Source: Paludibacterium sp. B53371
Lineage (GTDB): Bacteria > Pseudomonadota > Gammaproteobacteria > Burkholderiales > Chromobacteriaceae
Reading direction: 5' to 3'
Length of the DNA: 64,000 nt
Assembly: GCF_018802765.1 (NCBI RefSeq)
Contig: NZ_CP069163.1
Span: forward strand, 1,736,001 to 1,800,000
How positions within the stretch are numbered: position 1 is the stretch's first letter; each line of letters opens with the position of its first letter. The notes beneath the pieces are model-generated. The model was not told where the DNA came from. It did no database searches and saw only the letters and a program-made list of their open reading frames with translations. Positions 1 to 64,000 of this stretch are shown here, in pieces. Made by a program: the position numbers and the translations under genes.

Positions 1-1
1 A

Positions 2-628
2 CAGCTGGCGCATTGGTTGCAGAGCGGCCGGGGCAGCCACCCGATGGCGCTGGAGCGTGACCGGCTGGTGGCCCGCTTTCTCAAATACCGCATCGAGAGC
101 CGGCTGATTCCCTTGCGCGATATGCAGGGACGCGCTGCCGGCACCCTGGCCCGCAGCTGGATCGGCACCCCCGATGGCCGCTCGCTGGACGGACAGACGC
201 TGCGCCTTATCCTGCGTCACGATGCCGCGGCACAACGCGCGCTTCAGGCGCTGTGGCAGCAACTGCATGCCTGCAACTACTTTTTGCTGGCAGAGCGGCA
301 AGGTCCGCTGCACCTGCCTCTGCAGCCTGGCGAGCAGGCCCTGGAAGCCACCACCACCCTGCAGCAGCTCGGCTTGAGTGCGCGTCATGTGGCGGTGGTG
401 ATTGAACCGCAATGCGAGCCAGCCGCCAGCTTTCAGCGCCAGGGGCTGCATGTGGGCATCAGTCTGGCGCGTGAAACCTGGGGCAGTGAACTGCCACAGG
501 ATCTGCATGCCGGTTTTGTGCATCTTCAGCCCCAGCGCTGGGCGGCGCAACAGCTGAACAGCCTGCAGCGCTGGGCACAGCAGCATGCTGCCCGCATCAT
601 TCGCCACGGGGCACTGCTCTGTGCCTGA
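2..628 (+). CDS. 5'-truncated protein with degenerate EAL-like domain
   Basis: The reading frame is open to the left edge, so the N-terminus lies outside the window. The visible part of about 208 residues has the rhythm of an EAL phosphodiesterase domain: a segment LHLPLQPGEQ followed by a helix and LSARHVAVVIEP resembles the region where EAL proteins have the NLS strand and the ITE strand, and GLHVGISLARETWG sits where DDFGTGYSS normally lies. None of the metal-binding acidic residues is preserved. If this reading is right the protein would be a catalytically dead c-di-GMP-type domain, perhaps a binding or scaffold module. It could also be an unrelated hypothetical protein. It converges on the DUF190 gene. 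Confidence 0.45.
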   Translation, partial: QLAHWLQSGRGSHPMALERDRLVARFLKYRIESRLIPLRDMQGRAAGTLARSWIGTPDGRSLDGQTLRLILRHDAAAQRALQALWQQLHACNYFLLAERQGPLHLPLQPGEQALEATTTLQQLGLSARHVAVVIEPQCEPAASFQRQGLHVGISLARETWGSELPQDLHAGFVHLQPQRWAAQQLNSLQRWAQQHAARIIRHGALLCA

Positions 629-664
629 GTCTGGACGCGTGGTGGCGTTGCGCTGGCAGCGCCA

Positions 665-994
665 TTACTCGCCCGGCACCCTGTCTGCCGACAGACCGTA
701 TTCGATCGGCGTCAATACATAAAAAACATTGACCTGATGGCTGGCCAGCAAGGCGAACATGGCATCGACCTCCGCCTGAGTCACCGCCATGGTGATTTCC
801 TGCGGCTGACCGGACAATTCAAAGAAGTGACTGGCCTGGATATGACCACTGCGACCGAAGCCTTCGCTGGCGGTTTGCAGGGTGGCGCCTTTCAGCCCAA
901 GCTGGCGCGCCTGCTGCAGCAGCCATTGCGCCAGAGGCAAACCGTGCTGCAAGCGGTCTTGTTGGGTATAGAACGTCAGTTGATAGCCACGCAT
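665..994 (-). CDS. DUF190 family PII-like protein
   Basis: This 109-residue protein starts MRGYQLTFYTQQD and carries the DUF190 hallmarks: an N-terminal beta strand, a GLKGATLQTASEGFGRSG stretch that matches the family's glycine-rich turn, and a HFFELSGQPQEIT strand. DUF190 proteins fold like the signalling protein PII and form small trimers; their ligand is mostly unknown. The start at 994 is chosen because GGAGGG lies a short distance upstream in the message, whereas a longer in-frame version would run back into the next gene. No partner such as a fluoride exporter gene, often found beside DUF190 genes, is visible here. Confidence 0.8.
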   Translation of the reverse strand: MRGYQLTFYTQQDRLQHGLPLAQWLLQQARQLGLKGATLQTASEGFGRSGHIQASHFFELSGQPQEITMAVTQAEVDAMFALLASHQVNVFYVLTPIEYGLSADRVPGE

Positions 995-1040
995 GACAAG
1001 CCCTCCGTTTGATCCATCCATTCTAGCCACAGCGGATGCA

Positions 1041-2003
1041 TCATGGGGCGTTCTGTCCCGGCACAGCAGCGAATGCCTGACGCCATTGCTGTGGCGACAC
1101 ACCAAATCGCTGGCGAAAGTGCTGCCGCAGTGAGGCCGCGCCGGCAAAGCCGACCTGCAGGGCCACGGCCTCAACACTGAGGGTGCGCCGCTCAAGCAGG
1201 CGTTGCGCCTGCCCCAGGCGCTCATTCAGCAACCACGCCCCGACCGTGGTACCCGTCAGGCGACGGAAATGACGGGTAAAGGTACGGCGGCTCATCAACA
1301 CCCGCGACGCCAGGCTGTCGAGCGTATGCGGTTCGGCAAGGTGTGCCCGCACCCAGTCGATCAGCCCGCTGAGCCGCATATCCCCTTCGGCACGCGGCAA
1401 GGGCTGTTCGATGAACTGCGCCTGCCCGCCCTGGCGCTGCGGGGATAACACCAGGCGCCGGGCAACGCTATTGGCTCGTTCGGCGCCGATCATTTGCCGC
1501 AGCAGATGCAGGCAGCAATCCAGCCCGGCGGCGGTGCCGGCGGAGGTCACCACCTGACCTTCATCGACATACAACACCCGCTCATCCAGTACCACTTGCG
1601 GAAATCGCCGGGCAAACTCCTCGGCGCAGGCCCAGTGCGTACTGGCGCGCAGACCATCCAGCACGCCGGCATGCGCCAGCACAAAGGCCCCCAGGCACAG
1701 GCCAACCAGTCGTGCACCACGCCCGTGCGCCTGGCGCAGGGCTGCCAGCAGGCTGGCCGAAGGCAGGACCTCAGGGTCCCAGCTGGGCACAATGATCATG
1801 TCGGCCTGCACCAGCACCGACAGGTCATGCTCGACACCCAGCGCCAGACCGACCGAAGTATCAAGCAAGCCCGGGCTCTCGGCGCACACCTGCAGCACCC
1901 AGTCATCCGCCTGGGTGCGCATGTCACCGAACACCACGCAGGGCACAGAAAGGTGGAACGGGCTGATCCCGGGGAAAGCCAGCACGGCAATACGCATCGT
2001 CAT
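1041..2003 (-). CDS. GlxA-family AraC-type transcriptional regulator
   Basis: This is a two-domain regulator of 320 residues. The N-terminal half (about 1-190) is a DJ-1/PfpI-like domain, beginning MRIAVLAFPG and containing the nucleophile-elbow-like stretch GLCLGAFVLAHAG. The C-terminal 100 residues are an AraC/XylS double helix-turn-helix with the typical signature GFAGAASLRQHFRQRFGVSP. Members of this family control small catabolic genes in response to amines or similar metabolites. It is transcribed away from a cysteine hydrolase gene with a 118-base shared promoter region that contains an inverted repeat, so that gene is its most likely target. The start at 2003 fits the domain start; GTG or TTG extensions upstream look spurious. 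Confidence 0.9.
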   Translation of the reverse strand: MTMRIAVLAFPGISPFHLSVPCVVFGDMRTQADDWVLQVCAESPGLLDTSVGLALGVEHDLSVLVQADMIIVPSWDPEVLPSASLLAALRQAHGRGARLVGLCLGAFVLAHAGVLDGLRASTHWACAEEFARRFPQVVLDERVLYVDEGQVVTSAGTAAGLDCCLHLLRQMIGAERANSVARRLVLSPQRQGGQAQFIEQPLPRAEGDMRLSGLIDWVRAHLAEPHTLDSLASRVLMSRRTFTRHFRRLTGTTVGAWLLNERLGQAQRLLERRTLSVEAVALQVGFAGAASLRQHFRQRFGVSPQQWRQAFAAVPGQNAP

Positions 2004-2023
2004 CCAGACACCAGACAGTGAAT

Positions 2024-2058
2024 TGGCCCGATTATATCGTTTATTGTCATTCGGGCCA
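2024..2058. promoter_or_regulatory. inverted repeat, candidate GlxA-type operator
   Basis: Arms TGGCCCGA (2024-2031) and TCGGGCCA (2051-2058) are exact reverse complements separated by a 19-base AT-rich spacer. One more matching pair near the ends extends the similarity. The site lies in the middle of the divergent promoter region between the AraC-type regulator and the cysteine hydrolase, 21 bases upstream of the regulator start. The position suggests regulator binding; this is inference. Confidence 0.45.
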
Positions 2059-2121
2059 CTCTCTGATCGATTGCAAGCCGGGCACAATCAGCACACCACC
2101 ACCTCATCGAAAGGAAACAAC

Positions 2122-2655
2122 ATGCCCACCTGCCAACGCGCCCTGCTGGTCATCGACATTCAGAACGACTACTTCCCGGGCGGTGCTTTCGAGCTGGCCA
2201 ATGCCGAGGCGACACTGCAGCAGATCGAACAGGCCGCCGCCAGTGCGCGGTCGCAGCAGATCCCGGTCATTCTGGTGCAGCATATTGCCGATCCGGCCAA
2301 GGGCCTTTCCCCCTTCTTCAACCAGGATACCCATGGCGTGGCCCTGCACCCGCGCATCACGGCGGCAGCACCGGATGCGGCGATCGTGGTCAAGCGCTTT
2401 GCCGACAGCTTTCACCAGACCGGGCTCGGCGAGCTGCTGCAGCAATGGCAGGTCAAGGAACTACTGGTCTGCGGCATGATGACGCAGAACTGCGTCACCC
2501 ATACGGCACTGTCCCAGGCGGCCGCCCCCTACGAGGTCAGCATCCTGACCGATTGCTGCACGACGGTCAGCCCCATGCTGCATGCCATCGCGCTGAATGC
2601 GCTCACCTCCCGCAGCGACATTCGCCTGCAGTCATGGCAGCAAGCCCTGGCCTGA
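2122..2655 (+). CDS. cysteine hydrolase (isochorismatase-like)
   Basis: The 177-residue protein shows the catalytic set of the isochorismatase-like hydrolases: Asp in LLVIDIQNDYF near residue 13, Lys in VVKRFADSF, and the nucleophile Cys in GMMTQNCVTHTALSQA. Such enzymes hydrolyse small amides, imides or vinyl ethers, for example nicotinamide, carbamoyl-sarcosine or isochorismate; the exact substrate cannot be read here. The start at 2122 has GAAAGGAAACAAC just upstream. The longer open frame reading upstream would enter the divergent regulator. It lies opposite a GlxA-family regulator, a frequent pairing for this enzyme family, and is followed 67 bases later by a nucleosidase-like gene. Confidence 0.9.
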   Translation: MPTCQRALLVIDIQNDYFPGGAFELANAEATLQQIEQAAASARSQQIPVILVQHIADPAKGLSPFFNQDTHGVALHPRITAAAPDAAIVVKRFADSFHQTGLGELLQQWQVKELLVCGMMTQNCVTHTALSQAAAPYEVSILTDCCTTVSPMLHAIALNALTSRSDIRLQSWQQALA

Positions 2656-2722
2656 AAGCCGCCGGCATGGTTTTCCTTTTACAATGTCCCCCGATACAGA
2701 GACAGGACACCAGGGGAAGACC

Positions 2723-3442
2723 ATGAAAATTCTGATCATGGCCGCCTTTGCGGCCGAGGCGGCATCACTGCACCAGCATTTGGCGAAGCAAGGGGCATGG
2801 CAGACCGCAGCCATCCCCGGCCTGGCATCGGCGCGCACCATGTCTTGCCTCGACCATGAAATCTGCCTGGCCTGCACAGGTGTCGGCACCGAGGAAGCCG
2901 CCATCTCCACCACGGCGGCCCTGCGTGCCTGGCAACCCGAGTGCGTGCTGATGTGCGGCACCGCCGGCGGTGTCGGGCCTGGCTGGCGGGTCGGGGACGT
3001 GGTCGCCGGGTCCCGCATCCTCAACATGGATCTGCTGACCTTGCCCGCCATCCTGCAGGGCACACCGTTCGAACACTGCCTGCACAATGACAACACGCAG
3101 CGTCAGCTGGAAACCGAGTGGCCGTGCGATCCCGTACTGCTGCGTCTGGCCTGCCAGCTGCCGGAAGTCCATGCCGGCACCATTTTCTGCAGCAATAGTT
3201 TTCCGGTACCAGCGACCCACTTCCCGCGCATGCAGGCCGAGGGGTCAGGGGTCATTGAAATGGAAAGTGCCGGCGTTGCGCGTGCCTTGCACCGCTTTGG
3301 CCAGACCCCCATGCTCACGCTGCGCGCCATCAGCAACCTGATCAATGAACGCGGTGAAGACCAGGGAACGGCAGAAGGCAGCATTGAGCGCTGTGCACGG
3401 CATTTGTCGACAACGGTACAGGGTCTGCTGGCCGCGCTGTAG
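2723..3442 (+). CDS. nucleoside phosphorylase-superfamily protein, MTA/SAH nucleosidase-like, catalytic Asp replaced
   Basis: The 239-residue protein follows the fold of 5'-methylthioadenosine/S-adenosylhomocysteine nucleosidase. It keeps Glu12 (MKILIMAAFAAEAA), the GTAGGV loop near residue 79, and the ribose-binding EMES motif with Glu181. The residue that normally protonates the purine, Asp197 of the E. coli enzyme in RAISD, is Asn205 here in RAISNLINE. An Asn at the base-binding position is what 6-oxopurine-specific PNPs use, so substrate preference may differ from MTA and SAH, or activity may be lost. The start at 2723 follows CAGGGGAAGACC. It may share a transcript with the hydrolase upstream. 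Confidence 0.82.
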   Translation: MKILIMAAFAAEAASLHQHLAKQGAWQTAAIPGLASARTMSCLDHEICLACTGVGTEEAAISTTAALRAWQPECVLMCGTAGGVGPGWRVGDVVAGSRILNMDLLTLPAILQGTPFEHCLHNDNTQRQLETEWPCDPVLLRLACQLPEVHAGTIFCSNSFPVPATHFPRMQAEGSGVIEMESAGVARALHRFGQTPMLTLRAISNLINERGEDQGTAEGSIERCARHLSTTVQGLLAAL

Positions 3443-3531
3443 CCCGTCACGCCGCACTCGCGAGGCCTATTGCCGCACACGGGCCACTGGCTCGGGAACC
3501 TTCCACGCGCCACTCATTCCAAAAGCTTCAA

Positions 3532-3549
3532 ATAATTTACATAAATTAT
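3532..3549. promoter_or_regulatory. palindrome upstream of LysR gene
   Basis: ATAATTT (3532-3538) and AAATTAT (3543-3549) are perfect inverted repeats with a four-base spacer. The site ends 26 bases before the LysR-type gene start. LysR regulators usually recognise short AT-rich dyads and often autoregulate, so this is a candidate autoregulatory site. It could also simply be part of an AT-rich promoter. Confidence 0.4.
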
Positions 3550-3575
3550 CACCAAAGCATATTCGAGGAATGAGC

Positions 3576-4505
3576 ATGGATCGTATCGATGCGATGAGGG
3601 TCTTCGTGCAGGTGGCCGAAACAGGCAGCTTTACGCGCACCGCCGACACACTGGCCATGCCGCGAACCAGCATTTCCGCCGCCATTCAGCAGCTGGAAAG
3701 AGAGTGGTCAACCCGTCTGTTTCACCGTACCCCCCGCCGGGTCGCCTTGTCGCGTGACGGGGTCCGGGCCTTGCGCCATTGCCGGCAGATTCTGGCCGAG
3801 CTGGCGGCGCTGCCCGGCCAGCTGAACACCGAGCCACCGCCCCTGCAAGGTGTGTTGCGCATCGAGGCTCCCGCTCTCTTTGCCCGCAGCATGCTGCTGC
3901 CGGCCCTGCCGACTTTCCTGGCCCGTCATCCGGCCCTGAGCCTGAACCTGCTCAGCAACGAGCAGCCATCGGCCAGCCAGGCCGATGCACTGGATGGCCG
4001 CATTGAGCTTGAGCCAACGACATCATCCGACTGGAGGCACGAACCACTGGGCGCACTGCTCATGATCCATTGCGCCAGCCCGGACTATCTGGCCCGCTTC
4101 GGCACACCGCAAACCCCTCAGGATCTGGTGCAACATCAGTTCGTACCCTGCCGCGAGCACCCCACCGGTCAGTCGGTGCCTTGGCGCTGGCCACGACAGG
4201 GGCAAGACTGGCCGATCCCACGGTCGGCACGCCTCTGCGTCGACAGGCGCGATCACCTGCTGGCCTGCGCCCTGGCCGGCATGGGCCTGATCCAGGCACC
4301 GCTGGCCGAGGTGGCTGAGCCGCTGGCACGCGGTCAACTGGTCAGTGTCCTGACGGCATGGAGCCCGGCGCCCGTGCCGGTATGGATGAGCTATCCGCGA
4401 CATGCGGGTGTCAACCCGGGGGTGCCCGCGCTGGCCGAGTGGCTGAAAACGGTGCTGGAGAACCACAGGTTATTTGCCAAAGACATCGGCTATCCCATTG
4501 ATTGA
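3576..4505 (+). CDS. LysR-family transcriptional regulator
   Basis: This 309-residue protein has the standard LysR layout: an N-terminal winged helix-turn-helix (MDRIDAMRVFVQVAETGSF, then TRTADTLAMPRTSISAAIQQ) and a C-terminal substrate-binding-like effector domain. The residues SPDYLARFG and HLLACALAGMGLIQAP are typical of the subgroup that represses or activates oxidoreductase or exporter genes. The start at 3576 is preferred over 3570 because GAGGA lies six bases before it, and directly against the earlier ATG. No divergent partner gene exists; the next gene, 73 bases downstream, is the BLUF protein. Its effector is unknown. Confidence 0.92.
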   Translation: MDRIDAMRVFVQVAETGSFTRTADTLAMPRTSISAAIQQLEREWSTRLFHRTPRRVALSRDGVRALRHCRQILAELAALPGQLNTEPPPLQGVLRIEAPALFARSMLLPALPTFLARHPALSLNLLSNEQPSASQADALDGRIELEPTTSSDWRHEPLGALLMIHCASPDYLARFGTPQTPQDLVQHQFVPCREHPTGQSVPWRWPRQGQDWPIPRSARLCVDRRDHLLACALAGMGLIQAPLAEVAEPLARGQLVSVLTAWSPAPVPVWMSYPRHAGVNPGVPALAEWLKTVLENHRLFAKDIGYPID

Positions 4506-4511
4506 GATATG

Positions 4512-4536
4512 TAATTAATCCATTTTCGATTAATTA
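4512..4536. promoter_or_regulatory. 9-bp inverted repeat upstream of the BLUF gene
   Basis: TAATTAATC (4512-4520) and GATTAATTA (4528-4536) are perfect inverted repeats with a seven-base spacer CATTTTC. The site lies between the LysR stop and the BLUF start, ending 42 bases before the latter. There is no U-tract after it, so it is more likely an operator than a terminator. Whether the neighbouring LysR protein binds here is a guess. Confidence 0.4.
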
Positions 4537-4578
4537 GTCTAAACTCAGACCAAGGGCCCCATGCCCCGGGAGATCATC

Positions 4579-5040
4579 ATGAAACTGGTGCACATGATCT
4601 ATTGCAGCGCGGCCAAGACCAAGGTGCAGCCTGCCGAGTTGATGTCGCTGCTGAAAACCTGCCGCGAGAATAACAGCCAGCACGACATCACCGGCCTGCT
4701 GTTGTATCGCGAGGGCTCCTTCTTCCAGATTCTGGAAGGTGACGAGAGCGAAGTCGAAGCCCTGTATGACAAAATCAGCCATGATCAGCGCCATATGCTG
4801 GTGTCGAAGATTATCTGCGAGCCGATCAGCAAGCGCGATTTCGGGCGCTGGTCGATGGGTTTTGCCATGATGGATGCCGACGAATTGTCCGCCATCCCCG
4901 AGCTGCGCGAGTTCTTCAATGCCGATGGCGCCTTCGAGGACCTGGGAGAGGGTCGCGCCAGAACCCTGCTTGCTGCTTTCAATCAGGGCCTGTGGCGCGC
5001 CAAGCTGGAAGATGGCGTGCAGATTCACCAGCACGCCTGA
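4579..5040 (+). CDS. short BLUF-domain blue-light sensor
   Basis: A 153-residue protein that is little more than one BLUF domain (about 1-95), which binds FAD and changes hydrogen bonding on blue light. All residues of the photocycle are present at the spacing of AppA: Tyr8 (MKLVHMIYCSAA), Asn32, Gln50 (FFQILEG), Trp91 and Met93 (RWSMGF). The remaining 60 residues look helical and resemble the capping helices of short BLUF proteins such as PixD; no enzymatic output domain is present. Start 4579 is chosen because CGGGAGA precedes it and the domain begins at once. It probably signals by changing oligomeric state with a partner protein, which is not identifiable here. Confidence 0.92.
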   Translation: MKLVHMIYCSAAKTKVQPAELMSLLKTCRENNSQHDITGLLLYREGSFFQILEGDESEVEALYDKISHDQRHMLVSKIICEPISKRDFGRWSMGFAMMDADELSAIPELREFFNADGAFEDLGEGRARTLLAAFNQGLWRAKLEDGVQIHQHA

Positions 5041-5043
5041 GCA

Positions 5044-6444
5044 TCATCCGTTCCGGGCGTGCCACACGGGCGTATCACTGCCCAGCGCGCCAGCCGGGCT
5101 GACGATCGGCCAGGCAAAACCATCGATCTGCGCCGGCATTCTCAGGCGCCGTGCGGCGCCCCACGCCGTTTGTTCTGTGTAATCAGCCCAATCCGCCCCG
5201 GTTTCTGTCCATCCCGCCGCGCCCATTCCCTGCACACTGGTCCCCGCCTGCTGCAGACAGCAGGCCACCCTGGCCAGCGAGCTGTTCGCCCGCCATACCT
5301 GCCCGTCCAGTCGGCGCTGGCTCAGCCCCCTCAGGGCCGCACAGGCCAGTAAATAGCCCGTGGCATGGTCCAGTGCCTGTACCGGCAGTGGTGTCGGGCG
5401 CGACTTGCCCCCCAGACGCATACCGGCTTCGGCAATCCCGCAGCTCATCTGCACCAGACTGTCAAAGCCTCGCCGTAACGCCCACGGTCCGGACCAGCCA
5501 TAAGCATCCAGTGCCACCTCGATCAGACCGGGCTGCAGTACGCGACGGCGCGCAGCATCCAGCCCCAGTGCCGCCAGGGCATCGGCCCGGTAGCCATGCA
5601 CCAGGATATCGGCCCCCGACAACAGGGCGCAGAGCTGCTCAAGCCCGTCGCGTGACTTGAGATCCAGTCGCGCAGTGCGCTTACCCGGCGTCAGCTCCTG
5701 CTCCGCCCAGGGTTCGTGCCAGCCGGGCGGGTCGATGCGCAGCACCTCGGCCCCGGCGGCGGCCAGAAACCGGGTCGCCACCGGCCCGGCGATCACCCGG
5801 GTCAGGTCCAGCACCCGCACCCCGGCCAGTGGTCGCTGCGGATCGACGGGCAAGTCGCGCGCACTGCCTGCGTGAAAAGACTCAATGGCCAACAGGGGCT
5901 CACGGGCCAGCGCCCGCCCCTGAGGATGGCGTTCCCAGTCTTGCTGACTGCGCATTACGGCGGCGCAGCCACCGGCCGCGACCACTGCCGCCTCGAGCGA
6001 CTCGGCGGCCCAGCCGGACACCGCCGCCTCCACGGCGGCACGATCGGCAGTCACTGCCAGTACCTGCAAGGCAGCCTGACGATGATGTGGCGCATTGGTA
6101 TGCAAGCGGATCCAGCCATCGCGCGTCGCATAATCCCCCGCCAAGGCATCCCAGCTGGGCGGCAAGGCCCAGCCCTGAGGCCGGATGGAGCTGGCAAACC
6201 ACAGCGAGGCCAGCCGCCGATCGACCTCTACCCGACCGCTCAGACCCTGACTCAGCTGGCGCCACTCTGCCAGCGCCAGCGTCGCCGAAGCGACGGCGGC
6301 GGCAGCCAGATCGGTGACCGGGTAACAAGAAGGCAACTGGCCTTCGGCGACAAAATCGACCTGGTCGCACCAGGCTGGATCGCCCTGTGCCGCAAGCCAG
6401 AACTGTTGCAGCATGTGGCGGGCATTAGAGAACTGAGTAGACAT
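5044..6444 (-). CDS. duplicated class III CoA-transferase-like protein
   Basis: The 466-residue protein belongs to the CaiB/BaiF family but is arranged unusually. The signature that normally opens these proteins (LAGVRVLDLTRVIAGPVATR) begins only at residue 206. Residues 41-190 look like a copy of the family's second half, including YATRDGWIRLHT near 105. At both places where the catalytic Asp should follow the family's V-D-V-S-L motif I read Leu-Ala (DRRLA near 75-79 and NSSLA near 387-391). It may therefore be a CoA-binding protein rather than a transferase. It is divergent from the HTH-citrate synthase gene, so the two probably act together. Stop abuts the BLUF gene stop. Confidence 0.82.
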   Translation of the reverse strand: MSTQFSNARHMLQQFWLAAQGDPAWCDQVDFVAEGQLPSCYPVTDLAAAAVASATLALAEWRQLSQGLSGRVEVDRRLASLWFASSIRPQGWALPPSWDALAGDYATRDGWIRLHTNAPHHRQAALQVLAVTADRAAVEAAVSGWAAESLEAAVVAAGGCAAVMRSQQDWERHPQGRALAREPLLAIESFHAGSARDLPVDPQRPLAGVRVLDLTRVIAGPVATRFLAAAGAEVLRIDPPGWHEPWAEQELTPGKRTARLDLKSRDGLEQLCALLSGADILVHGYRADALAALGLDAARRRVLQPGLIEVALDAYGWSGPWALRRGFDSLVQMSCGIAEAGMRLGGKSRPTPLPVQALDHATGYLLACAALRGLSQRRLDGQVWRANSSLARVACCLQQAGTSVQGMGAAGWTETGADWADYTEQTAWGAARRLRMPAQIDGFAWPIVSPAGALGSDTPVWHARNG

Positions 6445-6503
6445 GGCAAGGCTCCATACGAGTCAGAGCTACCACTGTAAGGGCTGCCAATATATAGTCA
6501 ATC

Positions 6504-6520
6504 TTGATTGATTCGATCAA
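6504..6520. promoter_or_regulatory. imperfect dyad between CoA-transferase and citrate synthase genes
   Basis: TTGAT (6504-6508) and ATCAA (6516-6520) form a small inverted repeat inside the 94-base divergent promoter region, 18 bases before the citrate synthase start. The region is AT-rich (TATATAGTCAATC just before). The N-terminal helix-turn-helix of the citrate synthase homologue could bind here as an autoregulator; this is inference from position only. Confidence 0.3.
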
Positions 6521-6538
6521 CCTATGAGGGCGATGACC

Positions 6539-7705
6539 ATGCAAACCCTGACGGCCCGCGAAGCCGCCGACTGCCTCGGCATCACTTTGTCCACCCTGTA
6601 TGCCTATGTCAGCCGTGGCTTGCTGCATACGCTGCCTGGCGATACGCCCCGTGCCAGACGGTATCTGCTGCATGAAGTCCAGACCCTGCAGCAACAGCGT
6701 CGGCGCGGGCGCAAATCGCGTGATGTCGCGCGCACCGCGCTGGACTGGGGTTTGCCGGTACTGCCCTCGGCCATCACGCTGATCGATCAGGGACGTTTGT
6801 TCTTCCGTGGCCACGATGCCGCCCTGCTGGCGCAACAGGTCACGCTGGAACAACTGGCCGCCCTGCTGTGGCAGACCCCCTCCCTGCCACTGCCGACAGA
6901 TCGGGCATGGCAAGCTGCCGGTACCTCAGCCAGACTGGCCGACCCGGAATGGTTGCTGACGCGTTTTGTTACCCTGAGTGCCGATCTGCCGGCAGACTGC
7001 GGCACGGCAACGCCTGCCCGGCAGGCGGGTAATCATGTCCAGTTGATGGCCACGCTGGCAGCGGCGCTATGTGATGTCTGGTTACCGGGACTGCCATTGC
7101 ATCAATGGTGTGCACAGGCCTGGGGACTGGATAAGCGGGACGCCGAGCGGGTCCGCATGGCGCTGGTGCTGTGCGCCGATCACGAGCTCAACCCGTCCAG
7201 CTTTGCCGCACGCTGTGCAACTGCCAGCGGTGCCAGCACCCGCTCGGCACTGATTGCCGCCCTGGCCACGCTGTCCGGCGGGCGTCATGGAGGTGCCACC
7301 GCCCGCGTCATGGCGCTGCTGAAGGAAATCGGGACAGGCGATGTGGCGCACACCGTGACGGCACGCCAGTTGCGCGGCGAAGACATCCCGGGGTTTGGTC
7401 ACCCGCTCTACCCGCAGGGCGATCCGCGCGCCCGACAGATCCTGTCAGGGTTGACGCTGGATCATGTCAGCGAGCAGCTGCAGCGCCATATGGCCGAAAG
7501 CACGGGCTTGCTGCCCTCGCTGGATTTTGCCCTGGTCGCACTGTGTCGCTCGCTGGCGCTGCCCGAGGGGGCGGCTTTCGGCCTGTTTGCCCTCGGCCGC
7601 AGCGTCGGGTGGCTGGCCCATATCGACGAGCAGCGCACCAGTCGGCAGCCGATCCGGCCAAGGGCGCAGTACAGCGGGCCGATGCCGCCGGTTCAGTCCA
7701 GCTGA
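6539..7705 (+). CDS. citrate synthase-family protein with N-terminal helix-turn-helix
   Basis: The 388-residue protein fuses a DNA-binding-like helix-turn-helix of the excisionase/MerR kind (residues 3-60, [20 protein letters not shown]) to a citrate synthase fold. The three catalytic residues of citrate synthase are kept: His250 in GGRHGG, His288 in [14 protein letters not shown] and Asp329 in LPSLDF, and the C-terminal RPRAQYSG matches the family's end. It likely condenses an acyl-CoA with a 2-oxoacid, and may also sense its substrate as a regulator. Start 6539 is selected because GAGGG lies eight bases before; two earlier in-frame ATGs overlap that site. The 3' end overlaps mscL by 13 bases. 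Confidence 0.88.
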
Positions 7706-8154
7706 GAGGTGCAGTGCGGGCAGCGACTGGCTTCGGCATGGACCTCGCTGCGGCAGAACGGGCAGGTTTTGCCGGCAGGGGCAGCCACTTGTCCGGCGGC
7801 CTCTTCCCGTTTGAGACGGTTGATCAGCTTGAGCAGCATGAAAATGGCAAAGGCAACGATGGTAAAGCTGACCAGCGCATTGACGAACAGGCCAATATTC
7901 AGCGTGACCGCCCCGGCACTCTTTGCCGCCGCCAGCGACACATAGGGACCGGCCTGCTTGCCACCCTCGCGCAAAACAATGAACAGATTGCTGAAATCGA
8001 CGTTGCCGATCAGCAGCCCGATGGGCGGCATGATGACATCGTCGACCAGTGACTTGACGATCGTGCCGAACGCCCCGCCGATGACCACGCCGACCGCCAG
8101 GTCGATGACATTGCCCTTGACTGCAAACGCCTTGAATTCTTCCAGCAGTTTCAT
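7693..8154 (-). CDS. mscL: large-conductance mechanosensitive channel with C-terminal zinc ribbon
   Basis: MscL releases solutes on hypo-osmotic shock. This 153-residue version has the N-terminal amphipathic helix ([10 protein letters not shown]), TM1 (about 15-45, [16 protein letters not shown]) and TM2 (about 85-112), all typical. After the short cytoplasmic linker it ends in CPFC (131-134) and CPHC (145-148), a zinc-ribbon-like knuckle replacing the charged helical bundle seen in E. coli. The start at 8154 follows GGGCGAGAC; an upstream ATG-like extension is not conserved in the family. Its last codons overlap the convergent citrate synthase gene. Confidence 0.95.
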
Positions 8155-8217
8155 CGTCTCGCCCTTGTTTGAATAGGCCACCATTTTGCCGTATGCAGAC
8201 GCAAAGGCAAATGCTTC

Positions 8218-8967
8218 TCAACTGGGCAAGGTGTCATGGTCTGAACTGGGCAAGCCGCGCGACTCGGCTTCATTGGCCACGGCATAGCCATCACGACCGC
8301 CTTTTTTCACCCGGTACATGGCCAGATCGGCCGCCGTCAGCAATTGGGCCGCCTCTTCACCATGATCAGGGAAAAACGCCACCCCGATACTGAGCGAGAT
8401 ATTCAAGCGCTGGCCGGCCAGTTCGAAGGGCTGCTGAAATGCCTTGAGCAGGCGTTTGGCCAGGATTTCACAACCTTCCTGCTTGTCGGGCTCGACCAAC
8501 ACCACAAACTCGTCTCCGCCGACACGGGCAACCAGGTCGCCCTTGCGCACGGTTTCGGTCAGGCGCCGGGCAACGGCAATCAGCAACACATCCCCGGCCC
8601 CATGCCCGTAGATGTCGTTCACCATCTTGAAGCCATCCAGATCAATGAAGGCCAGGCCAAGCCGGGTGTGATGGCGCCGTGAGCGATGAATCGCCGACTC
8701 AAGGTTGCTGAGGAAGGCACGACGATTGGTCAGCTGGGTCAGGGCATCATGAATGGCATCGTTGATCAGCCTGGCCTGGTGAGCTTCGAAGTAGCGATGC
8801 TCACGCCGCAGCAGCCACCACCAGCCGAGAGACGACAACACCACATAGCCCCAGCCAAACAGCAACATGCCTTCACGTGTCTGTTCATTCCAGCCCAGCG
8901 TGAAGCACAGCACAAACAGTGCTGTCAGGGCGCAATACAGCATCGCGAGGCGCACGGGATAGAGCAT
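8218..8967 (-). CDS. membrane-bound diguanylate cyclase (GGDEF)
   Basis: Two hydrophobic segments (about residues 7-27, LAMLYCALTALFVLCF, and 36-55) anchor the protein; there is almost no periplasmic domain. The GGDEF domain occupies about 80-240, with DALTQLTNRRAF opening it and the active-site loop RVGGDEFVVL intact, so c-di-GMP synthesis is expected. I see no clear RxxD inhibitory site before the GGDEF loop. The start at 8967 has AGGAAACGTCC before it; an ATG seven codons upstream is possible. The gene stands alone on the minus strand. Confidence 0.93.
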   Translation of the reverse strand: MLYPVRLAMLYCALTALFVLCFTLGWNEQTREGMLLFGWGYVVLSSLGWWWLLRREHRYFEAHQARLINDAIHDALTQLTNRRAFLSNLESAIHRSRRHHTRLGLAFIDLDGFKMVNDIYGHGAGDVLLIAVARRLTETVRKGDLVARVGGDEFVVLVEPDKQEGCEILAKRLLKAFQQPFELAGQRLNISLSIGVAFFPDHGEEAAQLLTAADLAMYRVKKGGRDGYAVANEAESRGLPSSDHDTLPS

Positions 8968-9026
8968 GGACGTTTCCTGGCTGATCATCCGCCATGGGGC
9001 GGGAAGCGTTCCGCAGAACGAGGCGA

Positions 9027-9058
9027 GAACCCGTGGCTGGCCGCGGGTTCTTCCTTCT
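9027..9058. other. strong hairpin with T-rich flank, role unclear
   Basis: GAACCCGTGG (9027-9036) pairs with CCGCGGGTTC (9041-9050) around CTGG, followed on the plus strand by TTCCTTCTTTTT. It looks like a plus-strand terminator, yet both neighbouring genes are on the minus strand. It may end antisense transcripts or be a relic. Confidence 0.35.
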
Positions 9059-9110
9059 TTTTAAGCCAGATTACAGAAAAAGTGAGCCTATCCTGCTGGC
9101 AACGGCACGC

Positions 9111-9302
9111 CTAGGGTTGTTTTTGGCAGGTCTGGCAGCCAATCAGGCGATACAGCGGGCAGAAACGAATCAGACCGGTCGCGAGCGGTACCACGCCCAG
9201 CCAGCCCCAGGGGCCGATCACGCCAGCCAGCACCAGCGCGATCAGCACCACCCCCAGAAGGATACGTAACAGACGATCAATACTGCCGACATTGGTTTGC
9301 AT
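9111..9302 (-). CDS. DUF2892 small inner-membrane protein
   Basis: A 63-residue protein beginning MQTNVGSIDRLLRILLG, the standard DUF2892 opening, with two close hydrophobic stretches and the WGWLGVVPLATGLIRFCPLY motif. The tail carries Cys residues (RFCPLYRLIGCQTCQ) as in the membrane half of YgaP. Proteins of this family accompany rhodaneses and sulfide- or thiosulfate-responsive genes. It is divergent from an ArsR-type regulator, which probably controls it. The start at 9302 matches the family; eight further upstream codons are not needed. Confidence 0.9.
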   Translation of the reverse strand: MQTNVGSIDRLLRILLGVVLIALVLAGVIGPWGWLGVVPLATGLIRFCPLYRLIGCQTCQKQP

Positions 9303-9351
9303 GGCTGCTCCTTGACGAGGGGACATTGCTCTATTTCATTATTTGACCAAT

Positions 9352-9369
9352 AATTTGAATACTCAAGTT
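9352..9369. promoter_or_regulatory. imperfect palindrome, candidate ArsR-type operator
   Basis: AATTTGAATACTCAAGTT has dyad symmetry (TTGA-N4-TCAA core with matching AA/TT ends). It lies between the DUF2892 and ArsR-type genes, 25 bases before the regulator start. AT-rich dyads of this size are the usual binding sites of ArsR-family repressors. Confidence 0.45.
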
Positions 9370-9394
9370 TACTTTGGCATGTCCGGAGCATCGC

Positions 9395-9739
9395 ATGGCG
9401 CAATTACCCGATCAGGCACTGGTTCAGGTCGCCCAGTACTTTCAGGCCCTGGCCGAACCGACCCGCCTGAAAATCCTCAACGAACTGCGCAACGGCGAGC
9501 GCAACGTCGGCGAACTGGCGCAGGTCTGCCAATGCACGCTGGCCAACGTTTCCAAACACCTGTCCTTGCTGGCCAAGCATGGCCTGGTATCGCGCCAGGG
9601 GCGCGGCACCAGTGTCTACTATGGTATCAGCGACCCGAATATCTACGCCCTGTGCGACCTGGTCTGTGACAACCTGCTGCGCCAGCTGGACAAGCAGCAC
9701 GAGTTTGCCAACCTGATCCGTCAGGCCGGCGGGCAGTAA
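9395..9739 (+). CDS. ArsR-family winged-helix regulator
   Basis: The 114-residue protein has the ArsR architecture: PTRLKILNELRNGERNVGEL, then the recognition helix region CTLANVSKHLSLLAKHGLV and a beta wing GRGTSVYYGISD. Four cysteines are notable: C45 and C47 at the start of the recognition helix and C87 and C91 in the last helix. Two such positions are used by persulfide- and thiol-sensing ArsR proteins to form a disulfide or polysulfide bridge. With the divergent DUF2892 gene the best guess is a reactive-sulfur or redox repressor; a metal sensor is the alternative. GGAG precedes the start by seven bases. Confidence 0.9.
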   Translation: MAQLPDQALVQVAQYFQALAEPTRLKILNELRNGERNVGELAQVCQCTLANVSKHLSLLAKHGLVSRQGRGTSVYYGISDPNIYALCDLVCDNLLRQLDKQHEFANLIRQAGGQ

Positions 9740-9853
9740 GACCGGCAGGACATTTGTCCCGCCTCCGGGGGAGTGATATGTTATGGCCATGGTCGGCTGA
9801 CGGTGCGCGCAAACAGAGGCAGCGGCAGCGGGCTCATTTCTCGGGAGAGACAA

Positions 9854-10303
9854 ATGTATCAACGCATTTTTGTTCCTGTAGACAACAGTGAAGCTTCTTT
9901 TCAGGCGCTGACCGAGGCATGCAAGCTGGCCCAGGTCAGCGGCGGCACCCTGCGCATCGTTCATGTGGCCAATATGAGCGAACCGGGCTGGGGCAATACC
10001 GACTTCGTGCCGGCTGCCGACATGCAACAAGTCGCAGATGGCCAGAGTGAAATTCTGCTGCAGGCCAAGCAACTGGCCCAGTCGTTCAATGTGCCGTCGG
10101 AGTGCAAGGTCCTGAAAAACTGGGTCGACAAGATTCCGCACGTGCTGGCAGAAGATGCCAGGGCCTGGGACGCCGACCTGATCGTCATGAACACCCATGG
10201 CTGGACCGGACTGAAGCGCCTGCTGCTGGGCAGCGTGGCCGAAGGCGTGCTGCGCGCCGCGTCCATTCCCACTCTGCTGATCCGTACCTCGAACGACCGT
10301 TGA
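9854..10303 (+). CDS. universal stress protein, UspA family
   Basis: A 149-residue single Usp domain: [16 protein letters not shown] at the start, then a long variable loop, and the nucleotide-binding end [20 protein letters not shown] followed by the last strand IPTLLIRTS. The glycine-rich loop is of the ATP-binding type. The start at 9854 is set by GGGAGAG seven bases upstream; the 27-residue N-terminal extension in the same frame is not Usp-like. The large FUSC gene begins 41 bases downstream, so the two may be cotranscribed. Confidence 0.95.
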
Positions 10304-10322
10304 TGTCCGACGGCCCATCGTC

Positions 10323-10348
10323 ACATGGCTCACCACGGTGAGCCATGT
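10323..10348 (+). promoter_or_regulatory. 12-bp perfect hairpin enclosing SD and start codon of FUSC gene
   Basis: ACATGGCTCACC (10323-10334) and GGTGAGCCATGT (10337-10348) are exact reverse complements separated by two bases. The right arm contains both the Shine-Dalgarno-like GGTGAG and the ATG at 10345. In RNA this would hide the initiation site of the FUSC gene. There is no U-tract, so it is not a typical terminator for the upstream UspA gene. Confidence 0.6.
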
Positions 10349-12516
10349 CTCAGCCGGATACCCCCTTGTTGCCTCCCCGCTTCACCCGCCTGCTGCATGC
10401 CAGCCGCAAATTTGTTTACGGCCAGTCACTGTTCTGGTCGCTGCGTGTCGCCCTTGGTACATTTCTGCCCTGCCTGCTGCTGCTTGTCTGGCTGGACCGA
10501 CCGGTCAGCGGCCTCGCCGCCGCCACCAGCGCCCTGTATGTCGGCCTGATCGACCTGCCCGGTCCGTTATCCGGCAAGCGCAGGGAAATGCTGTGGTGCG
10601 CCCTGGCCGTCATCGCCAGCGCCAGCCTGATCACGCTGGCCATGCACAGCGAGCCGGGGCTGTGGCTGGCAGCGTTGCTGATCAGTGCCGCCGGGGCCTA
10701 CGCCATGCAGTTTGGCCTCAAAAGCGGGATTATCGGTCTGAATGCCGTCATGACGATGGCGGTGGCCCTGAGCCTGCGTGGCAAGCAACTGGATTACGAA
10801 CTGGCCTATCTGGAGGGCGTCGTCATCGGGGCGCTCTGGTATGTGGCCTTTGCCCTGACGATCTGCCGGCTGTTTCGGCATCAGATGCATCGCCGTGCGC
10901 TGGCCGATGAGTTGTTTGCCACGGCCGAGCAGTTCCGCGCCCGCGCCTTGTGCTACGACCCTGCCATCTCCCCAAGGCAAGGCAGCATGGCTTTGCTGGC
11001 TTCGCAGAATCGGCAGCAGCAGCGTCACTTGCTGACACGCGAGTTGATTCTGGGCGAGCTGAGCCGGCAGCCCCCCGAATCGCTCTCCCCCGCGCAGTGG
11101 CAGCTTTACAATCTGATGGCCGATTGTGTCGCGCTGTTTGACCTGGTGGTCGCCGCACACACCGACTTTGCTGCGTTGCGCCAGCCCCCGGCCAGCCACC
11201 CGCTACTGCGTCAGTTGCGCGATGTGTTGAATCATGGCGCGGGCTTGCTGGATGAAATCGCCATGGCATTGTCGACACACCGGCAACTGCACCGCTTTGG
11301 CCTGGAGCCGGCGCGACTGCAGCAGCTGGAACAAAACCTGCAGTCCGTCGCGCCCACGCTGCCGTCACCGGTGCTCGCCAATCTGCAAGAAAGCGTGCAA
11401 CGGATTCGCGAAATGCGCCGCCTGATCGCCAAACTGGCGCGTGACCTGCGTTCGACCAGCAACACCAGCGGCTTTGACATCCACCAGGTGATGCATTTCT
11501 ATCGCGCGCCGGCCCCGTTGCTGAGCAAGCCGGCCAACTGGCTGGCCCGGCCGGCCACTTCCTATGCAGCCAGACTCAGCCTGGCCGTGTTGCTGGCACT
11601 CTGGCTGGCGGCCTGGCGCCACGGCACCCACGACAACTGGATCGTCCTGACCGTCGTGGTTGCACTGCGCCCCGGCTTCGGTCAGAGCTGGCAGCGCAGC
11701 ATCCAGCGCGTCAAAGGCACCGTCCTGGGCTGTGCCCTGGCCGTCGGCGTGCTGGCGCTCAGTCATGATCCCTGGCTATTGCTCGGGCTGACCTTCCTCA
11801 GCCTGATGCTCGGGCTGGGGCTGGCTGCGCTGGACTATCTGCTGGCGGCGACGTTTTTCTCGATGATGCTGGTGTGGATGTACTACCTGCTGGTGCCGGA
11901 GGCGCGGGTGATTGAGGCCCGGCTGCTGGATACCGCGCTGGGCGCGGTCATTGCCCTGCTGGTCTGTCACCTGAGTCCGGACTGGGAGTCCGCACAGATC
12001 CGGCGTCGCAGCGAAGGGTTGATGTCGGCACTGATTGCCTGGCTGGGCGGGCTGGCGACGCTGAACGGGGAGCAACTGATTGCCTGGCGTGCAGCCCAGC
12101 GTGATGCACTGACGGCACTGATGCAGTTGGCGACGACCCGGGACAATATGCTGCTGGAACCGGAGGAAACACATCTCGGCGAACAGGATACACAGGATCT
12201 GCTATTGCTCGGCCACTTGCTGCTGACACTCGGTGCGCCCCTGGCTCGCCAGCAACTGGCCCAGGGGCTGACGGCAAGGCAAAGGCAGGATATTGAGCAG
12301 GCGCTGCAGATCTTGCAGCAACAACGGGTGCCGGACAGCTATCAGCCGGCCATGGAGGTCAATCTGAGTGAATGTACCGTACTCATGATTCAGGCACTGG
12401 CCAGACTGCAAACTGCCAGCCAGACCAGTGCTCATCGGCGCCGTGCCGCTCAGGCGGTCTCGACCGGCAGGCCGGCCGCATCGAAGACACCTTCGAACAA
12501 GACCGAGCTCAGGTAG
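10345..12516 (+). CDS. FUSC/YccS-family membrane transporter
   Basis: This 723-residue membrane protein has the duplicated layout of YccS/AaeB-type FUSC proteins: a first cluster of hydrophobic helices (about 30-170, including [19 protein letters not shown]), a soluble helical section (about 180-390), a second membrane cluster (about 410-550, with the family's [16 protein letters not shown] motif) and a C-terminal cytoplasmic region. Family members are linked to efflux of aromatic acids or other organic anions. The start codon lies in a hairpin. The last 22 codons overlap the convergent cysK gene by 67 bases, and the basic tail from about residue 690 may be dispensable. Confidence 0.9.
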
Positions 12517-13436
12517 CGTTCGCCGGAGTCCGGCAGGACCACCACGATCGTCTTGCCGGCATTTTCCGGCCGCTTGGCCAGACGCACGGCCACTGCCACG
12601 GCGGCACCGCAGGAGATACCCGACAGCAGACCTTCCTCGCGCGCCAGGCGGCGAGCAAATTCGATCGCTTCTTCATTGCTCACCTGCTCGATATCGTCGA
12701 TCAGCGACAGATCCAGCACCCCCGGGACAAATCCGGCACCAATCCCCTGGATTTTGTGCGGGCCGGGCTTGAGTGGCTCTCCGGCACGGGTCTGGGTCAG
12801 AATCGGGCTGGCAGCCGGCTCGACCGCCACCGAGCGCACGGCCTTGCCGCGGGTTTGCTTCAGGTAGCGGGTGACGCCGGTGATGGTACCGCCGGTCCCG
12901 ACACCCGACACGAAGATATCAATCTGACCATCGGTGGCGTTCCACAGCTCCGGACCGGTGGTGGCTTCGTGAATGGCCGGATTGGCCGGGTTCTTGAACT
13001 GTTGCAGCAGGACGTAGCGATCCGGATCAGAAGCGGCAATTTCTTCTGCCTTGGCGACGGCGCCACTCATTCCGCGGGCACCTTCGGTCAGAATCAGCTT
13101 GGCACCAAAAGACAGCAGCAGCTTGCGCCGTTCGATGCTCATGGTTTCCGGCATGGTCAGGGTCAGCGGAATGCCGCGGGCAGCAGCCACAAAGGCCAGC
13201 GCAATCCCGGTATTGCCGCTGGTCGGCTCGATCAGCTCTTTGCCCGGGCCGAGCAGACCGCGCTTTTCCGCATCCCAGATCATGGCGGCGCCAATGCGGC
13301 ACTTCACCGAATAAGCCGGATTACGGCCTTCGATCTTGGCCAGAATCGTCGCGGGGGCGCCGTCGGCGATGCGGTTGAGTCGTACCAGCGGCGTATTGCC
13401 GATCGATTGGGAGTTGTCTGCAAACCATTGGGCCAT
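12450..13436 (-). CDS. cysK: cysteine synthase A (O-acetylserine sulfhydrylase)
   Basis: CysK makes L-cysteine from O-acetylserine and sulfide with PLP. The 328-residue sequence has the PLP lysine in [14 protein letters not shown] (near residue 43), the substrate loop [13 protein letters not shown], the phosphate-binding [10 protein letters not shown] and the C-terminal [10 protein letters not shown]. The SVKCRIG wording and [12 protein letters not shown] are those of the enterobacterial CysK type rather than CysM. The start follows CAGGAGAAC. The 3' end overlaps the FUSC gene on the other strand. Confidence 0.97.
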
Positions 13437-13740
13437 GTCATGTTCTCCTGAGTGGCGATCCGTATGGGAACCTACTTTATACGCTCATTTATATAATTCA
13501 AAAGAATAAAAAATCATAATAGTCTGCAAAATGCACATATACTGCCTGCCGCACGGCCTGGCACGCCCTGCCAAAGGGGGGAATTGATCCATCTCACATC
13601 CCCGGCGGAGATAGCGTACTATATTGAAGTCAGCCTCATACAAATGGCATAGTTTGTCGCGGAGTTTCAGGAAATTCGTCATGAAACCGGCGCCAGACAG
13701 CCATCCGAACAAGGTTTTTCTTGCGACAAGGAGCCTCTTG
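13437..13740. other. divergent intergenic region of cysK and yqjD-like gene
   Basis: No gene is apparent in these 304 bases. The left part (13470-13525) is very AT-rich and on the minus strand offers TTGAAT and, sixteen bases on, TAAAGT as a possible cysK promoter; such AT-rich stretches are where CysB-type activators bind. The right part contains TACTATAT near 13617 as a possible minus-10 for the yqjD-like gene. No clear hairpin was found. Confidence 0.35.
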
Positions 13741-14055
13741 ATGCCACACCAAGCCATGACAGCCGATAACGAACAGCTGCTGCAGGATGTCCGTCAGGTG
13801 CTGTCCAATACCGAAGACCTGCTCAACAGTGCCGGTGACGAAGGGGGTGAAAAGGTGCGCGAATTACGTCAGCGCATCGGCGCCAACCTGAAACAGGCCA
13901 AAACCCGTCTGATCGAAGCCGAGCAACTGATCGCCGGCAAAGCCAAGGCCGCAGCCAAGGCCACCGACCAGTACGTTCACGAGAATCCCTGGAAATCGAT
14001 TGGCATCGCCGCAGGCGTGGGCCTGCTGCTCGGCATGCTGATCTCCCGCCGCTAA
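13741..14055 (+). CDS. DUF883 protein, YqjD/ElaB type
   Basis: The 104-residue protein has a long charged amphipathic region (about 5-75, NEQLLQDVRQVLSNTEDLL and AKTRLIEAEQLIAGKAKAAA) followed by one C-terminal transmembrane helix ending in LLGMLISRR. YqjD and ElaB of E. coli are tail-anchored and associate with ribosomes in stationary phase. It heads a three-gene set with yqjE- and yqjK-like genes spaced by three bases, the same order as in E. coli. The start at 13741 has AAGGAG upstream; an open 39-codon extension lacks family similarity. Confidence 0.9.
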   Translation: MPHQAMTADNEQLLQDVRQVLSNTEDLLNSAGDEGGEKVRELRQRIGANLKQAKTRLIEAEQLIAGKAKAAAKATDQYVHENPWKSIGIAAGVGLLLGMLISRR

Positions 14056-14058
14056 GCC

Positions 14059-14448
14059 ATGACGGATTCCTCGCCACGCCCCGCCCGAGCCGGTACGATT
14101 CGTTCGTTGCTGGACCGGGCGGTCTCTTTGTTTCTGGTCCGCGCCGAGTTGTTCAGCATTGAGGCGCGCGAGCAGAAAGAAGCGCTGCTGGCGCAATTGC
14201 TGCTGGCCTTCGCGGCATTCTGCGCCCTGCTGCTGACCATGATGGCCGGCTTGCTGCTGCTGGTGGTGCTCACCCCTGCGGCCTGGCGCGCCTGGGTGCT
14301 GGCCGGCGTGACCCTGGTGGCGGCACTGAGCTGCCTGCTGCTGCTCTGGCGTCTGATGCACGCATTGCAGCATCAACCGCCCGCCTTCGCGACCACGCTG
14401 CAAGAGGTGCGCAAGGATTGCCAGACCTTATTCAAGCTGCAGGACTGA
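14059..14448 (+). CDS. YqjE-like phage-holin-family membrane protein
   Basis: The 129-residue protein has an N-terminal cytoplasmic amphipathic part (SLLDRAVSLFLVRAELFSIE) and two hydrophobic helices (about 47-74 and 78-97), matching the DUF1469/holin superfamily III pattern. It lies between the DUF883 and YqjK-like genes with spacers of three bases, so the three are surely cotranscribed. Function is poorly known; E. coli yqjE is membrane-bound and stress-induced. Confidence 0.87.
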   Translation: MTDSSPRPARAGTIRSLLDRAVSLFLVRAELFSIEAREQKEALLAQLLLAFAAFCALLLTMMAGLLLLVVLTPAAWRAWVLAGVTLVAALSCLLLLWRLMHALQHQPPAFATTLQEVRKDCQTLFKLQD

Positions 14449-14451
14449 CCG

Positions 14452-14712
14452 ATGAATCGTCGAGAGCGTGAATTGCGCAAGACCCTGCTGCTGGTCAAGG
14501 GCGACGCCCTGCGCATGCAACTTGGGCTGGAACTGCAGCAACTGCAGCACACCCTTTCCCTGACCGGTTTACTGGGCCGATTGTTGCCACAGCTGATCGG
14601 TCTGGGCGGCCGGCAGGGTGGCCGCCGGCGCGGCTGGTGGCGCATCCTGCGGCTGTTGTTCGGCTCGCTCGGCATCTGGCGCACCCTGTCGGACTGGTTC
14701 AAATCACGCTGA
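14452..14712 (+). CDS. YqjK-like small basic protein
   Basis: An 86-residue basic protein starting MNRRERELRKTLLLVKGDALRMQL, close in pattern to YqjK. A heptad-like leucine series spans residues 22-45, then a glycine/arginine patch (GGRQGGRRRGWWR) and a tryptophan-rich C-terminal helix that may sit at the membrane surface. Its place as third gene of the yqjD-yqjE set supports the call. No enzymatic motif is seen. Confidence 0.75.
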   Translation: MNRRERELRKTLLLVKGDALRMQLGLELQQLQHTLSLTGLLGRLLPQLIGLGGRQGGRRRGWWRILRLLFGSLGIWRTLSDWFKSR

Positions 14713-14726
14713 CTGCCGGCCGCCAC

Positions 14727-15869
14727 ATGACCTCCCCCGCACCCAATATTGGTATCACCTGGTTTGCCACGCATCAGCCAGGCTATTCGATCTGGTCGAA
14801 CGGCACCTTGCAGAATGTGCTGTTGCTGTTTCATTTGTTACGTCAGGCCGGTGCCGGGCAGATCTGGCTGATCAACGGCGGCGATGCCGACACGCTGCCG
14901 CCTGCCCTGCGCCTGGCTGAGCCGACACTGCCGCTGGTCCGTTTCGAGGAGGTGGCCGAGCAGCTGGACGTTCTGATCGAAGGCGGGGCGCAGGTTCAGC
15001 CCGCCCAGGCCGAGCAGGTCCACCGTCGCGGCGGCATCGTCCTGGCCTATCGCTGCGGCAATGACTATGTGATGGATGCCGAACGGATCTGCTTCGATTT
15101 GCCGGCAGGATCGGCTTTCAACGGCACGGTATTCGACGAAATCTGGACCCAGCCTCAGCACGAAAAGACTTGCCGGCACTTTTGGGAGCTGGCGCTTCGC
15201 GCCCCGGTGCGGATCATGCCGCATATCTGGAGCCCTCGTTTTATCCGCCAGGAGCTGGACAATCTGGCGCGCACCGACCCGGACGTCCATTTTGGCTACC
15301 AGCCGGGCAACGGCGCCAGACGGGTTGCGATCTTCGAGCCCAACCTGAATGTCATCAAAACCTTCATGACCCCCCTGCTGATCTGCGAAGCCGCCTATCG
15401 CAAGGATCCGGGGGCCCTGTCGGCCGTCTACGTCACCAATACCAGCGGCCTGACGTCGCATCCGAGTTTTCGTGACCTGACCGCCGCCCTGAGCGTCTGC
15501 CGCGACAAAGTAGCCTCTTTCGAGGCCCGTTACCGTATTCCGATGTTCCTGGGTCGCTATACGGATGTCGTGGTATCGCATCAATGGGAGAACGGTTTGA
15601 ATTACCTGTATTACGACGTGCTGTATGGCGGCTACCCGTTGGTTCACAACTCACCCTGGTTGCGCGACTTCGGCTACTACTACCCGGACTTTGATGCGAA
15701 CGCCGGTGCCCAGGCGCTGCTGAGCGCGATTCGCCAGCACGATCAGCATGCCTTGCACTACCGTCAGCAGACCGAGCGGCTGCTGGCACGGGTCGACATC
15801 GGCCACCCCGACAACCAGCGTTGCCACATGCAGCGCATCCACGAGCTGCTGGCAGCCCGGCGCAACTGA
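14727..15869 (+). CDS. DUF2827 family protein, glycosyltransferase-like
   Basis: The 380-residue protein begins NIGITWFATHQPGYSIWSNG and continues with an alternating strand-helix pattern suggestive of a GT-B fold. YYDVLYGGYPLVHNSPWLRD near residue 300 resembles the donor-binding region of glycosyltransferases, where a conserved acidic residue is expected. DUF2827 proteins have no assigned substrate. The start at 14727 (15 bases after the YqjK-like stop) is preferred to an upstream in-frame start inside that gene. It is followed eight bases later by a DUF1345 gene; cotranscription is likely. Confidence 0.8.
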   Translation: MTSPAPNIGITWFATHQPGYSIWSNGTLQNVLLLFHLLRQAGAGQIWLINGGDADTLPPALRLAEPTLPLVRFEEVAEQLDVLIEGGAQVQPAQAEQVHRRGGIVLAYRCGNDYVMDAERICFDLPAGSAFNGTVFDEIWTQPQHEKTCRHFWELALRAPVRIMPHIWSPRFIRQELDNLARTDPDVHFGYQPGNGARRVAIFEPNLNVIKTFMTPLLICEAAYRKDPGALSAVYVTNTSGLTSHPSFRDLTAALSVCRDKVASFEARYRIPMFLGRYTDVVVSHQWENGLNYLYYDVLYGGYPLVHNSPWLRDFGYYYPDFDANAGAQALLSAIRQHDQHALHYRQQTERLLARVDIGHPDNQRCHMQRIHELLAARRN

Positions 15870-15877
15870 CCTTCACC

Positions 15878-16528
15878 ATGAACCCGAAATCCTTGCTGAC
15901 TGCCCGTCCGCGATTACTGCTGGCCATCCTGCTCGCGGCCCTGCTGATGTGCTTGCTGCCAACGGACCGACCGGTGCTGACGCGCGTCTTGCTGGCCTGG
16001 AACGGCGGCTGCTGGTTTTATCTGCTGTCGCTGTTGACCATGATGTTGCGTGCAACACCGGAACGCATTCGCCATATCGCCCGCATCCAGGATGAAAGTG
16101 CCGCCATGGTGCTGACCTGTGTCTGTGTCGGGGTGGTGATGAGTCTGTTGGCGATTGTGCTGGAGCTGGCCAATGCCAAGGACCTGCACGGACTGGCGCG
16201 CAGCACCCATCTGGTGCTGGCCGCCAGTACCCTGCTCGCCGCCTGGCTGCTGGTGCCGACCATGTTTGCCATGCACTACGCCCATCTGTACTACGGCGCA
16301 CGGGAGGATGCACGACCGCTGGTTTTCCCGGATCGGCCGGCCAGTCCGGACTATTGGGATTTTGCCTACTTTGCCTTCACCATCGCCGTGGCCTCGCAAA
16401 CCGCCGACATCGCACCTTTCAATCGCCGTGCGCGGCGCCTGGTGCTGGCCCAATCCATACTGGCGTTTGTGTTCAACACCAGCATTCTGGCCATGTCAAT
16501 CAATGTGGCCGCCAGCCTGATCAGCTGA
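15878..16528 (+). CDS. DUF1345 integral membrane protein
   Basis: A 216-residue protein with about five hydrophobic segments: near 13-28, 38-56, 76-95, 106-126 and 190-212. The signature HYAHLYYG (about 129-136) followed by DYWDFAYFAFTIAVASQTAD is diagnostic of DUF1345. The function of the family is unknown; some homologues sit beside ion or acid stress genes. The start ATG at 15878 comes eight bases after the preceding stop. Confidence 0.88.
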   Translation: MNPKSLLTARPRLLLAILLAALLMCLLPTDRPVLTRVLLAWNGGCWFYLLSLLTMMLRATPERIRHIARIQDESAAMVLTCVCVGVVMSLLAIVLELANAKDLHGLARSTHLVLAASTLLAAWLLVPTMFAMHYAHLYYGAREDARPLVFPDRPASPDYWDFAYFAFTIAVASQTADIAPFNRRARRLVLAQSILAFVFNTSILAMSINVAASLIS

Positions 16529-16628
16529 CTTTCCTGGGCGCCAGCAGCGCCCGCCTTGCAATCGCGTTATGTCGTTGCAGAAAAATATAACTGACCTTAT
16601 CCGCCATATCGGCAATCTCTGCAGAAAC

Positions 16629-16653
16629 TTTAATCATTTTATCTATGATTAAA
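16629..16653. promoter_or_regulatory. 9-bp perfect inverted repeat before FliD-like gene
   Basis: TTTAATCAT (16629-16637) and ATGATTAAA (16645-16653) flank the seven-base spacer TTTATCT. The repeat lies 29 bases before the FliD-like start, in an AT-rich patch, with no U-tract following. It could be an operator or an RNA hairpin in the leader. Confidence 0.45.
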
Positions 16654-16681
16654 CTGCGATGCATGTTACCGGTATGACATC

Positions 16682-18175
16682 ATGAGCACTCTGAACAGCC
16701 TGTCCTCGCTCAGTTCACCGCTTGGCCTCTACTCAGCATTGAGCTCGGCCAGCAGTAGTCTGGCCACCACCACCGCCATCGGCAATGCCACCAGTCAGAA
16801 CAATCACGACCAGACGGTCATTTCCTCCTATGGGCAACTGCTCTCCAGCCTGTCGAATTTCATGTATGCGCTACAGCAGTTCGCCTATGGCGACAGCACC
16901 ATGAATACGGTCAGCAGCAATAGCGCCGTGGCGACGGCTTCGGCTTATTCCTACGCACAAAAAGGGGTTTATCAGGTCAGCGTGAGTTCGCTGGCCCAGG
17001 CACAGGCCGTCAAGAGCACGACATTTGCCAGCGCCGGCACAGTGATTGGCAGCGGTACCCTGTCCATCCAGACCGGCACCTACAATTCGGGCAGCAATAC
17101 GTTTGCCTCCGATGGTTCTTCACCCACCTCGATCAGCATCAGCAACGGCACACTAAGCAGCATCGCCAGTGCCATCAACAGCGCCGGCGCCGGGATCAAT
17201 GCCAGCGTGGTACAGGACAGCGGCGGCTACCGCCTGCTGTTTACCGGCACCAAAACCGGCAGCACGGCCAACTACAGCATTACCGTCAGCAGCGATGGCG
17301 ATGGCAACAATACGGACAACGCCGGCCTGTCCCAACTGGCCTACGACCCAACCGGCAGCAGCGGCGCCGGCAAGAACATGGTGCTGGCACAATCGGGCAC
17401 GGATGCCGCCTATAGTGTCAACGGCACCAGCGCCACCAGCAGCAGCAACACCGGCATCACACTGGCCTCGAGTGTCAGCGCCTCGCTGCTGTCCACCGGC
17501 TCCACCACCATTTCGGTCGGGGTCGATCAGAACACCCTGTCCACCAATGTGCAAAGCCTGGCTACGGCTTTCAATAGTTTGCGCGCCGACATCAACAATC
17601 TGCTGATCCCCGGCGGTGCGCTGGAATATGACGCCGTCACCGGACAATTGGCCAACTCGCTCAATGCAACGGCACTGGATACCTATAGCAATAACAGCTC
17701 AACGCTGATCACCCTGAATCAGATCGGGCTGCAGTTTCAGCAGCCCCAATCGGCAGGCCAGGTGGGCATGTTGACGGTGAACAGCAATAGCCTGAATTTT
17801 GCCTACAATCTGGACCAGACCGGCGCAGCCAACCTGCTGACGCTGGCTTCGCAAAGCTTCATCGATCTGTCGCGCAATTATGCCGGGGCCGGGCACGGCA
17901 TTTTGCCGGCCAGTGTGACGGCCCTGCAAAAACAGGTCATCAGCAACAACACCCTGATCGGCTACGCCAGCGGCAACACCTTTAACCTGGCCACGCTGAT
18001 CGACCAGATGAACCGGGGTACCTCCATCCAGTCCGGACGCCTGACCGGCACGCAGATTGCCGCGCTGAATCAATACGCCAATGTGCTGGCCCTCAGCCAG
18101 CCTTTCTCGGTACAGGCACAGCTGGTGGGTTATCTTGGCCAGCTAGGCAGCAGCGGCTTCTCTGCGGTAGCCTGA
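16682..18175 (+). CDS. orphan FliD-like (flagellar cap/hook-associated) protein
   Basis: The 497-residue Ser/Thr/Ala/Gly-rich protein follows the FliD plan: residues 40-110 match the FliD N-terminal domain (a helical stretch then YQVSVSSLAQAQAVKS), 115-230 give the repeated beta region typical of FliD (GTLSIQTGTY, SSIASAINSAGAGINA, GYRLLFTGTKTG), and 285-400 the second domain. The coiled-coil C-terminus that anchors FliD in the filament tip is weak; the end is SGFSAVA. It has no flagellar neighbours, so it may be a cap variant, an adhesin derived from FliD, or a secreted structural protein. No good Shine-Dalgarno precedes 16682. Confidence 0.72.
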   Translation: MSTLNSLSSLSSPLGLYSALSSASSSLATTTAIGNATSQNNHDQTVISSYGQLLSSLSNFMYALQQFAYGDSTMNTVSSNSAVATASAYSYAQKGVYQVSVSSLAQAQAVKSTTFASAGTVIGSGTLSIQTGTYNSGSNTFASDGSSPTSISISNGTLSSIASAINSAGAGINASVVQDSGGYRLLFTGTKTGSTANYSITVSSDGDGNNTDNAGLSQLAYDPTGSSGAGKNMVLAQSGTDAAYSVNGTSATSSSNTGITLASSVSASLLSTGSTTISVGVDQNTLSTNVQSLATAFNSLRADINNLLIPGGALEYDAVTGQLANSLNATALDTYSNNSSTLITLNQIGLQFQQPQSAGQVGMLTVNSNSLNFAYNLDQTGAANLLTLASQSFIDLSRNYAGAGHGILPASVTALQKQVISNNTLIGYASGNTFNLATLIDQMNRGTSIQSGRLTGTQIAALNQYANVLALSQPFSVQAQLVGYLGQLGSSGFSAVA

Positions 18176-18181
18176 TCCTTC

Positions 18182-18211
18182 TTGACATGACAGCTGACTA
18201 AAGCGAATAAT
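18182..18211 (+). promoter_or_regulatory. sigma70-type promoter
   Basis: TTGACA at 18182-18187 and AATAAT at 18206-18211 are spaced by 18 bases, a full minus-35 match and five of six at minus-10. It lies just after the FliD-like stop and would give a leader of about 33 bases for the gene at 18251. Confidence 0.55.
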
Positions 18212-18250
18212 TGCGCCTTTAAAATAATGCCGCGATATTAAACAGATCGC

Positions 18251-18733
18251 ATGTCAATGCTAAAGTCATCCCGCAAGTCCCGCCTACCCTGCTGGCCCGG
18301 CATTCTGCGTCCGCTGTGCCTGATGGGCGCCGAAATGCTGCTGATTCCGCTGTACTGGCAAATTGACCTGCCTGTCGCCGATGTGCTGCTGCTCGCCGGA
18401 CAGGTGCTGATTGCGCTGGTGCTGTGGCGCTCGCTGACCAGGCCGCAGACATGGCAGATTCGACTGCACCATCAGGACTGGCAGCGCACAGCATTCGGCG
18501 GCTATGCCCTGCGCATCAACCGCAGCCTGCATCAGCAGGGGGGCAATCCTGGCTTTGAGATCTGCCAGCGTCACGAGCGCATACGGGGATTGATCGACGA
18601 GGAAGGGAACATTCACTTGTTTTGCGACATGCCGGTGCAGGCTGACCTGCAGGTATGGCAACAATCGTGGCAGCGCCTTCAGGCGGGCGAAGGAACAATC
18701 ACGATCCAGTCCCTGTCATCCAGAGGCAGATGA
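18251..18733 (+). CDS. hypothetical protein with two N-terminal membrane segments
   Basis: This 160-residue protein has two adjacent hydrophobic helices (about 20-38, LCLMGAEMLLIPLYWQI, and 42-60, VLLLAGQVLIALVLW) followed by a soluble region of about 95 residues with basic and aromatic residues. The layout resembles YgfX-type proteins (two helices plus a small beta domain), but I do not see enough similarity to claim that. A good promoter lies upstream, supporting expression. No Shine-Dalgarno is obvious; the start could also be the ATG at 18257. Its last 55 bases overlap the convergent ferredoxin gene. Confidence 0.6.
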   Translation: MSMLKSSRKSRLPCWPGILRPLCLMGAEMLLIPLYWQIDLPVADVLLLAGQVLIALVLWRSLTRPQTWQIRLHHQDWQRTAFGGYALRINRSLHQQGGNPGFEICQRHERIRGLIDEEGNIHLFCDMPVQADLQVWQQSWQRLQAGEGTITIQSLSSRGR

Positions 18734-19026
18734 CAGGCCAGGCGCCAGCTGTCGGCCTGATCAGGCACATTCAGCGAGGCCAGCGCACTGGCGGGCAGAC
18801 AGCCATGGCGCACCAGTACATTTCTTTCCTTGGGGGTGATCGACACCATACCGGGCTGATGAGCGTGCACGACACGCACCCGGCAGGTACCACAAGTTCC
18901 CTGGCCGCAGCGCCAGTGCAGCGGCACTTCGTTGGCGCGCGCCACATCCAGTAACAGCGTGCCCGGTTGGGCAAAGATATCCAGCAAGATCTCACCGGAT
19001 TCGGTGCGAAAACTCAGTTGCGGCAT
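18679..19026 (-). CDS. plant-type 2Fe-2S ferredoxin
   Basis: The 115-residue protein has the cluster ligands of the plant-type [2Fe-2S] fold: C40, C45 and C48 in RCGQGTCGTCRVRV and C98 in SWRLACHLPL. An additional Cys76 is present. It would carry electrons one at a time at moderate potential to an unidentified oxidoreductase. A 72-residue gene ends four bases upstream, suggesting a two-gene unit. The start ATG at 19026 is the first that begins the ferredoxin fold; an in-frame upstream extension overlaps the neighbour. Confidence 0.9.
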   Translation of the reverse strand: MPQLSFRTESGEILLDIFAQPGTLLLDVARANEVPLHWRCGQGTCGTCRVRVVHAHQPGMVSITPKERNVLVRHGCLPASALASLNVPDQADSWRLACHLPLDDRDWIVIVPSPA

Positions 19027-19030
19027 GCCA

Positions 19031-19249
19031 TCAGGCGACGCGGGCAGCTCGCGGCGACGCCACCGGCTCTTCAGCCTCGAATCGCTTCCAGTCAACAATC
19101 ATCACCTGGCTCAGTCCGCAGTCAACCGCCAGTTGCGCTTCGATTTCTTCCAGCGCCTGATGACAGTGAATGGTCCCGTTCAAAGCCACTTCCGCCCGGC
19201 GCATCACACTGTCGTCGGGAGTTACAAACCAGATGCAGTAACGATTCAT
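19031..19249 (-). CDS. hypothetical small protein upstream of ferredoxin
   Basis: A 72-residue protein (MNRYCIWFVTPDDSVMRRAE at the start) that I do not recognise. Its pattern is beta-helix-beta: a first strand RYCIWFVT, a helix HQALEEIEAQLAVDC, a strand SQVMIVDWKRF and an acidic-to-basic tail. AGGGG lies six bases before the ATG at 19249; a GTG one codon earlier is possible. Its stop is four bases before the ferredoxin start, so the two proteins are likely made together and may interact. Confidence 0.65.
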   Translation of the reverse strand: MNRYCIWFVTPDDSVMRRAEVALNGTIHCHQALEEIEAQLAVDCGLSQVMIVDWKRFEAEEPVASPRAARVA

Positions 19250-19271
19250 CACATGCCCCTATTAGTTCTGA

Positions 19272-19748
19272 CTACAAATATCGCCTAATTTCACACCATT
19301 GGGCAAGTTTCTTGTCATAGGAAAGCGTGTAGGCCGGACTGGAAGACGGCAAGGCCAGCAAGGCAAGGCCGCTGGCCGCCAGCACGGGCATCGCCCGCGC
19401 CGCGGTTTGGCCATTGAAACCAACGGCCACCAGCGCAGGCAGTTGATCCAGCAAACTCGTCAGATCGTTGTACTGCACCTGGCGCAGATCGGCATCCAGA
19501 CTGCCCTTGCGCACCGCTGCCCCCACCACATCCCACAACCCGATGCCGGCAGCCAGCAGCTGGTCGATACGCGCTTCATAAGGCAGGGAGATCAGCGGCA
19601 GCTCGAGGAGATCGCCCAACAGACGCCAGAACTGATTGCGCGGGTGGGCATAATAGCGCCCGGCAGCCAGAGAGGCCTTGCCGGGCAGCGACCCCAGCAG
19701 CAGCACGCGCGTATCAGCATTGACCCGGGGTGGAAAACAGCGATCCAC
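19272..19748 (-). CDS. hypoxanthine/uracil-DNA glycosylase, UDG superfamily family 6
   Basis: The 158-residue protein matches the DNA-deoxyinosine glycosylase family: motif 1 is LLLGSLPGKASLAAGRYYAH with HPRNQFW after it, and the C-terminal motif is LPSSSPAYT, replacing the HPS loop of other uracil glycosylases. Such enzymes remove hypoxanthine left by adenine deamination. The gene follows rnhB by nine bases in the same direction, so both nucleic-acid repair genes probably end the long lpx transcript. Confidence 0.88.
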   Translation of the reverse strand: MDRCFPPRVNADTRVLLLGSLPGKASLAAGRYYAHPRNQFWRLLGDLLELPLISLPYEARIDQLLAAGIGLWDVVGAAVRKGSLDADLRQVQYNDLTSLLDQLPALVAVGFNGQTAARAMPVLAASGLALLALPSSSPAYTLSYDKKLAQWCEIRRYL

Positions 19749-19757
19749 ACGTCTTCC

Positions 19758-20345
19758 TCAGAACAGTTCGCCCTGCTGCAGACCGAGCATCTTGCGCACG
19801 GGGCCAAATGTCTTGCGATGGACGGGCAGTACACCATGCGCGGCGATGGCCGCGAGGTGCTCGGGGGTGGGATAGCCCTTGTGGCGGGCAAAGCCGTAGT
19901 CCGGCCAGCGCACGTCCAGCTCGATCAACTCGGCATCTCGGGCGGTTTTGGCCAGGATGGAGGCCGCGGAGATTTCCGCCACCAGGGCATCCCCCTTGAC
20001 GATGGCCTCGGCCGGCAGGGTCAGTTGCTTGGGCACCCGGTTGCCGTCGATCAGCACCTTGTCCGGCTGCTGCGTCAGCCCGGCCACGGCCCTGCTCATC
20101 GCCAACATGGTGGCTTGCAGAATATTGAGACGATCGATTTCTTCGACCGAGGCGCTGGCAATACTCCAGCACAGCGCCTGCTGGCGGATCTGCAAGGCCA
20201 GCGCCTCGCGGCGCGCCTCACTCAGCACCTTGGAATCGGCCAGGCCGTCGATCGGTCTGGCCGGATCCAGGATCACGGCGGCAGCAAACACTGCGCCGGC
20301 CAGCGGGCCACGACCGGCCTCATCCACACCACAAATCAGGCTCAC
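19758..20345 (-). CDS. rnhB: ribonuclease HII
   Basis: RNase HII removes ribonucleotides from DNA. The 195-residue protein has all active-site acids: Asp and Glu in [14 protein letters not shown], Asp in [10 protein letters not shown] (near 100), and the fourth in [10 protein letters not shown] (near 130). The [11 protein letters not shown] signature is present. It overlaps the lpxB stop by four bases (ATGA), as in many proteobacteria where lpxB-rnhB are coupled. Confidence 0.97.
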
Positions 20346-21508
20346 AGCGCCAGTTGCAGCACGTCTTGCGCTGCCTGCCCGGAAGTATCCATACGCAGGC
20401 GCAGCTGCAATTCGTCGAACAGCACGGACAGCTCTTCCTGATAGTCCTTGTCCTGATAGATGCGTTCCAGCTCGGCCGCCAGCTTCTCCGGCCGGGCATT
20501 TTTCTGCAGCAGCTCCGGCACGACCAGCCGTTCACACAGGATGTTTGGCAAGCCGACATACGGCAGACGCAATTTATGCTTGACCATCCAGTAGGTCAGC
20601 GTGGAGAGCTTGTAGCTGATGACCATCGGCCGCTTGCACAAGGCGACTTCGAGCGTGGCGGTTCCGCTGGTGACCAGCACCACATCGCTGGCAATCACGG
20701 CCATCTGGGCATGACCGAACAACTTGCGGATCGGCAGCTCCCAGGCTTTCATGCGGGTCAGGATGGCATCGAAGCGGTCCCGCGTGGCGCGTGTGGCCAG
20801 CGGCACGACAAATTGCGCCTCGGGAAACTTCTTCAGCAGCAACCTGGCCGTTTCGATGTAGATCGGGGCCATGAAGTCCAGTTCGCTCAGGCGACTGCCG
20901 GGCAACAGGGCAAAAATCGGTGCGTTCTTCGGCAGGGCGAGCTGCTCACGCATCGCTTCCTTGTCGGTGGTCAGCGGAATTTCACTGGCCAGCGGATGCC
21001 CGACATAGGAGACCGGCACACCAGCCTTGCTATACAGCGGCGGCTCCATCGGGAACAGGCACAACACCTTGCTGACCGCCCGCGCAATACGCTGGATGCG
21101 CTCGGGGCGCCAGGCCCAGACCGAAGGGCTCACATAGTGCACGGTCGGAATGCCGGCCTGCTTGAGCTTGGTCTCCAGCGCCAGATTGAAGTCCGGCGCA
21201 TCAATGCCGACGAAGACATCCGGCCGCGACTTGATCAGGAAATTGCGCAGATCGCGCCGGATGCGCAGCAGCTCGGGCAGCCGCTTGAGCACATCGGCAT
21301 AGCCCATCACCGCCAGCCTTTCCTGCGGCACCATGGAGCGCATCCCCCTTGCCTCCATCTGCGGACCGCCAATCCCGAAAAATTCGATCCGCGGATAGCG
21401 GCGGATCATGGCCTCCATCAACTGCGCGCCCAGCTGGTCCCCGGATGCCTCGCCGGCAACCATCGCGACGCGCAGGGTCTTTTCGTAGTTATGAGTGATC
21501 TCTGGCAT
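20342..21508 (-). CDS. lpxB: lipid-A-disaccharide synthase
   Basis: LpxB joins UDP-2,3-diacylglucosamine and lipid X to the lipid A disaccharide on the inner membrane. The 388-residue protein has the GT19 signatures: [18 protein letters not shown] at the start, [26 protein letters not shown] and GTATLEVAL near 290. The start at 21508 lies three bases past the lpxA stop. It is embedded in the lpxD-fabZ-lpxA-lpxB cluster. Confidence 0.98.
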
Positions 21509-21511
21509 GGC

Positions 21512-22297
21512 TTAACGAATAATGCCGCGCTCCGAAAGCGCAAAGAAACGGGTAAACGGTGCCAGTTCTGCGCTGGCTGCCGCCTCGGATAGAATCTGCT
21601 CACGTGCCGTCTCGTACGGCAACCCCTGCCGGTACAGCGTTTTGTAGGCGTTCTTGACGCTGCGAATCGCCTCTGGCGAGTAGCCGCGTCGCTTCAGCCC
21701 TTCGCTATTGATGCCGGAGGGAACGGCACGATTGCCATGCGCCATGACGAACGGCGGCACATCCTGAGCCACCGCACTGCAGAACGCTGTCATGGCGTGT
21801 TCGCCAATAATGACAAATTGATGCACCGCAGTAAAGCCGCCCAGAATCACCCAGTCACCCAGATGCACATGGCCGGCCAGCGTGGCATTGTTGGCCAGGA
21901 TGGTGTGATTGCCGACCTGGCAGTCATGGGCGATGTGCACATAGGCCATGATCCAGTTGTCGTTGCCAATGCGGGTCACCCCGACATCCTGGGCCGTCCC
22001 GGTATTCAGCGTGCAGAATTCGCGAATGGTGTTGTTGTCACCGATCTCCAGACGGGTGGGTTCACCGGCATATTTCTTGTCCTGCGGCTGGGCGCCCAGC
22101 GAACAAAACTGGAAGATATGGTTGTTGCGGCCAATCCGCGTGTGCCCTTCGATCACCACGTGCGGGCCAATGCGACTGCCGCTGCCGATCTCGACATTCG
22201 GCCCGATGATGCTGTAGGCCCCGACTTCGACGTCATCGGCCAGGCGTGCGGCCGGATCAATCAGGGCCGTCGGATGAATGCGTGCGGACGCGCTCAT
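21512..22297 (-). CDS. lpxA: acyl-ACP--UDP-N-acetylglucosamine O-acyltransferase
   Basis: LpxA performs the first step of lipid A synthesis. The 261-residue protein opens with [20 protein letters not shown] and is built of left-handed beta-helix hexapeptide repeats. The catalytic His is in [15 protein letters not shown], and the C-terminal helical domain is present ([15 protein letters not shown]). The start at 22297 is one base after the fabZ stop; an upstream in-frame stretch is the fabZ shadow. Confidence 0.98.
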
Positions 22298-22298
22298 G

Positions 22299-22754
22299 TC
22301 ACACCTCCCGCTGGGCACACATGATTTCCGCCTCGCAGGCGATTTCCTGCCCGACGCGCGCAATGGCGCTGTACTTGGCAATGCCGCGCTTGCTGTGCAA
22401 CTGTACCGCTTCAAGGGTCAGCTGATCGCCCGGCACCACCTGACGGCGGAAGCGTGCCTTGTCGATACCGACAAAGAAGTAGAGTTCGTTTTCCTTGCGC
22501 TCATGGCCGGCACTGCGAATGGCCAGCACCCCGGCCGCCTGCGCCAGGGCCTCGATGATCAGCACCCCCGGCATCACCGGATAATGCTCGAAATGCCCCT
22601 GAAAGAACGGCTCGTTGATCGTGACATTCTTCAGACCGAGGATGCGCTTGTCAGCCTCGAACTCGACCACGCGATCGATCAGCAGAAACGGATAGCGATG
22701 TGGCAGGTAGCGCATGATTTCGCGCACATCGATCGAAACGGCATGTTCAGTCAT
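22299..22754 (-). CDS. fabZ: 3-hydroxyacyl-ACP dehydratase FabZ
   Basis: FabZ dehydrates 3-hydroxyacyl-ACP in fatty acid synthesis and competes with LpxA/LpxD for substrate, which explains the linkage. The 151-residue hotdog-fold protein carries the catalytic His in [13 protein letters not shown] and Glu in [15 protein letters not shown]. The start at 22754 overlaps the lpxD stop by eight bases, implying translational coupling. Confidence 0.98.
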
Positions 22755-23793
22755 TCGGGACGTCCTTGTTCTTGATGGTTTTGATTTCTTTTTCCAGCTG
22801 CTTGACCCGTTGCACCAGCTCATCGAGATGACGCAGATGCACGGCATTGGACAGCCAGTCTTTCATGGTAGACAACGGGTACGATGAAGCATAGTTGTCC
22901 GCCTGGCGGATAGATTTGGAGACCAGCGTGCCGCCACCAATATGGGTACGATCAGCAATCTCGATGTGACCGACAAACATGGCGGCACCACCGACGGTGC
23001 AATAGGCCCCGATACGGGTACTGCCGGCAATGCCGACGCAGCCGGCAATGGCCGTGTATTCGCCGATCTGAACGTTATGGGCGATCTGCACCAGATTGTC
23101 GATCTTGGCGCCGCGACGGATCACGGTATCGGCCAGCGCGCCACGGTCAATGGTGGTATTGGCGCCGACTTCAACGTCGTCTTCGATGATCACGCGGCCG
23201 GTCTGGGGAATCTTGAACCAGTCCTGTCCGGTCCAGGCAAGGCCGAAGCCATCGCCACCGACCACCGTACCGGAGTGAATGGCGACCCGGTTACCGATCA
23301 GGCACTGGTGGTAAACCGTGACATTGGGGTAGAGAACGACGTCATCCCCCAGCACGCAGTCGTCCCCGACGACCACGCCCGGCATCAGGCGACAACGTTC
23401 GCCAATGGTCACTCTTGCGCCAATGCTGACCTGCTCGCGGATTTCCGCGCTGGCGGCGATGCGGCACGCCTCGCCGATGACGGCGGAAGGGTGGATACCG
23501 GCCATCGCGGCCTTCGGCGGATGAAACAGCGTCGCCACCTTGGCAAAAAACAGGTAAGGATCGGGCGTCACGATCACCGGACGATCGACCGGCACGGCTT
23601 CAAGAATACGCGGCGAAATGATGATCGCCCCCGCTGCGCTGCTTTCCAGCTGCTTGCGGTACTTGGCATGCGTGATGAAACTCAGCTCTGCCGGACCGGC
23701 CTCCTCCAGCGGTGCAACGCGCGTCACCGCCAGATCCTGGCCACGCAGCTCGCCTCCGAGGCGCTCAACGATTTGCGATAAGGTATAGGACAT
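22747..23793 (-). CDS. lpxD: UDP-3-O-(3-hydroxyacyl)glucosamine N-acyltransferase
   Basis: LpxD adds the N-linked acyl chain in lipid A synthesis. The 348-residue protein has the N-terminal uridine-binding domain ([16 protein letters not shown]), many hexapeptide repeats, the catalytic His in [12 protein letters not shown] and a C-terminal coiled region ending in KKEIKTIKN-like residues. The ATG at 23793 is chosen; a TTG three codons upstream is also in frame. No strong Shine-Dalgarno is seen, because a hairpin with a U-run occupies that place. Confidence 0.97.
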
Positions 23794-23822
23794 CAAAAAC
23801 AAAGCCGACCCGGGGCCGGCTT
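23794..23822 (-). terminator. hairpin plus U-run just before lpxD (attenuator-like)
   Basis: On the minus strand AAGCCG pairs with CGGCTT around a GC-rich loop (23802-23822) and is followed by TGTTTTTG running into the lpxD ATG at 23793. It lies between skp and lpxD and could terminate part of the transcripts from bamA-skp, or reduce lpxD initiation. Confidence 0.5.
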
Positions 23823-23840
23823 CTCCCGACGGTAAGTGGT

Positions 23841-24329
23841 TTATTTATCCAGCGCCTTCAGCAAGGTATCGGTCAGATCAAACTTCGGACTGACATAGAC
23901 CGAATCCTGCAGAATCAGGTCGTAATGCCCCTTTTCGGCGATATCGCGCACCACCTGGTTGGCTCGCTGCAGGAAAGCAGCGAACTCTTCGGCGCGACGC
24001 TGATTGAAGTCTTCGCTCAGCGACGCCGATTTGGCATTGTATTCCCGGATGACCGAATCCAGTTCGCGCTGATCATTCTTGCGCTCTGCGTCCGGCAGAT
24101 CCGGCTTGACCAGCTGGGCCTCCAGCATCTTGCCCTTGGCCTGCAGGGCTTTCAGTTCCTCCCGGCGGGAACCGAACTCCTGGTCCAGACGCTTCATGAT
24201 GGCCTGCGCAGGCGCTGCTTCGCGATAAACGCGATCGATGTTGATATAACCCAACTTGAAATCATCAGCCTGACACTGCCAGGACAGCATCATGGCTGCA
24301 ACGAGTCCTACCCACTTGATCGGTTTCAC
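23841..24329 (-). CDS. skp: Skp/OmpH periplasmic chaperone
   Basis: Skp holds unfolded outer-membrane proteins in the periplasm. The 162-residue protein has a signal peptide ([21 protein letters not shown]), the opening [15 protein letters not shown], a long helical tentacle region rich in charged residues (about 40-120) and the closing strand [19 protein letters not shown] at 24329 is preferred because GGAGGA lies six bases before it; a GTG two codons earlier touches the same site. It follows bamA directly, the usual order. Confidence 0.95.
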
Positions 24330-24343
24330 ACACACTCCTCCGC

Positions 24344-26626
24344 TTAGAACACGGTACCCAGCTGGAATTGCAGGCGCTGGATCTTGTCGCCCTGCTGCTT
24401 GTGCATCGGTACGGCATAGCTGAATTTCATCGGACCGACAGGCGACAGCCAGGTCAGGGCCAGACCGCCAGAGTAGCGGAAGCCGCTGCTGGCAGACACG
24501 CTGGGGTTCTTGTCATCCCACAGGGTACCGGCATCGCCGAACAGGCTCATGCGTACCGACTTGTTGTCACGCATGCCCGGGAACGGGAACAGCAGCTCGG
24601 TATTGAGCACCATCTTGCGGGTACCACCGAGGGCGTAACCATTGCTGTCTTTCGGCCCCATGCTGCCGCTGTCGAAGCCGCGCACCGATCCGATACCGCC
24701 CAGGTAGTAGTTATCGAAGAACGGAACCGTGCTGGTCTTGCCATAGCCGTTAATGGCGCCGACTTCCCCACCCAGCATCAGGGTATAGGTCTTGCTGAGC
24801 GGGAAGAACCACGACTCACTGTGTCCCAGGCGATAGTAGTTCACGTTGCCGCCAGGCAAGCCCGCATCGAACGACACATTGGCCGTGTAACCACGTGTCG
24901 GCCACAGCGCGCTGTCCCGCGTATCACGGCCCCAGCTCACCCCGCCTGACAGGGTAGTACTGTTGCTGCCGTGCTTGTTGACATAGTCAATATACTGCTG
25001 CGGACTATTGCTGAAGGTCGTGATATTGGTGACATCAAAACCCAGCGTGAAATTAACACGGTCGCGTTCGGTGACCGGCACCCCGGCCGTCACACTGGCC
25101 CCCGAACTGGTGGTCTTGTATTCCGACAGGTTGATGGTGTCCGGGTTGTACTGGCGTCGGTACACGTTATAACCCAGGCTCACCCCATCAGTGGTGTAGT
25201 ACGGGTCGGTAAACGACAGCGACAGCGTCTTGTTGACCTTGCCGGTCGAGATATTCAATGCCGCTGTCTTGCCGGAACCGAAGACATTGCTCTGCGAAAT
25301 CCCGGCCGACAGTTGCAGACCCTCACCCTGAACAAAGCCGATACCGGCACTGATGCTGCCAGTCGAGCGCTCTTTGAGACTCAGGTTCATATCAACCTGA
25401 TCGGGCACATCACCGACCGCCGGGGTTTCAATGTTGATGTCCTCGAAATAGCCGAGCAGATCAACGCGCTCCTTGCTGCGCTTGATGTTGGCGCTGTTGT
25501 AGTAAGCACCTTCCAGCTGACGCATTTCACGGCGAATCACCTCGTCACGAGATTTGGTATTGCCGGAAATATTGATACGGCGTACGTAAGTGCGACGACC
25601 CGGATCGACAAAGAACGTCAGATTGGCAATGTCATGCTCGCGATCCAGTTCAGGCACCACATTGACGTTGGCAAAGGCATAGCCATCGCGCCCCAGACGG
25701 TCGGTCAGCGCGGTGACGGTTTCATTGACTTTTTCGCGATTGAAAATCTGCCCGGTCTTGACCTGCAGCAGCGAGCGCAGCTCGGCCTCCGGCACCTTGA
25801 GGTCGCCGCCCAGCCGAAGCTCACCCAGTGTATAGCGCTTGCCTTCGGTCAGATTGATCGTCAGATAGACCGACTCCTTGTCAGCGGCAATCGCCACCTG
25901 CGTCGAGTCGATATTGAATTCGAGGTAACCCTGGTTCTGATAGAAAGCACGCAGCTTTTCCAGGTCTCCGGTCAGTTTCTGTTTCGAGTACTGGTCGTCG
26001 TGACTGATCCAGGAGGTCCAGCTGCCCGTTGTCTGGGAGAACTGATCCATCAGGGTCGAGGTGTCGAATGCCTGGTTGCCGACCAGGCGAATTTCACGAA
26101 TCTTGGCGGTAATGCCTTCGGTGATGTCGAGCGAAATCGATACCCGGTTACGATCCAGCTTGCTGATATGCGGATTGATCTCGACCGCATACTTGCCGCG
26201 GCTGTAGTACTGGCGCTTGAGTTCCTGCACGGCGCCATCCAGCAGCCCCTGATCAAACACGCGCGACTCGGCCAGACCGTTTTCCTTCAGCGCCTTCTTC
26301 AGCTGCTCCTTGTCGAACTCCTTGGAGCCGGTAATGGTGAGCTGAGCAATCACCGGGCGCTCGGCCACTTCCACCATCACGATGCCGTTCGACGACTCGA
26401 CGCGCACATCATTGAAGAAGCCGGTGGCGAACAGCGCCTTGATGGCCTCGCTGGCCTTCTGGTCCGTAAAGGTATCTCCCACCTTCAGCGGCAGATAGTT
26501 GAAGACCGTGCCGGCTTCAGTACGTTGCAGACCTTCGACCTTGATATCCTTGATGACAAACGGATCGACAGCCCAGGCAGCAGAGGACAGGCCCAACACG
26601 GCCGCCGCGACGAGTTTCAATTTCAT
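24344..26626 (-). CDS. bamA: outer membrane protein assembly factor BamA
   Basis: BamA folds and inserts beta-barrel proteins in the outer membrane. The 760-residue protein has a signal peptide (MKLKLVAAAVLGLSSAAWA), five POTRA domains (about 20-420; the first opens PFVIKDIKVEGLQRTE), and a C-terminal 16-stranded barrel with the VRGF motif in IGSVRGFDSG and the final strand ending in phenylalanine (QLGTVF). It sits between rseP and skp as in most proteobacteria. Confidence 0.98.
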   Translation of the reverse strand: MKLKLVAAAVLGLSSAAWAVDPFVIKDIKVEGLQRTEAGTVFNYLPLKVGDTFTDQKASEAIKALFATGFFNDVRVESSNGIVMVEVAERPVIAQLTITGSKEFDKEQLKKALKENGLAESRVFDQGLLDGAVQELKRQYYSRGKYAVEINPHISKLDRNRVSISLDITEGITAKIREIRLVGNQAFDTSTLMDQFSQTTGSWTSWISHDDQYSKQKLTGDLEKLRAFYQNQGYLEFNIDSTQVAIAADKESVYLTINLTEGKRYTLGELRLGGDLKVPEAELRSLLQVKTGQIFNREKVNETVTALTDRLGRDGYAFANVNVVPELDREHDIANLTFFVDPGRRTYVRRINISGNTKSRDEVIRREMRQLEGAYYNSANIKRSKERVDLLGYFEDINIETPAVGDVPDQVDMNLSLKERSTGSISAGIGFVQGEGLQLSAGISQSNVFGSGKTAALNISTGKVNKTLSLSFTDPYYTTDGVSLGYNVYRRQYNPDTINLSEYKTTSSGASVTAGVPVTERDRVNFTLGFDVTNITTFSNSPQQYIDYVNKHGSNSTTLSGGVSWGRDTRDSALWPTRGYTANVSFDAGLPGGNVNYYRLGHSESWFFPLSKTYTLMLGGEVGAINGYGKTSTVPFFDNYYLGGIGSVRGFDSGSMGPKDSNGYALGGTRKMVLNTELLFPFPGMRDNKSVRMSLFGDAGTLWDDKNPSVSASSGFRYSGGLALTWLSPVGPMKFSYAVPMHKQQGDKIQRLQFQLGTVF

Positions 26627-26635
26627 AGGATCTTT

Positions 26636-27982
26636 TTAACCCCCAAAAAGGCGGCTGATATCGTTTAGCATTGCAAAGGCCATCAGAGCAAACAGCATCG
26701 CAAACCCGACACGCTGTCCGAGCAGTTGCACCCGCTCGCTCAATGGCCTCCCCCTGACAAGCTCCGCCGTATAATACATTAAGTGCCCGCCATCCAGAAC
26801 CGGTATCGGAAGCAAATTAAGTATCCCGATACTGACACTGATCAGCGCCAGAAACTCCAGATAGGCCACCAGCCCTTCGCGGGCGCTCTGGCCGGCAGCA
26901 CGCGCGATGACCAGCGGGCCGCTCAAGTTATCCACGGAAGCCGTCCCCGCCAGCATGCGCCCCATGAATTTCACGCTCATCCAGCTGGTATCGAACGTTT
27001 TGGCCAGTGCGGCGCCGACAGCCTCCCCCCCGGCAAAATGCCGGGTAAACTGCAAGCTTCTGACCCAGCCGGCATCGACACGCGGACTCAGTCCCGCATG
27101 GCCGACAAACCCTTCGCCGCTGTCGACAGAGGCAGGGCGCAACACCAGAGTCAGTGGTTTGCCATCCCGCAGCAAACCGACATTCAGTGCCTTGCCCGGA
27201 TTATCGCGGATGACCGTCACCCACGACTGCCAGTCCGTGAGCGCGCGACCATCGACCGTTTGCAGGACATCCCCGACACGGAAACCGGCGCGCTGCGCCA
27301 CATCGCCTTCAACGAGGGCGCCGACCACCGGCAGATAACGCGCCGGCAGAATACCGATATCGCCAGACTCGAACGCCGCAGCGAACTGTGCCGCAAAACG
27401 GGGTACATCCACCCGGCGTACCGCCTCGCCCTGCCCGGTCTGCACGCGGACATCCAGCGCTGCACTGCGACCAGCCAGTTGATCCAGCAGGGCCAGGCGA
27501 GCCCCCTGCCAGTCATCGACGGCCTGATTACCCACCGCCAGCAGGCGATCTCCCGGCACGAAACCGGCACTGGCGGCGGGAGAGCCGTTCACCACCGTCC
27601 CCACCCAGGGGTGCAGCTGTACCACGCCATGCACCATGACAGCCCAGTACAGCAGGAAAGCCAGCAGCAGGTTGGCCAGCGGGCCCGCGACCACAATGGC
27701 CATTCGCTTCAGGACATGCTGAGCATTGAAACTGTGCGGACGCTCCGCCTCGGTCACCGCCATTTCCCGCTCGTCCAGCATGCGCACATAGCCGCCGAGC
27801 GGAATCGGGCAGATCGTCCACTCGGTGTCGAACATGCGCCAGGACAGCAGGGGTTTGCCAAAACCGATGGAGAAACGCAGCACCTTGACGCCAAACAGCT
27901 TGGCGACGAGATAGTGGCCAAATTCGTGGAAGGTCACCAGGGCGCCGATGGCAACCAGAAAGGCAATAAATGTAATCATCAA
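26636..27982 (-). CDS. rseP: site-2 intramembrane protease RseP
   Basis: RseP cleaves membrane proteins such as the anti-sigma factor RseA during envelope stress and clears signal peptide remnants. The 448-residue protein has the zinc motif HEFGH near residue 20 in TM1, two PDZ-like domains (about 110-290; GFVPGDRLLAVG and GFRVGDVLQTVD), and the third ligand motif LLPIPVLDGGH near 400. It overlaps the dxr stop by four bases (ATGA). Confidence 0.98.
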   Translation of the reverse strand: MMITFIAFLVAIGALVTFHEFGHYLVAKLFGVKVLRFSIGFGKPLLSWRMFDTEWTICPIPLGGYVRMLDEREMAVTEAERPHSFNAQHVLKRMAIVVAGPLANLLLAFLLYWAVMVHGVVQLHPWVGTVVNGSPAASAGFVPGDRLLAVGNQAVDDWQGARLALLDQLAGRSAALDVRVQTGQGEAVRRVDVPRFAAQFAAAFESGDIGILPARYLPVVGALVEGDVAQRAGFRVGDVLQTVDGRALTDWQSWVTVIRDNPGKALNVGLLRDGKPLTLVLRPASVDSGEGFVGHAGLSPRVDAGWVRSLQFTRHFAGGEAVGAALAKTFDTSWMSVKFMGRMLAGTASVDNLSGPLVIARAAGQSAREGLVAYLEFLALISVSIGILNLLPIPVLDGGHLMYYTAELVRGRPLSERVQLLGQRVGFAMLFALMAFAMLNDISRLFGG

Positions 27983-29160
27983 ACCCCAATCTGTGACAAA
28001 ACAAATGCCCGTGTCGCCTGATCCTTGTCGAGCAGCTCGGCAAGGGTATGGCTGGCGGAAAGATCCAGACGGCTCAGCGCGGCATCGACCAGCGCCGGAA
28101 TATCCACGAAGCGGGCACGCCCGTCGAGGAAGGCGGCCACGGCCACCTCATTGGCGGCATTCAGCACCGCCGGGGCGTCACCGCCGGTTCGCAGGGCCGC
28201 AAAAGCCAGCGACAGACAGGGAAAACGCGCCAGGTCGGGCTGCTCGAAGGTCAGCGCCGAGAGCGCACGAAAATCCAGCGGCGGCACCCCGGCATCCATC
28301 CGGCCAGGCCAGGCCAGGGCACAGGCGATCGGGGTACGCATGTCGGGCGAACCGAGCTGTGCCATCACCGAGCCATCGCGATACTGCACCATCGAGTGGA
28401 TCACGCTTTGCGGATGAATGACCACCTCGATGCGATCCACCGGGGCATTAAACAGCCAGTGGGCCTCAATCACCTCAAGCCCCTTGTTCATCAGCGAGGC
28501 AGAGTCCACTGATATCTTGCGCCCCATCTCCCAGTTGGGGTGACGGCAGGCGTCCTGCGGGGTGATCTCGGAGAAAGTGGCCGCGTCGCGGGTGCGAAAG
28601 GGACCGCCGGAGGCGGTCAAAATGATCTTGCTGACACCGGCCGCATCCAGATCACCGCACCAATGCCCCGGCAACGACTGGAAAATGGCGCTGTGCTCAC
28701 TATCGACCGGCAGCAATGTGGCGCCACCCGAGGTGACCGCCTGCATGAAAAGGCGACCGGCCACCACCAGGGCTTCCTTGTTGGCCAGCAGCACGCGTTT
28801 GCCTGCCTGTGCGGCAGCCAGCGCCGAGGGCAGCCCTGCTGCCCCGACAATCGCCGCCATGACGACATCGACCTCAGGCAGCTGAACCGCATCGACCAGC
28901 GCTTGGGCGCCATGGCCAACCTCAATGCCCGGAATACCCTGCTCCTGCAGCAACTGGCGCAGCCGGACGGCACTGGCCTCATCGGCCATGATAGCCAGCC
29001 GTGGCAGAAACTGGCGGCACTGCTGCAGCATACGCTCAACCTGCTGGTTGCCGGTCAGCACCACCACCCGGTAGGTTTCAGGGTGGCGAGCCAGCACGTC
29101 CAGCGTATTGACGCCAATACTGCCCGTTGCACCAAGTACGGCAATACCTTGAGGTTTCAT
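27979..29160 (-). CDS. dxr: 1-deoxy-D-xylulose 5-phosphate reductoisomerase
   Basis: Dxr makes 2-C-methylerythritol 4-phosphate, the committed step of non-mevalonate isoprenoid synthesis. The 393-residue protein starts IAVLGATGSIGVNTLDVL (NADPH site), and has LLPVDSEHSAIFQ (metal and substrate site), SVDSASLMNKGLEVIEAHWLF and HPQSVIHSMVQY. Placement between cdsA and rseP is standard. Gap to cdsA is 80 bases. Confidence 0.98.
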   Translation of the reverse strand: MKPQGIAVLGATGSIGVNTLDVLARHPETYRVVVLTGNQQVERMLQQCRQFLPRLAIMADEASAVRLRQLLQEQGIPGIEVGHGAQALVDAVQLPEVDVVMAAIVGAAGLPSALAAAQAGKRVLLANKEALVVAGRLFMQAVTSGGATLLPVDSEHSAIFQSLPGHWCGDLDAAGVSKIILTASGGPFRTRDAATFSEITPQDACRHPNWEMGRKISVDSASLMNKGLEVIEAHWLFNAPVDRIEVVIHPQSVIHSMVQYRDGSVMAQLGSPDMRTPIACALAWPGRMDAGVPPLDFRALSALTFEQPDLARFPCLSLAFAALRTGGDAPAVLNAANEVAVAAFLDGRARFVDIPALVDAALSRLDLSASHTLAELLDKDQATRAFVLSQIGV

Positions 29161-29240
29161 CTATCGAACTCGGGAATCATCGTAGTACCGCACGCCACGC
29201 GTACGGCAAGAAGCGGATCAGGCGGCAGGGCCGCCGACCC

Positions 29241-30047
29241 TTACCACCCGGCCAGAACCCGCAGGGCGTTACTGACGGCCAGCACGGCCACCAGGCTGTC
29301 AATCCGGTCATACACCCCGCCGTGGCCGGGCAACAGCGCACTGCTGTCCTTCATCCCCGCCCCGCGCTTGAACCAGGACTCGAGCAGGTCGCCACACACG
29401 CTCACCAGGGTCAGCGGCAGGGCCAGCAGCAGCAGGCCGAGGGACGACAGCGGCAACAACATCCAGCCGGCCTGACCGACCCAGACGGCAAACAGCGCCA
29501 CAGCGACCAGGGCACCCAGCACCCCTTCCCGGCTCTTGCCGGGACTGATGGCCGGGGCCAGCTTGTGGCGCCCGAAAGCCTTGCCGGCAAAGTAGGCTGC
29601 CACGTCAGCCACCCAGACCAGGGCCATGATCGCCAGCAACTGGCGGCCATGCGCCAGATCGGCGACCGCACGCCAGTTCACCATGGCAAACCAGGCGGGG
29701 AACATCAGCAGCCAGCCCAGCACACCAGCGGCCAGTCCCTTGGGCAAGGCCCAGCGACGGCGCAACCACAGCGGCACCAGCAACAGCCAGAAGACCAGCA
29801 CCAGTCCGTGCATGGCGACCGGCATCTCCCAGTGACGCCAGCCAATCAACCCCGCCAGCAGGGCGGAAATGATCAGGTAGAGGGCATTGTCACGCGGGCT
29901 GAAACCGGCCATGCGGGCAAATTCCCACAGGGCCAGCCCGCAGACCAGGGCGGAAAAACCCTGCCATTGCAGGGTCGGAAAGCCAAACAGCGCGGCGAGC
30001 ATCAACGGCAACAGGACCAGGGCTGTGAGGATACGGGTTTTAAGCAT
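29241..30047 (-). CDS. cdsA: phosphatidate cytidylyltransferase
   Basis: CdsA makes CDP-diacylglycerol for phospholipid synthesis in the inner membrane. The 268-residue protein has about seven hydrophobic segments and the family signature near its end, SVCGDLLESWFKRGAGMKDS followed by LLPGHGGVYDRID. It starts two bases after the uppS stop. Confidence 0.97.
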   Translation of the reverse strand: MLKTRILTALVLLPLMLAALFGFPTLQWQGFSALVCGLALWEFARMAGFSPRDNALYLIISALLAGLIGWRHWEMPVAMHGLVLVFWLLLVPLWLRRRWALPKGLAAGVLGWLLMFPAWFAMVNWRAVADLAHGRQLLAIMALVWVADVAAYFAGKAFGRHKLAPAISPGKSREGVLGALVAVALFAVWVGQAGWMLLPLSSLGLLLLALPLTLVSVCGDLLESWFKRGAGMKDSSALLPGHGGVYDRIDSLVAVLAVSNALRVLAGW

Positions 30048-30049
30048 GT

Positions 30050-30805
30050 TCAGCCCCGACGCCGGGCCTCGGGAAGTTGTTCACTGGTCTGACCGAAGCG
30101 ACGCTCGCGTTCACGATAGGACACAATCGCCCGGTCCAGAGCACCTGCATCGAAGTCAGGCCAGAGTTCATCAGTAAAGTACAGTTCGGCATAGGCCAGT
30201 TGCCAGATCAGGAAATTGCTGATCCGCTGCTCGCCGCCCGTACGGATGAACAGGTCGGGCTCCGGCGCGTAAGACATGGCCAGACGCGAGGCCAGCGCCG
30301 CTTCGTCAATCTGGGTCACGCCATCGGCCACCAGGGCATTGGCTGCCTGCAGTACATCCCAGCGCCCGCCGTAATCGGCCGCAATGGTCAGCACCAGCCC
30401 GGTATTCGCCGCCGTGCGCGTCTCGGCGGCGGCAATGCGTTCAACCAGCGATGGCGCGAAGCGCTCGCGATTGCCGACGACCCGCAGACGTATGTTGTTG
30501 TCCTGCAGCCGCTCGACTTCGCTCTCCAGCGCCCGCAGAAACAGCTCCATCAGGAAGGACACTTCATCTTGCGGCCGGCGCCAGTTTTCGGTGGAAAACG
30601 CGAACAGCGTCAGGTATTCGACACCCAGCTTGCGGCAGGCGGTGACGATGTTGCGTGCGGCATCCAGGCCTCGCTTGTGGCCCGCCACGCGCGGCAGCAG
30701 GCGCTTCTTGGCCCAGCGCCCATTGCCATCCATGATGATGGCAATGTGACGCGGCACCACCGGGGCATCCGGCACCACCTGGGTCGAACTTCCAAACAGG
30801 GCCAC
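30050..30805 (-). CDS. uppS: undecaprenyl diphosphate synthase (cis-prenyltransferase)
   Basis: UppS builds the C55 lipid carrier for peptidoglycan and O-antigen. The 251-residue protein has [13 protein letters not shown] with the catalytic Asp near residue 26, the [11 protein letters not shown] motif, and [18 protein letters not shown] near 205. It sits between frr and cdsA with gaps of two to three bases, so translation is probably continuous. Confidence 0.98.
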
Positions 30806-30808
30806 GCT

Positions 30809-31366
30809 TTATACCGCCATCAGCTCGGATTCCTTGACCGACAGGGCCTTGTCGATCTCGGCCACATACTTGTCAGTGAGCTTCTGGATGTCATCCTGGC
30901 CACGGCGCTCGTCATCTTCGGTGATGTCCTTGTCCTTGAGCAGGGTCTTGAATTCGTTATTGGCATCGCGACGCACGTTGCGCACGGCAACGCGGGCATT
31001 CTCCGCCTCGGCGCGCACGACCTTGATCAGATCGCGGCGGCGTTCTTCGGTCAGCATCGGCATCGGCACGCGGATGATCTCGCCCATGGCCGCCGGGTTC
31101 AGGCCCAGATCGGAATCACGGATGGCCTTCTCCACCTTGGCCAGCATGGGCTTTTCCCACGGCTGCACGCCAATGGTGCGGGCATCGATCAGGGTGACGC
31201 TGGCAACCTGGTTGATCGGGGTGTCGTTACCGTAATAATCCACCATGATGTGATCAAGAATGCCGGTATGCGCACGGCCGGTACGCACTTTGGCCAGATC
31301 GTGTTTGAAGGCTTCCAGAGACTTCTGCATCTTCTGCTCGGCCGATTTCTTGACTTCGTTAATCAT
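30809..31366 (-). CDS. frr: ribosome recycling factor
   Basis: RRF splits post-termination ribosomes with EF-G. The 185-residue length is standard. It opens [18 protein letters not shown], has the [13 protein letters not shown] signature and closes with the [18 protein letters not shown] helix. The start is at 31366; an upstream in-frame extension lies across the pyrH-frr hairpin and is not conserved. Confidence 0.99.
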
Positions 31367-31390
31367 GCTGACTCCAACAGTGAAACTGGG

Positions 31391-31426
31391 AAAAACAAAG
31401 CGGAAGCGGCAGAGCGCCGATTCCGC
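31391..31426 (-). terminator. intrinsic terminator between pyrH and frr
   Basis: In the message GCGGAA-T-CGGC pairs with GCCG-C-TTCCGC around a five-base loop and is followed by TTTGTTTTT (31391-31399 as A-rich on the plus strand). It sits in the 74-base pyrH-frr gap and probably stops a fraction of pyrH transcripts. Confidence 0.65.
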
Positions 31427-31440
31427 CCGATCATCATTAT

Positions 31441-32166
31441 TCAAGCTTGGCAGTGTACCAGCGTGCCTTCATCTTCGCCAAGCACGACACGCTTCAGCGC
31501 ACCATCCTTAAAGATGCTGAATACCTTGATATCCAGGTGCTGATCACGGCACAGCGCAAACGCCGTGGCGTCCATGACCTTCAGATTGCGCGAAATGGCT
31601 TCATCGAAGGTCAGCGAGGCATAACGGGTCGCCGCCGGATCCTTCTTGGGGTCGGCCGTATAGACACCATCCACCTTGGTGGCCTTCAGCATGATGTCGA
31701 CATTCATTTCCATGCCGCGCAGTGCTGCCGCCGTGTCGGTAGTAAAGAAAGGATTACCGGTACCGGCAGCAAAAATCACGATCTTGCCCTCTTCCAGATA
31801 CTGCATCGCCTTGCCGCGCACATACGGTTCGGCAATCTGCTGCATGGTCAGCGCGGACTGCACGCGCGCCACCAGACCTACGCGCGTCATGGCATCCTTC
31901 AGTGCCAGGGCATTCATGACCGTGGCCATCATGCCCATATAATCCGCCGTGGCACGATCCATGCCGGCGGCTGCCGGCGCCACGCCACGGAAGATATTGC
32001 CGCCACCGATCACAATGCCGATCTGCACGCCCAGCTCGGCCACCTCCTTGATTTGCTGCACGATCTGCTCGATCGTGGGCCGGTTGATGCCATAGCTGTC
32101 ATCGCCCATCAGGGCTTCACCGGATAATTTCAACAGAATGCGTTTGAAGGCGGGAACTTGGCTCAT
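31441..32166 (-). CDS. pyrH: UMP kinase
   Basis: PyrH phosphorylates UMP to UDP as a hexamer. The 241-residue protein has [28 protein letters not shown], and [31 protein letters not shown] is taken as start at 32166; the preceding sixteen in-frame codons come from the tsf-pyrH gap. The gene lies between tsf and frr, the usual betaproteobacterial order. Confidence 0.98.
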
Positions 32167-32212
32167 TGCGGAGACCTCGGTAGTGATTTTTGTTAAACAG
32201 GCTTCGCCTGAC

Positions 32213-32241
32213 AAAACGGCACCCTGAAGCAGGGTGCCGTC
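32213..32241 (-). terminator. terminator or attenuator after tsf
   Basis: ACGGCACCCT and AGGGTGCCGT form a perfect 10-bp stem with loop GCTTC in the minus-strand message, followed by TTTG. It lies 26 bases after the tsf stop and 47 before the pyrH start. Part of the rpsB-tsf transcripts probably end here. Confidence 0.7.
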
Positions 32242-32267
32242 GTTGTGCCAACTACGAAATGCGAAAA

Positions 32268-33134
32268 TCAGATCTTGGCAGCGGCGGCCACTTCGGCAGC
32301 GTAGTCCACAACCTTCTTCTCGATGCCTTCGCCGACCACGAACATGGCGAACGCCTTGACGCTGGCGCTCTTTTCAGCGAGCAGCTTCTCGACGGTCTGA
32401 TCCGGGTTCTTGACGAACGGCTGACCCAGCAGGGTCACTTCAGCCAGATACTTGGTCACACGGCCTTCAACCATCTTGGCCACGATATCGGCCGGCTTGC
32501 CGCTTTGGGCTGCCTGCTCGGTATAGATGCGACGTTCGGTTTCCAGGGTCTCGGCCGGAACCTGATCCTTGGAAACGCAGATCGGCTTGGAGGCAGCAAC
32601 ATGCATGGCGATGTCGCGACCCAGCTGGTCTTCACCAACGAAGTCAACGATCACGCCGATCTTGCTGCCGTGCAGGTAGGTAGCGATCTTGCCGGCGGTT
32701 TCGTAGCGAACGAAACGGCGAACCGACATGTTCTCGCCCAGCTTGGCGATAGCCGCCTTGCGGATTTCTTCAACCGACTGGCCACCGACAACCACGGCGC
32801 CCAGCGCTTCGACGTCAGCCGGATTGGCCTTGACGACCGCTTCGGCAGCAGCCTTGGCAAACGCCAGGAAGGTTTCATCCTTGGCCACGAAGTCGGTTTC
32901 GCAGTTGACTTCAACCATGGCACCAACGGTGCCTTCGGTGAAGGTGGAGATCACACCTTCGGCAGCAGTACGGCCAGCCAGCTTGGCAGCCTTGCCGCCG
33001 GACTTGATGCGCAGGATTTCTTCGGCGCGCTTCAGGTCGCCCTCGGCTTCAACCAGTGCCTTTTTGCATTCCATCATACCCATGCCGGTCGAGGCGCGGA
33101 GGTCGGCGACCATCTTTGCGGTAATTTCCGCCAT
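32268..33134 (-). CDS. tsf: translation elongation factor Ts
   Basis: EF-Ts recharges EF-Tu by nucleotide exchange. The 288-residue protein opens [20 protein letters not shown] and continues [13 protein letters not shown], both diagnostic, and has the TDFVAKDE motif near residue 80. It follows rpsB by 79 bases across a terminator-like hairpin. Confidence 0.99.
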
Positions 33135-33177
33135 GCTAGAAACTCCTTAAAATTTTCCGTTACGTGAAGCTCAGGCC

Positions 33178-33201
33178 AAAAAAAGGGGCTGGCGCCCCTT
33201 T
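33178..33201 (-). terminator. terminator-like hairpin between rpsB and tsf
   Basis: In the message AAAGGGGC pairs with GCCCCTTT around GCCA, then a run of T follows. It starts 13 bases after the rpsB stop. A leaky hairpin here would lower tsf relative to rpsB, as seen in E. coli. Confidence 0.75.
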
Positions 33202-33213
33202 CATGCCTCGACC

Positions 33214-33942
33214 TTACTCGGCCGCTGCCGGTTCGGCAGCAACGATTTCCTGGATCGACTGGGCACGGCCTTCCAGCACGGCGTCAGCGATACCACGAGC
33301 GTACAGGCGGATAGCGCGACTGGAGTCATCGTTACCCGGCACGACATAGTCGATGCCTTCCGGCGAGTTGTTGGTATCAACAACGCCAATGACCGGGATA
33401 CCCAGCTTCTTGGCTTCGACGATGGCGCCCTTCTGATAACCGGTGTCGATCACGAAGATCGCGTCCGGCAGGCCCTTCATGTCCTTGATACCGCCGAGCG
33501 AACGCTCCAGCTTGGCCACTTCGCGCTCCAGATCCAACAGTTCCTTCTTGTTGTAACCGGTTTCGCCAGCGCCTTCGAGTACGGCGCGCTTGTCTTCCAG
33601 TCGCTTGATGGACTGCTTGACGGTCTTGTAGTTGGTCAGCATGCCGCCGAGCCAGCGATGGTCGACGAACGGCATACCGCAACGGGTTGCTTCTTCACGG
33701 ACGATCTCACGCGCCTGACGCTTGGTGCCTACGAACAGGACAGTACCCTTGTTGCCGGCCAGACGACGCACATATTCCTGGGCTTCCACGAACATCGGAA
33801 GGGTCTTTTCCAGGTTGATGATGTGAATCTTGTTGCGGCTGCCAAAGATGAACTGCGACATCTTCGGGTTCCAGAAACGGGTCTGGTGGCCGAAGTGAAC
33901 GCCGGCTTCCAGCATTTGACGCATGGTAACGTTGGTGGACAT
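33214..33942 (-). CDS. rpsB: 30S ribosomal protein S2
   Basis: S2 is the last large protein to join the 30S subunit. The 242-residue protein opens [20 protein letters not shown] and includes [30 protein letters not shown] and the C-terminal [23 protein letters not shown] lies before the start at 33942. Its leader is long and folded, and the promoter lies about 120 bases upstream. Confidence 0.99.
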
Positions 33943-33970
33943 ACAAAAACTCCTTAAAGGGTTAGGCCTC

Positions 33971-34052
33971 CATCCGCGCAGACAACCCCTGCATCATGCA
34001 GCAGGCACCCTTTGGCGCGGATGTGCGTTATTTTCCCCCGAAAAATGGGGGA
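33971..34052 (-). promoter_or_regulatory. structured rpsB 5' leader
   Basis: Three nested or adjacent stems are visible in the leader. CATCCGCGC (33971-33979) pairs with GCGCGGATG (34015-34023); inside this lies CTGCATCATGCAG (33989-34001), a near-perfect hairpin; and CCCCC/GGGGG around an A-rich loop forms a third stem near 34034-34050. E. coli rpsB is repressed by S2 binding to its leader; a similar role here is inferred. Confidence 0.5.
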
Positions 34053-34058
34053 CGCGGG

Positions 34059-34088
34059 ATTTTATCACCCCGCATAAGACAAACTCAA
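34059..34088 (-). promoter_or_regulatory. probable rpsB promoter
   Basis: On the minus strand TTGAGT (34083-34088) and TAAAAT (34059-34064) are spaced by 18 bases, four of six and five of six matches to sigma70 boxes. Transcription would start near 34052 and include the folded leader. It overlaps the end of the 61-residue gene upstream. Confidence 0.5.
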
Positions 34089-34270
34089 GCTTTTACCCGT
34101 TTTTCCAGACGGGCCAGACGCATTCTGCGCCGACGCCGCAACACCCACCCCATGCCCAGCACCGGCAGCACCCCCAGAAAAAACAACACCGACACCGTCG
34201 CCACCATCGTGGTTTGCGCAACGGCGAAAATCACGATCACATACAGCCAGGCCAACAAAACAACGACCAT
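34085..34270 (-). CDS. small membrane protein upstream of rpsB
   Basis: A 61-residue protein with two close hydrophobic stretches (MVVVLLAWLYVIVIFAVAQ and VATVSVLFFLGVLPVLGMG) and a strongly basic tail (RRRRRMRLARLEKRVKA), so N- and C-termini are probably cytoplasmic. GGGGGTG lies three bases before the ATG. I do not know its function. The clear two-helix design argues for a real gene; the rpsB promoter overlaps its last codons. Confidence 0.6.
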   Translation of the reverse strand: MVVVLLAWLYVIVIFAVAQTTMVATVSVLFFLGVLPVLGMGWVLRRRRRMRLARLEKRVKA

Positions 34271-34378
34271 TTCACCCCCGAAAAAAGCCCGTCCGCCTGA
34301 AACTATAAAACATTTGCATGAACTTAGCGGACTGCATATCTGTCCCTATAGTTTACGCCACAACAACGAGAGGAACGC

Positions 34379-35578
34379 ATGACCATCAACGTCGCCTCGC
34401 TCACCCTGCTCAATCCGCTGACCGCCCTGGGCATCATCCTGGCGCTCGGCATCCTGGGCGGACAACTCGCCCGCAAAAGCAGCACCATCCCGACCGTCAC
34501 CGGTTACATTGTCACCGGACTGATCATCGGCCCGCACGGGCTGGGCCTGATCAGCCAGCCCCTGATCGATGCCTCCGACCTGTTCGCCCAGCTGGCCCTC
34601 GGCATTGCACTGTTCGAACTCGGCCGGCGCATCGACCTGCACTGGCTGCGCCGCGAACGCATTCTGCTGCTGACTGCCCTGGGCAGCGCCGCCATCAGCT
34701 TCACCACCCTGCTGCTGGTCACCCCCGCCTTTGGCATGAGCCTCAGCGGCGCGGCACTGCTGGCCGCCCTGGCACTATCCTGCTCACCGGCCATCCTGCT
34801 GGAAGTCCTGCGCGAAAGCCGCGCCGAGGGCCAGGTCAGCGAGCGCCTGGTGGCCTGCGCCGGCATCGGCAATCTGCTGGCACTCACCGGCTACGGTCTG
34901 GTACTCGCCTGGGGACGCCAGGTCAGCGGACAAGCTGTCGAACAATGGTTGCTTCAGCCCGGCTGGCTGTTACTCGGCTCGGCCGCCATCGGCCTTGCCA
35001 GCGGCCTGGCGGCGATTCACCTCAACCGCTGGATCGGCGCCCAGTTCCGCGAAGCCCAGGAGGTGCTGCTGTTTGCACTCATCGCCCTGACCGTCGGCCT
35101 GTCGAGCGCCCTGCAGCTGCTGCCGGCACTGGCCCTGCTGATCTTCGGCCTCTCGACGCGCAATCTGCCGCATGGCTATGCCGTCGGCAGCCCCTGGGTC
35201 GTACGTCACAGCGTGGTGTTCTTTGCCGCACTGTTCGTCATCGCCGGCACCCGCCTCGATCTGCGCGTACTGAGCGAGCTATGGCCACTGGCGCTGCTGC
35301 TGGTCGCCCTGCGCAGCGGCGTACAGGTCGCGGTCGGCAGCCTGATGGCACACGCCAACGGACTGAGCCGCCGTCGCGGCGCCCTGATGGGCCTGGCGCT
35401 GATGCCGATGTCCGGCACCGCCAACCTGGCCCTGCTGTCTGCCAGCACCCTGCTGCCGCCCGGCGTCGGCACCATCCTGCCCCTCATCGTCGCCATGCTC
35501 TGCTTCACCGAACTGGCCGGCCCGCCCCTGACACAGCTGGCCCTGCGCCTCGCCGGCGAAACCAGCCAAACCCACTGA
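34379..35578 (+). CDS. CPA2-type cation:proton antiporter
   Basis: The 399-residue protein has about 12 hydrophobic helices and the Na+/H+ exchanger fold. It opens LGIILALGILGGQLARKSSTIPTV in the family style, with GYIVTGLIIGPHGLGLI and LALGIALFELGRRIDL following. No C-terminal RCK/TrkA domain is present, unlike KefB/KefC, so it lacks a cytoplasmic gate. Exported ion is unknown (K+ or Na+). AGAGGAACGC precedes the ATG. It leads a plus-strand run with ybdK, nudC and a FUSC gene. Confidence 0.88.
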   Translation: MTINVASLTLLNPLTALGIILALGILGGQLARKSSTIPTVTGYIVTGLIIGPHGLGLISQPLIDASDLFAQLALGIALFELGRRIDLHWLRRERILLLTALGSAAISFTTLLLVTPAFGMSLSGAALLAALALSCSPAILLEVLRESRAEGQVSERLVACAGIGNLLALTGYGLVLAWGRQVSGQAVEQWLLQPGWLLLGSAAIGLASGLAAIHLNRWIGAQFREAQEVLLFALIALTVGLSSALQLLPALALLIFGLSTRNLPHGYAVGSPWVVRHSVVFFAALFVIAGTRLDLRVLSELWPLALLLVALRSGVQVAVGSLMAHANGLSRRRGALMGLALMPMSGTANLALLSASTLLPPGVGTILPLIVAMLCFTELAGPPLTQLALRLAGETSQTH

Positions 35579-35594
35579 ACCTGAGGAGACGCCC

Positions 35595-36710
35595 ATGCTC
35601 GAATTCAAACCCAGCCAGCCCCTCACCCTCGGCGTGGAACTGGAACTGATGATCGTCAACCGCCGCGACTACAATCTGACGCGCGGCTCGGACGACCTGC
35701 TGACACTGCTGGACCGCCAGGCCCATGGCTACGACATCAAGCCGGAAATCACCCAGGGCATGATCGAAATCGCCACCGGCGTACATGAAGACCTGGGCAG
35801 CATGCGCCAAGAGCTGCACGCCATCCGCGAGCTCCTCAACCAGAGCGCCGAAAAGCTCAACCTCGGCCTGGCCGGGGGCGGCGCCCACCCCTTCCAGCGC
35901 TGGGGCGAGCAACGCATCTACCCCAAGGAACGCTACCAACTGGTATCCGAACTCTACGGCTACCTGGCCAAGCAGTTCACCGTCTTTGGCCAGCACATCC
36001 ACGTCGGCTGCCCGGATGGCGACAGCGCCGTGCGGCTGACACACTTTTTGTCGCGCTACATCCCGCACTTCATCGCCCTGTCAGCCTCCTCGCCGTTCTA
36101 TCAGGGCGCAGACACCCTGTTCCAGACGTCGCGCCTGTCCAGCGTCAACGCCTTTCCATTGTCCGGCTGCATGCCGCCGGTACAGAACTGGGACAGCTTC
36201 AATCACTATTTCGGCCAAATGCATGGCCTGGGCATCGTCGCCAGCATGAAAGACTTTTACTGGGATATTCGTCCCAAGCCGGAATTCGGCACCGTGGAAA
36301 TCCGCATCTGCGACACGCCGCTGACGCTGGGGCTCGCCCCGCTGCTGGCCGGCTATGCCCGCATGCTGGCCCATCACTGCCTGGAGACCAACTGGAATGC
36401 GATCGACAGTGCGCTGTACCTGCCTTACACCTACAACCGCTTCCAGGCCTGCCGTTTCGGTCTGGACGGCGACATCATCCCCGGCGGCGGGCAGCAGCGC
36501 CTGAGTCTGCTGGAGGACATGCTCGGCACCTTCGATCGCCTGAGCGACAGTGCGCAGGCACTCGGCCTGGAGGACTGCCGCCTGCAACTGCGCGAGCGCG
36601 TCGCCCGGCGCCAGAGCGACAGCGACTGGCTGCGCACCCGCTTCAACCTCAGCGGCTCACTGTCCGACACGGTGCGCCATCAAAGCGAGCGCTGGATGTA
36701 TGACGCCTGA
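35595..36710 (+). CDS. YbdK-type carboxylate-amine ligase (GCS2 family)
   Basis: The 371-residue protein matches the glutamate-cysteine ligase family 2 proteins: LTLGVELELMIVNRRDY at the start, KPEITQGMIEIATGVHED, GQHIHVGCPDGD and KPEFGTVEIRICDTP. YbdK has weak glutamate-cysteine ligase activity in vitro; the natural product is unsettled. TGAGGAGACGCC precedes the start. It is 16 bases after the antiporter and could be cotranscribed. Confidence 0.93.
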   Translation: MLEFKPSQPLTLGVELELMIVNRRDYNLTRGSDDLLTLLDRQAHGYDIKPEITQGMIEIATGVHEDLGSMRQELHAIRELLNQSAEKLNLGLAGGGAHPFQRWGEQRIYPKERYQLVSELYGYLAKQFTVFGQHIHVGCPDGDSAVRLTHFLSRYIPHFIALSASSPFYQGADTLFQTSRLSSVNAFPLSGCMPPVQNWDSFNHYFGQMHGLGIVASMKDFYWDIRPKPEFGTVEIRICDTPLTLGLAPLLAGYARMLAHHCLETNWNAIDSALYLPYTYNRFQACRFGLDGDIIPGGGQQRLSLLEDMLGTFDRLSDSAQALGLEDCRLQLRERVARRQSDSDWLRTRFNLSGSLSDTVRHQSERWMYDA

Positions 36711-36722
36711 GCATGGCGGCTT

Positions 36723-36751
36723 TTGATCCGCCAACCCGGGCTTGTTAGAAT
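36723..36751 (+). promoter_or_regulatory. probable nudC promoter
   Basis: TTGATC (36723-36728) and TAGAAT (36746-36751) are spaced by 17 bases. Transcription would begin near 36758, after an upstream in-frame TTG at 36742 but before the GTG at 36784, so it favours the GTG as the true start. Confidence 0.5.
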
Positions 36752-36783
36752 CAGCGCTTGATAAACAGATCGGGAATAGTCTG

Positions 36784-37584
36784 GTGAGCGCAAGCAACGG
36801 AGAACAACAAGCAGAAAACCACCCGGCACGCTGGTTCATCTGGCACGAAGGCCAGGTCCTGCTGCTGCAGGACCGCCTGCCCGACAGCGACCTCGGACTC
36901 TCTCTGACCGGCAGGCGCCACATCGGCACAGCAGACGGCCACGACTGCTACAGCGCCGAACTGGTCGGCCCGCCGCCCGCCGGCAGCCGCTGGACCGCTC
37001 TGCGCCCCCTGCTGGCCGAAGCCGACGAACCAATGCGTCAGGCGCTGGCGCGCGCGCGCCAGCTGCTGACCTTCGAGCGCGAACACCGCTTCTGCGGCCA
37101 CTGCGCCGGCCCCCTGCTGCAAAACAGCCACGACAGCGGCAAGCGTTGTCCTGCCTGCAATGCCCATTACTACCCCCGGCTGGCCCCGGCCATGATGGTG
37201 GCGATCACCCGGGGACGCCAGATCCTGCTGGCGCGCGCCCCGCATTTTGCCGAAGGGGTCTACAGTGCGCTGGCAGGCTTCGTCGAGCCCGGCGAAACGC
37301 TGGAGCAGTGCGTACACCGCGAGACCTTCGAAGAGGTCGGCGTGCGCATTCACAATCTGCGCTACGTCGCTTCACAGTCCTGGCCCTTCCCGCACTCGCT
37401 GATGCTGGCCTTTGTCGCCGACTACCTGGACGGCGACATCGTGCCGCAGGCCGGCGAAATCGAAGACGCGCAATGGTTTGACGTCGACCAGCTGCCGACG
37501 CTGCCATTTCGCGCCAGCATCGCCTGGTCGCTACTGCAGCACGTCATCCGGGAAATCCGGCAACAGCAGGCACAACCGGACTGA
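36784..37584 (+). CDS. nudC: NAD(H)/RNA-cap pyrophosphohydrolase NudC
   Basis: NudC hydrolyses NADH and removes NAD caps from RNA. The 266-residue protein has the four-cysteine zinc ribbon (CGHC near 102 and CPAC near 120), the Nudix box in GFVEPGETLEQCVHRETFEE, and the family tag SQSWPFPHSLML, where the usual SQPWPFP has Ser for Pro. GTG at 36784 is chosen because the best promoter ends between it and the earlier TTG. The FUSC gene follows after six bases. Confidence 0.95.
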   Translation: MSASNGEQQAENHPARWFIWHEGQVLLLQDRLPDSDLGLSLTGRRHIGTADGHDCYSAELVGPPPAGSRWTALRPLLAEADEPMRQALARARQLLTFEREHRFCGHCAGPLLQNSHDSGKRCPACNAHYYPRLAPAMMVAITRGRQILLARAPHFAEGVYSALAGFVEPGETLEQCVHRETFEEVGVRIHNLRYVASQSWPFPHSLMLAFVADYLDGDIVPQAGEIEDAQWFDVDQLPTLPFRASIAWSLLQHVIREIRQQQAQPD

Positions 37585-37590
37585 TCGCGC

Positions 37591-38604
37591 ATGGACCTTC
37601 GCCGCCAACTCAACCACTGGCTACACCCGCGCTTCCGCTACCACCAGCTGGCGGTGATTCATGGCCTGCGCCTGGCCCTGGCCTTCCTCACCGCCAGACT
37701 GATCGGCGAGCTCCTCAATGAGCCCCACGCGGTCTGGATGACGGTGACGGTCGCCGTCGTCATGGGCAGCCTGCCCCATACCGGCAGCATCGTGGAAAAA
37801 GGCAAACAAAGACTGATCGGCACCACGCTGGGAGCGCTGGGCGGCTTTCTGGTGATCTTCCTGACCCACAACTTCCCCCCGCTGGCCTCGCTGGCGATTC
37901 TGGCCATCATCGGCTACGGCGGCTTCTGGGCGGTGCGCGGCGGTGGCTACATCGCCCTGCTCACCTGTATCACCCTGGCCATCGTCTCGACCAACAGCAG
38001 CTTCGACGTCGGCCTGTGGCGGATGGTCAATGTCTATGCCGGTGTAGTGCTGGCCATCGCATTCGGCATGCTCTTCCCGGAGCGCGCACGAGACCACTGG
38101 AGCTTCATGCTGGAAGAAAGCCTGGAGGGGATCAGCTGGTTGTATCGGGAAATGAATGCCAGCGGCGAATACAACAGCACGCTGGCGGAGGGCCTGGCCA
38201 GCCGGCACACCAAGATGCGCGAGCTGATTGCCGCCGTGGCTCGCGAAACCCGGCTTGGCAACAAGGCGTTGAAAGCCATCCTCAGTCAGCTGCACCATGC
38301 GCGCATCACGATCGAATTCCTCGCCAGCGAGGCCAGCGACCCGCAGCGCACGCCCGACAGCTCGGTAGAATCGGGGCACGACCGGGTGGTTGCCGCCCTG
38401 CAGCGGCTGGCACAGCAATTTGACATTCCGGCTGGCGACTTTCCGCCGCCAGCCATCCCCCCCAGCCCGCAGCAAGCCTGGCTGAACCTTACCCTGGCAC
38501 GCCATCTGGAGGCGCTGGCGGAGACGCTGGACGACGCCCTGCCCAAGCTGCGCGGCGAAGGCAACGGCCTGCCGTTCGCCACGCCGCGCCTGCCTGGACA
38601 ATGA
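37591..38604 (+). CDS. FUSC-family membrane protein
   Basis: A 337-residue protein with about six hydrophobic segments in its first 170 residues (LRLALAFLTARLIGEL, VWMTVTVAVVMGSLPHTG, TTLGALGGFLVIFLTH and others) and a soluble helical C-terminal half. The HAVWMTVTVAVVMG motif marks the FUSC superfamily. It is half the size of the FUSC protein at 10345 and probably needs to dimerise. It follows nudC by six bases. Confidence 0.9.
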   Translation: MDLRRQLNHWLHPRFRYHQLAVIHGLRLALAFLTARLIGELLNEPHAVWMTVTVAVVMGSLPHTGSIVEKGKQRLIGTTLGALGGFLVIFLTHNFPPLASLAILAIIGYGGFWAVRGGGYIALLTCITLAIVSTNSSFDVGLWRMVNVYAGVVLAIAFGMLFPERARDHWSFMLEESLEGISWLYREMNASGEYNSTLAEGLASRHTKMRELIAAVARETRLGNKALKAILSQLHHARITIEFLASEASDPQRTPDSSVESGHDRVVAALQRLAQQFDIPAGDFPPPAIPPSPQQAWLNLTLARHLEALAETLDDALPKLRGEGNGLPFATPRLPGQ

Positions 38605-38605
38605 C

Positions 38606-38626
38606 CACCGGGGTCAGACCGGTGAT
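38606..38626. terminator. short bidirectional hairpin
   Basis: CACCGG (38606-38611) and CCGGTG (38619-38624) flank the loop GGTCAGA between the convergent FUSC and yajQ genes; ATTTAAT follows. The stem is short, so the call is weak. Confidence 0.4.
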
Positions 38627-39112
38627 TTAATCGCGGAAATTATTGAACTGAATCGGGAAGTCGGTAATTTCCTTGCGCATCAGCGCAATGCATTCCTGCA
38701 GAATGTCGCGCTTGGCGCCGCTGACCCGTACGGCCTCACCCTGGATACTGGCCTGCACCTTGAGCTTCGAGTCCTTGATCAGGCGGACGATCTTCTTCGA
38801 CAGCTCGGTCTCGATCCCTTCGCGAACCGTGATCGCCTGCTTCACCTTGTTACCACTGACCTTTTCCAGCTTGCCATGATCCAGGCAGCGCACATCCACC
38901 CCGCGCTTGGCCAGCTTGCCAAGCAGGATGTCCTTGACCTGATCCAGCTGAAACTCGGCATCGGCAAACAAGGTCAGCACCTTGTCACTGGCCTCGATAC
39001 GCGCATCGCTGCCTTTGAAATCATAACGCGTGGAGACTTCCTTGTTGGCCTGGTCCACCGCATTGCGCACTTCCACCTGATTGACTTCAGAAACGATATC
39101 GAATGACGGCAT
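38627..39112 (-). CDS. yajQ: YajQ-family cyclic-di-GMP/nucleotide-binding protein
   Basis: The 161-residue protein opens [20 protein letters not shown] and includes [14 protein letters not shown], both typical of YajQ, and ends in [10 protein letters not shown]. It has two ferredoxin-like domains. Homologues bind c-di-GMP in Xanthomonas and Pseudomonas and alter transcription by partnering a LysR regulator. The start at 39112 leaves out three upstream codons that are not conserved. Confidence 0.95.
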
Positions 39113-39197
39113 GATACTCACTTGTCAGTTAGCACTAAACCGCCAAATTTTAGAGACCAAGGGGCCTGCTGTCACCCGACACATCAATAAAAATCGA

Positions 39198-39225
39198 TTG
39201 GAATAGACCAATCTCATTTGATAAT
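39198..39225 (+). promoter_or_regulatory. probable tdk promoter
   Basis: TTGGAA (39198-39203) and GATAAT (39220-39225) are spaced by 16 bases. ATTGG-N6-CCAAT (39197-39212) overlaps the minus-35 box and may be an operator. The leader to the tdk start would be about 30 bases. Confidence 0.4.
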
Positions 39226-39261
39226 ATCTCGCCCCAGCTGAACTTCCCGGACCCACGCATC

Positions 39262-39819
39262 ATGGCCAAGCTTTTTTTCCGCTACGCGGCAATGAACAGC
39301 GGCAAAAGCACCCTGCTACTGCAAATCGCCAATAATTACGAAAGTCTGGGGATGAGCGTCACCCTGTACACAGCGGCCATCGATGACCGCTATGGCAGCG
39401 GCAAGATCACCTCGCGGCTCGACATTCAGCGCGACGCCCTGACCTTCGACGATCAACTGGACTTCTTTGCCCTGCCGCTGACGCAAACCGCCTGCCTGCT
39501 GATTGACGAGGCGCAGTTTCTGACCCCGCAGCAAGTCACCCAACTGCACCGTCTGGCCCACCTGCGCAATATCCCGGTGATCTGCTTCGGCCTGCGCTCG
39601 GACTTTCAGGGCCAACCCTTCCCCGGCTCGGCCCACCTGCTGACCCTCGCTGAGGACCTGGAGGAAATCCGCACCATCTGCCTGTGCGGCCGCAAGGCCA
39701 CCATGCATCTGCGGGTCGACAGCCAGGGCAAACGCATTGTCGATGGGCCGCAAATCGAAATCGGCAGCGAGGCGCGTTACCGCTCTGTCTGCGCCAAGTG
39801 CTTCTATAAAGCGCAATAA
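39262..39819 (+). CDS. tdk: thymidine kinase
   Basis: Tdk phosphorylates thymidine for salvage. The 185-residue type II enzyme has the P-loop in AAMNSGKSTLLLQ, LLIDEAQFLTPQQV (Walker B with catalytic Glu), and a zinc lasso with CLCG and C-terminal CAKC. YRSVCAKCFYKAQ closes it. The start at 39262 matches the family. Confidence 0.98.
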   Translation: MAKLFFRYAAMNSGKSTLLLQIANNYESLGMSVTLYTAAIDDRYGSGKITSRLDIQRDALTFDDQLDFFALPLTQTACLLIDEAQFLTPQQVTQLHRLAHLRNIPVICFGLRSDFQGQPFPGSAHLLTLAEDLEEIRTICLCGRKATMHLRVDSQGKRIVDGPQIEIGSEARYRSVCAKCFYKAQ

Positions 39820-39857
39820 GCAGACGCCGTGCAGTGCTCGGCGCCTGCCGGCCCGGC

Positions 39858-41237
39858 TCACGCACCAGGCTGAATCGGCTGCATGGTCAAGTACACACGC
39901 TTGCTCTCGGGCAAGCGTGCCACCAACTGATCCAGTGGCATATCGGTAAAGTCACATTCCGGCACCGCCAATCCGTCAGCAAAATGGTTGCTGGCAAAAT
40001 TCGCCAAGAACTCACCGCCAATATTTCTATTGGTGGTGCTCACCCGACAACGGTGGTCATCCATGGCATCAAACAGGTTGTCAAACACCAGAAAATCCTT
40101 CACCTCGATATGCTTGTCTGCCGTATCAGTAAAATTCTGCCAGTAACCAATGCCACCGCGCTCGATCTGATTATTAAAGAAATAGCTGTCATCCATCAGC
40201 ATGGTGGCACTATTGTCGTAACTGCGCGCCACCACTGAAATGTGATCGAGGTAATTGGCGGCAAAAGTCAGGCCCTGAGCATTGCGAAATTTCAAGCCGC
40301 CCGACTCATCATCCGGCCAGCCGGCAAAGTAATTCTGATAAACATCTACATTGTTGTACTGCTTGATATAGACGTTATGGTCACGACCAAGCTCGTACTT
40401 GCCAGTAAGCGGATTGAGCAGCAAGGGTAAATCATTGCCGGCAAAGAAGTTGCGGCGGAAGGTGGAATTGCTCAAACCATCCGTGGCATACCAGCCATTG
40501 ATGAAGTTGCCTTGATCCGGCAGCATGACCAGCCCGCCGGCTCGGGCCGACGCCTGTATCCGGGTGATCAGGGCATCCGTCTCGCTGTCCAGATAAGCGG
40601 CAGCCTTCGCCTGATTGGCGGCATCGCCAAGATAATTACCCTCGATCAGGGTGGACACATTGCGATAAGTACTCAGGGCGCTGCCGGGGTGTGCACTGTC
40701 CCGCATAAAGACGTTGCCAATCACCTGATAGGGCACATGGGCAACGGATAACTGCTCGGCGCCGACCGTATTGAGGAACGCGTCATGGCTGATCGCAATC
40801 CGCGCCTTGCGGTTACCATAAAAATCCACCACGACATTATCAAAGACCATGTCGCGGATCGTCAGATCCGTCACGGGGACGGAGTAGTTTTGCTCCCCTA
40901 CCTTGGGAGAGCGTTCAGTGCTGACACTGCGAAAAATGGTCAATCCCGCTTCTGAGCCGACCATGCTCATATAAGACCCAAGGACCAAATCGCCTTCAAT
41001 GCGATATACCCCGCTCGGGAAATACACGCCTTCATGCTGACTGGCAGCTGTGGTGAGCGCGGCCATGATCTTTTCACGCTGATCCTCATCCGCATTCGCC
41101 ACCACGCCCAGATCCAGCGCACAGCGCAAGGCGCCCCTGTCCACAGGCATCGTCTCCGAACCACACTGGGCTGCCCATACCTCTTGCAGATTCAGCACCC
41201 CACCTAATAAACAAGCAACCAGCCACCATTTACGCAT
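39858..41237 (-). CDS. secreted right-handed beta-helix protein
   Basis: The 459-residue protein has a signal peptide (MRKWWLVACLLGGVLNLQEV, cleavage after WAA near 23). After about 60 residues (GVYFPSGVYRIEG) it shows the pattern of right-handed beta-helix enzymes acting on polysaccharides: repeated N-rich turns such as ALSTYRNVSTLIEGNYLG, STFRRNFFAGN, VDVYQNYFAG and LTFAANYLD. Pectate or alginate lyases and C5-epimerases share this fold; I cannot identify catalytic residues. Sampled segments are 37-52% GC against about 60% for the surroundings, suggesting later acquisition. It stands alone between tdk and a transporter. Confidence 0.75.
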   Translation of the reverse strand: MRKWWLVACLLGGVLNLQEVWAAQCGSETMPVDRGALRCALDLGVVANADEDQREKIMAALTTAASQHEGVYFPSGVYRIEGDLVLGSYMSMVGSEAGLTIFRSVSTERSPKVGEQNYSVPVTDLTIRDMVFDNVVVDFYGNRKARIAISHDAFLNTVGAEQLSVAHVPYQVIGNVFMRDSAHPGSALSTYRNVSTLIEGNYLGDAANQAKAAAYLDSETDALITRIQASARAGGLVMLPDQGNFINGWYATDGLSNSTFRRNFFAGNDLPLLLNPLTGKYELGRDHNVYIKQYNNVDVYQNYFAGWPDDESGGLKFRNAQGLTFAANYLDHISVVARSYDNSATMLMDDSYFFNNQIERGGIGYWQNFTDTADKHIEVKDFLVFDNLFDAMDDHRCRVSTTNRNIGGEFLANFASNHFADGLAVPECDFTDMPLDQLVARLPESKRVYLTMQPIQPGA

Positions 41238-41317
41238 TACACATCATCCGGATAAAACCCGGAATGTATCGCACCACACCCAGAGCGCTCTTCGGGCGTA
41301 GTCTTAAAATGACAGAC

Positions 41318-41347
41318 AAAAAAAATGCCCCTTCAGAAAGGGGCATT
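41318..41347 (-). terminator. intrinsic terminator of the peptide transporter gene
   Basis: In the message AATGCCCCTT and AAGGGGCATT form a perfect 10-bp stem around TCTG, followed by a run of eight T (plus-strand A run 41318-41325). It lies 24 bases past the transporter stop. Confidence 0.9.
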
Positions 41348-41370
41348 GGATTTGATACGGGCAAAGAACG

Positions 41371-42885
41371 TCAGGCACGCTGCTCCGCCAGCGCCGCATC
41401 ATCGTCGGCCGCAGCGACCGGCTGCGCTTCATTGATCAGACGACGCAGGAAAGGAATCAGCAGCAACAGCAGCACACCGGTCACCACCGAGCCCCAGCCC
41501 AGCTGGCTGAACACTGAACTGAAGCCAGGATTGGTCGCCACCGGCGTCGAGCCGATATTCTGCGGCATCATGCCGGAAATGTAGCTGGCCAGAACCGAAG
41601 CCACCCCGGTCACCATCATCCAGCAGCCCATCATCACCCCCTGATAGCGCGACGGGGCCAGCTTGCCGATCATGGCGTAGCCGATCGGCGAAATCAGCAG
41701 TTCGCCGATGCTTTGCAGCAGATAGCTCAGGGCAATCCACTTGAAGGCCACCAGACCATCTGCGCCGGCCAGCGAAATCCCGATCGGCAGCACCAGCATA
41801 CCCAGCCCCATGCAGAACAGCGAGGCGGCAAACTGCAGCGGAATATCGATCTTGCTGCCACGCTGGCGCATGCGATTGAACAACCAGGCCATCAGCGGGC
41901 CACCGACCACAATCACCAGCGTATTGATGTTCTGGATCCATTGCGGTGCAACCTGAATCCCCCAGACATTGAGATTGATATTGTGTTCGGAGAACAGCAT
42001 CAACCCCATGGGCGCCAACTGATACAGCGACCAGAACACCAGAGAGCCCAGCGCCAGGATCAGATAGGCCGCCATGCGCTTCTTTTCACCACGATGCGGG
42101 TGACGCAGGGTCAGCATCGACAGCCAGGCCAGCACCACCAGGCCCAGGACAATCACCGAAGAGTTGGTCAGCTCGGTATGTGTCAGCAGAATGCGGATGA
42201 CCGGCACCAGCAGCACCAGCACCGCCAGGCCCGCGGCCATGCGCAGGAAGAAAGGTCGTCCGCTGGCCAGCTTCAGCGGTGTGCTGATATCCGCCAGGAT
42301 GCGCCAGCACAGCAGGGAAATCACAATCGCCAGCACATTGCCGATCGTGGCAAACAGGAACAGCGAGTGATAGTCACCCGACAGCTGGTAGTAGCCCGCA
42401 ACGGTAAAACCAAGGAAAAACCCCAGATTCATGCCAGCGTAATTCCACAGAAACGCGCTTTCGCGGCGCTCGTCATCGGGAGAAAAACGCTGGGTCAGCA
42501 TCATGTTCAGGCAGGTCACGTTCAAACCACTGCCGGTCAGGAACATGGCCAGCCCCCAGTACAGGCCGGGCACCCCCATTTCGGCAATCAGATAGCAGCC
42601 AAAGACCTGCAACACCATGCCGAGAACAAACAAATTTCGGTTACTGAGAAAGCGACCGCCAAGATACCCGCCAAACATGTGCAAGCCGTAATTGAAAGCC
42701 CCGAAGACCCCCATCATGGCATTGGCTTTATCCTCGCTGAAACCCAGCCGCTTGGTGGCATAAAGCACCAGGGTCGAATACAACACGGCAAAACCCAGCG
42801 TGGCAAACATCTGGATGAAAAACAGCGCGACCGAACCACCGCTGGCGGTTCCGGCAGGCGACGGACTCTGTTGGGAAGGGCTCAA
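41371..42885 (-). CDS. POT-family proton-dependent oligopeptide transporter
   Basis: The transporter of about 504 residues has 12-14 hydrophobic helices and POT signatures: GVFGAFNYGLHMFGGYLGGR and the ESAFLWNYAGMNLGFFLG region. A lysine-rich cytoplasmic turn (HPHRGEKKRM) links the halves. Substrates are di- and tripeptides with protons. The TTG at 42885 is taken as start because AGGTGA lies four bases before it; a GTG eleven codons upstream (42918) without a ribosome site is the alternative. A strong terminator follows. Confidence 0.92.
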   Translation of the reverse strand: MSPSQQSPSPAGTASGGSVALFFIQMFATLGFAVLYSTLVLYATKRLGFSEDKANAMMGVFGAFNYGLHMFGGYLGGRFLSNRNLFVLGMVLQVFGCYLIAEMGVPGLYWGLAMFLTGSGLNVTCLNMMLTQRFSPDDERRESAFLWNYAGMNLGFFLGFTVAGYYQLSGDYHSLFLFATIGNVLAIVISLLCWRILADISTPLKLASGRPFFLRMAAGLAVLVLLVPVIRILLTHTELTNSSVIVLGLVVLAWLSMLTLRHPHRGEKKRMAAYLILALGSLVFWSLYQLAPMGLMLFSEHNINLNVWGIQVAPQWIQNINTLVIVVGGPLMAWLFNRMRQRGSKIDIPLQFAASLFCMGLGMLVLPIGISLAGADGLVAFKWIALSYLLQSIGELLISPIGYAMIGKLAPSRYQGVMMGCWMMVTGVASVLASYISGMMPQNIGSTPVATNPGFSSVFSQLGWGSVVTGVLLLLLIPFLRRLINEAQPVAAADDDAALAEQRA

Positions 42886-43193
42886 GATATCACCTATATG
42901 TTCTTGATTGACACACACTCACGAGGCGTAAAACCAGGATTTGAGCGACCGTGGAAATTTGAATATGGATCAGCATCCTGCAATGAGGCTTGCATAGAAA
43001 TATCAAACTACGGAATTTTATGCCATACATTTTACAAAAAATGGCTAGGAAGAATCTCATTCCTTCCAAGTATTGACATTATTCTCATTTATCATGGCAT
43101 GAAAAAACAATTACTTATCGCGCATCTCCCCCCTCACGCACTGGACACGCCGGAGGCAACACGTACACTGCTGCGTGAACAAAGGAGACCCGC
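42886..43193. other. AT-rich intergenic region, transporter and LysE promoters
   Basis: About 300 bases without a convincing gene; GC is well below that of the flanks. TTGACA occurs at 43073 without a well-spaced minus-10. A short open frame that runs through the area on the plus strand has no Shine-Dalgarno and no recognisable family. AT-rich ATTATTCTCATTT near 43078 resembles half of an iron-box but is not a full match. Confidence 0.3.
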
Positions 43194-43829
43194 ATGCCCC
43201 TGACCCCCGAACAAGTCGCCACGTTTCTGGCTGCCGCCATCCTGATCACGCTGGCTCCCGGCCCTGACAATCTCATGGTACTGAGCACCGGGATCAGCAA
43301 TGGTCGCAAGCCCGGCATGCTGTTCGGGCTCGGATGCGCACTGGGCTGCATCAATCACACCATCCTGGCCGCACTGGGCGTCAGTGCCCTGATTGCCGCC
43401 AGCCCGACAGCTTTCACCCTGCTGCGCCTGAGCGGCGGCGCCTACCTGATCTACCTGGGCATCCAGGCGCTGAGAAGCGGCGGAACGCGCTTTGAAAGCG
43501 GCCAGCCAACGGCATCACAGCCCTGGCGCCGCTACCTGCTGCGCGGCATCCTGGCCTCTGCCATCAACCCCAAAGTTGTGCTGTTCTTCCTGGCCTTCCT
43601 GCCGCAGTTCGTCGTCACCCGCCACGGACAGGTCAGCCTGCAGATCACCCTGCTCGGTCTACTGTTCACGCTGCAGGGCGGGCTGCTGTTTGCTTTGCTG
43701 GGGTATTTTTCCGGCGCAGTCGGTCAATGGCTCAAGCGACGGCCGCAGACGGGCCAATGGCTGGACCGTCTGGCCGGTAGTGTATTCGTACTGCTGGGAA
43801 TCAAACTGGCGCTGACGCAGAGCCGCTGA
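43194..43829 (+). CDS. LysE/RhtB-family amino acid exporter
   Basis: A 211-residue protein with six hydrophobic helices and the RhtB signature ITLAPGPDNLMVLSTGISNG near residue 20, plus FFLAFLPQFV in the middle. Such carriers export threonine, homoserine, lysine or cysteine derivatives; substrate is not decidable. AAAGGAG precedes the start at 43194. Confidence 0.93.
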   Translation: MPLTPEQVATFLAAAILITLAPGPDNLMVLSTGISNGRKPGMLFGLGCALGCINHTILAALGVSALIAASPTAFTLLRLSGGAYLIYLGIQALRSGGTRFESGQPTASQPWRRYLLRGILASAINPKVVLFFLAFLPQFVVTRHGQVSLQITLLGLLFTLQGGLLFALLGYFSGAVGQWLKRRPQTGQWLDRLAGSVFVLLGIKLALTQSR

Positions 43830-43843
43830 GGACGTGCGCCGGA

Positions 43844-44071
43844 TCAGGCCTTGGGCTTTTCCAGATCCATCAGCTTGCGCGCCACGCGCAGGTGAATCAG
43901 GCGCACCGCACCATCCATGGCCTCCCGCACCTCGGCACTCATGACGGCATAGCTGAGCGCATGGCCGCAGCCACGACAAAGCATCATATCTTCATCTTGC
44001 GGGAACTCGGGCCCCTCAATGTCCAGAGAGCAACATTTGGGACAGATCAGCAAGGGAGCCGGGTCGGACAT
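43844..44071 (-). CDS. small zinc-ribbon protein
   Basis: The 75-residue protein has CPKC (about 10-13) and CRGC (about 32-35), a zinc-ribbon pair, followed by a helical C-terminus (AMDGAVRLIHLRVARKLMDL). I do not recognise the family; the knuckle pair suggests nucleic acid or protein binding. It converges with LysE and is transcribed away from the UmuD-like gene. Confidence 0.7.
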   Translation of the reverse strand: MSDPAPLLICPKCCSLDIEGPEFPQDEDMMLCRGCGHALSYAVMSAEVREAMDGAVRLIHLRVARKLMDLEKPKA

Positions 44072-44248
44072 GGAAGGCTTTCAGCAGCAAGGGGAACGAT
44101 TCGGATTTTAGGCGGAACCAGCACCGTGTCAACCGCCTCGACACGGAAAGGCTGACGCCAGTCAAGACAACCCATTGTAATCGTTTCGTTTTTTCATTCT
44201 GTTGCAGCAACACATCACTCCCCGCCCAACAAACTTGCCTCACCGGAT

Positions 44249-44264
44249 GATTATGTACATAATC
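44249..44264. promoter_or_regulatory. 16-bp perfect palindrome before UmuD-like gene
   Basis: GATTATGTACATAATC is its own reverse complement. It ends 26 bases before the UmuD-like start, in the promoter area. The E. coli LexA box (CTG-N10-CAG) is not present, so a different regulator, possibly the UmuD-like protein itself, may bind. Confidence 0.55.
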
Positions 44265-44290
44265 AAAAAAAACGCTGAAGGAGCAGTCAG

Positions 44291-44869
44291 ATGACACAAG
44301 GCGGAAAACGCGAGGGAGCAGGACGCAAACCCCGCTTTGGCGCGGACAAGACGGTTGCCATGCGGGTGCCTGAGCCCCTCAAGCCCCTGCTGGACCAGTG
44401 GCTGAGCGATTATCGCGCACTGCGGACGCTGCAACGTAGCCAGGCGGAAGATTTTCGCACGCTCGGGCAAAGCCTGACGGCACTGTCCCTGCCGATGTTT
44501 GCCAGCCGCGTGCCAGCCGGCGCCCCCGTACCCGCAGATGATCTGCGCGAGGCCGACATCGACCTCAATACGCTGCTGGTCCGGCGCCCGGACACGACCT
44601 TCATGGTCACGGTCAAGGGAGAGTCCATGCGTGACGCCGCCATCCTGGATGGTGACATGCTACTGGTCGACAGCTCGATCGAGCCGCGCCATGGCAAGAT
44701 CGTCGTCGCCGTCATCAATGGCGAGCTGACGGTCAAAAGACTGGAAAAAACCGCACAGGGCATCCGCCTGATGCCGGAAAACCCGGATTTTTCCCCCATT
44801 GAAGTGCCCGAAGATGCCAGCTTTTTCATCTGGGGCGTGGTGACCCGAGTCATCCACCAGGTGGATTAA
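44291..44869 (+). CDS. UmuD-like S24 self-cleaving protein with basic N-terminal extension
   Basis: This 192-residue protein has a UmuD-type S24 peptidase fold in its C-terminal half: catalytic Ser112 in TVKGESMRDAAILDGD and Lys149 in GELTVKRLE, with a possible self-cleavage bond Ala76-Gly77 in VPAGAPVPADD. Unlike UmuD it begins with about 50 extra residues (GGKREGAGRKPRFGADKTVA) of the basic GAGRKP type found in DNA-binding or plasmid proteins. No umuC follows. It may thus be a regulator cleaved upon RecA activation rather than a polymerase subunit. GAAGGAG precedes the ATG by about ten bases. Confidence 0.85.
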   Translation: MTQGGKREGAGRKPRFGADKTVAMRVPEPLKPLLDQWLSDYRALRTLQRSQAEDFRTLGQSLTALSLPMFASRVPAGAPVPADDLREADIDLNTLLVRRPDTTFMVTVKGESMRDAAILDGDMLLVDSSIEPRHGKIVVAVINGELTVKRLEKTAQGIRLMPENPDFSPIEVPEDASFFIWGVVTRVIHQVD

Positions 44870-44915
44870 TCGTCAACGGACCGAGCCACCCGGCTCACCC
44901 GAACTGGAGCGCAAC

Positions 44916-45062
44916 ATGAACGTCAACGATCAACTCATCAAGATCAAATTCATGGACTGGCGTCGCCTGCCGCGCGCCTTCCGCAGCGTGGTCGCGGGCC
45001 AGCCGCAGGTACTGGTTTCGCGCACAGGAAAAAGCTTCTTCGTCCCGGTCGAATTCGTCTGA
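44916..45062 (+). CDS. 48-residue basic protein downstream of UmuD-like gene
   Basis: A short open frame encodes 48 residues (MNVNDQLIKIKFMDWRRLPR at the start) with basic and hydrophobic residues and a closing strand SFFVPVEFV. CTGGAG lies six bases before the ATG, and the gene starts 46 bases after the UmuD-like stop, so cotranscription is plausible. I do not recognise the family. It may be a small partner of the UmuD-like protein or not be translated. Confidence 0.45.
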   Translation: MNVNDQLIKIKFMDWRRLPRAFRSVVAGQPQVLVSRTGKSFFVPVEFV

Positions 45063-45350
45063 CCCCTCCCGCGTGCGGTCATGTCCCTGCGGCATACCGC
45101 ACAGCGGAAGACCGCCATGACTCGCTGTCCGCCCCCGCCAAGCCATAGTAATTTTCAATAACAACCCCATTCCGGCTGCCAAGCTGCACTGCAGCAAGTA
45201 AAATCCTATGGAATTTGCTCGATACCCGGCTGTCTAGCCATAAAAACCGGTCCTTCAGGACGCCATCGGCAAAATCCGGTTTTATCCCTTCTGCGGGATA
45301 TTTGCCCTGAGCGACCGGCCACATGACAACCGGCAGACTGCGCCACCCAT
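45063..45350. other. intergenic region before slt
   Basis: About 290 bases without a gene. GTGCGGT (45073-45079) and ACCGCAC (45096-45102) form an inverted repeat that could end the UmuD-like transcript, though no U-tract follows. A second small dyad (ATCCC/GGGAT) lies near 45285-45300. The slt start has no clear Shine-Dalgarno. Confidence 0.3.
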
Positions 45351-47321
45351 ATGGATATTCGCATGACCGTCATCTCTCGTACCTTGCGCCAGGCCTTGCT
45401 GGCCGCCCTCCTCACCATGCCGGCCCTCAGCCAGGCCTCCACACAGAGCGACCTGATCGGCGCGCTGGATGCCTACCGGGCCAACGACCTGAGCCGCCTG
45501 CAACAATACGCCACCAGCATGGGGAACGACCCTCTGGCCATTTACCCAGCCTATTGGATCACCCTCAAGGCACTGGACAAAGACGACGACGATCAGATCA
45601 AGCGCTTTCTCGACCAGAATGGTCCGGGCATCCTGACGGAAAAAGTCCGCCGCGAGTGGTTGAAAAAACTCGGCCAGCGCGGCAACTGGGCGTTGTTTGC
45701 CAGCCAGTGGAGCAAGCTGCCGCCCGAAGGACGTGACGAGGAAACCCAGTGTTATGGCGATTTGCTGACGCTGCGCCAGGGCACGGCCCCCGCCAATCTG
45801 GACCGCTTCCTGGATGGCCGCCCCGCCCCGGAAGGCTGCACGACCCTGATCAACGCCGCAGCACAGCGCGGCCTGCTCAGCCAGGACTGGCTGTGGAAAC
45901 GCCTGCGCCGACTGTTGACCGGCAATTACCTTACCCAGGCGCGTCAGCTGGCCGACAACAACAATCTGCCCTTCAATGCCACCCTGATCAACAGCCCGGG
46001 CAAGGTTGACCTCTCGACCAGACAGGGGCAGGAGATCATGCTGCTGTCGATCGAAAACAAGGCCCGCAACAACCCGCAGGATGCCGCCAGAGCGCTGAGC
46101 GCCGTTGAGGACAGCATCGGCAAATCGGCTGCCGGCTATGGCTGGGGCCAACTGGCGCTGCTGGCAGCCCGCAAGCTGCAGATGGACGACGCCCTGAACT
46201 GGTATGCCCGCGCAGATAGGCAGCAACTGAACAACGACCAATGGGAGTGGTGGGCCCGTGCCGCCCTGCGCCAGGGGCAGTGGGATCTCCTGCAAAATGT
46301 CATTCAGTCGATGCCGCCCGCGCTGAGCGCCAAACCAGCCTGGCAATACTGGCTGGCCCGCGCCCTGCGCACCCGCAATCAGCAAGGAGAGGCCAACGCC
46401 CTGCTGGCCCGTGCCAGCAACGATCGCGGCTATTACGGCCTGCTGGCTCAGGAAGAGCTTGGCAACAGCCTGAAGGCGCTGCCCGACCGCAGCACCCCCG
46501 GCGAGCAGGACAGTGCCCTGATGCGCCGCGATCCGGCCATCATCCGCGCCCTGGCCCTGTACGACATCGCCGAAAATGCCCGGCGCCCTGATCTGCGCAG
46601 CGAGGCCCAGAACGAGTGGCGCTGGGCCATGCGCGGCCGCAGCGACATGCAGCTGCTGGCCGCCTCCGAAATTGCCCGCAAAGTGGGTTTTTACGACATG
46701 GCCATCTACAGCGCGGAGCGGACCCAGACCCAGCATGACTTTTCCCTGCGCTATCTGACCCCCTTCAAGGAGATCACCCAGCGCTACGCCAAACAGATCG
46801 GCATCGATGATGCCTGGGTCTACGGTCTGATCCGCCAGGAAAGCCGCTTCATCACCATGGCCCGATCCGGCCCCGGCGCCACCGGGCTGATGCAGCTGAT
46901 GCCGGCGACGGCACGCTGGGTTGCCAAGAAAATGGGCCTTTCCAACCAGCTGGCCATCAACGATATTGAAACCAATATCCAGCTTGGCACCTGGTACCTG
47001 AAATACGTACTGACCTCACTGTCCGGCAATCCGGTCCTGGCGACCGCCGGCTATAACGCCGGCCCGAACCGCGCCCGCGCCTGGCAGGCCAGCACGCCGA
47101 TGGATGGCACCATCTATGCCGAGACCATTCCTTTCAGCGAAACGCGTGACTATGTGCAAAAAGTCATGGCCAACGCGGCTTACTACGGCAGCGCAATGAA
47201 CAATGCAAACATCACGCTGAAAACCCGCATGGGCACCATCCCGGCCCGCGGCCAGTCCGGCAACGGCAGCGCCGACCAGAGCCCGGCTCAGGCCAGCCCG
47301 TCCCCGGAACTGACGCCATGA
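45351..47321 (+). CDS. slt: soluble lytic murein transglycosylase, Slt70 type
   Basis: Slt70 cuts the glycan strands of peptidoglycan in the periplasm. The 656-residue length matches. A signal peptide occupies the first 30 residues (LRQALLAALLTMPALSQAS). A long superhelical alpha domain fills about 35-450, and the catalytic domain (about 470-620) has the Glu in YGLIRQESRFITMARSGPG and GLMQLMPATARWVAKKMG. The start could be 45351 or 45363; neither has a good ribosome site. Its stop overlaps cca by four bases. Confidence 0.95.
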   Translation: MDIRMTVISRTLRQALLAALLTMPALSQASTQSDLIGALDAYRANDLSRLQQYATSMGNDPLAIYPAYWITLKALDKDDDDQIKRFLDQNGPGILTEKVRREWLKKLGQRGNWALFASQWSKLPPEGRDEETQCYGDLLTLRQGTAPANLDRFLDGRPAPEGCTTLINAAAQRGLLSQDWLWKRLRRLLTGNYLTQARQLADNNNLPFNATLINSPGKVDLSTRQGQEIMLLSIENKARNNPQDAARALSAVEDSIGKSAAGYGWGQLALLAARKLQMDDALNWYARADRQQLNNDQWEWWARAALRQGQWDLLQNVIQSMPPALSAKPAWQYWLARALRTRNQQGEANALLARASNDRGYYGLLAQEELGNSLKALPDRSTPGEQDSALMRRDPAIIRALALYDIAENARRPDLRSEAQNEWRWAMRGRSDMQLLAASEIARKVGFYDMAIYSAERTQTQHDFSLRYLTPFKEITQRYAKQIGIDDAWVYGLIRQESRFITMARSGPGATGLMQLMPATARWVAKKMGLSNQLAINDIETNIQLGTWYLKYVLTSLSGNPVLATAGYNAGPNRARAWQASTPMDGTIYAETIPFSETRDYVQKVMANAAYYGSAMNNANITLKTRMGTIPARGQSGNGSADQSPAQASPSPELTP

Positions 47322-48559
47322 GGTTCCCGGCCCCGATTCAGGCCTATGTCGTCGGTGGTGCCGTGCGCGATCAGCTGCTCGGCCTGCCTGCCGGCGACCG
47401 TGACTGGGTGGTGGTCGGCGCCACGCCGGCGTGGATGCTCTCGCAGGGCTTTCGCCCGGTCGGCAAGGATTTCCCGGTATTCCTGCACCCGCAGACGCAG
47501 GAGGAATATGCCTTGGCACGCACCGAGCGCAAGACCGCACCGGGCTACCATGGCTTCACCTTCCATGCCGCCCCCGATGTCACGCTGGAGCAGGACCTGG
47601 CCCGGCGCGACCTGACCATTAACGCCATGGCCATGAGCCCGCAAGGCGAGCTGATCGATCCGTTCAACGGTCAGGCTGACCTGGCCGCCGGTCTGCTGCG
47701 CCATGTCAGCCCGGCCTTCGCCGAAGATCCGGTGCGAATATTGCGGGCTGCTCGCTTTGCCGCCCGCTTCAATTTCCAGCCGGCCGGCGAAACCCTGCAG
47801 CTCATGCGTGACATGACAGCCAATGGCGAAGTCGATGCCCTGGTGGCCGAACGCGTCTGGCAGGAGATGTCTCGCGCACTGATGACCGACACGCCCTCGC
47901 GCTTCTTTGCCCTGCTGCGCCAGTGTGGCGCCCTGGTACGCATCATGCCGGAGGTCGATGCGCTGTTTGGCGTGCCACAACCCCCGCAGCACCACCCGGA
48001 GGTCGACACCGGCATTCATGTGATGCAGGCGCTGGATTATGCGGCCCGTCACGACATGCCGCTGGCCACCCGCTTTGCCGTCCTCTGCCATGATCTGGGC
48101 AAGGCGCTTACCCCGCGGGACATCCTGCCACGCCACATTGGCCACGAGTCACGTGGCGAACAGCCCTTGCTGAACTTGTGTGAGCGGCTGCGCATACCGG
48201 CCGAGTGCCGTGACCTGGCGCGCATCACCGTCCTGCAGCACACCAACGCCCACCGAGCCGGCGAACTGCGCGCCGCCACCGTGCTCAAGCTGTTCAAGGC
48301 TTGTGACGCCTTGCGCCGCCCCGAGCGCTTCCGTCAGATGCTGGATGCCTGCCTGGCCGACGCCCGCGGTCGTACCGGTTTCGACACTTGCGACTATCCG
48401 CAGGCAGACTGGCTGGCCGGCATGCTTGATGCCGCCCGGTCACTGAATGCCGGTGCCCTGGCCAGTCAGCTGACCGATAAAAGCCAACTGCCACAGCGCA
48501 TTGATGAGGCCCGAATCGAACTCATCGAGCAATGGCGACGACAGCACCTGCCGGCATGA
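47318..48559 (+). CDS. cca: CCA tRNA nucleotidyltransferase with HD domain
   Basis: Cca adds or repairs the CCA end of tRNAs. The 413-residue protein has the polymerase head (YVVGGAVRDQLLGLPAGDRD, with the metal aspartates in DRDW), the RRDLTINAMAM motif, and a C-terminal HD phosphohydrolase domain (LATRFAVLCHDLGKALTP and GHESRGEQ), so it is the multifunctional enterobacterial type. The ATG overlaps the slt stop. Confidence 0.97.
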   Translation: MRFPAPIQAYVVGGAVRDQLLGLPAGDRDWVVVGATPAWMLSQGFRPVGKDFPVFLHPQTQEEYALARTERKTAPGYHGFTFHAAPDVTLEQDLARRDLTINAMAMSPQGELIDPFNGQADLAAGLLRHVSPAFAEDPVRILRAARFAARFNFQPAGETLQLMRDMTANGEVDALVAERVWQEMSRALMTDTPSRFFALLRQCGALVRIMPEVDALFGVPQPPQHHPEVDTGIHVMQALDYAARHDMPLATRFAVLCHDLGKALTPRDILPRHIGHESRGEQPLLNLCERLRIPAECRDLARITVLQHTNAHRAGELRAATVLKLFKACDALRRPERFRQMLDACLADARGRTGFDTCDYPQADWLAGMLDAARSLNAGALASQLTDKSQLPQRIDEARIELIEQWRRQHLPA

Positions 48560-48562
48560 GTC

Positions 48563-49132
48563 ATGATCCCCCGCGTCCTCGACACCGCCCGACTGATTCT
48601 GCGCGAATGGCAAGCGGAGGATCTGCCCGCCCTGCGCGAGCTGAATGCCGATCCGGTCGTCATGGCCCACTTCCCGGCTCCGCTCAGCGCCAGGCAGAGC
48701 GATGCCCTCGTCGCAAGACTGCAGCAGCGGATGATTCAGCAGGGGTGGGGATTCTGGGCGCTGGAGCGCAAGCGGGATGGCGAATGTCTGGGCTTCTGTG
48801 GTCTGAACCAGCCGGCCTGGCAAGCCCACTTCACACCATGCGTCGAGATCGGCTGGCGGCTGGCCCGGGCTCACTGGGGTAAAGGCTATGCACGAGAAGC
48901 CGCCCGCGCGGTCTTGCGCTACGGCTTCGATCAGTTGCAGCTCGCCGAGATCGTCGCCTTCACCGTACCGGCCAATCAGCGTTCCAGGGCCGTCATGCAG
49001 GCCATCGGGATGCAACGGGACGACACGGGCGATTTTCTCCATCCGCAGTTACCGGCAGACCACCCGCTGGCACCCCATGTACTCTACCGGCTGAATGCCG
49101 CGTGCTGGCGGACTCAGGCCGGCGAGAGCTGA
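48563..49132 (+). CDS. GNAT N-acetyltransferase, RimJ/RimL type
   Basis: The 189-residue protein has the GNAT fold with DTARLILREWQAEDLPAL at the start and the acetyl-CoA loop near 100-115 (GWRLARAHWGKGYAREAARA). RimJ/RimL-like enzymes acetylate alpha-amino groups of proteins or small amines; the target is unknown. It begins three bases after cca and overlaps the TrmH gene convergently by 19 bases. Confidence 0.9.
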   Translation: MIPRVLDTARLILREWQAEDLPALRELNADPVVMAHFPAPLSARQSDALVARLQQRMIQQGWGFWALERKRDGECLGFCGLNQPAWQAHFTPCVEIGWRLARAHWGKGYAREAARAVLRYGFDQLQLAEIVAFTVPANQRSRAVMQAIGMQRDDTGDFLHPQLPADHPLAPHVLYRLNAACWRTQAGES

Positions 49133-49914
49133 CGAACCCGTTCAAACAGACAGAGCGTGGCCGCCATGGCCACATTCAGCGACTCGGCATACCCAGGCAT
49201 CGGAATGCGCACCCGGGCATCCGCCGCATCATGCAAGTCCGCCGACACCCCTGCACCTTCATTGCCGAACACGAAGGCCACATTGCCGGAGAGGTCCTGC
49301 TGATACAGCGAACGATCCCCGGCCAGACTGGTCACCAGGCGCACCCCGTCGAACTGCTGCAGCACCGACAGCAAATCCGCCTGTTCATGCAGCGCCAGAT
49401 AGAAGTGCGCCCCCATGCCGGCACGCAAGACCTTGGGCGCATACACGTCAACACAACCGGCACTGAGAAATACCTCGGTCACGCCGGCTGCGGCGGCCGA
49501 GCGCAGGATGGTGCCCATATTGCCCGGATCCTGGATATCTTCCAGCAACAAGCAGGATCGGCCCGTGATGACGGGTGGCACCGGTCGCTGGCAGATAGCC
49601 AGCAGCTCGGGCGCACTGGTCAGCGCAGTCACGCGCGCAAACAAGCCCTCATCCAGCTCGAAAACGGCAACACCGGCAGGCAGGCGCTGCAGCAAGGCCA
49701 GCACCTCAGCCTTGCCCAAAGCCTGGCGATTGACGAACAACTGCGTGCAGACCACCCCGGCGGCCAGCGCGGTCTGCACCAGATGAATCCCCTCCGCCAC
49801 CAGCAAGCCTTGCTTGCGGCGCTCACGGGCATGCTCAATCAGGCGCACCAGCTGTTTGAGGGTATCGTTCTGGGCAGAGGAAATGACTTTGATGGACGGC
49901 TGCATGTCAGGCAT
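49114..49914 (-). CDS. TrmH-family (SpoU) RNA 2'-O-methyltransferase
   Basis: The 266-residue protein has a short L30e-like N-terminal substrate domain (about 10-90) and the SPOUT domain with its knot signatures: LLEDIQDPGNMGTILRSAAA (motif 1), VFVFGNEGAGVS (motif 2) and IPMPGYAESLNVAMAA (motif 3). It methylates 2'-OH in rRNA or tRNA, target not known. The start at 49914 overlaps the HDOD gene stop by eight bases; an ATG three codons later is equally possible. Confidence 0.93.
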   Translation of the reverse strand: MPDMQPSIKVISSAQNDTLKQLVRLIEHARERRKQGLLVAEGIHLVQTALAAGVVCTQLFVNRQALGKAEVLALLQRLPAGVAVFELDEGLFARVTALTSAPELLAICQRPVPPVITGRSCLLLEDIQDPGNMGTILRSAAAAGVTEVFLSAGCVDVYAPKVLRAGMGAHFYLALHEQADLLSVLQQFDGVRLVTSLAGDRSLYQQDLSGNVAFVFGNEGAGVSADLHDAADARVRIPMPGYAESLNVAMAATLCLFERVRQLSPA

Positions 49915-51235
49915 GGCGGCCTGTGAGCGCCGCCACCAACTCCTTGAAACGTTGATAGACCGAGGCGTCGAGATGAATCTGCTCGTCACCGTAGTCAACG
50001 AAGAACACCCCGACCAGCTGATGGCCGGAGAACACCGTCATGGCGGCAAACTCGCCGCCGGGATGCATGCGGAAAAACTCGTCCGGATAGCTGGCAGCCA
50101 GCTTGGCTCGTGCCCCCTCGGGCGCATGAAAGCTCTGCGGCTTACTGCTCAGCACGGCAAAAAACGAGCCCGGCTCCAGTGTCACGGCATGGTTACGCAA
50201 GGGATGATCCGCCGCCAGGCCGACCTGATAGCGCAGCTTCAGACAATGCGCATCGTTGTCGTAACGCAGGAACATCACATGGCGCAAGCGCAGATCCTGC
50301 GCCAGATGACGCACGGTATCGCGCAAGGCGACATCCAGCTCGCCCTCCTCGTCATGCGGCGCAATGGCATGCATTTCCGGCTGATGGAACTCACCGGGCA
50401 GCATCATGAATTCGCGCAGCGGATAGCTATAAGACGGCGCTCGCGGCGAGCGGGCCACATGCAGGCAGGCGTAGGGCACCACGCTGTAGGCCACATTGGC
50501 ACTGACACCGATCAGCCGGGCCGCAGCCTCCACCCCGGCCCACCACTGGGAACGCCAGGCGCCCTGCACCAGACCATTGGCCGTGGCGACCGCCAGCCGC
50601 AACAGTTGCTTGCGCCGCGACACACCGCCATCGGTGGCGATGATATTCAGCAGCCCCATCGGCAAGGGAATGGTCTTGACGAACTGTTCGAGCACTTTCG
50701 GGTAATCCATGCCGAACACTTCAGACACTTCCTGCAACAGCGGGCGCTCCGCCGTGCGATTGCTGTAAAGCAGATAGAAGCAGGCAGGCAGGTTATAAAT
50801 CAGCGCACCGATGTAGCAATCTTCCACCTTGTGCTCGCCGGCCAGCGACAGCCAGTCCTTGGCGATGATGGCAGCAACCCGACCATGCGCCAGCCACAGA
50901 CCAATGTCCTCCACCACGCCAGGATGCAGACGTCCGGTCACCGGCTCCAGCACCGTGAGCGAATTAAAACGACTGACCACCGGCTCCAGGCCGATCAGCA
51001 TCATCGCCTGTTCAATGGAGGGCATGCTTTCATTGCGTTGCAGGGCGCGAGAGCCGCCGACAACACGAATCAGGTCGAACAGCAGCAAGGGATCGGAAAG
51101 CGTCAGGTTGGCCAGATCAGAAAAATTGATCAGATCACTATGGCGCGCACATGCCTGGCGCAGGTCCGCCATCGTACCCGGCAAGATCGGCCAGCGCCGG
51201 GCGGCAATCGAATTGAGCCAACTATTCAGTTCCAT
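49907..51235 (-). CDS. HDOD-domain signalling protein with GAF-like C-terminus
   Basis: The 442-residue protein starts MELNSWLNSIAARRWPILP, the usual entry to an HDOD domain (about 15-230), with PLLLFDLIRVVGGS and GMDYPKVL typical of the family. The C-terminal part (about 300-440) resembles a GAF domain: helix, strand HVMFLRYDNDAHCLKLRY and a final VGVFFVDYGD strand. HDOD proteins lack catalytic HD residues and act in stress, motility or development signalling. It overlaps the methyltransferase upstream by 14 bases. Cotranscription with motAB suggests a motility role. Confidence 0.87.
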   Translation of the reverse strand: MELNSWLNSIAARRWPILPGTMADLRQACARHSDLINFSDLANLTLSDPLLLFDLIRVVGGSRALQRNESMPSIEQAMMLIGLEPVVSRFNSLTVLEPVTGRLHPGVVEDIGLWLAHGRVAAIIAKDWLSLAGEHKVEDCYIGALIYNLPACFYLLYSNRTAERPLLQEVSEVFGMDYPKVLEQFVKTIPLPMGLLNIIATDGGVSRRKQLLRLAVATANGLVQGAWRSQWWAGVEAAARLIGVSANVAYSVVPYACLHVARSPRAPSYSYPLREFMMLPGEFHQPEMHAIAPHDEEGELDVALRDTVRHLAQDLRLRHVMFLRYDNDAHCLKLRYQVGLAADHPLRNHAVTLEPGSFFAVLSSKPQSFHAPEGARAKLAASYPDEFFRMHPGGEFAAMTVFSGHQLVGVFFVDYGDEQIHLDASVYQRFKELVAALTGRHA

Positions 51236-51953
51236 GCGCGGCCCGCCACAACAACAAGGACTGTTGCAAACGCCCGGACAGCGGCAAGCGCTGTTCCGGC
51301 TCGACACCTGGCACGGCGAAGGTATTGCTGATCAACATGGCCCCCGGTCTGGCTTGCATTTGAAATTTGTCCCATACCCTTTTCATCGGTGCCGGCGAGA
51401 GAAACACATAGACGGAATCGTAGTCTTGCCAGTTGACCCGCCAGAAATCCGACAACGCCACACGCACATTGGCCGGACGGCCGGCCCGCAGCCAGCGCAA
51501 CCTCGCCAGACAGAAGCTGCCCCAGGCATTCTCCAGGGCATGCACCTGCAGATCCGGTCGCAGACTGGCCAGACGCAAGGCCAGCCGGGCATCGCCCGCC
51601 CCGGCTTCCAGCACCACGCCCTGCTCGGGCAACACCGCGGCCAGCTGCTGTGCCACTTCCTCGCTCGACCGATACAGCGGCACCCTGGCCAGCCAGGCAT
51701 TGCGACCGAAGGCCAGGGTCAACAAAAAGGCCAGCATGAACAGCCAGGCCGGCAGGCCAGACTGACTGACCAGCACCGCCAGCGGCAACGGCAGGCCCTG
51801 CAACAGCACCGCCACACCCCGACTGCGACAAACGCGCGCCAGCAGGCAGGCAAACACACTGGCCAGCAACGCCCAGCGCCAGACATGCGCCAGGGGGGCC
51901 ACAAAATACCAGGCCAGCAAGGCAGCCAGCAACTGAATCGCCAGGGCGCGCAA
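51222..51953 (-). CDS. membrane-anchored class I SAM methyltransferase
   Basis: The 243-residue protein has two to three hydrophobic stretches at the N-terminus (about 5-25, 30-45, 47-85) followed by a Rossmann-type methyltransferase domain with motif I GVVLEAGAGDARLALRLA near residue 110. Substrate is unknown. The first codon is TTG at 51953. It lies 23 bases after motB and overlaps the HDOD gene; its product may methylate a membrane or secreted molecule. Confidence 0.8.
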   Translation of the reverse strand: MRALAIQLLAALLAWYFVAPLAHVWRWALLASVFACLLARVCRSRGVAVLLQGLPLPLAVLVSQSGLPAWLFMLAFLLTLAFGRNAWLARVPLYRSSEEVAQQLAAVLPEQGVVLEAGAGDARLALRLASLRPDLQVHALENAWGSFCLARLRWLRAGRPANVRVALSDFWRVNWQDYDSVYVFLSPAPMKRVWDKFQMQARPGAMLISNTFAVPGVEPEQRLPLSGRLQQSLLLWRAAHGTE

Positions 51954-51976
51954 CAGCCGCCACAGGGCGGAAGCAA

Positions 51977-52873
51977 TCAGTGCAATTCTCCCTGCGGCTG
52001 CGAAGCCGCATCGATCGGACCGATCGGCTCATTATTGAGTGCCGGTTTGACCCCGTCATTCAGGATGGTCTGCTCGGCGTCTTTATTCAGTACCACGATG
52101 GTGATACGCCGGTTCTCGGCGGCAAACACATTGCCGTGAATCAGCGGGTCCGCATCAGCCAGTCCGACCACCCGCAGCACCTTGTCCGACCCCAGGCCCC
52201 CGGCCACCAGCTCACGGCGGGCGGCATTGGCCCGGTCGGCGGACAGCTCCCAGTTGCTGTAGCCACCGAGGCCACCGCTATATGGCGTCGAGTCGGTATG
52301 ACCGGAAATGCTCAGATGGTTGGGCAATTGATTCAAATCCTTGGCCAGGGCCTGCAGCAAGGCACTGGTCGCTGGCAGCATGGTTGAGCTGCCGGAGGCG
52401 AACATCGGCCGGTTCTGGTCATCGACAATCTGGATGCGCAGCCCCTCAGGCGTCATCTCCAGCTTGAGCTGGTTCTTGTAGGCCTTGAGCTGCACACTGG
52501 CTTCGATGGTTTGCTGGATTTTCTTCTGCAGCTGGGTCAGCTGGGCCTTCTCCTTGGCCGGGTCCGACTGGGGGCTTTTCTTCACCTGACCGGACTTGCG
52601 CGTCAGATCGGTACCGCCACCCTTGACCAGCGCCGTCGCATCGCCGGTTCCCTGCCCGCCGGACAAGGCCACCTTGAGCGGGGTCTTGAAGTACTCGGCA
52701 ATCCCGTCCAGCGTGCCCTGCGACACGGAGCCCAACAACCACATCAGCAGGAAGAACGCCATCATGGCCGTCACAAAGTCGGCATAGGCAATCTTCCAGG
52801 CACCCCCGTGATGGCCGTGGCCACCCTTCTTGATGCGTTTGACGATAATGGGCCGTTGCGATTCATCTGCCAT
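51977..52873 (-). CDS. motB: flagellar stator protein MotB
   Basis: MotB is the peptidoglycan-anchored stator subunit. The 298-residue protein has a basic N-terminus, one TM helix with the proton-carrying Asp32 (KIAYADFVTAMMAFFLLMWL), a plug-linker region (about 55-140) and an OmpA-like peptidoglycan-binding domain (about 150-270, with SISGHTDSTPY). It follows motA by twelve bases. Confidence 0.97.
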   Translation of the reverse strand: MADESQRPIIVKRIKKGGHGHHGGAWKIAYADFVTAMMAFFLLMWLLGSVSQGTLDGIAEYFKTPLKVALSGGQGTGDATALVKGGGTDLTRKSGQVKKSPQSDPAKEKAQLTQLQKKIQQTIEASVQLKAYKNQLKLEMTPEGLRIQIVDDQNRPMFASGSSTMLPATSALLQALAKDLNQLPNHLSISGHTDSTPYSGGLGGYSNWELSADRANAARRELVAGGLGSDKVLRVVGLADADPLIHGNVFAAENRRITIVVLNKDAEQTILNDGVKPALNNEPIGPIDAASQPQGELH

Positions 52874-52885
52874 GACGGACCTCTT

Positions 52886-53746
52886 TTAGCGATTCTTGGC
52901 CTGTTTGACGTGATCTTCCAGTTCCTTGAAGGACGGACGATCATGCGAAGACAGCGCCTTGCGACCGAACTCCACCGCCACCTGCGGCGCATAGCCGTTC
53001 AGACTGGCCAGAATGGTGACCTTGATGGTCTGGAATACCCGGGTACCGTCGGCGAGACGATGTTCGAGAATCGTCCCCAGCGGGCCGACGAAGCCATAGG
53101 AAAGCAAAATCCCGAGGAAGGTCCCCACCAGCGCGTGGGCAATCAGCAGACCCAGCTCGGCCGGCGGAATCCCCACCGATTCCATGGTGTGCACCACCCC
53201 CATCACCGCGGCCACAATACCGAAGGCCGGCATCCCGTCGGCAATGGCCTTGACGGCCGAAACCGGGATCTCGCCCTCGTGGTGATGGGTTTCGATTTCC
53301 ACATCCATCAGGTTTTCAATTTCAAAGGCATTCAGATTGCCGCCCACCATCAGGCGCAGATAATCACAAATAAATTCAACGACATGATGATCTTTTGCGA
53401 CGATTGGATATTTACTGAAAACCGGGCTGGCTTCGGGGTTGTCGACATCGTTTTCAATCGACATCAGGCCTTCCTTGCGCACCTTGGCAAGAATCTCATA
53501 GAGCATGGCAAACAGCTCCATGTAGAAGGCCTTGTTGTAGGGTGAGCCCTTGAAGACCTGAGGAAAGGCCTTGAGGGTGGCCTTCATCGCCGGACCGCCG
53601 TTGGCCACCACAAAGGCACCACCGGCCGCACCGCCGATCATCATGAGTTCAATGGGCTGGATCAGTGCCGCAAGATGCCCGCCAGCCATGACAAAGCCAC
53701 CGAGCGTGGAAAGAAGGATCACCACATAGCCGATACCGACAAACAT
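52886..53746 (-). CDS. motA: flagellar stator protein MotA
   Basis: MotA forms the ring around MotB that drives the motor. The 286-residue protein has four TM helices, opening VGIGYVVILLSTLGGFVMAGG; the cytoplasmic loop carries basic and acidic residues that touch FliG. GMPAFGIVAAVMGVVHTMES is the family motif in TM3. It leads the operon motA-motB-methyltransferase-HDOD-TrmH. Confidence 0.97.
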   Translation of the reverse strand: MFVGIGYVVILLSTLGGFVMAGGHLAALIQPIELMMIGGAAGGAFVVANGGPAMKATLKAFPQVFKGSPYNKAFYMELFAMLYEILAKVRKEGLMSIENDVDNPEASPVFSKYPIVAKDHHVVEFICDYLRLMVGGNLNAFEIENLMDVEIETHHHEGEIPVSAVKAIADGMPAFGIVAAVMGVVHTMESVGIPPAELGLLIAHALVGTFLGILLSYGFVGPLGTILEHRLADGTRVFQTIKVTILASLNGYAPQVAVEFGRKALSSHDRPSFKELEDHVKQAKNR

Positions 53747-53817
53747 GCGTCACTGCCCCATAGTTTTAGTAGACGGTCAAGCCATTTTAATGACTATCTA
53801 TTTTTATTTTTAACTAA

Positions 53818-53850
53818 AATAGCGGATTTGATTATACCAAATCCGCTATT
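53818..53850 (-). terminator. terminator of the aminotransferase gene
   Basis: AATAGCGGATTTG (53818-53830) and CAAATCCGCTATT (53838-53850) are a perfect 13-bp inverted repeat with loop ATTATAC. Read on the minus strand the stem is followed by TTTAGTTAAAAATAAAAA. It lies 58 bases past the aminotransferase stop and separates that operon from motA. Confidence 0.7.
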
Positions 53851-53907
53851 GAAGGCGCAAAGCAGAAATCAGATATAACTAACTATACCTTAGTCAAAGT
53901 CATTCAA

Positions 53908-55272
53908 TTAAAAAAGCACCTCTTTTTCGAAAGTCTCGACGCAACGCGCGGCCACAGACAGCATCTTGTCGATTTCTTCCTTGGTGATCACCAGTGGCGG
54001 CGCCGACACAATATGATCACCGCATGCGCGCATGATCAGGTTGTTGCGGAAGAAAATGTCGCGGCACTTCATACCCATGTTGCCCCAGTCCGGGAACAGT
54101 TCACGCTTGCTGCGATCCTTGACCAGCGTAAAGGCCTGGATCAGCCCGACACCGCGGATATCGTCAACATGCTCGAAATTGCCGAAAGTCTCGCGCCAGC
54201 GCTTCTGCATATACGGACCGGTTTCATTCTTGACGCGCTCGATGATGCCTTCGTCGCGCAAGGCACGCACATTCGCCTGGGCCACGGCCGCCGCGACCGG
54301 ATGACCGGAGTAAGTAAAGCCGTGATTGAAATCGCCACCGGCCAGCAGCCCCTCGGCCACGCGATCACCGACAAACACCGCACCAATCGGCAGATAGCCC
54401 GAGGACAAGCCCTTGGCCGTGGTGAAAATATCCGGACGGAAACCCAGCAACTGGTGACCGAACCATTCGCCAGTACGGCCAAAACCACAGATCACCTCAT
54501 CCGCCACCAGCAGGACATCGTACTTGCGGCAAATACGCTCCACTTCCGGCCAGTAGGTCGACGGCGGAATGATCACCCCGCCCGCCCCCTGAATCGGCTC
54601 ACCAACAAAGGCGGCCACCTTGTCGGCACCGATCTCCAGAATCTTGTCCTCGACCCAGCGGGCGGCCTGCAGACCAAACTCTTCCGGCGTCATGTCCTTG
54701 CCATGCTTGTACCACCAGGGTTGCTCGACATGCGCAATGCCCGGAATCGGCAGATCGCCCTGCTCGTGCATATAGCTCATGCCACCCAGGCTGGCCCCGC
54801 CAATGGTCGAGCCGTGATAACCGTTCCAGCGACCGATCAGGGTCTTCTTCTGCGGCTTGCCCTGGGTGTCCCAGTAATGACGCACCATGCGCATCATGGT
54901 ATCCACCGACTCCGAACCGGAGTTGGTATAGAACACATGACTGTAACCGGCCGGCGTCACCTCATTCAGCAGCGAGGACAATTCCACCACAGCCGGATGA
55001 GTGGTCTTGAAAAAGGTGTTGTAGTAGGCCAGCTCTTCCATCTGCTTCTTGGCGACTTCCGGCAGATCCTTGCGGCCATAACCGATGTTCACACACCACA
55101 GACCGGCCATGCCGTCCATGATTTTGTTGCCTTCCGAATCCCACAGATAAATACCGTCAGCGTGGGTGATGACGCGCGCACCCTGCTGATTGAGCGACTG
55201 CATGTCGGAAAACGGATGCAGGTGGTGGGCGGCGTCCTGTTGACGCAGGGTTTCGGTATTGTGCTGCTTCAT
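53908..55272 (-). CDS. class III aminotransferase, putrescine-pyruvate type
   Basis: The 454-residue PLP enzyme has the internal aldimine Lys in DIFTTAKGLSSGYLPIGA (near 282), the phosphate loop NSGSESVDTMMRMVRHY and EPIQGAGGVIIP. It matches SpuC-type putrescine:pyruvate aminotransferases. With PuuA, PuuD and PuuC neighbours it probably removes the amino group of putrescine or gamma-glutamyl-putrescine. Specificity for pyruvate or 2-oxoglutarate is not readable. It is the last gene of its operon. Confidence 0.9.
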   Translation of the reverse strand: MKQHNTETLRQQDAAHHLHPFSDMQSLNQQGARVITHADGIYLWDSEGNKIMDGMAGLWCVNIGYGRKDLPEVAKKQMEELAYYNTFFKTTHPAVVELSSLLNEVTPAGYSHVFYTNSGSESVDTMMRMVRHYWDTQGKPQKKTLIGRWNGYHGSTIGGASLGGMSYMHEQGDLPIPGIAHVEQPWWYKHGKDMTPEEFGLQAARWVEDKILEIGADKVAAFVGEPIQGAGGVIIPPSTYWPEVERICRKYDVLLVADEVICGFGRTGEWFGHQLLGFRPDIFTTAKGLSSGYLPIGAVFVGDRVAEGLLAGGDFNHGFTYSGHPVAAAVAQANVRALRDEGIIERVKNETGPYMQKRWRETFGNFEHVDDIRGVGLIQAFTLVKDRSKRELFPDWGNMGMKCRDIFFRNNLIMRACGDHIVSAPPLVITKEEIDKMLSVAARCVETFEKEVLF

Positions 55273-55341
55273 CTGGTTTCTCCTGTTGATTCCCCTGCAG
55301 CCGGCGCGGGCCGGCTGCGCTCACGGCGTTGCGTTTCAGCC

Positions 55342-56676
55342 TTATACGTGCAACAGCAGGAACTTGCGCTCCCACGGACTGATCACGCGGAAATACTCCG
55401 AAAATTCCTTTTCTTTCAGGGCGACGTACATGCGCACAAAACGCGGCCCCAGCACCTCGGCCAGCTCCGGACACTCGCGCAGCTTGGCCAGCGCCTCCTC
55501 GGAGCCATGCGGGAACTGGAACGGCAGCTCGTAGGCATCACTCTGGCAAGGCTCTGAAGCCGGAATCTTGTTGATCATGCCGAGATAGCCGCAGGCCAGC
55601 GTGGCCGCCATGGCAATATAGGGATTGGCATCCACGCCCGGCACGCGGTTCTCCACGCGACGCGCCTGCGGCGAAGAATGCGGCACACGGAAGGCTACCG
55701 TCCGGTTGTCATAGCCCCACTGCACATTGGTCGGTGCGGCGGTATAGCGCGACAGGCGGCGGAAGGAATTCACAAACGGCGCAAACAGCGGCATGGCATG
55801 CGGCAGATAGGTCTGCAGGCCACCGATGAAGTGGAAGAAGTGCTCCGACGGCGAGCCATCTTCATTGGTGAAAATGTTCTTGCCGGTCGACCGGTTGATG
55901 ATGCTCTGATGGATATGCATCGCACTGCCGGGTTCATTCTCCATCGGCTTGGCCATGAAGGTGGCGTACATATTGTGGCGGAAGGCCGCCTCGCGTACCG
56001 TGCGCTTGAACAGGAACACCTGATCGGCCAGCGCCACGGCATTGCCGTGCAGGAAGTTGATTTCCATCTGGGCGGTGCCGATCTCGTGAATCAGCGTATC
56101 CACCTCCAGCCCCTGTGCGTGGCAGAAGTCGTAGATATCCTCGAACAGCGGGTCAAACTCGTTGACGGCGTCGATCGAGTAAGAGCGCCGGCCGAACTCG
56201 GCACGGCCGGTACGCCCGACCGGCGGCGCCAGCGGAATGTCCGGATCCGGATTGGGCGACAGCAGATAAAACTCCATCTCCGGGGCCACGACCGGCTCCC
56301 AGTCGTGCTGGTCGTAGAGTGACAGCACACGCTTGAGCACATTGCGCGGCGAGACATCCACCGGCGTGCCGTCGGAGCGGGTGCATTCGTAAATCATCTG
56401 GGCGGTCGGATCGGCGGCCCAGGGCACAAAGCGCAGCGAACTCTCGTCCGGATACAGCACCATGTCCGGGTCCGTCACATCCAGGTAGCTGTCATCGGGA
56501 TAATCACCCGTCACGGTCTGAATCAGTACCGCCTCGGGCAAGCGCATTTCCGGATCGCTGATAAATTTGTCACGCGGCACGATCTTGCCACGCGCCACGC
56601 CGGTCATGTCCGGCAAGATACACTCGACTTCGGTGATGTGGTGCTCGCGCATCCACTCGATGATCTCGTTGTTCAT
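55342..56676 (-). CDS. puuA: gamma-glutamylputrescine synthetase (glutamine-synthetase family)
   Basis: PuuA ligates glutamate to putrescine with ATP. The 444-residue protein has the GS fold: VECILPDMTGVARGKIVP, EMEFYLLSPNPD, HEIGTAQMEINF, and GSAMHIHQSII with the ATP-binding NPYIAMAATLACG. The wording EVECILPDMTG and lack of the regulatory adenylylation loop place it among glutamylamine synthetases rather than GlnA. It lies between PuuD-type and the aminotransferase genes. Confidence 0.88.
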   Translation of the reverse strand: MNNEIIEWMREHHITEVECILPDMTGVARGKIVPRDKFISDPEMRLPEAVLIQTVTGDYPDDSYLDVTDPDMVLYPDESSLRFVPWAADPTAQMIYECTRSDGTPVDVSPRNVLKRVLSLYDQHDWEPVVAPEMEFYLLSPNPDPDIPLAPPVGRTGRAEFGRRSYSIDAVNEFDPLFEDIYDFCHAQGLEVDTLIHEIGTAQMEINFLHGNAVALADQVFLFKRTVREAAFRHNMYATFMAKPMENEPGSAMHIHQSIINRSTGKNIFTNEDGSPSEHFFHFIGGLQTYLPHAMPLFAPFVNSFRRLSRYTAAPTNVQWGYDNRTVAFRVPHSSPQARRVENRVPGVDANPYIAMAATLACGYLGMINKIPASEPCQSDAYELPFQFPHGSEEALAKLRECPELAEVLGPRFVRMYVALKEKEFSEYFRVISPWERKFLLLHV

Positions 56677-56732
56677 ACAGAATCCCTCTATTTCAGTTGT
56701 CGGCCGTTAAAACGGCTCTGAAGACGCGCCGC

Positions 56733-57488
56733 TCAGCGGCTGCGTTGGGCACGGCGGGCGCGGCAGGCATCGCCGAACGCCTTGAAAATCGCCATGGAAA
56801 CCGGATTGTCGGCAAACTTCCACTCGGGGTGCCACTGCACGGCCATCGCAAAGGCCCGCGCTTCGGGCACGCTGAAGGCCTCGACCAGGCCATCATCGGA
56901 CAGGGCCTCGGCACGCAGGGACGGGCCGAGACGACGCACCCCCTGACCATGCAGGGAATTCACCTGGGCCTCCGCCACCGACAGCCATTGCCGGAACAGA
57001 CTGTCCTGCGGGAAATGGACGGCATGCGCCGGCGCATACTTCACCGCCATGTCGTCGACCTCCGGTTCGCGATGATCGCGAAAACCGGGCTGCTCATGCA
57101 CATACTGGAACAGCTCGCCGCCCAGGGCGACGTTCATTTCCTGGAAGCCACGGCAGATACCCAGTACGGGAATGCCGCGTTCGATCAGATGGGGAATCAG
57201 GGGCAGCGTGGTAGCGTCACGCGCCGGATCAGTGGGATTGCCGGGACGGCTGGGTTCGCCGTTGTAGTGATGGGGTTCAATATTGGATGGCGAGCCGGGA
57301 AGCAGCACGCCGTCGACCAGATCCAGAATCGCCTCGCGATGGGCAGGGTCCCCCATCGCCGGAATCAGGATGGGGACCCCCCCCGCACCGCCCGCCGCGG
57401 CGGCGATATATTTATCGCCGACCGCGTGGAACGGCAGCAGGCCGATCATCTTGTTATCACAAGGAATACCGATAATCGCTTGCTGCAT
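56733..57488 (-). CDS. puuD: gamma-glutamyl-GABA hydrolase
   Basis: PuuD releases GABA and glutamate from gamma-glutamyl-GABA. The 251-residue class I amidotransferase-like protein has the nucleophile Cys in PVLGICRGFQEMNVALGG, His and Glu in AVQWHPEWKF, and opening IIGIPCDNKMIGLLPF. The start at 57488 has a strong family match; 25 upstream codons lie in the ald overlap. Confidence 0.92.
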   Translation of the reverse strand: MQQAIIGIPCDNKMIGLLPFHAVGDKYIAAAAGGAGGVPILIPAMGDPAHREAILDLVDGVLLPGSPSNIEPHHYNGEPSRPGNPTDPARDATTLPLIPHLIERGIPVLGICRGFQEMNVALGGELFQYVHEQPGFRDHREPEVDDMAVKYAPAHAVHFPQDSLFRQWLSVAEAQVNSLHGQGVRRLGPSLRAEALSDDGLVEAFSVPEARAFAMAVQWHPEWKFADNPVSMAIFKAFGDACRARRAQRSR

Positions 57489-57501
57489 GCCTACCTCTTT
57501 A

Positions 57502-58626
57502 TCAGGAAGACGCCTTGATGGCCTCGATCGGATCAACGTACTGATAACCCAGATCCTTGGCAACCGCTTGGTAAGTCACCTTGCCACGGCAGATGTTCAG
57601 ACCGTTGCGCAGATGAACGTTGTCGAGCAAGGCACCCGCCCAGCCCTTGTTGGCCAGTTCCAGCGCAAACGGCAAGGTGGCATTGGACAGCGCCAGCGTC
57701 GAGGTACGCGCCACACCGCCCGGCATATTGGCCACACAGTAGTGAACCACACCGTCGACCACATAGATCGGCTCCTGATGCGTCGTGGCATGACTGGTCT
57801 CGAAGCAACCACCCTGGTCAATCGCCACATCCACCAGCACGGCACCCGGCAACATCTTCTTCAGCATCGGACGGGTCACCAGCTTCGGCGCCAGTGCGCC
57901 CGGCACCAGCACGGCACCGACCACCAGATCAGCTGCTTCACATTGTTCTTCGATGTTCGAGGTATTGGATACCAGGGTCTTGATGCGACCCTCGAAGATC
58001 ATGTCGATTTCTTTCAGACGATTCAGCGACTTGTCCAGAATCGTGACATCGGCACCCATGCCCATGGCCATGCGAGCCGCGTTGAGGCCCACGACACCAC
58101 CACCGATGACCACCACCTTGGCCGGTGCCACGCCCGGCACACCGCCCATCAGCACACCACGGCCGCCCTGAGCCTTTTCCAGCGCATGCGCGCCGGCCTG
58201 GATCGCCATGCGACCAGCCACTTCGGACATCGGCGCCAGCAGCGGCAGGCCGCCACGGTCATCGGTCACCGTTTCATAGGCCACGGCAATCGCGCCCGAC
58301 TCGATCAGCAGACGGGTCTGCTCGGGATCCGGTGCCAGGTGCAGGTAGGTAAACAGAATCTGGCCCGGACGCAGCATGCGGCATTCCACCGGCTGCGGCT
58401 CCTTGACCTTGATGATCATCTCAGCCTGATCGAAGACAGCCTTGGCGCTCGGCGCAATCGACGCACCAGCGGCAATGTATTGCTCATCGGTAAAGCCGAT
58501 CGCCAGGCCGGCCTGGGTTTCGACCAGTACCTTGTGGCCGTGGGCGATCATTTCACGGGCACCGGACGGCGTCAGACCAACGCGATACTCGTGATTCTTA
58601 ATCTCCTTCGGAACGCCGATTAACAT
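57502..58626 (-). CDS. ald: alanine dehydrogenase
   Basis: Ald converts alanine and NAD+ to pyruvate, NH3 and NADH, reversibly. The 374-residue protein starts [20 protein letters not shown], has the catalytic Lys in [10 protein letters not shown] and His in [11 protein letters not shown], and the nucleotide loop [17 protein letters not shown]. It heads the minus-strand putrescine operon, 13 bases before puuD, where alanine formed by a pyruvate transaminase would be recycled. Confidence 0.96.
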
Positions 58627-58728
58627 ACTTCTCTCCTGTGATTGATGTCTGGGTTCGGTATTGAGCGCAGGGCCTGCCGGGCATGAATCAGGCCACGGGA
58701 CAGCCGTTTAATAAAATTTACATGCCAC

Positions 58729-58761
58729 TTGCTGTCTGATACTGATTTTGACTATAAAATC
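58729..58761. promoter_or_regulatory. promoter and overlapping palindrome between ald and puuR-type gene
   Basis: On the plus strand TTGCTG (58729-58734) and TATAAA (58753-58758) are spaced by 18 bases. GATTTTGACTATAAAATC (58744-58761) is a dyad with 6-bp arms across the minus-10. A further GATTTTG lies at 58783-58789. The 304-base ald-regulator gap holds no gene. A PuuR-type repressor site is a natural reading. Confidence 0.45.
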
Positions 58762-58930
58762 TGCGTATTGCAAAGGACTATCGATTTTGCATTGCAGCAA
58801 GCTACCACGATTGCATCAACCAGCACATCACGGTAACGTCTAAAATTATTAACATCAACACACCAGTGAAAAACCGCCCGGCTTCAGCCACACAACCCCA
58901 GCACGGGCAGGCACAAGACGAGGAAGCACA

Positions 58931-59476
58931 ATGGATGTAGGCGCACGCCTGAGAATGGTACGAGACCGCTACGGACTCTCGCAGCGGGAGCTGGCAAAAC
59001 GCGCAGGCGTGACCAACGGCACCATCTCCCTGATCGAGCAAAACCGGGTCAGCCCCTCGATCAGCTCGCTGAAAAAGGTGCTGGAGGGACTGCCGATGAC
59101 CCTGGCAGACTTCTTTACCTTCGACGCCGAACCCCAAACCCCGAAAGTCTTCTACCAGGCCGACGAACTGCCCAACCTGGGCAACGATCAGATCCGCTTT
59201 CTGCTGGTAGGCACGGCGCATGATCATCGCGACATCGCCATCCTGCGCGAACATTACGAACCCGGCGCCGATACCGGCCCGGATATGCTGATGCACGAAG
59301 GCCAGGAGGGTGGCGTGGTCATCAGCGGACAAATTGAAGTGACGGTCAACGGCGAAAGCCGCACCCTCGGACCGGGAGATGCCTACTACTTCGACAGCCG
59401 CCTGCCCCATCGCTTCCGCAATGTGGGCGAAGGCATCTGCGAGGTCGTCAGCGCCAGCTCGCCCCCCACATTCTGA
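58931..59476 (+). CDS. puuR: XRE-cupin repressor of putrescine catabolism (PuuR type)
   Basis: The 181-residue protein has an XRE helix-turn-helix (about 8-62, RLRMVRDRYGLSQRELAKRA and GTISLIEQNRVSPSISSLK) and a C-terminal cupin domain (about 105-180, ISGQIEVTVNGESRTLGPGD, FDSRLPHRFRN). PuuR represses puu genes until putrescine binds the cupin. It is divergent from the ald-puuD-puuA set and upstream of puuC. AGGAAGCACA precedes the start. Confidence 0.9.
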   Translation: MDVGARLRMVRDRYGLSQRELAKRAGVTNGTISLIEQNRVSPSISSLKKVLEGLPMTLADFFTFDAEPQTPKVFYQADELPNLGNDQIRFLLVGTAHDHRDIAILREHYEPGADTGPDMLMHEGQEGGVVISGQIEVTVNGESRTLGPGDAYYFDSRLPHRFRNVGEGICEVVSASSPPTF

Positions 59477-59548
59477 CCAAACCGCCCTGAGACCGGCAGT
59501 GTCCGGCCCGCCAGCGGCAATGGCAACACAACGACAAAGGAGATGGAG

Positions 59549-61039
59549 ATGGGTCTTTCCCATGCAGACTGGCAAGCCCGAGCCGCAAACCTGCGGATCG
59601 AAGGCCGCGCATTCATCAATGGCGCCTATCAGGACGCCCATGATGGCAAACGCTTTCCCGCCATCAATCCGGCAACCGGCGCCAGCCTGGGCGACATCGC
59701 CTGGTGCGGCCAGGCCGAGGTCGACAATGCCGTTGCCGCAGCGCGCATGGCTTTTGACCATGGCGACTGGGCCCATCTGGCGCCACGCGAGCGCGCGCGC
59801 ATTCTCAAACGCTTCGCCGGGCTGATGCGCCAGCACCTGGAAGAGCTGGCCCTGCTGGAAACCCTGGATGCCGGCAAGCCGATCGGCGACACCCTGAGTG
59901 TCGACGTCCCCGGCGCCGCCTACTGCACCGAGTGGTTTGCCGAGGCCATCGACAAGGTCGGCGGCGAGCTCGCACCGGTCGACCCCAGCCTGGTCGGCCT
60001 GGTCAGCCGTGAAGCGATTGGCGTGGTGGCAGCCATCGTGCCATGGAACTTCCCGATCCTGATGGCCAGCTGGAAATTCGGCCCGGCGCTGGCTGCCGGC
60101 AACGCCGTCATCCTCAAGCCTTCAGAAAAATCACCGTTGACGGCCATTCGTCTTGGCCAGCTGGCCAAGGAAGCCGGCATCCCCGACGGCATCTTTCAGG
60201 TACTGCCGGGGGCGGGCGATGTCGGCAAGCTGCTGGCCCTGCACCTGGACGTTGACTGCGTCGCCTTTACCGGCTCGACCGCGGTCGGCAAGCTGATTGC
60301 CGGTTATGCCGCCCAATCCAACCTCAAGCGTGTCTGGCTGGAACTGGGCGGCAAGAGTCCGAACATCATCCTCAAGGACTGCAAGGACATCAGCGCCGCC
60401 GCCCGGGCCGCGGCCGGCGCCATCTTCTACAACATGGGTGAAATGTGTACCGCCGGCTCACGGGTACTGGTACAACGCGAGATCCGTGACACCTTCCTCG
60501 CCGAGCTGAAAAAAGCCGCCGCACGCTACACCCCGGGCGACCCGCTCGACCCTGACACCCGCATGGGCGCCATCGTCGACCGCATCCAGTACGACAAAGT
60601 GCTGTCCTACATCGACAAGGGCCAGAGCGAGGGCGCCAAACTGCTCAATGGCGGACGCGCCGCCAACCTGCACCCCCAGGGCCTGTTCATCGAGCCGACC
60701 ATTTTTGACTGCGAGCGCCCTGACCTGACCATCTGCCGCGAAGAGATTTTCGGACCAGTGCTGTCGGTGATCACCTTCGACACCATCGACCAGGCTGTCC
60801 ACATCGCCAATGACACTGAATATGGTCTGGCTGCTGCCGTGTGGACGGCCGATCTGAGCACCGCCCACCAGGTGTCGCGCCGCCTGCGCGCCGGCACAGT
60901 CTGGGTCAACTGCTACGACGAAGGCGGGGACATGAACTTCCCGTTCGGCGGCTTCAAACAATCCGGCAACGGCCGCGACAAGTCGCTGCACGCACTGGAA
61001 AAATACACCGAGCTGAAGAGCACATTGATCAAGCTGTGA
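59549..61039 (+). CDS. puuC: gamma-glutamyl-gamma-aminobutyraldehyde dehydrogenase
   Basis: PuuC oxidises gamma-glutamyl-gamma-aminobutyraldehyde with NAD+. The 496-residue ALDH has the catalytic Glu in WLELGGKSPN (about 268), Cys in MGEMCTAGSRVL (about 302), and the NAD fold GSTAVGKLIAGYA. MGLSHADWQARAANLRIEGR is used as start at 59549, with AAAGGAG six bases before; an ATG two codons earlier touches that site. A strong terminator follows. Confidence 0.93.
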   Translation: MGLSHADWQARAANLRIEGRAFINGAYQDAHDGKRFPAINPATGASLGDIAWCGQAEVDNAVAAARMAFDHGDWAHLAPRERARILKRFAGLMRQHLEELALLETLDAGKPIGDTLSVDVPGAAYCTEWFAEAIDKVGGELAPVDPSLVGLVSREAIGVVAAIVPWNFPILMASWKFGPALAAGNAVILKPSEKSPLTAIRLGQLAKEAGIPDGIFQVLPGAGDVGKLLALHLDVDCVAFTGSTAVGKLIAGYAAQSNLKRVWLELGGKSPNIILKDCKDISAAARAAAGAIFYNMGEMCTAGSRVLVQREIRDTFLAELKKAAARYTPGDPLDPDTRMGAIVDRIQYDKVLSYIDKGQSEGAKLLNGGRAANLHPQGLFIEPTIFDCERPDLTICREEIFGPVLSVITFDTIDQAVHIANDTEYGLAAAVWTADLSTAHQVSRRLRAGTVWVNCYDEGGDMNFPFGGFKQSGNGRDKSLHALEKYTELKSTLIKL

Positions 61040-61056
61040 TTTAGCTGCAAAAACGC

Positions 61057-61089
61057 AAAACGCCATGCAAAATTGCATGGCGTTTTTTT
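61057..61089 (+). terminator. intrinsic terminator of puuC
   Basis: CGCCATGCA and TGCATGGCG form a perfect stem around AAAT, extended by AAAA/TTTT, and followed by seven T (61083-61089). It lies 17 bases past the puuC stop. Confidence 0.93.
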
Positions 61090-61102
61090 AATTTGCCAGT
61101 TT

Positions 61103-61143
61103 ATATCACTACATTTTCGACCAAATGATAGTCGATATCACTA
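61103..61143. repeat. 9-bp direct repeat
   Basis: ATATCACTA occurs at 61103-61111 and 61135-61143, start-to-start spacing 32 bases, near three helical turns. The AT-rich region after the puuC terminator has no gene; two phased copies could bind a regulator, but chance is possible. Confidence 0.25.
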
Positions 61144-61266
61144 TATGATGTTTGAAATTCTAAACACCATTCCCCGGCCTTGCGCCCATCACCCTGATGC
61201 CATGAACGTCGCATATTTGCCACACCCCTCACCCAGCACCCGCTGCGTACCGACAAAACAAATTAA

Positions 61267-61280
61267 TGCTCACGTGAGCA
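61267..61280. repeat. 14-bp perfect palindrome
   Basis: TGCTCACGTGAGCA is its own reverse complement. It lies just past the terminator of the zinc-ribbon operon, in a stretch with no gene. Function unknown. Confidence 0.35.
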
Positions 61281-61282
61281 AA

Positions 61283-61305
61283 TAAAAAGCCGGGAATCAC
61301 CCGGC
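61283..61305 (-). terminator. terminator of the zinc-ribbon/haemoglobin/TPR operon
   Basis: On the minus strand GCCGGG pairs with CCCGGC around TGATT and is followed by TTTTTATTT. It lies 30 bases past the zinc-ribbon stop. Confidence 0.8.
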
Positions 61306-61334
61306 CAGATAAAACACGATGCGGCAGAGGCGCC

Positions 61335-61565
61335 TCACCCCGCTTCGACCACCTGCAGGCGCGTCTGGACACGAGCACGCGACTTCAGCTCATTGCACTG
61401 CGGACAAAACCAGTTACTGGCACCACAGGCCTGCAGCCGCTCCAGCTCGGCACCACAATCCAGGCACCGTCCCTGCACGCGGAAAGCCTGTGCACAGCTC
61501 GGGCAGCGCCACTGCCGCCCTTCCGGCAGCAACTCGGTCTGATCAACGGGACAGACTTTTTCCAT
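61335..61565 (-). CDS. YfgJ-like zinc-ribbon protein
   Basis: The 76-residue protein has CPVD, CPSC, CLDC and CPQC pairs arranged as in E. coli YfgJ (double zinc ribbon, DUF1407), with the ERLQACGASNWFCPQC end matching LKACGAVDYFC of that family. Its role is unknown. It closes a three-gene set with a truncated haemoglobin and a TPR protein. Confidence 0.85.
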   Translation of the reverse strand: MEKVCPVDQTELLPEGRQWRCPSCAQAFRVQGRCLDCGAELERLQACGASNWFCPQCNELKSRARVQTRLQVVEAG

Positions 61566-61577
61566 GGCATTTCTCCA

Positions 61578-61967
61578 TCAACGATTGCGCATGAAATCTG
61601 CCGTGTCATAAAACGCGGCCAGCAACTTTTCTTTCAGCGCCTCTTCCACAATCAGTTCACTGACTGCCTGGCGCATACAGAACATCCACTGATCGCGCGC
61701 GGCTTCATCCACGGCAAAGGGCAGGTGGCGCATGCGCAGCCGCGGGTGGCCGAAGGCCTCGACATACAGCTGCGGCCCGCCCAGCCAGCCGGAAAGAAAC
61801 ATGAACAGTTTCTGGCGCGAACCGGACAAGTCCGCCGGATGCATGGCCCGCAGGGCAGCCACTGCAGGCTCCTGGTCCATGATGTCGTAGAAGCGGTCAC
61901 ACAACCAGCGCACCACCCCCTCGCCCCCCAGCAACTGATAAGGCGTCATGAGCTGAACATCCTGCAT
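61578..61967 (-). CDS. group II truncated haemoglobin
   Basis: The 129-residue globin has Tyr27 (B10, in DRFYDIMDQ), Phe and Trp in the heme pocket, proximal His81 in FGHPRLRMRHLPFAV and Trp94 (G8) in RDQWMFCM; these identify TrHb group II. Such proteins bind oxygen tightly and detoxify NO or peroxides. It starts 12 bases past the TPR gene stop and ends 12 bases before the zinc-ribbon start. Confidence 0.94.
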   Translation of the reverse strand: MQDVQLMTPYQLLGGEGVVRWLCDRFYDIMDQEPAVAALRAMHPADLSGSRQKLFMFLSGWLGGPQLYVEAFGHPRLRMRHLPFAVDEAARDQWMFCMRQAVSELIVEEALKEKLLAAFYDTADFMRNR

Positions 61968-61979
61968 GCCACCCCCGCC

Positions 61980-62402
61980 TCAGCTGCGCAGCAGCGCCAG
62001 ATACTTGTCGTCTTCGCCGTCGAAGATCTCTTCACCGGCCGCATCCAGGGCATCCCGCAAACATTCGCGCGCTTCTTCCAGTTGCCCCTGCTCGAATAGC
62101 ACCTGTCCCATGCGCAAATCGATATAGGCATTGCCCAGACCGCCCGGACAGGTCAGCGCATAGTCCAGCTCGGCCTCCGCCTCGGCAAAACGACCGGCAA
62201 AGAAATGGACGTCGGCCATGGCAATCTTGATCCAGGTCGCGGCCTCCCAGGCACGCTGCGGATCGGGCAACAAGGCCCAGGCCCTGGCATACTCGTCCAG
62301 CGCCAGCGCCAGTTCATCCGTTTCGGTGAAATGATCACCCTGGGTACAGTGTTGCTCGATGGCCTGGTAAACCTTGGCGTCAAGCCGAATATCCGATGAC
62401 AT
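61980..62402 (-). CDS. TPR-like protein
   Basis: The 140-residue protein has two to three tetratricopeptide-like helix pairs (LALDEYARAWALLP, RFAEAEAELDYALT, QLEEARECLRDALDAA). It is probably a small scaffold for protein interactions. The start at 62402 is preferred because AGGA lies six bases before it; an ATG two codons upstream touches it. The gene stands first in the set with the truncated haemoglobin. Confidence 0.78.
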   Translation of the reverse strand: MSSDIRLDAKVYQAIEQHCTQGDHFTETDELALALDEYARAWALLPDPQRAWEAATWIKIAMADVHFFAGRFAEAEAELDYALTCPGGLGNAYIDLRMGQVLFEQGQLEEARECLRDALDAAGEEIFDGEDDKYLALLRS

Positions 62403-62458
62403 GTTCATTCCTGTCTGTGCAATCTCTACAATCCCGCCATGATACGCGAGCCACCATC

Positions 62459-62493
62459 AAAAAGGCGCCGGACCTTGGAACGCGTCAGGCGCC
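62459..62493 (-). terminator. terminator overlapping the end of cobQ
   Basis: On the minus strand GGCGCC (62488-62493) pairs with GGCGCC (62464-62469) around an 18-base loop and is followed by five T (plus-strand A run 62459-62463). The stem starts inside the last codons of cobQ. Confidence 0.55.
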
Positions 62494-63957
62494 CAGCCCC
62501 GGCAGCACGGCACTCAGACGCACCAGATCGAGATGTGCCTCCAGCGAATCTGCCAGCCGGTCAATGTGCTGCTGGCGCAGAGCCGGGTAATCGATGACTT
62601 CAGCCCTCGCCAGGCCCGCCCAATCCAGCAGGGACTGCAAAGCCTGCGGGTGATCGAACAGTCCATGCAAATACGTGGCCATGATCTGCCCGTCTTGCGA
62701 CATCGCCCCGTCGCATTTGTCCGCCAGCAGCACCGCAGGCCGGTCCAGTGCCGGACCTTGCGTCACCCCCATGTGAATCTCGTAACCGGTGACCGAGGCC
62801 CCGCTGCCCGCCAGTACCCCTTCCACCCGGGTCAGACATTTCTCGGCTGCCAGCGTGGTTTCCATGTCCAGCAAACCCAGCCCCGGGCAACTGCCCGGGG
62901 CCCCCTCCAGCCCGAGCGGATCATGAATCTGCCCGCCGAGCATCTGATACCCGCCGCAAATGCCGATCAATTTACCGCCATAGCGCAGATGACGCCGGAT
63001 CGCCGGCGCCCAGCCATGCTGGTGCAGCCAGGCCAGATCATCGCGCACGCTCTTGCTGCCCGGCAGGATCATCAGATCGGCCGGCGGCACCGGCTGCCCC
63101 GGCCCCACCAGGGTCAGTTCAACCTGGGGATGCAGACGCAAGGGGTCAAAATCAGTGTGATTGCTGATGCGCGGATAGACCGGTGCCACCACGCGCAGGA
63201 CCGCACGCCCGGTACCGGCTTCGGCCGAGCCTTTCTGGCTGATGCTGTCCTCGGCCTCGATATGCAAGCCCATCAGATAGGGCAAGACCCCGAGCACCGG
63301 CTTGCCGGTCTTCTGCACCAGCCAGTCCAGCCCCGGCTGCAGCAGAGCGATGTCACCGCGAAAGCGATTGATGACAAACCCCACCACCCGCTGGCGCTCG
63401 CTGGGCGACAGCAATTCGAGCGTACCGACCAGATGGGCAAACACCCCGCCGCGATCAATGTCCGCCACCAGCAACACCGGGCAATCGACCGCCTCGGCAA
63501 AGCCCATATTGGCAATATCGCCCTCGCGCAGATTGATCTCTGCCGGGCTGCCGGCCCCTTCCACCACCACGCACTGATACTGTTCGGCCAGCCGGTGAAA
63601 CGACGCCAGCACCGCCTCACGGGCCTTGGGCTTGTAGGCGTGATAGGGCACGGCATCCATATTGCCGATCGAACGCCCCTGGATGATGACCTGTGATCCC
63701 ATATTGCTGTTCGGCTTGAGCAAGACCGGGTTCATATCGGTATGCGGCTCAATGCCACACGCCAGGGCCTGCACCGCCTGCGAGCGTCCGATTTCGCCGC
63801 CATCCACGGTCACGGCACTATTGAGCGCCATATTTTGCGGCTTGAATGGCGCAACGCGGACACCGCGCCGGGCCAGCAGACGGCACAGCCCGGCGGCCAG
63901 CGTACTCTTGCCGGCGTCCGAGGTGGTGCCCTGGATCATCAGGGTTTTTGCAGACAT
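62485..63957 (-). CDS. cobQ: cobyric acid synthase
   Basis: CobQ amidates four side chains of adenosylcobyrinic a,c-diamide using glutamine and ATP. The 490-residue protein has an N-terminal P-loop amidoligase domain ([20 protein letters not shown], then [13 protein letters not shown]) and a C-terminal glutaminase domain with Cys in [14 protein letters not shown] (near 335) and His in [18 protein letters not shown] precedes the start at 63957. Other cobalamin genes may lie past the right edge. Confidence 0.97.
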
Positions 63958-64000
63958 GATTTGATCTCCGGACGCGCATTTTTCTTGCACTCGTCCTAGA

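Follow-up and report, generated by a model that had tools for sequence, protein, structure and literature searches.

The orphan long UmuD gene described here (P0001) probably encodes a UmuD-derived, RecA-cleavable repressor that stands in place of LexA, heads an SOS-like regulon, and works with an obligate small partner (P0002). LexA is the usual switch for DNA-damage genes, and UmuD is a polymerase subunit that is normally under LexA control; our analysis suggests that such a subunit can be turned into a DNA-damage switch in its own right. The proposal is built on features established by sequence comparison, namely, the domains of P0001, its invariant residues, the operators and their positions, a constant gene pair, and the absence of LexA. 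The window (the whole stretch of 64,000 nucleotides that was analyzed, G000:C1:1736001-1800000) belongs to a genome of 3.63 Mb in a single contig that is 99.7% complete. No report of such a regulator was found among the papers listed by searches of the open-licence literature.

The orphan long UmuD and its promoter

P0001 (192 amino acids [aa]; positions 44291 to 44869, + strand) is a proposed self-cleaving repressor with an S24 peptidase domain toward its C terminus (Pfam, 110 bits). Residues 76 to 189 match the NCBIfam UmuD model PRK10276.1 with 142.6 bits against a cut-off of 110, while the LexA profile TIGR00498 (95.8 bits over residues 42 to 191; cut-off, 110.95) and the HumD profile NF051876 (54.9 bits; cut-off, 120) fell short of theirs. 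A sequence search of the PDB returned UmuD, UmuD', and LexA as the top matches. The weak match to the LexA profile would fit a true LexA whose N-terminal domain has diverged past recognition, which we consider extremely improbable, as the LexA helix-turn-helix is absent from P0001, the profile and PDB sequence searches place the protein closest to UmuD, P0001 falls with the UmuDs in the tree whereas LexA forms a separate clade (100/100), and its N-terminal domain is common to umuDC-linked UmuDs. A LexA relic was likewise ruled out by the absence of PF01726 and by the tree position. The self-cleavage residues are intact, as the original prediction had it: the predicted cleavage bond Ala76-Gly77 (codons at 44516 to 44521, + strand) and the catalytic residues Ser112 (44624 to 44626, + strand) and Lys149 (44735 to 44737, + strand) are all invariant in 20 orthologues. 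Its counterpart in UmuDAb is the Ala83-Gly84 bond described in PMC4807011.

Residues 1 to 45 (44291 to 44425, + strand) form an N-terminal domain with the sequence GGKREGAGRKP...TVAMRVP followed by a helix; the domain is proposed to read DNA and aligns with those of UmuDAb and other long UmuDs. G4, G5, R7, G11, R12, R25, and P27 are invariant in an alignment of 12 sequences. AlphaFold places a strand at residues 22 to 23 and helices at residues 28 to 45 and 49 to 63, in a weak prediction with a pLDDT below 50 over residues 1 to 32. The strand-helix-helix order fits that of a ribbon-helix-helix protein, at low pLDDT and with no sequence match, and searches of Pfam and the PDB with the domain returned no convincing relative and no recognized DNA-binding family.

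The gene following P0001 is that of P0002, and then comes an ORF of 656 aa taken for a lytic transglycosylase; umuC is not adjacent, in agreement with the earlier reading. A separate umuDC operon is present in the genome (L003:1396-3341, corresponding to G000:C1:1869172-1871117, with the match at G000:C1:1869277), and its UmuD is a second long UmuD with its own N-terminal domain (N terminus GGARRGAGRP). The neighborhood of P0001 consists of chromosomal housekeeping genes, and a prophage gene was ruled out by this context and by the spread of the gene over 53 genomes. An Rfam search of positions 43000 to 46500 and a PADLOC search gave zero matches each, and the structured RNA and defense system readings were dropped. 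Divergent from the P0001 gene, a 75-aa CxxC protein is encoded at window positions 43844 to 44071 (- strand); its match to ECs_2282 (29.5/37 bits) is under the cut-off.

The predicted operator of P0001 is a perfect 18-bp palindrome, TGATTATGTACATAATCA (44248 to 44265), with the family consensus TTGAWNNYGTACRNNWTCAA. The original prediction had described an exact palindrome of 16 bp, of which the perfect symmetry stands and the length is corrected. A sigma-70-like promoter (44235 to 44263, + strand) consists of TTGCCT (44235 to 44240), a 17-nt spacer, and CATAAT (44258 to 44263), and the palindrome overlaps the second hexamer; the promoter score of 9 out of 12 reflects consensus matches only. 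In an alignment of 14 upstream sequences, the operator arms and the central GTAC form an invariant block with diverging surroundings, and CTTG at the start of the promoter is invariant as well. The motif TGA-N4-GTAC-N4-TCA precedes all 22 named orthologues, including that of the window, compared with 0 in 300 shuffles, and the 12-bp core of the palindrome, with up to one mismatch allowed, is single copy in the 3.63-Mb genome; a chance palindrome was rejected on these two grounds. The degenerate operator also occurs only once in the 64,000 nt of the window. The LexA box CTGT-N8-ACAG has zero occurrences in the window, which bears out its reported absence, and a canonical SOS box was rejected on this count.

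From these features we infer DNA binding, repression, RecA-dependent cleavage, and a role for the small partner. A P0001 dimer would bind the 20-bp operator TTGA-N4-GTAC-N4-TCAA via its N-terminal GGxRxGAGRKP...RVP domain, and an operator occupied over the -10 region would keep the promoter of its own operon shut. The umuDC operons would also be bound in those relatives in which the operon UmuD has no N-terminal domain, and further targets, depending on the genus, would include recA, rmuC, and the gene of an M32 peptidase. Upon DNA damage, the RecA filament would prompt self-cleavage at Ala76-Gly77 through Ser112 and Lys149, and this cleavage would part the DNA-binding end from the dimerizing end, freeing the promoters and releasing the regulon. 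P0002 probably tunes binding or cleavage, by analogy with DdrR and UmuDAb.

Operator sites, their genes, and LexA in the Chromobacterium family

Whole-genome searches identified full-length P0001 orthologues in 53 of the 61 genomes of the Chromobacterium family, with identities of 65 to 91% over nearly the full length, the window gene itself aside. The named orthologues come from Paludibacterium, Vogesella, Chromobacterium, Gulbenkiania, and Pseudogulbenkiania, the closest (90 to 91%) being those of Paludibacterium. Genus and family names were assigned to the searched genomes through contigs in common with named records. The 61 genomes were searched for operators with the degenerate palindrome TGAWNNYGTACRNNWTCA, and the reversed pattern served as the control. 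The pattern yielded 169 sites versus 7 for the control, with 168 in the 53 genomes that have an orthologue and a single one in the 8 that do not; because sites are inherited among related genomes, such counts are not independent events. When the search was extended to other families of the order (29 genomes), six sites were found, three of which are copies inside a repeated ORF of genome G216 and were rejected as a regulon.

A genomic context could be assigned to 143 of the 169 sites; the listed genomes did not include G027 to G029, G048, G050, G053, G057, and G058, which account for the other 26. The P0001 orthologue itself is preceded by 43 of the placed sites and recA by 14. An exact site is present at 43 of the 45 orthologues of the listed genomes, at 18 to 36 bp from the start in 42 cases and at 116 bp in one. 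The remaining 86 sites comprise 43 at or in front of UmuD/UmuC genes (a divergent SRAP gene accompanies some of them, and one is a weak match that may be DinB), 10 at M32 peptidase genes, 9 at RmuC genes, 3 at the gene of a 130-aa protein, and 2 at HlyD genes; for 19 of the 86, a recognized target is missing. The RmuC sites are upstream of the gene in three genera (near position 1401 of loci L136, L141, L149, L153, L181, L195, L205, L207, and L212). The sites at the M32 carboxypeptidase-Taq gene, found in several genera (near 1401 in L147, L156, L157, L159, L162, L165, L167, L178, L182, and L184), have a divergent partner that is SnoaL-like in 8 of 10 cases and a GFA gene in 2 of 10, and the peptidase gene is, by its operators, a candidate for an unexpected damage-response target. 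Two g10 genomes have an operator 46 to 55 bp upstream of an HlyD-like membrane-fusion gene (L203 and L214, near 1401). In genus g2, operators precede seemingly decayed or shortened copies of UmuD, some near chemoreceptor-like genes (near 1401 in L130, L135, L139, L142, L148, L150, and L154).

For recA, 30 of 60 matches were fetched and 29 loci were readable. Operators were present at 12 of these 29, with two sites per recA in three Paludibacterium genomes and one each in nine g10 genomes, which are taken as Vogesella, and the two Paludibacterium sites are much better conserved than the flanking recA promoter sequence. No operator was seen at the other 17 recA loci, including those of Chromobacterium-type genomes (g3) and of g2. 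Exact matches to the pattern in the window genome are confined to the P0001 gene and recA, the two recA sites being at G000:C1:2142928-2142947 and 2142962-2142981. A near-operator, TTGATTATGTAGTATATCAT, with the core GTAG is located at G000:C1:3445606-3445625 (L061:2607-2626), with a peptidase-like gene on one side and a gene resembling that of a small membrane protein on the other, and is perhaps a weak extra target or a chance occurrence.

These distributions bear on a reading in which P0001 binds DNA and controls itself only, the other sites being relics or being read by other S24 proteins, so that there is no regulon in trans. The small number of exact sites in the window genome and the g2 sites that precede decayed UmuD copies are in its favor. 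On the other side, where a umuDC operon carries the 20-bp site, its UmuD is of the kind lacking the N-terminal domain and should be unable to read that site itself, and sites are also found at rmuC and recA, where no UmuD adjoins. We regard the absence of a regulon in trans as quite unlikely. The repressor reading is also consistent with the division among the UmuD genes other than the orthologues, for which the N-terminal domain was judged from alignment starts in the listed genomes only: the 20-bp site is present at none of the nine with the domain versus 38 of the 51 without it (Fisher p 3e-5), and the other 13 of the 51 have no exact site. This split points to control by the orphan where a UmuD has no reading head and to self-control where it has one.

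The umuDC operon of the window genome carries a 23-bp repeat, TTGAATTTTGCTGCAATAATCAA, which is longer than the P0001-type site and is of the same type in the five other genomes of the genus; two insulated operator codes may exist side by side in one cell. A umuC gene elsewhere under the same control had been named as an outcome that would speak against the original prediction. As far as operators go, such control is present in the relatives, and this extends rather than refutes the repressor idea; in the window genome, umuDC has the differing, longer repeat.

It could also be argued that P0001 is a mere accessory UmuD of Pol V for a distant UmuC, that a different repressor reads the palindrome, and that the N-terminal domain serves protein contacts. 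This is in keeping with the score of P0001 over the NCBIfam UmuD cut-off, with the presence of umuC in the genome, and with the lack of a recognized DNA-binding fold in the N-terminal domain. However, the distant umuC already has a UmuD of its own, the operator type tracks possession of the N-terminal domain, the eight genomes without a P0001 gene have just one site, and the homologous N-terminal domain of UmuDAb was described as required for repression (PMC4807011). An accessory role of this kind is unlikely.

Across the family (61 genomes), the model of the LexA helix-turn-helix (PF01726) had a single match above its cut-off, in G021, and the window genome had none; the G021 match reads as a GntR-like regulator, with no S24 domain. 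The same model was over its cut-off in 9 of 14 well-known genomes used as controls. Elsewhere in the order, it was found in 11 of 18 other genomes versus 0 of 11 with a strong long-UmuD match (Fisher p 0.001), the 11 having been picked for that match and the comparison set excluding G066 (68% complete); 7 of the 18 have neither LexA nor a strong long UmuD. A survey from 2011 reported lexA and SOS boxes to be missing in Laribacter, Chromobacterium violaceum, and Neisseria and, in its account of these bacteria, left open whether the SOS response is constitutive or absent (PMC3135505). The account in PMC4913304 likewise has LexA missing in C. violaceum and Laribacter, with the SOS response left open. 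A candidate regulator, operator, and target genes can now be named for most of the Chromobacterium family, which makes the SOS question in this family directly testable.

The idea of an autoregulated, damage-cleaved, DNA-binding protein with LexA-like logic on a UmuD body, which the original prediction put forward, gains support from the homology with UmuDAb, the conserved operator, the invariant residues, and the lack of a LexA in the family. It was understated: the regulator is conserved family-wide, its predicted regulon comprises umuDC, recA (in two genera), and rmuC, and P0002 is its obligate neighbor.

The 48-residue neighbor

P0002 is a basic protein of 48 aa (44916 to 45062, + strand) that is proposed to be cotranscribed with P0001 and to help the repressor; no terminator-like site was found between the two genes. 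The small ORF that had been noticed behind P0001 proved to be conserved, being present in 53 of the 53 genomes with a P0001 orthologue and in 0 of the 8 others of the family. In all 53, it is on the same contig and strand as the orthologue, 17 to 232 bp downstream, and a pairing with no exception points to a function that the two share. The alignment of 13 sequences has 17 invariant columns, and none of the 13 family members matches Pfam. The AlphaFold model is strand rich, with a best pLDDT of 86.8 (64.0 to 86.8 over five models). Foldseek with this model gave no match at an E value of ≤0.001; the best VIA result had a Z of 2.5, which is not meaningful, and the Phd/YefM-like fold guessed from the sequence was absent among the matches listed. 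No phage homologue of P0002 was found. A relative with 50% identity is encoded on a Diaphorobacter plasmid (L311:2474-2650), where it is not beside umuD, and this small family may act elsewhere too. P0002 is a candidate counterpart of DdrR because of its position and constancy, and the two share no sequence similarity: P0002 gave no alignment with the DdrR-like protein of locus L227. The N-terminal domain of P0001, a predicted DNA-binding domain that is uncharacterized, and this small partner are both available for study.

Long UmuDs and known damage-response regulators

Legionella and Acinetobacter plasmids also encode UmuDs with the N-terminal domain, as GGxRxGAGRxP...(I/V)P, and so do other families of the order. 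Outside the orthologue group, TTGA-N12-15-TCAA occurs just upstream of 19 of 21 long UmuD genes, versus a mean of 0.64 and a highest count of 4 in 2,000 rounds of shuffling, the pattern having been written after looking at the sequences and related loci not being independent. With five divergent long UmuDs added, the arms are present in 21 of 26; they are absent from the Sulfuricella plasmid UmuD, from G310, and from three of the five divergent long UmuDs of the family (G032, G036, and G037). The operator length varies by clade, with 20 bp in the P0001 group, 21 bp in UmuDAb, 22 bp in the Legionella plasmid and family f34 (one member of which has 21 bp), and 23 bp in the operon UmuDs of Paludibacterium. 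In the tree, the orphan group (80/76) is apart from the operon UmuDs, UmuDAb, and LexA, with the deep order not settled. Among 80 loci of viral contigs, the N-terminal motif of long UmuDs was found in one, which has no arms. The umuDC operon of a Legionella israelensis plasmid (L228:354-3579) has its own palindrome, TTGATAAATGTACGATTATCAA, and a GFA-family gene nearby; GFA genes adjoin the operators in L182 and L184 as well.

We lean slightly toward the view that these long UmuDs make up a broad, unrecognized class in which every member has a DNA-reading N-terminal domain and a TTGA...TCAA operator of its own, with clade-specific spacing. LexA would have been replaced from this class separately in Acinetobacter and in the Chromobacteriaceae, where the orphan with its 48-aa coregulator would have taken over recA and umuDC and most operon UmuDs would have lost a redundant N-terminal domain. 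If this is true, UmuDAb is one member of the class and no peculiarity of Acinetobacter.

P0001 shares with the UmuD of Pol V its C-terminal S24 part, over the cut-off of PRK10276.1, and differs from it in the extra N-terminal domain, the lack of an adjacent umuC, and an operator common to other genes. It resembles LexA in the expected logic, with S24 self-cleavage, control of its own gene from an operator that covers the promoter, and targets among recA and error-prone polymerase genes, but it has no LexA helix-turn-helix and a different operator. The streptococcal HdiR and the S24 proteins that regulate the SOS response in Bacteroidetes are described in PMC8565304 as having taken over SOS control where LexA is missing. 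They are S24 repressors standing in the place of LexA, as proposed for P0001, but they are phage-repressor-like; the same study reports that none of the Bacteroidetes UmuDs it found has a DNA-binding domain.

The closest parallel is with UmuDAb of Acinetobacter, a proven LexA substitute with the operator TTGA-N4-GTWAC-N4-TCAA (PMC11332147). According to PMC4807011, it requires its N-terminal domain and inverted repeats for repression and self-cleaves with RecA, and its control is described in PMC8565304 as seemingly restricted to type V polymerases. Locus L227 (CAKLQH020000001.1:255269-260832), from Acinetobacter, encodes a UmuD of 203 aa and a divergent 78-aa gene, which we infer to be UmuDAb and DdrR because the protein length, the presence of a small divergent gene, and the TTGAAAATGTAACTTTTTCAA repeat match the descriptions in PMC4807011 and PMC11332147. 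The locus is part of a 328-kb record that is filed as "Acinetobacter phage MD-2021a" and, in this stretch, looks like bacterial chromosome, with UmuDAb-like, DdrR-like, rhtB, and lrp genes. P0001 aligns with this UmuDAb from end to end (residues 3 to 185, 37% identity, E value of 2e-35), with the N-terminal domain included. Both have an S24 UmuD body with an alignable extra N-terminal domain (GGARENAGRK...VIRVPES in UmuDAb), the Ala-Gly/Ser/Lys set (seven residues further on in UmuDAb), TTGA/TCAA arms with a GT..AC core at their own promoter, umuDC operons as targets (here by operators in relatives), a genus without LexA, and a small partner gene adjoining. However, they do not group as sisters in the tree, and the 21-bp operator of UmuDAb has GTWAC, whereas the 20-bp operator of the P0001 group has GTAC, the central base being absent. 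The small partners differ as well, the DdrR-like protein of L227 being divergent and of 78 aa and P0002 being of 48 aa, downstream on the same strand, and dissimilar. In addition, the predicted targets of P0001 include recA, rmuC, and the M32-peptidase gene, whereas those of UmuDAb appear to be type V polymerases only.
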